From Candidatus Zixiibacteriota bacterium (GTDB taxonomy: Bacteria; RBG-13-66-14; B26-G2; WVWN01), in assembly GCA_030613505.1 (NCBI GenBank), contig JAUWLW010000074.1:1-8850 (forward strand): DNA of 8,850 nt, read 5' to 3'. Shown one piece after another: positions 1 through 8,850 of this stretch. Position 1 is the stretch's first letter, and each line of letters begins with the position of its first letter. Position numbers and translations under genes: made by a program. The notes under the pieces were generated by a model, which was not told the DNA's origin, made no database searches, and was given only the letters and a program-made list of their open reading frames with translations.

Positions 1-1
1 C

Positions 2-880
2 GGCGCCGGTTACTTTTACGCCGGCCAGTGGGGGGCGCCGGGGGACTGGGGCGAAGCGGGCAAATTCGCGTATGCCTCGCGCGTCGCCGTAAGCCGCGAC
101 GGCGACGTTTACGTCTGCGACCGGTGGGGCATCCCGCTGCAAAGTTTTACCGCCGACGGCGGCTTGCGATGGGCGCGGGATAATTATAGTCCCGAAATCG
201 ATCCCCTTCGATTCCCCCATCCCCACGGTATCGCCGCGGCCCCCGACGGGAGCGTCGTCGTTACCGACTCTCTTAGCGGCGTCGCGGCGCGGTTTTCCGG
301 GGCCGGTGAGTTATTGCAGCGTTGGCGCGCGCCCGCCGGCGAGGGTCAGCCGGGGGGCTGGACCGGCGCGGCCGTCGCGCCCGACGGGACCGTTTATATC
401 TGCGACGAGCGAACCGACGAGGTTCTGCGCTTCGCCGCCGACGGGACCCTCGAGGCGCGCTGGGGGAAGAAAGGTAGGGCCCCGGGCCGGTTCAAATCCC
501 CGGGCGACGTAGCCGTTGCGGCTAACGGTACTGTGTACGTGGCCGACACGTTGAATTGCCGCATCCAGTATTTCACGCCCACGGGCGATTTTATAGGTCA
601 ATGGGGCGAGGACGGCGACGGCCCTGGTCAATTCGACTGCCCGGAGGGCTTAGGCGTCGCGCCGGACGGGGCCGTCTTCGTCGCGGACCGCTACAACCAC
701 CGCGTCCAATACTTCGCCGCCGACGGGGCCTACCTCGGCGAGTGGGGCTCGGCCGGGATGGGCTGGGGCGAGTTCAACGAGCCGACGGACGTTGCGGTCG
801 CCGCGGACGGGGCCGTCTACGTCGTCGACGCCGCGAACCACCGCATTCAATACTTCCGCCCGGGTACGGCCGAGGAGTAG
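2..880 (+). CDS. NHL-repeat six-blade beta-propeller protein, 5'-partial
   Basis: The frame is open from base 2 to the TAG at 878-880 (292 residues), so the N-terminus lies outside the window. An internal TTG at 164 is not a credible start because NHL sequence continues upstream of it. Six repeats of about 47 residues can be seen, each with a W-G or R-W turn, a G-x-F or related segment, V-A-x-D/N-G-x-V-Y-V-x-D and N-x-R-[IV]-Q-Y-F. The last three are near-canonical; the second and third are diverged. Six NHL repeats usually close one six-bladed propeller that binds protein, RNA or polysaccharide; no catalytic residues are evident. Unlike the NHL protein at 4554-5255, it ends P-G-T-A-E-E and lacks the SLGR-type C-terminal tag. 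Its stop codon lies at the edge of a palindromic repeat. It converges with the gene at 1013-1819. The NHL assignment is firm; the role is unknown. Confidence 0.9.
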   Translation, partial: GAGYFYAGQWGAPGDWGEAGKFAYASRVAVSRDGDVYVCDRWGIPLQSFTADGGLRWARDNYSPEIDPLRFPHPHGIAAAPDGSVVVTDSLSGVAARFSGAGELLQRWRAPAGEGQPGGWTGAAVAPDGTVYICDERTDEVLRFAADGTLEARWGKKGRAPGRFKSPGDVAVAANGTVYVADTLNCRIQYFTPTGDFIGQWGEDGDGPGQFDCPEGLGVAPDGAVFVADRYNHRVQYFAADGAYLGEWGSAGMGWGEFNEPTDVAVAADGAVYVVDAANHRIQYFRPGTAEE

Positions 881-925
881 GGGCGCAAGGCCTTGCGCCC
901 CTGCGGCGGCCAGGTACGCGCCTCG
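880..925 (+). repeat. REP-like palindromic element, copy 1
   Basis: A perfect 22-nt palindrome at 880-901 has arms GGGGCGCAAGG and CCTTGCGCCCC. It is followed by a GC-rich tail (GCGGCGGCC, then GGT, then CGCGCC) that recurs after the copies at 2803 and 3735. Its first G is the last base of the preceding stop codon. From its end to the terminator at 980 I see only purine-rich sequence with a short direct repeat (GGATAAGT/GGATAAGA) near 929-945. Confidence 0.75.
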
Positions 926-979
926 AGCTGGATAAGTGGATAAGAGAGAGGCGGCGGGGGGTGGGGAGCGGTTACCAAC

Positions 980-1008
980 GATAAAAACGCCGGCCTCGGG
1001 CCGGCGTT
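980..1008 (-). terminator. Rho-independent terminator of the 1013-2670 operon
   Basis: A perfect 10-bp stem (986-995 with 999-1008) with a 3-nt loop lies just past the stop of the minus-strand gene. Read on the minus strand, the stem runs into a T-rich tract ending TTTTATC. Placement and T-tract fit an intrinsic terminator. Confidence 0.85.
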
Positions 1009-1012
1009 CGTC

Positions 1013-1819
1013 TTATTGGTAGAGCGCTTTTATTCGCCCCAGGCTGGCCGGGACGACGCCGGTGTTCGGCTCGTGGGCGATAATTTGGTATACCGTCCCG
1101 CGTAGCGGAGACGCCCCTATGTCGTCGAGGGCCCACAGGTACGTACCATCCCAGGAAAGGCCGCCGAGGCCGCGGGTGCATACTTCTATCGAAAACGAAT
1201 AACGTATCGAGCCCGAGCCGGGGTCGAGGGCGTATATTCGTGGCGGCGGGTTCCTCGTACCGGCGAAAATAAAAGGCCCGCCGGCGGTGTCGCCGTCGTA
1301 GGCCACGCCGCCGACGCCGTAGGAAGTCCGTATCGACCTGACTACGCTCCCGGTTGTCGTGAGGTTCCACAAGCGCCACGCGTGGAGATCGCCGAGCCAT
1401 AACGGCGCCGCGGCGTTATCGTTATCGAAGTCCAACGCCATAAGATAAGTAGCGCCCGGCGGCAAGGCGAAACTTGCCACGTTGGACCCGGAAGAGGATT
1501 CCCGGCAATATATCCCTTTGTAGCTGCACGCGAAGTAGAGGTACTTGGTACTGTTTTGGAACCCGAGAGCGTCGCCGGTGGGCCCGGAGAAACCTACGAC
1601 GTCCAGGATCGAGCCCGTAGAGGCGATACGTTGTGTAAAGAACTTCTCGTACCCTAGCCAGATATACCCGTCGCCGTACCCGATCGCGTACGGGGAATAC
1701 GTTACGGGGCCCTGGTATTTCCCGTCCCACGAGTTTACTACGCTCCCGAGGTAGGAGGTAGCGTCAGCCGTCCCCCACGCCGTGGCGACGAATGTGGCGA
1801 TCACTAACGTTTTCTTCAT
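1013..1819 (-). CDS. Exported propeller-like protein with C-terminal SLGR tag (paralogue 1)
   Basis: The start is ATG at 1819 (268 residues). It has a GGAGGGG ribosome site a few bases upstream and opens with a signal peptide (M-K-K, hydrophobic core at about 4-16, cleavage near A-D-A at 20). A longer in-frame extension to 1981 would add an arginine-rich stretch and overlap the upstream gene, so I reject it. The mature protein begins T-S-Y-L-G-S-V-V-N-S-W, like its neighbour. It carries repeated G-S-[VI]-[VL] and A-[YF]-D-G / W-D-G-T-Y-L-W-x-x-D units about 45 residues apart, the look of a beta-propeller. The C-terminus is V-V-P-A-S-L-G-R-I-K-A-L-Y-Q. It is the second gene of a two-gene operon (53-bp gap) and is followed by a terminator. 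No enzyme motif is visible. The role is unknown: secreted or surface propeller, possibly for adhesion or binding. Confidence 0.85.
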   Translation of the reverse strand: MKKTLVIATFVATAWGTADATSYLGSVVNSWDGKYQGPVTYSPYAIGYGDGYIWLGYEKFFTQRIASTGSILDVVGFSGPTGDALGFQNSTKYLYFACSYKGIYCRESSSGSNVASFALPPGATYLMALDFDNDNAAAPLWLGDLHAWRLWNLTTTGSVVRSIRTSYGVGGVAYDGDTAGGPFIFAGTRNPPPRIYALDPGSGSIRYSFSIEVCTRGLGGLSWDGTYLWALDDIGASPLRGTVYQIIAHEPNTGVVPASLGRIKALYQ

Positions 1820-1872
1820 GGCTCCCCTCCGCGAAGGCCGGCCGGGCCGGCATTCCCGCGTGCTGGGCGAAC

Positions 1873-2670
1873 TTACCGGAAAAGCGCGCGTATCCTGCCG
1901 ACGCTCGCCGGCGCGATTTGTACGTTCGGCTCGTGGGCGACGAATTGTACCAGGTAATGGTTTAGAGAATCGATCGTCCACAAGTATTCGCCGTCCCAGG
2001 TCAAGCCCTGGAGGCGGTTCCCTTTAACCGGAGCCGTAAACGTATAATGAATCGACCCGTTCGCCGGGTTCGTAGCGTGGATACGCGCCTTATCGGTCCA
2101 AGCCCCGACGAATAAGTATGGTCCCCCCGCGGCGTCGTTGTCGTAAGCCAACCCGGATACGTTGTTAATCGGTACCCGGATCGACCTAACGATACTTCCC
2201 CTCGTCGTGAGGTTCCAGATCCGCCACGTAATCACATCCGTAACCCAAAGCGGATGCGACGGCATTACGCGGTCGTAACAAATCGCCGAAGCGTTAGGGA
2301 TCCCGCCCGGCAGCGGGAAGGACGCCACGTACGACCCCGTTTCGGGATGGAGGAGATAAACGCCCGCTTCGTAACACGCGCACCAAATACGTCCGCTACT
2401 CCGGGCGAACGTTATTTCGTACGGCTGCGGTTTCGGTAGCCCCACGACGTCGACGATAGACCCGTGGCCCGGCTCGCGCTTGTTCAGTACTCCGTCGTAA
2501 CTAACGTACATAAAACCGGAGTCGTAACAGAGGCCTAGCGGCATCTTTCCCCCGCTGGGGTAACTGTACACCGCGTACCACGAATTCACTACGCTCCCCA
2601 GGTGCGACGTAGCAAAAGCCCCGGCCGCCCAGCAGGCGACGAGGGCCACGGTCGCTTTAGTTTTCATCAT
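1873..2670 (-). CDS. Exported propeller-like protein with C-terminal SLGR tag (paralogue 2)
   Basis: This is a 265-residue protein; ATG at 2670 and ATG at 2667 are adjacent options behind a GGGGGTAAGGG purine stretch. A signal peptide fills residues 1-20 (K-T-K, then a hydrophobic core, A-F-A). The mature part starts T-S-H-L-G-S-V-V-N-S-W, matching the downstream paralogue. The two align along their length: I-W-N-L-T-T-R-G-S-I-V-R-S-I-R here against L-W-N-L-T-T-T-G-S-V-V-R-S-I-R, then A-Y-D-x-D-x-A-G-G-P, and G-L-T-W-D-G-E-Y-L-W near 222. The C-terminus is I-A-P-A-S-V-G-R-I-R-A-L-F-R. It is first in the operon, behind a consensus promoter at 2725-2753. The pair arose by tandem duplication and has diverged widely. 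No catalytic site is recognised; the propeller fold is inferred from the repeats. Confidence 0.87.
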   Translation of the reverse strand: MMKTKATVALVACWAAGAFATSHLGSVVNSWYAVYSYPSGGKMPLGLCYDSGFMYVSYDGVLNKREPGHGSIVDVVGLPKPQPYEITFARSSGRIWCACYEAGVYLLHPETGSYVASFPLPGGIPNASAICYDRVMPSHPLWVTDVITWRIWNLTTRGSIVRSIRVPINNVSGLAYDNDAAGGPYLFVGAWTDKARIHATNPANGSIHYTFTAPVKGNRLQGLTWDGEYLWTIDSLNHYLVQFVAHEPNVQIAPASVGRIRALFR

Positions 2671-2724
2671 CCCTTACCCCCGTTCGGAATGTCCTGTTTC
2701 GTAAACCCCTCTTTTGACGCTGAC

Positions 2725-2753
2725 ATTGTAGTTATCTGAGGCCTTATTGTCAA
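2725..2753 (-). promoter_or_regulatory. Sigma70-type promoter for the 2670-1013 operon
   Basis: On the minus strand TTGACA (2753-2748) is separated by exactly 17 nt from TACAAT (2730-2725). The expected transcription start is near 2718, leaving a 5' UTR of about 48 nt before the ATG at 2670. The local AT-rich patch (about 2700-2775) stands out from the GC-rich surroundings. Confidence 0.85.
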
Positions 2754-2802
2754 TACAAATTTTATTTAGGCCGAAATTAACGGTGCCGGTTTGCCGGCCT
2801 AC

Positions 2803-2851
2803 GTAGGGGCGCAAGGCCTTGCGCCCCTACGGCGGCCGGGTGCGCGCGAGC
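2803..2851 (+). repeat. REP-like palindromic element, copy 2
   Basis: A perfect 28-nt palindrome at 2803-2830 has arms GTAGGGGCGCAAGG and CCTTGCGCCCCTAC. Its tail GGCGGCC-x-GGT-x-CGCGCGAG is shared with copies 1 and 4. It lies in the 330-bp gap between the TPR gene and the propeller operon. Confidence 0.8.
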
Positions 2852-2865
2852 CGCGCGCCGTTATA

Positions 2866-2885
2866 CCGCCCGTTTCAACGGGCGG
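2866..2885. other. Perfect 9-bp hairpin in intergenic region
   Basis: CCGCCCGTT (2866-2874) and AACGGGCGG (2877-2885) form a 9-bp stem around a 2-nt centre, followed by TTCTT on the plus strand. It may help terminate transcription from the TPR gene on the minus strand or be another intergenic repeat. It resembles the inner hairpin at 4501-4520. Confidence 0.5.
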
Positions 2886-2906
2886 TTCTTGAGCGGCGCA
2901 AGCCTA

Positions 2907-2928
2907 AAGCGCCGGCCTCAGCCGGCGA
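2907..2928 (-). terminator. Probable terminator hairpin of the TPR gene
   Basis: CGCCGGC (2910-2916) pairs with GCCGGCG (2921-2927) around CTCA. On the minus strand it is followed by CTTTAGG. It resembles the clear terminator at 980-1008 in sequence and orientation and lies downstream of the TPR gene. The T-tract is weak. Confidence 0.5.
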
Positions 2929-2946
2929 AGCCGCACGCCGAACGAA

Positions 2947-2974
2947 GTAGGGGCGCACAGCTGTGCGCCCGTAC
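2947..2974 (+). repeat. REP-like palindromic element, copy 3
   Basis: A 28-nt palindrome has arms GTAGGGGCGCACAG and CTGTGCGCCCGTAC with one mismatch. The inner arm differs from copies 1 and 2 on both sides (CACAG/CTGTG instead of CAAGG/CCTTG), so base pairing is conserved while sequence changes. A degenerate GCGGCCTCGCTCG tail follows. Confidence 0.7.
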
Positions 2975-3001
2975 TTTATCGGCGGCCTCGCTCGTACCGC
3001 T

Positions 3002-3547
3002 TCATCGCGGTTTTTTAAATGATACCAGTTCTTCGAACCAGCCGGTATGTCTATAAACGGAGAGGTCTTCGTCCGTGGCCGCGATCGAGTTATAGGACCG
3101 GTCGAGACTTATGGCCTTTCTCAAATTTTCCCTGCATTCTTCCTCGCGTCCCGTCTGGGCGCAGAAGCAAGCGTAATTGTAATAAGCCGTAGGTTCGTCG
3201 GGTCCAAACGTTATTCCCGACCTGTAAGCATCGTCGGCTTTGGCGGTTTCTCCCAATCTATTTAAAATGACCCCTTTCGTGGTATAGGCCAGGCCGTATT
3301 TCGGATCTCTTTTGATCACGGCGTCGCATATCTCTTCGGCCTCTCGGATCCTGTTGAGGAAAATCAAACAAGTGGCTTTCGCGGTATATGGCCGCAGGAA
3401 TTCTTCGTCGGCTTCGATAGCCCGGTCGAACATCTCAAGAGCTTCTCCATAATTCCCCCTATTAAATTTCTGCCTACCACTTTCGAGGTAAGTTATCGCC
3501 CGATATTTTTTTATGTCCGGGGCTGCCTCAGTCTTCACGGTTATCAA
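3002..3547 (-). CDS. TPR-repeat protein
   Basis: The frame encodes 181 residues from a TTG at 3547. A GTG at 3538, nine bases after AAGGG, is an equally good start; an in-frame TAG upstream excludes a longer protein. There are four tetratricopeptide repeats at roughly residues 20-53, 54-87, 88-121 and 122-155, with the usual G-x-x-x-x-A / A-x-x-x-[FY]-x-x-A-I-x-x-[DG]-P pattern. A capping segment with T-D-E-D-L-x-x-Y-R and F-E-E-L-V follows, as often ends bacterial TPR proteins. There is no signal peptide, so it is probably a cytoplasmic protein-interaction scaffold. Its base composition is visibly more AT-rich than the neighbours, which hints at a different origin. It ends in TGA, which argues against general TGA reassignment in this genome. 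It is a single-gene unit with no clear functional link to its neighbours. Confidence 0.87.
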   Translation of the reverse strand: MITVKTEAAPDIKKYRAITYLESGRQKFNRGNYGEALEMFDRAIEADEEFLRPYTAKATCLIFLNRIREAEEICDAVIKRDPKYGLAYTTKGVILNRLGETAKADDAYRSGITFGPDEPTAYYNYACFCAQTGREEECRENLRKAISLDRSYNSIAATDEDLSVYRHTGWFEELVSFKKPR

Positions 3548-3686
3548 CCCTTGTAAAGTTCGCCGGAGGTAGGGTTTGAACTATCACGAGCGCGCGGCTC
3601 GAGCTGCCGGCCCCGAGTTGTCGACTTCGGATTCGATTGGGACCTTACGCGCGAGCAACTAATGATACCATATCTATTCTGTAATA

Positions 3687-3695
3687 ATTATAGCA
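3687..3695 (-). promoter_or_regulatory. Possible extended -10 promoter for the TPR gene
   Basis: On the minus strand TGCTATAAT (3695-3687) is a perfect extended -10 element inside an AT-rich patch. No good -35 is present at the expected distance. The 5' UTR would be about 135 nt. Apart from this patch and the palindrome at 3735, I see nothing else in 3548-3804. Confidence 0.45.
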
Positions 3696-3734
3696 CATTA
3701 CGCCGCGACGCGCCGCTCGCCGCCGGCCGCGGGA

Positions 3735-3782
3735 GTAGGGGCGTAAGGCATTACGCCCCTGCAGCGGCCTGGTCCGCGCGAG
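3735..3782 (+). repeat. REP-like palindromic element, copy 4
   Basis: GTAGGGGCGTAA and TTACGCCCCTGC flank GGCA, giving a 9-bp core stem (3738-3746 with 3751-3759). The tail GCGGCCTGGTCCGCGCGAG matches copies 1 and 2. The arm pair GCGTAA/TTACGC replaces GCGCAA/TTGCGC on both sides, a compensatory change. It sits about 25 bp upstream of the promoter of the + operon. Confidence 0.78.
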
Positions 3783-3804
3783 AAGAGGGGCGGCCCGTTT
3801 CCCC

Positions 3805-3833
3805 TTGACGCCGCCGCGGGTTCGTAACATAAT
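3805..3833 (+). promoter_or_regulatory. Sigma70-type promoter of the 3862-5770 operon
   Basis: TTGACG (3805-3810), a 17-nt spacer and CATAAT (3828-3833) sit 28 nt before the ATG at 3862. Predicted transcription starts near 3840. The downstream TGCCGGGAGG region supplies the ribosome site. Confidence 0.8.
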
Positions 3834-3861
3834 GGGGCGGCAAACTGCCGGGAGGTGCGAT

Positions 3862-4488
3862 ATGAGAATCGGCATTATTTTGGTACTCGCGCTGGTCGCC
3901 GCAAGCGCGGCGCAGGCCGCCACGGCCATAGTCGGCGCCAAGGGTAGTCCGCAGAAGGGGCCCTGGTGCGGGACGTGAGGTAACGAGTTCCGGTGCCAGG
4001 TCCTGGTGCTGGCCAGCGAGATGAAGTTCGCCGGCGACGTAACGCGGGTGGAGTGGAACGCCTCCGCCGCGGTGACGGGCGCCGGCTTCGGCGACGTCGA
4101 GATAACGCTGTGCGAGACGTCGCTGACGCAACTTACGACCTCTTTCCGCGGCAACTACGGCGGCAACACCCCCGCTCTCATCTACAGCAACAGCTGGCTC
4201 GTCGTGACGACCACCGGCGACCAGTGGTTCGGCTTCGACTGCGCCAAACCCTTCGCCTACGGCGGCGTTAAGAATCTCGTCGTCGAGATGCGGTGGCGGC
4301 GCGACAACGAAAAGACCGTCACCTCCTGGCACTTCGACACGAAGCCCGCCTTCCGGTTGAACGCCGTCGGGACGTACGGCGCGGAGCAGGGGAAGCTGGG
4401 GACGTGGTGCTCGCGGCACCGGTTCACTTACACCGGCGTGGGCGTCGCGCCCACGTCGCTGGGCCGCGTGAGGGCGTTGTTCCGTTAG
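3862..4488 (+). CDS. Exported beta-domain protein with in-frame TGA; candidate selenoprotein or nonsense-broken gene
   Basis: ATG at 3862 follows a strong GGGAGG site (3849-3854) and starts a clear signal peptide (residues 1-20, ending A-Q-A-A). The frame then meets TGA at codon 39 (3976-3978) and stays open in the same frame to TAG at 4486-4488, for 208 residues if TGA is decoded. The downstream part cannot stand alone: the next GTG (4006) lies inside the conserved domain and has no signal peptide. The domain (about 42-190) carries L-V-L-A-S-E-M, N-Y-G-G-N-T-P, P-F-A-Y-G-G-V-K-N-L-V-V-E-M-R-W. I recognise this pattern from secreted beta-sandwich modules of uncultured bacteria. The tail is V-A-P-T-S-L-G-R-V-R-A-L-F-R. 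The stop lies in W-C-G-T-[TGA]-G-N-E-F-R-C and a hairpin follows it. Selenocysteine, a recent nonsense mutation or a sequencing error all remain possible. Confidence 0.7.
3990..4012 (+). promoter_or_regulatory. SECIS-like hairpin downstream of in-frame TGA
   Basis: CCGGTGCCA (3990-3998) pairs with TGGTGCTGG (4004-4012) through nine pairs, three of them G-U, around the loop GGTCC. A tenth pair, 3999 with 4003, would leave loop GTC. The first loop G is 21 nt past the TGA. Bacterial SECIS elements are hairpins just after UGA with a G at the start of the loop. As I recall, E. coli fdhF has GGUC in its loop at 18 nt from UGA. No bulged U like that of fdhF is visible. Function is inferred. Confidence 0.4.
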
Positions 4489-4535
4489 ACAAGGGGCAAG
4501 CCGGCGGTTAAAACCGCCGGTTAACGGCCCCTTGT
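4489..4535 (+). repeat. Nested double hairpin between operon genes
   Basis: Outer arms ACAAGGGGC (4489-4497) and GCCCCTTGT (4527-4535) are perfect complements. Inside lies a second perfect stem, CCGGCGGTT (4501-4509) with AACCGCCGG (4512-4520). It starts directly after the stop codon and ends before the ribosome site of the next gene. No T-tract follows, so it is more likely a transcript-stabilising or repeat element than a terminator. Confidence 0.75.
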
Positions 4536-4553
4536 CCGAGGAGGCAAAGGGAG

Positions 4554-5255
4554 ATGAAGAAGCTCGCCATAACTACGGCCGCGGCGCTCGGTGCGCTGGC
4601 GGCTTTTTGCGCTTGGGGCGGCTGGGTGTACGAGGGCCAGTGGGGCTCGCGCGGCTCCGGCAACGGCCAGTTCGACGACCCCGGCGGCGTCGAAGTAGCC
4701 CCCAACGGCAACGTCTACGTCGGCGACCAGTACAACCACCGGATCCAATACTTCACCCCGACCGGCTCCTTCCTCGGCAAGTGGGGCTCGTTCGGTTCGG
4801 GCAACGGCCAATTCGACGGACCAGCCGGCGTAGCGGTTGCCTTCACCGGCAACGTCTACGTAACCGAGGACGGCGCCTATTACGAAAACTACCGCGTCCA
4901 ATACTTCACCTCGAGTGGTTCTTACCTCGGCAAGTGGGGCTCGAAGGGCACGGGCAACGGCCAGTTCAACGGTCCCCTGGGGGTAGCCGTAGCACCGAAC
5001 GGCAACGTCTGCGTCGCCGACCGTCAGAACCATCGCATCCAGTACTTCACGCCGACGGGGTCCTTCCTCGAGAAATGGGGCTCGTACGGCACTGGCAACG
5101 GCCAATTCTATCTTCCGTGCGCCGTCGCTTTTAACGCCGCCGGCGACCCGGTATACATATCCGACGGCGGCAACGACCGCGTCCAATACTTCAAATGGGT
5201 CACCGTCGCCGTCGTCCCCACTTCCCTAGGCCGGGTTAAGGCGTTGTTTGAATAG
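4554..5255 (+). CDS. Exported four-repeat NHL protein with C-terminal SLGR tag
   Basis: ATG at 4554 follows GAGGAGG (4538-4544) and starts a 233-residue protein with a signal peptide at residues 1-20 (M-K-K-L, then an alanine-rich core). A Cys at 19 follows Phe, so it is not a good lipobox. Four NHL repeats lie at about 27-71, 72-121, 122-168 and 169-214, each with K-W-G-S-x-G-[ST]-G-N-G-Q-F, G-V-x-V-A-x-x-G-N-V-Y-V and [HY]-R-[IV]-Q-Y-F. The second carries an insertion, D-G-A-Y-Y-E-N-Y, in the loop where the others have D-x-x-N-H. Repeats are very similar, so recent internal expansion is likely. Four repeats are few for a closed six-blade propeller; it may oligomerise or form a partial ring. 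The tail is V-V-P-T-S-L-G-R-V-K-A-L-F-E. It is the middle gene of the operon, 11 bp before the next start. The role is likely extracellular or surface binding. Confidence 0.92.
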   Translation: MKKLAITTAAALGALAAFCAWGGWVYEGQWGSRGSGNGQFDDPGGVEVAPNGNVYVGDQYNHRIQYFTPTGSFLGKWGSFGSGNGQFDGPAGVAVAFTGNVYVTEDGAYYENYRVQYFTSSGSYLGKWGSKGTGNGQFNGPLGVAVAPNGNVCVADRQNHRIQYFTPTGSFLEKWGSYGTGNGQFYLPCAVAFNAAGDPVYISDGGNDRVQYFKWVTVAVVPTSLGRVKALFE

Positions 5256-5266
5256 GAGGTATTGAT

Positions 5267-5770
5267 ATGAAAAGGGTAATGCTCGTCGCAGTTGCGGTTG
5301 CGGCGCTCGCGGCCGGCGCGGCGGCCGGGGCCACGGTAATTTTAAACGAAGATTTCGAAGCGCCCGACCCCGGTAATCGATGGGTATTCTGGCCGTTCGT
5401 GGAGTGGCACGTCCGTTCGGCCCCGGGGCGAGGATACTACATGAGCTTCAGCGGGTCCGGCGGCGGCGCGGAGTCGCGTAAATACGCGGTCGTCAAGAAG
5501 GGTGAAAAGTACAAGGTCGGCTTGGACTACCGGTACGGCGGCGACCAGGTAGAAGTAACCTGGGGCGATAAAGGGAAAGTCATCCCGTACGCCGCCGATT
5601 GGAAGCGCGAGGAGTTCGTTTTGATTATAGGGGCGGACAGAATCGCGTACCTGCGTATTGCGATTGGAAGGCACGCCCGTCCGTTCGATTTTGACAACGT
5701 CCTCGTCGTCAGATGTGATACCACCGTCTCCCCCACCTCGCTGGGTCGCGTGAAGGTGTTGTTCCGCTAA
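5267..5770 (+). CDS. Exported jelly-roll-like protein with C-terminal SLGR tag
   Basis: A 167-residue protein starts at ATG 5267. Its AGGAGG ribosome site overlaps the stop of the previous gene, so the two are translationally close. Residues 1-22 form a signal peptide (M-K-R-V, alanine/valine core, A-G-A). The mature part starts with V-I-L-N-E-D-F-E and ends with F-D-F-D-N-V-L-V-V, with K-Y-K-V-G-L-D-Y-R-Y between. These are the typical edge strands of carbohydrate-binding-module-like jelly-roll domains. The assignment rests on pattern only and no ligand can be named. The tail is V-S-P-T-S-L-G-R-V-K-V-L-F-R. It is the last gene of the operon, followed by two hairpins and a T-rich tract. Confidence 0.85.
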   Translation: MKRVMLVAVAVAALAAGAAAGATVILNEDFEAPDPGNRWVFWPFVEWHVRSAPGRGYYMSFSGSGGGAESRKYAVVKKGEKYKVGLDYRYGGDQVEVTWGDKGKVIPYAADWKREEFVLIIGADRIAYLRIAIGRHARPFDFDNVLVVRCDTTVSPTSLGRVKVLFR

Positions 5771-5790
5771 CAAGGGGCTTAAGCCCCTTG
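5771..5790 (+). terminator. Perfect palindrome after operon stop codon
   Basis: CAAGGGGCTT and AAGCCCCTTG form a perfect 20-nt palindrome directly after the TAA at 5768-5770. The same CAAGGGGC arm follows the stop of the first operon gene at 4489, there split by an inner hairpin. No T-tract follows, so its role may be 3'-end protection rather than termination. Confidence 0.55.
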
Positions 5791-5804
5791 CCCCCGCGAC
5801 GTGC

Positions 5805-5840
5805 GTAGGGGCCGGCCTTCGGGGCGGCCCTTTATTATTT
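5805..5840 (+). terminator. GTAGGGGC hairpin with UUCG loop and T-rich tail
   Basis: GGGCCG (5809-5814) pairs with CGGCCC (5825-5830), enclosing a CC-TTCG-GG inner stem; CTTTATTATTT follows. It is the likely terminator of the 3862-5770 operon and shares the GTAGGGGC start of the REP-like repeats and of the hairpin at 8047. Confidence 0.65.
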
Positions 5841-5883
5841 CATTTCAGCTCGGCTTATTTTTTCGCGCCGGGATAATTTATGC

Positions 5884-5912
5884 TTGACTAATTTCCGGGG
5901 TTATTCAATAAT
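5884..5912 (+). promoter_or_regulatory. Promoter of leader RNA A
   Basis: TTGACT (5884-5889), a 17-nt spacer and AATAAT (5907-5912) give a good sigma70-type promoter; the start is predicted near 5919. The same arrangement with identical spacing is present at 8104-8132. Confidence 0.8.
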
Positions 5913-5918
5913 GGCTCG

Positions 5919-6074
5919 CGAGGGGGACGCACGCGTAACCGGGCGTACTAATTGAGAGAGGTACGGGCATGCCCGGGTCGGATGAAACGGGGGTTAGAAT
6001 AGGACACGGCGCCACGCGCGCCGCGCGCTGCGAAATACTGCCCAGGTTCGGCTGCATGCCGGCCTGGGGTTTTT
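5919..6074 (+). ncRNA. Structured leader RNA A, possible attenuator or riboswitch
   Basis: This transcribed segment of about 155 nt lies between a promoter and an intrinsic terminator, 46 nt before the barrel gene start. A second copy at 8139-8292 shares short blocks separated by diverged sequence. The first block is CGTAACCGGG. The second is GGGCATGCCCGGGTCGG (5965-5981), identical in both copies. The third is a stem CGGCGC/GCGCCG with differing loops, CACGC here and CTCGC in copy B, followed by TGCGAAATA. Segment AACCGGGC (5937-5944) can pair either with GCCCGG (5971-5976) or with GCCCAGGTT (6040-6048), the 5' arm of the terminator. The second choice would block termination. I recognise no known riboswitch, 6S, SRP, T-box or tmRNA signature. 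It may also be a stand-alone small RNA. Confidence 0.65.
6041..6074 (+). terminator. Rho-independent terminator of leader RNA A
   Basis: CCCAGG (6041-6046) pairs with CCTGGG (6063-6068) and CGGC (6049-6052) with GCCG (6058-6061), loop TGCAT, followed by GTTTTT. The gene start lies 46 nt beyond, so termination here would control the barrel gene. Confidence 0.85.
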
Positions 6075-6120
6075 CTATTACCTAACCCGACGTCGAAGCC
6101 TTAAACGAAAGGGGTGCGAG

Positions 6121-6756
6121 ATGAAGAAGGGAAGCATTTTAATTGCGGCGTGTACGTTAGTAACCATGGCGGCCGCGTGGGCCGCTAACATACCCAACGC
6201 GTTGGATAAGGGCGCATTGCGCTTCGGGCCGATGGCGGTGGCGGCGTTCGGACCGTCCTCATCCTTCGGCGGCGGCGCCGCCCTCTGGGCCCAATATGAC
6301 GGCTCCTGGTTCGGCGTCGACATCCGCCTCGGCGGCCACGTTTTGAAGCCGGAAGCGGGTACCACGACGTCGGTCCGATGGGAAAATGAATATCGTATGT
6401 ATTTCTTCAAAGGGAAATTCCGGCCCTATTTCGCGCCGGCCGTCGGCTTGGGTTATTTCGCTTACGACTACGTCGGCCCCGAACCCTGGTGGGACGAGCA
6501 CCGTGAGCGTTTCCTCCCCATAATAGCGGCCTACTTCGGCGTCCGCTTAAACTCTTTGTCGTCGCCTTTCTACTTCACCTTCGACGGCGGTTACAAATGG
6601 GTTGACGATGACGGCTTCGGTACCTTCCGGAACCATTACTTCTTCGCCCTAACGGAAACGATAGCGCTCCGGACGGGCTTCGAGGCCGCGTTCCGATTCG
6701 AAGAAGCTCAATTCGGCTACGGCTTAGTAGACGTCGGCCCGTCGTTCAGTTTTTAA
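6121..6756 (+). CDS. Outer-membrane beta-barrel protein, exported
   Basis: ATG at 6121 follows AAAGGGG (6108-6114) by six bases and gives a 211-residue protein. The signal peptide covers about 1-22 (M-K-K-G-S, hydrophobic core, A-W-A-A). The mature chain alternates aromatic and small or polar residues in many short strands, for example A-A-L-W-A-Q-Y-D-G-S-W-F-G-V-D-I-R-L, F-R-P-Y-F-A-P-A-V-G-L-G-Y and F-Y-F-T-F-D-G-G-Y-K-W. It ends G-P-S-F-S-F, with the terminal Phe typical of substrates of the BAM insertion machinery. This supports a diderm envelope. An 8-stranded barrel is plausible from length. It lacks the SLGR tag of the other exported proteins, consistent with a different route. Leader RNA A lies just upstream and the zinc-ribbon gene follows. 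No homologue of this barrel is present beside the second leader copy. Confidence 0.83.
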   Translation: MKKGSILIAACTLVTMAAAWAANIPNALDKGALRFGPMAVAAFGPSSSFGGGAALWAQYDGSWFGVDIRLGGHVLKPEAGTTTSVRWENEYRMYFFKGKFRPYFAPAVGLGYFAYDYVGPEPWWDEHRERFLPIIAAYFGVRLNSLSSPFYFTFDGGYKWVDDDGFGTFRNHYFFALTETIALRTGFEAAFRFEEAQFGYGLVDVGPSFSF

Positions 6757-6915
6757 AGGGGGAGGAATGGGAAAAACGAGGGCTTCCGTTTTCATCCTCG
6801 CAAACGCTTCGGCCTCGTAGGCGGAAGGGTTCATGTGCTCGTCCGTGCCGGGTGCCGAACGACGGCGCGTTTCGCCGAATAAGGCGCCGCGCACAATTCA
6901 GTGCCGGAGGTAGCT
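6757..6915 (+). other. Intergenic gap with possible 17-codon ORF
   Basis: ATG at 6767 opens a 17-codon frame ending at TAG 6818-6820, reading M-G-K-T-R-A-S-V-F-I-L-A-N-A-S-A-S. It resembles the start of a signal peptide cut short. The GGGGGAGG stretch is too close to the ATG for good initiation, so a decayed gene start is as likely as a real peptide. GGCGC/GCGCC arms around 6865-6889 may form a hairpin. No promoter is evident, so the next gene is probably cotranscribed with the barrel gene. Confidence 0.3.
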
Positions 6916-7545
6916 ATGAGAACCATATCGGAGAATAAAACCGCCGCAGTCGTGGTCGTAGCGGCCGCGTTGCTCTGGGCGAATTTCGCCTGGGGGACCC
7001 CGGCCGAGGCGCCGGTGGCTGAGGGCGAGGCCGAAATAGCGTCCGTCGAAGACCCCTGGGCGGGCGTTAGGATAAGCGACGCCTACGACGACCTCAGGTG
7101 CCCGTATTGTTGGGGGTATAACGAATTGACGGCGGCGCGGTGCCCCTACTGCGGTCACGAATTCGCGCAGCCGTCGGGCGAGTATACGTATCCGCCGTGG
7201 GTTTTCGTACCCGGCAAGGGGTACTACCGCGAGGGCACGCTGTTGGAGCCGGGAAAGACGAGGAAAGGCTACTCGATCGCGGGGATAGTCCTTACGGCGT
7301 CCGGTCTTGCCGCGGGTGCGCTCGCGGGGGATTACGATAGTGATATTATAGGGGGTATAGCCTTAGGCGCGCTAAGCGTCGGCGTCGGTTTAATCGTATA
7401 CGGCCTCGTTGCCCGTACCGAACCCGTGTACGCTTTCGCGACCGGCGAGTGCTTCGAGCCGTACGAGCGGCCGGCTTTTGCTCTCAGGTCGGCCGATTCT
7501 GAGGGCGCAGCGTTAAAGGTCGAGGTTACGGTGTTGGGTTTTTAA
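6916..7545 (+). CDS. Exported membrane protein with double-CxxC zinc ribbon (copy 1)
   Basis: ATG at 6916 follows GGAGG (6906-6910) at five bases; a GTG at 6901 in the same frame lies upstream of that site and is rejected. The protein has 209 residues. An N-terminal hydrophobic stretch at about 10-26 ends F-A-W-G and looks like a signal peptide or anchor. C-P-Y-C (62-65) and C-P-Y-C (76-79) are spaced by ten residues and form a zinc-ribbon-like or rubredoxin-like knuckle. Then comes an aromatic segment with Y-P-P-W-V-F-V-P-G-K-G-Y-Y. Two membrane segments lie at about 119-138 and 144-166. A C-terminal region of about 40 residues ends V-T-V-L-G-F. If the N-terminus is exported, the metal site is outside the cytoplasm, which is unusual. 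A second copy lies at 8317-8850. I recognise no named family. The role is unknown; metal or redox sensing is a guess. Confidence 0.85.
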   Translation: MRTISENKTAAVVVVAAALLWANFAWGTPAEAPVAEGEAEIASVEDPWAGVRISDAYDDLRCPYCWGYNELTAARCPYCGHEFAQPSGEYTYPPWVFVPGKGYYREGTLLEPGKTRKGYSIAGIVLTASGLAAGALAGDYDSDIIGGIALGALSVGVGLIVYGLVARTEPVYAFATGECFEPYERPAFALRSADSEGAALKVEVTVLGF

Positions 7546-7546
7546 T

Positions 7547-7578
7547 TACGGGGACCGGCGAGTATTCGCGGCCCCGTA
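7547..7578 (+). terminator. Long hairpin after zinc-ribbon gene
   Basis: TACGGGG (7547-7553) and CCCCGTA (7572-7578) form a 7-bp outer stem. CC plus GCGA pair inside with TCGC plus GG around loop GTAT, giving 13 pairs with two single-base bulges. It starts right after the TAA. No T-tract follows, so termination is uncertain. Confidence 0.5.
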
Positions 7579-7692
7579 CGCGAAACGGGCACGGGAGAGC
7601 GGACCGCGAGCGGTGGAAAATAAGGACGCCCTTACGCGGTTCGCCGGATTGGCGGCAAATAGAGTACGGCCTTAAGGCCCGGGAGGTCTGCG

Positions 7693-8025
7693 ATGTCGGC
7701 TAAGTTCGTGCTGCGTACGTTCCGGAACGTAGTATTTCGGGACCGTCCTTATTTCGCCCATCTTACGGTCACGCACCGGGGCGACGGCCGTCGCCGGCTC
7801 CGCCGCGGCCCCCGCCGCGGCCGCGGCGCGCGGCCCGACGAGCTCGACACCGAGGGGATGAAGCAGGTCGTCGACGTTCTCGACCGCATGGGCGTAGCCG
7901 TTTCCTCGACGGGCGCGCGGGTCTACGTCGCCGATTCCCTGAACAACCGTGTCCAATACTTCAAAGATACGGAATATGCGGTAACCCCGACCTCCCTCGG
8001 CCGCGTGAAGGCGCTGTTTAAATAG
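7693..8025 (+). CDS. Small chimeric ORF: basic N-terminus fused to one NHL blade and SLGR tag
   Basis: ATG at 7693 sits six bases after GGGAGG (7681-7686), a strong ribosome site, and encodes 110 residues. Residues 67-90 are the end of an NHL repeat (G-V-A-V-S-S-T-G-A-R-V-Y-V-A-D, N-N-R-V-Q-Y-F). They are followed directly by the tail V-T-P-T-S-L-G-R-V-K-A-L-F-K. Residues 1-66 have no NHL pattern: an arginine-rich stretch (31-48), then D-E-L-D-T-E-G-M-K-Q-V-V-D-V-L-D-R-M. There is no signal peptide, unlike the other intact tagged proteins. The simplest reading is a remnant of a longer NHL gene whose 5' part was deleted and replaced, so it is probably a decaying gene. The ribosome site means it may still be translated. 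The hairpin and leader cassette copy B follow it. Confidence 0.55.
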   Translation: MSAKFVLRTFRNVVFRDRPYFAHLTVTHRGDGRRRLRRGPRRGRGARPDELDTEGMKQVVDVLDRMGVAVSSTGARVYVADSLNNRVQYFKDTEYAVTPTSLGRVKALFK

Positions 8026-8046
8026 GTACCCCGCCAAGCCGGAATC

Positions 8047-8078
8047 GTAGGGGCCGACCTTTAGGTCGGCCCGGTTTA
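8047..8078 (+). terminator. GTAGGGGC hairpin before leader B
   Basis: GGGCCGACCT (8051-8060) and AGGTCGGCCC (8063-8072) form a perfect 10-bp arm pair, followed by GGTTTATC. It corresponds in position and start sequence to 5805-5840, with changed but still complementary arms. It probably ends transcription from the ORF at 7693-8025. Confidence 0.65.
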
Positions 8079-8103
8079 TCCCCCGAGCCGAATTAATTTC
8101 TAC

Positions 8104-8132
8104 TTGACTACTTTAGTCTGGTATTCTATAAT
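8104..8132 (+). promoter_or_regulatory. Promoter of leader RNA B
   Basis: TTGACT (8104-8109), a 17-nt spacer and a perfect TATAAT (8127-8132) predict a start near 8139. This is the strongest-looking promoter in the window on the plus strand. Confidence 0.87.
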
Positions 8133-8138
8133 TGCTCG

Positions 8139-8292
8139 CAAGGAAGCGCGTACACGTAACCGGGTGGACTTACGAAGGGGTTGAAGGGCATGCCCGGGTC
8201 GGGAGAGATAAGTTTAATACAGTACGGCGCCTCGCGCGCCGCGCGTTGCGAAATAATACCCGGGTTCGGCTAATAGCCGGCCTGGGGTTTTT
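8139..8292 (+). ncRNA. Structured leader RNA B, paralogue of leader A
   Basis: It has the same order of blocks as leader A: CGTAACCGGG, the identical GGGCATGCCCGGGTCGG block (8187-8203), the stem CGGCGC-CTCGC-GCGCCG, GCGAAATA and a terminator. AACCGGGT (8158-8165) can pair with GCCCGG (8192-8197) or with ACCCGGGTT (8258-8266), the 5' arm of the terminator. Where copy A has a C-G pair at the end of the latter helix (5944-6040), copy B has U-A (8165-8258), a compensatory change. The segments between blocks, for example 8205-8222, are unrelated to copy A in sequence. It lies 24 nt upstream of the second zinc-ribbon coding region. A reading frame through it (8132-8320) is not a credible gene. Confidence 0.65.
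8259..8292 (+). terminator. Rho-independent terminator of leader RNA B
   Basis: CCCGGG (8259-8264) pairs with CCTGGG (8281-8286) and CGGC (8267-8270) with GCCG (8276-8279), loop TAATA, then GTTTTT. Compared with copy A the loop is entirely different while the stem is kept, with A-U replaced by G-U. Confidence 0.85.
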
Positions 8293-8316
8293 GCTATCCG
8301 GAAAGGGGAACGGGAA

Positions 8317-8850
8317 ATAGCCGATTTCAAAAGAAGCACTCCCCAGGTCCCGGTGGTTTTAGCCGCATTAGTGCTGTGGGTTTCTTTCGCCTGGGGTTTG
8401 CCGGCCGACGCGCCGGCGAGCGAGGCCGAGGTGGCGCCCGAGGACCCCTGGGCCGGCGTCAAGATAAGCGACGCCTACGACGAACTCAGGTGCCCGTATT
8501 GTTGGGGGTATAACGAATTGACGGCGGCGCGGTGCCCCTACTGCGGTCACGAATTCGCGCAGCCGTCGGGCGAGTATACGTATCCGCCGTGGGTCTTCGT
8601 CCCGGGAAAAGGGTATTACCGGGAAGGCACGTTGTTGGAGCCGGGTAAATCCAGGAAAGGCTATTGGATCACGGGGCTGGTCCTTACGGCGTCCGGCCTT
8701 ACCGTGGGTGCGCTCGCCGGGTATTACGGAGGTGATATAGGAGGTGCCATAGCCGCCCTCCCGTGTTTAGCCGTGATAGCCGTCGGCGTCCCCCTGCTCA
8801 TATATGGCCTTGCTACCCGTACCGAGCCGGTGTACGCCTTTGCGAGCGGC
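8317..8850 (+). CDS. Zinc-ribbon membrane protein (copy 2), 3'-partial, no standard start codon
   Basis: The frame aligns without gaps to the copy at 6916 and stays open to the window end (178 codons). It carries the hydrophobic N-terminus ending F-A-W-G, both C-P-Y-C motifs, Y-P-P-W-V-F-V-P-G-K-G-Y-Y and the two membrane segments. At the position of the ATG of copy 1 this copy has ATA (8317-8319), preceded by AAGGGGAACGGGAA. No ATG, GTG or TTG occurs between the terminator and this point in frame. The first standard alternative is GTG at 8353, inside the hydrophobic segment, with only a weak AGGT upstream. It may start at ATA, start late with a shortened signal segment, or be silenced by loss of its start. 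Substitutions elsewhere keep the reading frame, which argues for recent or present function. It is likely controlled by leader RNA B. Confidence 0.7.
   Translation, partial: MADFKRSTPQVPVVLAALVLWVSFAWGLPADAPASEAEVAPEDPWAGVKISDAYDELRCPYCWGYNELTAARCPYCGHEFAQPSGEYTYPPWVFVPGKGYYREGTLLEPGKSRKGYWITGLVLTASGLTVGALAGYYGGDIGGAIAALPCLAVIAVGVPLLIYGLATRTEPVYAFASG

Follow-up and report, generated by a model that had tools for sequence, protein, structure and literature searches.

Nearly two hundred exported proteins of an uncultured bacterium end in the same 15-residue tail, and a close variant of this tail ends dozens of proteins per genome in other phyla that carry the type IX secretion (T9SS) machinery. 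The tail is therefore most likely a very short, undescribed address label for sending proteins to the cell surface. The region analyzed, referred to here as the window, is the whole 8,850-nucleotide stretch of contig JAUWLW010000074.1 (assembly GCA_030613505.1, Candidatus Zixiibacteriota bacterium), and the genome to which it belongs (GTDB phylum Coatesbacteria) is 2.86 Mb in size.

The C-terminal tag in the window and in its genome

To determine whether the six reading frames that the initial annotation had listed share a C-terminal motif, the frames were read directly and translated. All six end in the tag at the stops given there (1013, 1873, 4488, 5255, 5770 and 8025), and the observation is thus confirmed and is far larger than first described. 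Pattern searches of the own genome returned 174 matches at up to 3 mismatches against 0 for the reversed control pattern, and 191 matches against 0 when the stop codon was built into the pattern. The features are collected in Table 1.

Table 1. Tagged reading frames of the window and their C-terminal tags.
Positions	Strand	Feature	Basis
1016..1819	-	Tagged exported protein (268 aa, signal peptide), beta-propeller-like family; paralogue of 1876-2670	Translation and sequence comparison
1016..1060	-	C-terminal tag ...GVVPASLGRIKALYQ of protein 1016-1819	Read directly and translated
1876..2670	-	Tagged exported protein (265 aa, signal peptide), paralogue of 1016-1819	Translation and sequence comparison
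1876..1920	-	C-terminal tag ...QIAPASVGRIRALFR of protein 1876-2670	Read directly and translated
3862..4485	+	Tagged exported beta-sandwich protein (208 codons) with signal peptide and in-frame TGA at 3976-3978, probably selenocysteine	TGA at the same place in 16 homologues, hairpin 3' of it, tRNA-Sec in genome; AF2 pLDDT about 95 outside signal peptide and tag
4441..4485	+	C-terminal tag ...GVAPTSLGRVRALFR of protein 3862-4485	Read directly and translated; pLDDT < 50, outside the predicted fold
4554..5252	+	Tagged exported NHL-repeat protein (233 aa, signal peptide)	Pfam NHL, E 2e-23
5208..5252	+	C-terminal tag ...AVVPTSLGRVKALFE	Read directly and translated; in a homologue (L106:818-1786) the tag lies outside the predicted propeller
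5267..5767	+	Tagged exported CBM-like beta-sandwich protein (167 aa, signal peptide)	Weak CBM_4_9 hit, E 0.008; homologues with the same tag
5723..5767	+	C-terminal tag ...TVSPTSLGRVKVLFR	Read directly and translated
7693..8022	+	Truncated NHL-tail ORF with tag, no signal peptide in frame	Only its C-terminal ~35 residues match NHL paralogues
7978..8022	+	C-terminal tag ...AVTPTSLGRVKALFK	Read directly and translated

Several details of the initial annotation required correction. The carriers had been described as six unrelated proteins, but they fall into four families, because the frames at 1016 and 1876 are paralogues and those at 4554 and 7693 are both NHL, the latter being only an NHL tail. 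The frame taken to start at 4006 really begins at ATG 3862 with a signal peptide and then reads through the in-frame TGA, which is conserved in homologues. Signal peptides therefore occur on five of the six, as had been claimed, with the truncated 7693 frame as the exception. The motif is also longer than the 12 or so residues first given, at about 15 residues with Val usual at position -14, and Gly at -8 is invariant in 200 of 200 Coatesbacteria tags. The beta-barrel (6121) and TPR (3002) proteins lack the tag, as had been stated, and so do both Zn-ribbon proteins and the first NHL frame (2-880).

The tag is strictly C-terminal and is kept at the protein level

The initial annotation had set three conditions under which its reading would fail, namely internal copies as frequent as terminal ones, occurrence in cytoplasmic proteins, and identity with the last strand of one common fold, and none of these was borne out. 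The own genome was sampled by stretches (L numbers label the pieces of DNA examined), and in the 290 kb examined gene by gene all 58 core motifs lie exactly one residue before a stop, with no internal copies. Signal peptides were found on 79% of 66 tagged ORFs against 35% of other ORFs, although these values rest on a rough heuristic. Structure predictions of two different folds, a six-bladed propeller and a beta-sandwich, leave the tag outside the fold with pLDDT < 50.

These models bear on the possibility that the tag is the last structural element of one widespread fold. Many carriers are indeed beta-propellers (28 of 69 with NHL repeats), but the tag also follows FnIII-like and cupredoxin domains, and this reading is considered very unlikely. 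It is likewise very unlikely that the tag is a DNA repeat that has spread into gene ends without a protein-level role. Copies inside the window share 69-84% DNA identity, but one tag peptide found in 35 genes is spelled by 33 DNA sequences, a synonymous diversity that refutes this reading. In most cases seen, tag DNA left behind an in-frame stop is eroded by frameshift or substitution. Stop-codon readthrough before the tag was seen as one intact case only (L097, TAG) and was not pursued.

In both models AlphaFold gives a weak helix over the last 8-9 residues, and basic and hydrophobic residues alternate, which would be compatible with a short amphipathic helix that anchors exported proteins peripherally to a membrane without a protein receptor. 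However, the helical moment was no better than that of shuffled sequences (p 0.26-0.57), and Gly at -8, Lys/Arg at -5 and the fixed distance to the carboxyl end are too strict for a generic lipid anchor. A lipid anchor of this kind therefore appears unlikely.

Association of the tag with T9SS genes

To determine whether the tag is accompanied by a known export machinery, the own genome was searched for T9SS components. It has SprA (313 bits, cut-off 200), a PorU-like sortase just under the cut-off (416 bits, cut-off 420) that is directly followed by a PorV-family protein (131 bits, cut-off 90), and 48 matches to the T9SS C-terminal domain (CTD). Tag and CTD genes share clusters in this genome (L244, L253 and L258).

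A sister form of the tag, [TS]WGx[IV]K[AS]x[FY]R at the C-terminus, occurs in many other phyla. Outside Coatesbacteria, all 20 genomes (13 families) with two or more copies are strongly positive for the SprA translocon (Fisher 3e-15). Outside Coatesbacteria, 173 tags were found in 78 SprA-strong genomes against 18 in the 294 others, with control hits of 4 and 8, respectively. This association may partly reflect shared ancestry, and no tree-corrected test was run. SprA alone does not predict the tag, because 35 of the 78 SprA-strong genomes show none, including those with the best SprA matches. PorV copy number did not separate tag-rich from tag-poor genomes, and neither did PorU presence, as PorU matches were found in all 63 genomes tested, so no dedicated receptor was found. 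Tag and CTD are not mutually exclusive between genomes, since tag-rich genomes carry 61-134 CTDs.

In several proteins the tag stands where homologues carry the ~80-aa T9SS sorting domain. An FnIII-like domain ends a few residues before the tag in L209, L210, L211, L217 and L218, and a few residues before the CTD in CTD proteins, while none of 298 tagged ORFs also has a CTD when compared with a local CTD profile. A conserved dedicated neighbor of the single-copy tagged gene was sought, and only PorD, an Extended Translocon subunit (PMC10994853), was found. It lies beside single-copy tagged FnIII proteins (TWGSIKAMFR before the stop), and was seen in only 3 of the 12 single-copy loci.

Comparison with known sorting signals

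Searches of Pfam and of the NCBIfam CTERM-type models gave no hit on the tag, and literature searches for short C-terminal or T9SS signals in candidate phyla gave nothing on it among the open-licence papers covered. The tag was then compared with its closest known counterparts. The T9SS type A CTD (TIGR04183, Por_Secre_tail) is likewise a C-terminal signal on Sec-exported proteins of genomes with SprA, PorU and PorV, it follows the same FnIII-like domain in some proteins, and both signals usually end in Lys/Arg in these genomes. However, this CTD is a seven-stranded Ig-like domain of 70-100 aa, whereas the tag is ~15 aa, unstructured in the models and different in sequence, and the window proteins gave no TIGR04183 hit at E up to 10. 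The short CTDs of Prevotella intermedia are a reduced T9SS signal used beside long CTDs in one genome, but they are 40-55 aa with three strands and motifs B, D and E and are still recognizable as CTDs (PMC11969387), while the tag follows directly on the cargo domain.

The T9SS type B CTD (TIGR04131) is a second T9SS signal class read by its own carriers, but it is a folded region of 150-235 aa with cognate PorP/SprF genes (PMC12618676). The window proteins gave no TIGR04131 hit at E up to 10, and PorP/SprF genes were not searched for. The PEP-CTERM, GlyGly-CTERM, MYXO-CTERM and LPXTG signals are similar in that a short C-terminal signature is shared by dozens of otherwise unrelated exported proteins in a many-to-one pattern, but they have a transmembrane helix and basic tail. 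The tag has no hydrophobic span after the signature, where the protein ends, and no room for one.

Proposed role of the tag

The interpretation given in the initial annotation is partly supported. Our data support a protein-level, strictly C-terminal recognition tag on exported proteins, with no membrane segment and not part of a common fold, but an undescribed secretion system is probably too strong a reading. With moderate confidence, the tail [AP]-V-x-x-[ATS]-[ST]-[LVFW]-G-x-[VI]-K-[AS]-[LM]-[FY]-[RK]-COOH is interpreted as a linear sorting signal that is read after Sec export, most likely by the outer-membrane T9SS, and that would be a minimal alternative to the ~80-aa Ig-like type A CTD, which the same genomes also use. 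In this view, the protein enters the periplasm by its signal peptide, as predicted from sequence, and folds with the last ~15 residues free, as predicted by AlphaFold. The free C-terminus would then be bound at SprA by a carrier, possibly one of the ~10 PorV-family paralogues, and the near-invariant Lys at -5 could play the part of the conserved CTD Lys that contacts PorV. The cargo would leave through SprA and be released or held at the surface. Only the first two steps and the association with T9SS genes rest on the results obtained here, while the receptor and the later steps are inferred; secretion, T9SS-dependent export across the outer membrane and cleavage of the tag by PorU were not assayed, and no experimental secretion data exist. 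Known T9SS signals are folded domains, which weighs against this reading, although in P. gingivalis the T9SS targeting signal of HBP35 was localized to the last 22 residues, and the extreme C-terminus of the CTD matters (PMC11285876).

A separate, undescribed sorting, processing or surface-retention machine that happens to be present in the same T9SS-bearing lineages is not excluded, but is a less likely possibility. The tag coexists with many canonical CTDs in the same genomes, SprA-positive genomes without tags exist, and no T9SS component tested tracks tag number. On the other hand, the tag takes the place of the CTD after the same penultimate domain, it is not found in numbers outside SprA-strong genomes, and some single-copy tagged genes sit by porD.

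It is about as likely as not that the tag represents a third class of T9SS signal, a bare linear C-terminal peptide and not a folded domain, that is spread over many phyla, serves up to about 190 proteins in one genome and is read by a dedicated carrier, or, further out, that it belongs to an export or anchoring machine not yet described at all. If the T9SS reading is right, T9SS cargo in many uncultured phyla has been undercounted, since annotation relies on the ~80-aa CTD. A ~15-residue signal would show what the translocon or its carrier minimally has to recognize, and could serve as a compact surface-display tag. If T9SS is not the reader, a whole sorting pathway with up to about 190 clients per genome is undescribed.

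A probable exported selenoprotein family

The tagged beta-sandwich protein at 3862..4485 probably belongs to an exported selenoprotein family, on the evidence given in Table 1. A Foldseek search with its predicted structure gave only weak matches to beta-sandwich domains.

Tagged frames of the window

To determine whether the six reading frames named in the initial annotation share a C-terminal tag, each frame was examined at its stop (1013, 1873, 4488, 5255, 5770 and 8025). All six frames end in the tag, and in this respect the initial observation held. However, the six frames, which had been described as unrelated, fall into four families: those at 1016 and 1876 are paralogues, and those at 4554 and 7693 are both NHL, the latter being only an NHL tail. 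The frame given as 4006 starts further upstream, at an ATG, with a clear signal peptide, and contains an in-frame TGA. Thus five of the six have signal peptides, and the exception is the truncated frame at 7693. The coordinates of the features discussed here are collected in the table.

Table. Positions of the features discussed in the text. L-numbers denote loci examined in addition to the window.
Stretch	Position	Strand	Feature
Window	3862-4485	+	Tagged exported protein; start ATG at 3862
Window	3976-3978	+	In-frame TGA of 3862-4485
Window	5928-6074		Copy of a ~150-nt non-coding element
Window	8149-8292		Copy of a ~150-nt non-coding element
Window	874-921		Short palindromic repeat, REP-like
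Window	2800-2847		Short palindromic repeat, REP-like
Window	2944-2991		Short palindromic repeat, REP-like
Window	3732-3779		Short palindromic repeat, REP-like
Window	6901-7545		Exported zinc-ribbon membrane protein, no tag
Window	8353-8850		Exported zinc-ribbon membrane protein, no tag
L106	818-1786		NHL homologue used for modelling
L097	989-4866		NHL paralogue with a stop directly before the tag
L106	6276-7226		NHL paralogue with a stop directly before the tag
L078	2-790		NHL paralogue with a stop directly before the tag
L174	7811-16258		sprA followed by TolQ/ExbB-like and TolR/ExbD-like genes

Abundance, position and conservation of the tag

The window lies in a 2.86 Mb genome that is 93% complete. 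A search of this genome with a degenerate DNA pattern of the tag found 174 places with up to 3 mismatches and none for the reversed control, and with the stop codon included the counts were 191 against 0. Among named genomes, exact hits were found in two, one recorded as Candidatus Coatesbacteria and one as Candidatus Zixiibacteriota. In the 14 genomes of the phylum of the window, which is taken to be Coatesbacteria, the counts were 126-195 in the genus of the window, 60 in the next family, 9-25 elsewhere in the class, and near zero in one family (f5) with this strict pattern. With a looser pattern, the f5 genomes also have 5-16 copies.

The initial annotation had named internal copies as frequent as terminal ones, and occurrence in cytoplasmic proteins, as findings that would count against a terminal export tag. 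In 290 kb of the same genome read gene by gene, all 58 core motifs are exactly one residue before a stop codon and none is internal. A signal peptide was detected in 52 of 66 tagged ORFs and in 71 of 205 other ORFs; the detector was a purpose-written heuristic that overcalls, and only the contrast between the two groups counts. One hundred distinct genes have 98 different tag DNA sequences, and the commonest peptide, PASLGRVKALFR, which occurs in 35 genes, is spelled in 33 ways. This is protein-level conservation. A small natural experiment agrees with this result, in that a few NHL paralogues (L097, L106 and L078) have a stop directly before the tag, which is TAG in the intact case. One of these keeps an intact in-frame tag behind the stop, while in the others the tag DNA is eroded, which may reflect tag loss by nonsense mutation or, less likely, regulated readthrough.

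To determine whether the tag is the last strand of one common fold, the remaining condition named in advance as a refutation, AlphaFold models were made for an NHL homologue in L106 (28 sequences) and for the window protein 3862-4485 read through its TGA (11 sequences). The predicted domains are a six-bladed propeller and a beta-sandwich, respectively, with pLDDT of around 95-98. In both models the tag is outside the fold, with pLDDT below 50 and a weak terminal helix, so the tag is not the last strand of a common fold. A Pfam search of 69 tagged proteins of the same genome found NHL repeats in 28, a cupredoxin in one, and nothing in many.

A sister form of the tag outside the phylum

A looser pattern was searched over 386 genomes, and a sister form, [TS]-W-G-x-[IV]-K-[AS]-[LMI]-[FY]-R at the C-terminus, was found. 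The two forms share Gly at -8, Lys at -5, an aliphatic residue at -6, Ala/Ser at -4, an aromatic residue at -2 and a basic last residue, and often Val at -14. One Coatesbacteria protein in the family of 3862-4485 ends in TTSWGRVKALYR, bridging the two forms. About 15 non-Coatesbacteria genomes have 18-64 copies each.

Association with type IX secretion genes

Outside Coatesbacteria, 20 genomes from 13 families have two or more tags, and all 20 have a strong match to SprA. The Fisher value for this association is 3e-15, without correction for relatedness. Tags number 173 in 78 SprA-strong genomes and 18 in the other 294 genomes, where the reversed control gives 8; however, 35 of the SprA-strong genomes lack the tag. 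All 14 Coatesbacteria genomes have SprA and canonical CTDs. The genome of the window has SprA, a PorU-like protein at 416 bits against a cut-off of 420 that is directly followed by a PorV-family protein, and 10 PorV-family matches. In this genome sprA (L174) is followed by two TolQ/ExbB-like and two TolR/ExbD-like genes, possibly a motor for this T9SS, although the adjacency was not seen at the other sprA loci examined. In 80 SprA-positive genomes, PorV-family proteins are strongly multiplied in nearly all, with up to 26 matches per genome, and some are C-terminal parts of ORFs of 740-990 aa.

Eleven or so genomes have a single-copy tagged FnIII-like protein, ending mostly in TWGSIKAMFR or TWGSIKALFR. 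In three of the loci around these genes a homologue of PorD (DUF4835) lies close by, directly upstream in two (L211 and L213) and in the same neighbourhood in the third (L219). PorD is bound to the T9SS Extended Translocon in F. johnsoniae (PMC10994853).

In ten tagged proteins, the region before the tag is similar to CTD proteins. In those of loci L209, L210, L211, L217, L218 and L274, the shared FnIII-like domain ends 1-15 residues before the tag and 4-19 residues before the CTD. This swap is the best single argument that the tag and the CTD do the same job, although it rests on one domain type and on weak to moderate E-values (1e-13 to 1e-3). None of the 298 tagged ORFs also has a CTD.

In the established T9SS mechanism, the CTD is bound inside SprA by loops of the carrier PorV, with one conserved Lys contacting the PorV backbone (PMC10994853), and carriers differ between signal classes (PMC12618676). 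We propose that the free tag is bound in the same place, perhaps by one of the PorV paralogues. The terminal position of the tag, its conservation at the protein level and its co-occurrence with SprA were observed in the sequences, whereas this binding step is inference. No experiment supports export, cleavage or anchoring, the literature having been checked in open-licence papers only. The interpretation in the initial annotation, a recognition tag for an undescribed system, is partly supported, and a separate machine in the same lineages is the main rival to the use of T9SS. No gene tested tracks tag number, and tag-rich genomes also have 61-134 CTDs, so the two signals coexist.

A probable family of tagged selenoproteins

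The in-frame TGA of 3862-4485 is present at the same alignment position in 16 further sequences, and is always TGA. The family was seen at loci L080, L122, L074, L077, L254, L009, L163 and L205, of which L163 is from family f5 and L205 is from another phylum, with many tandem copies at L254 and L122. The TGA occurs in contexts such as WCGT-U-G and PFSGC-U-D, and most are followed by a strong hairpin about 11-20 nt downstream, often around CCAGGNCCTGG. The genome of the window has a tRNA-Sec match of 66.7 bits against a gathering score of 47; SelA and SelB were not searched for. No NCBIfam model matches the protein. This looks like an unrecorded family of exported, tagged selenoproteins.

Other features of the window

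The two copies of the ~150-nt non-coding element share blocks that are 74-87% identical and end in a terminator-like GCCGGCCTGGGGTTTTT, and no Rfam match was found. The palindromic repeats, GTAGGGGCGCAAGGCCTTGCGCCCC, lie between genes. The two zinc-ribbon membrane proteins are paralogous and about 90% identical over 300 nt.
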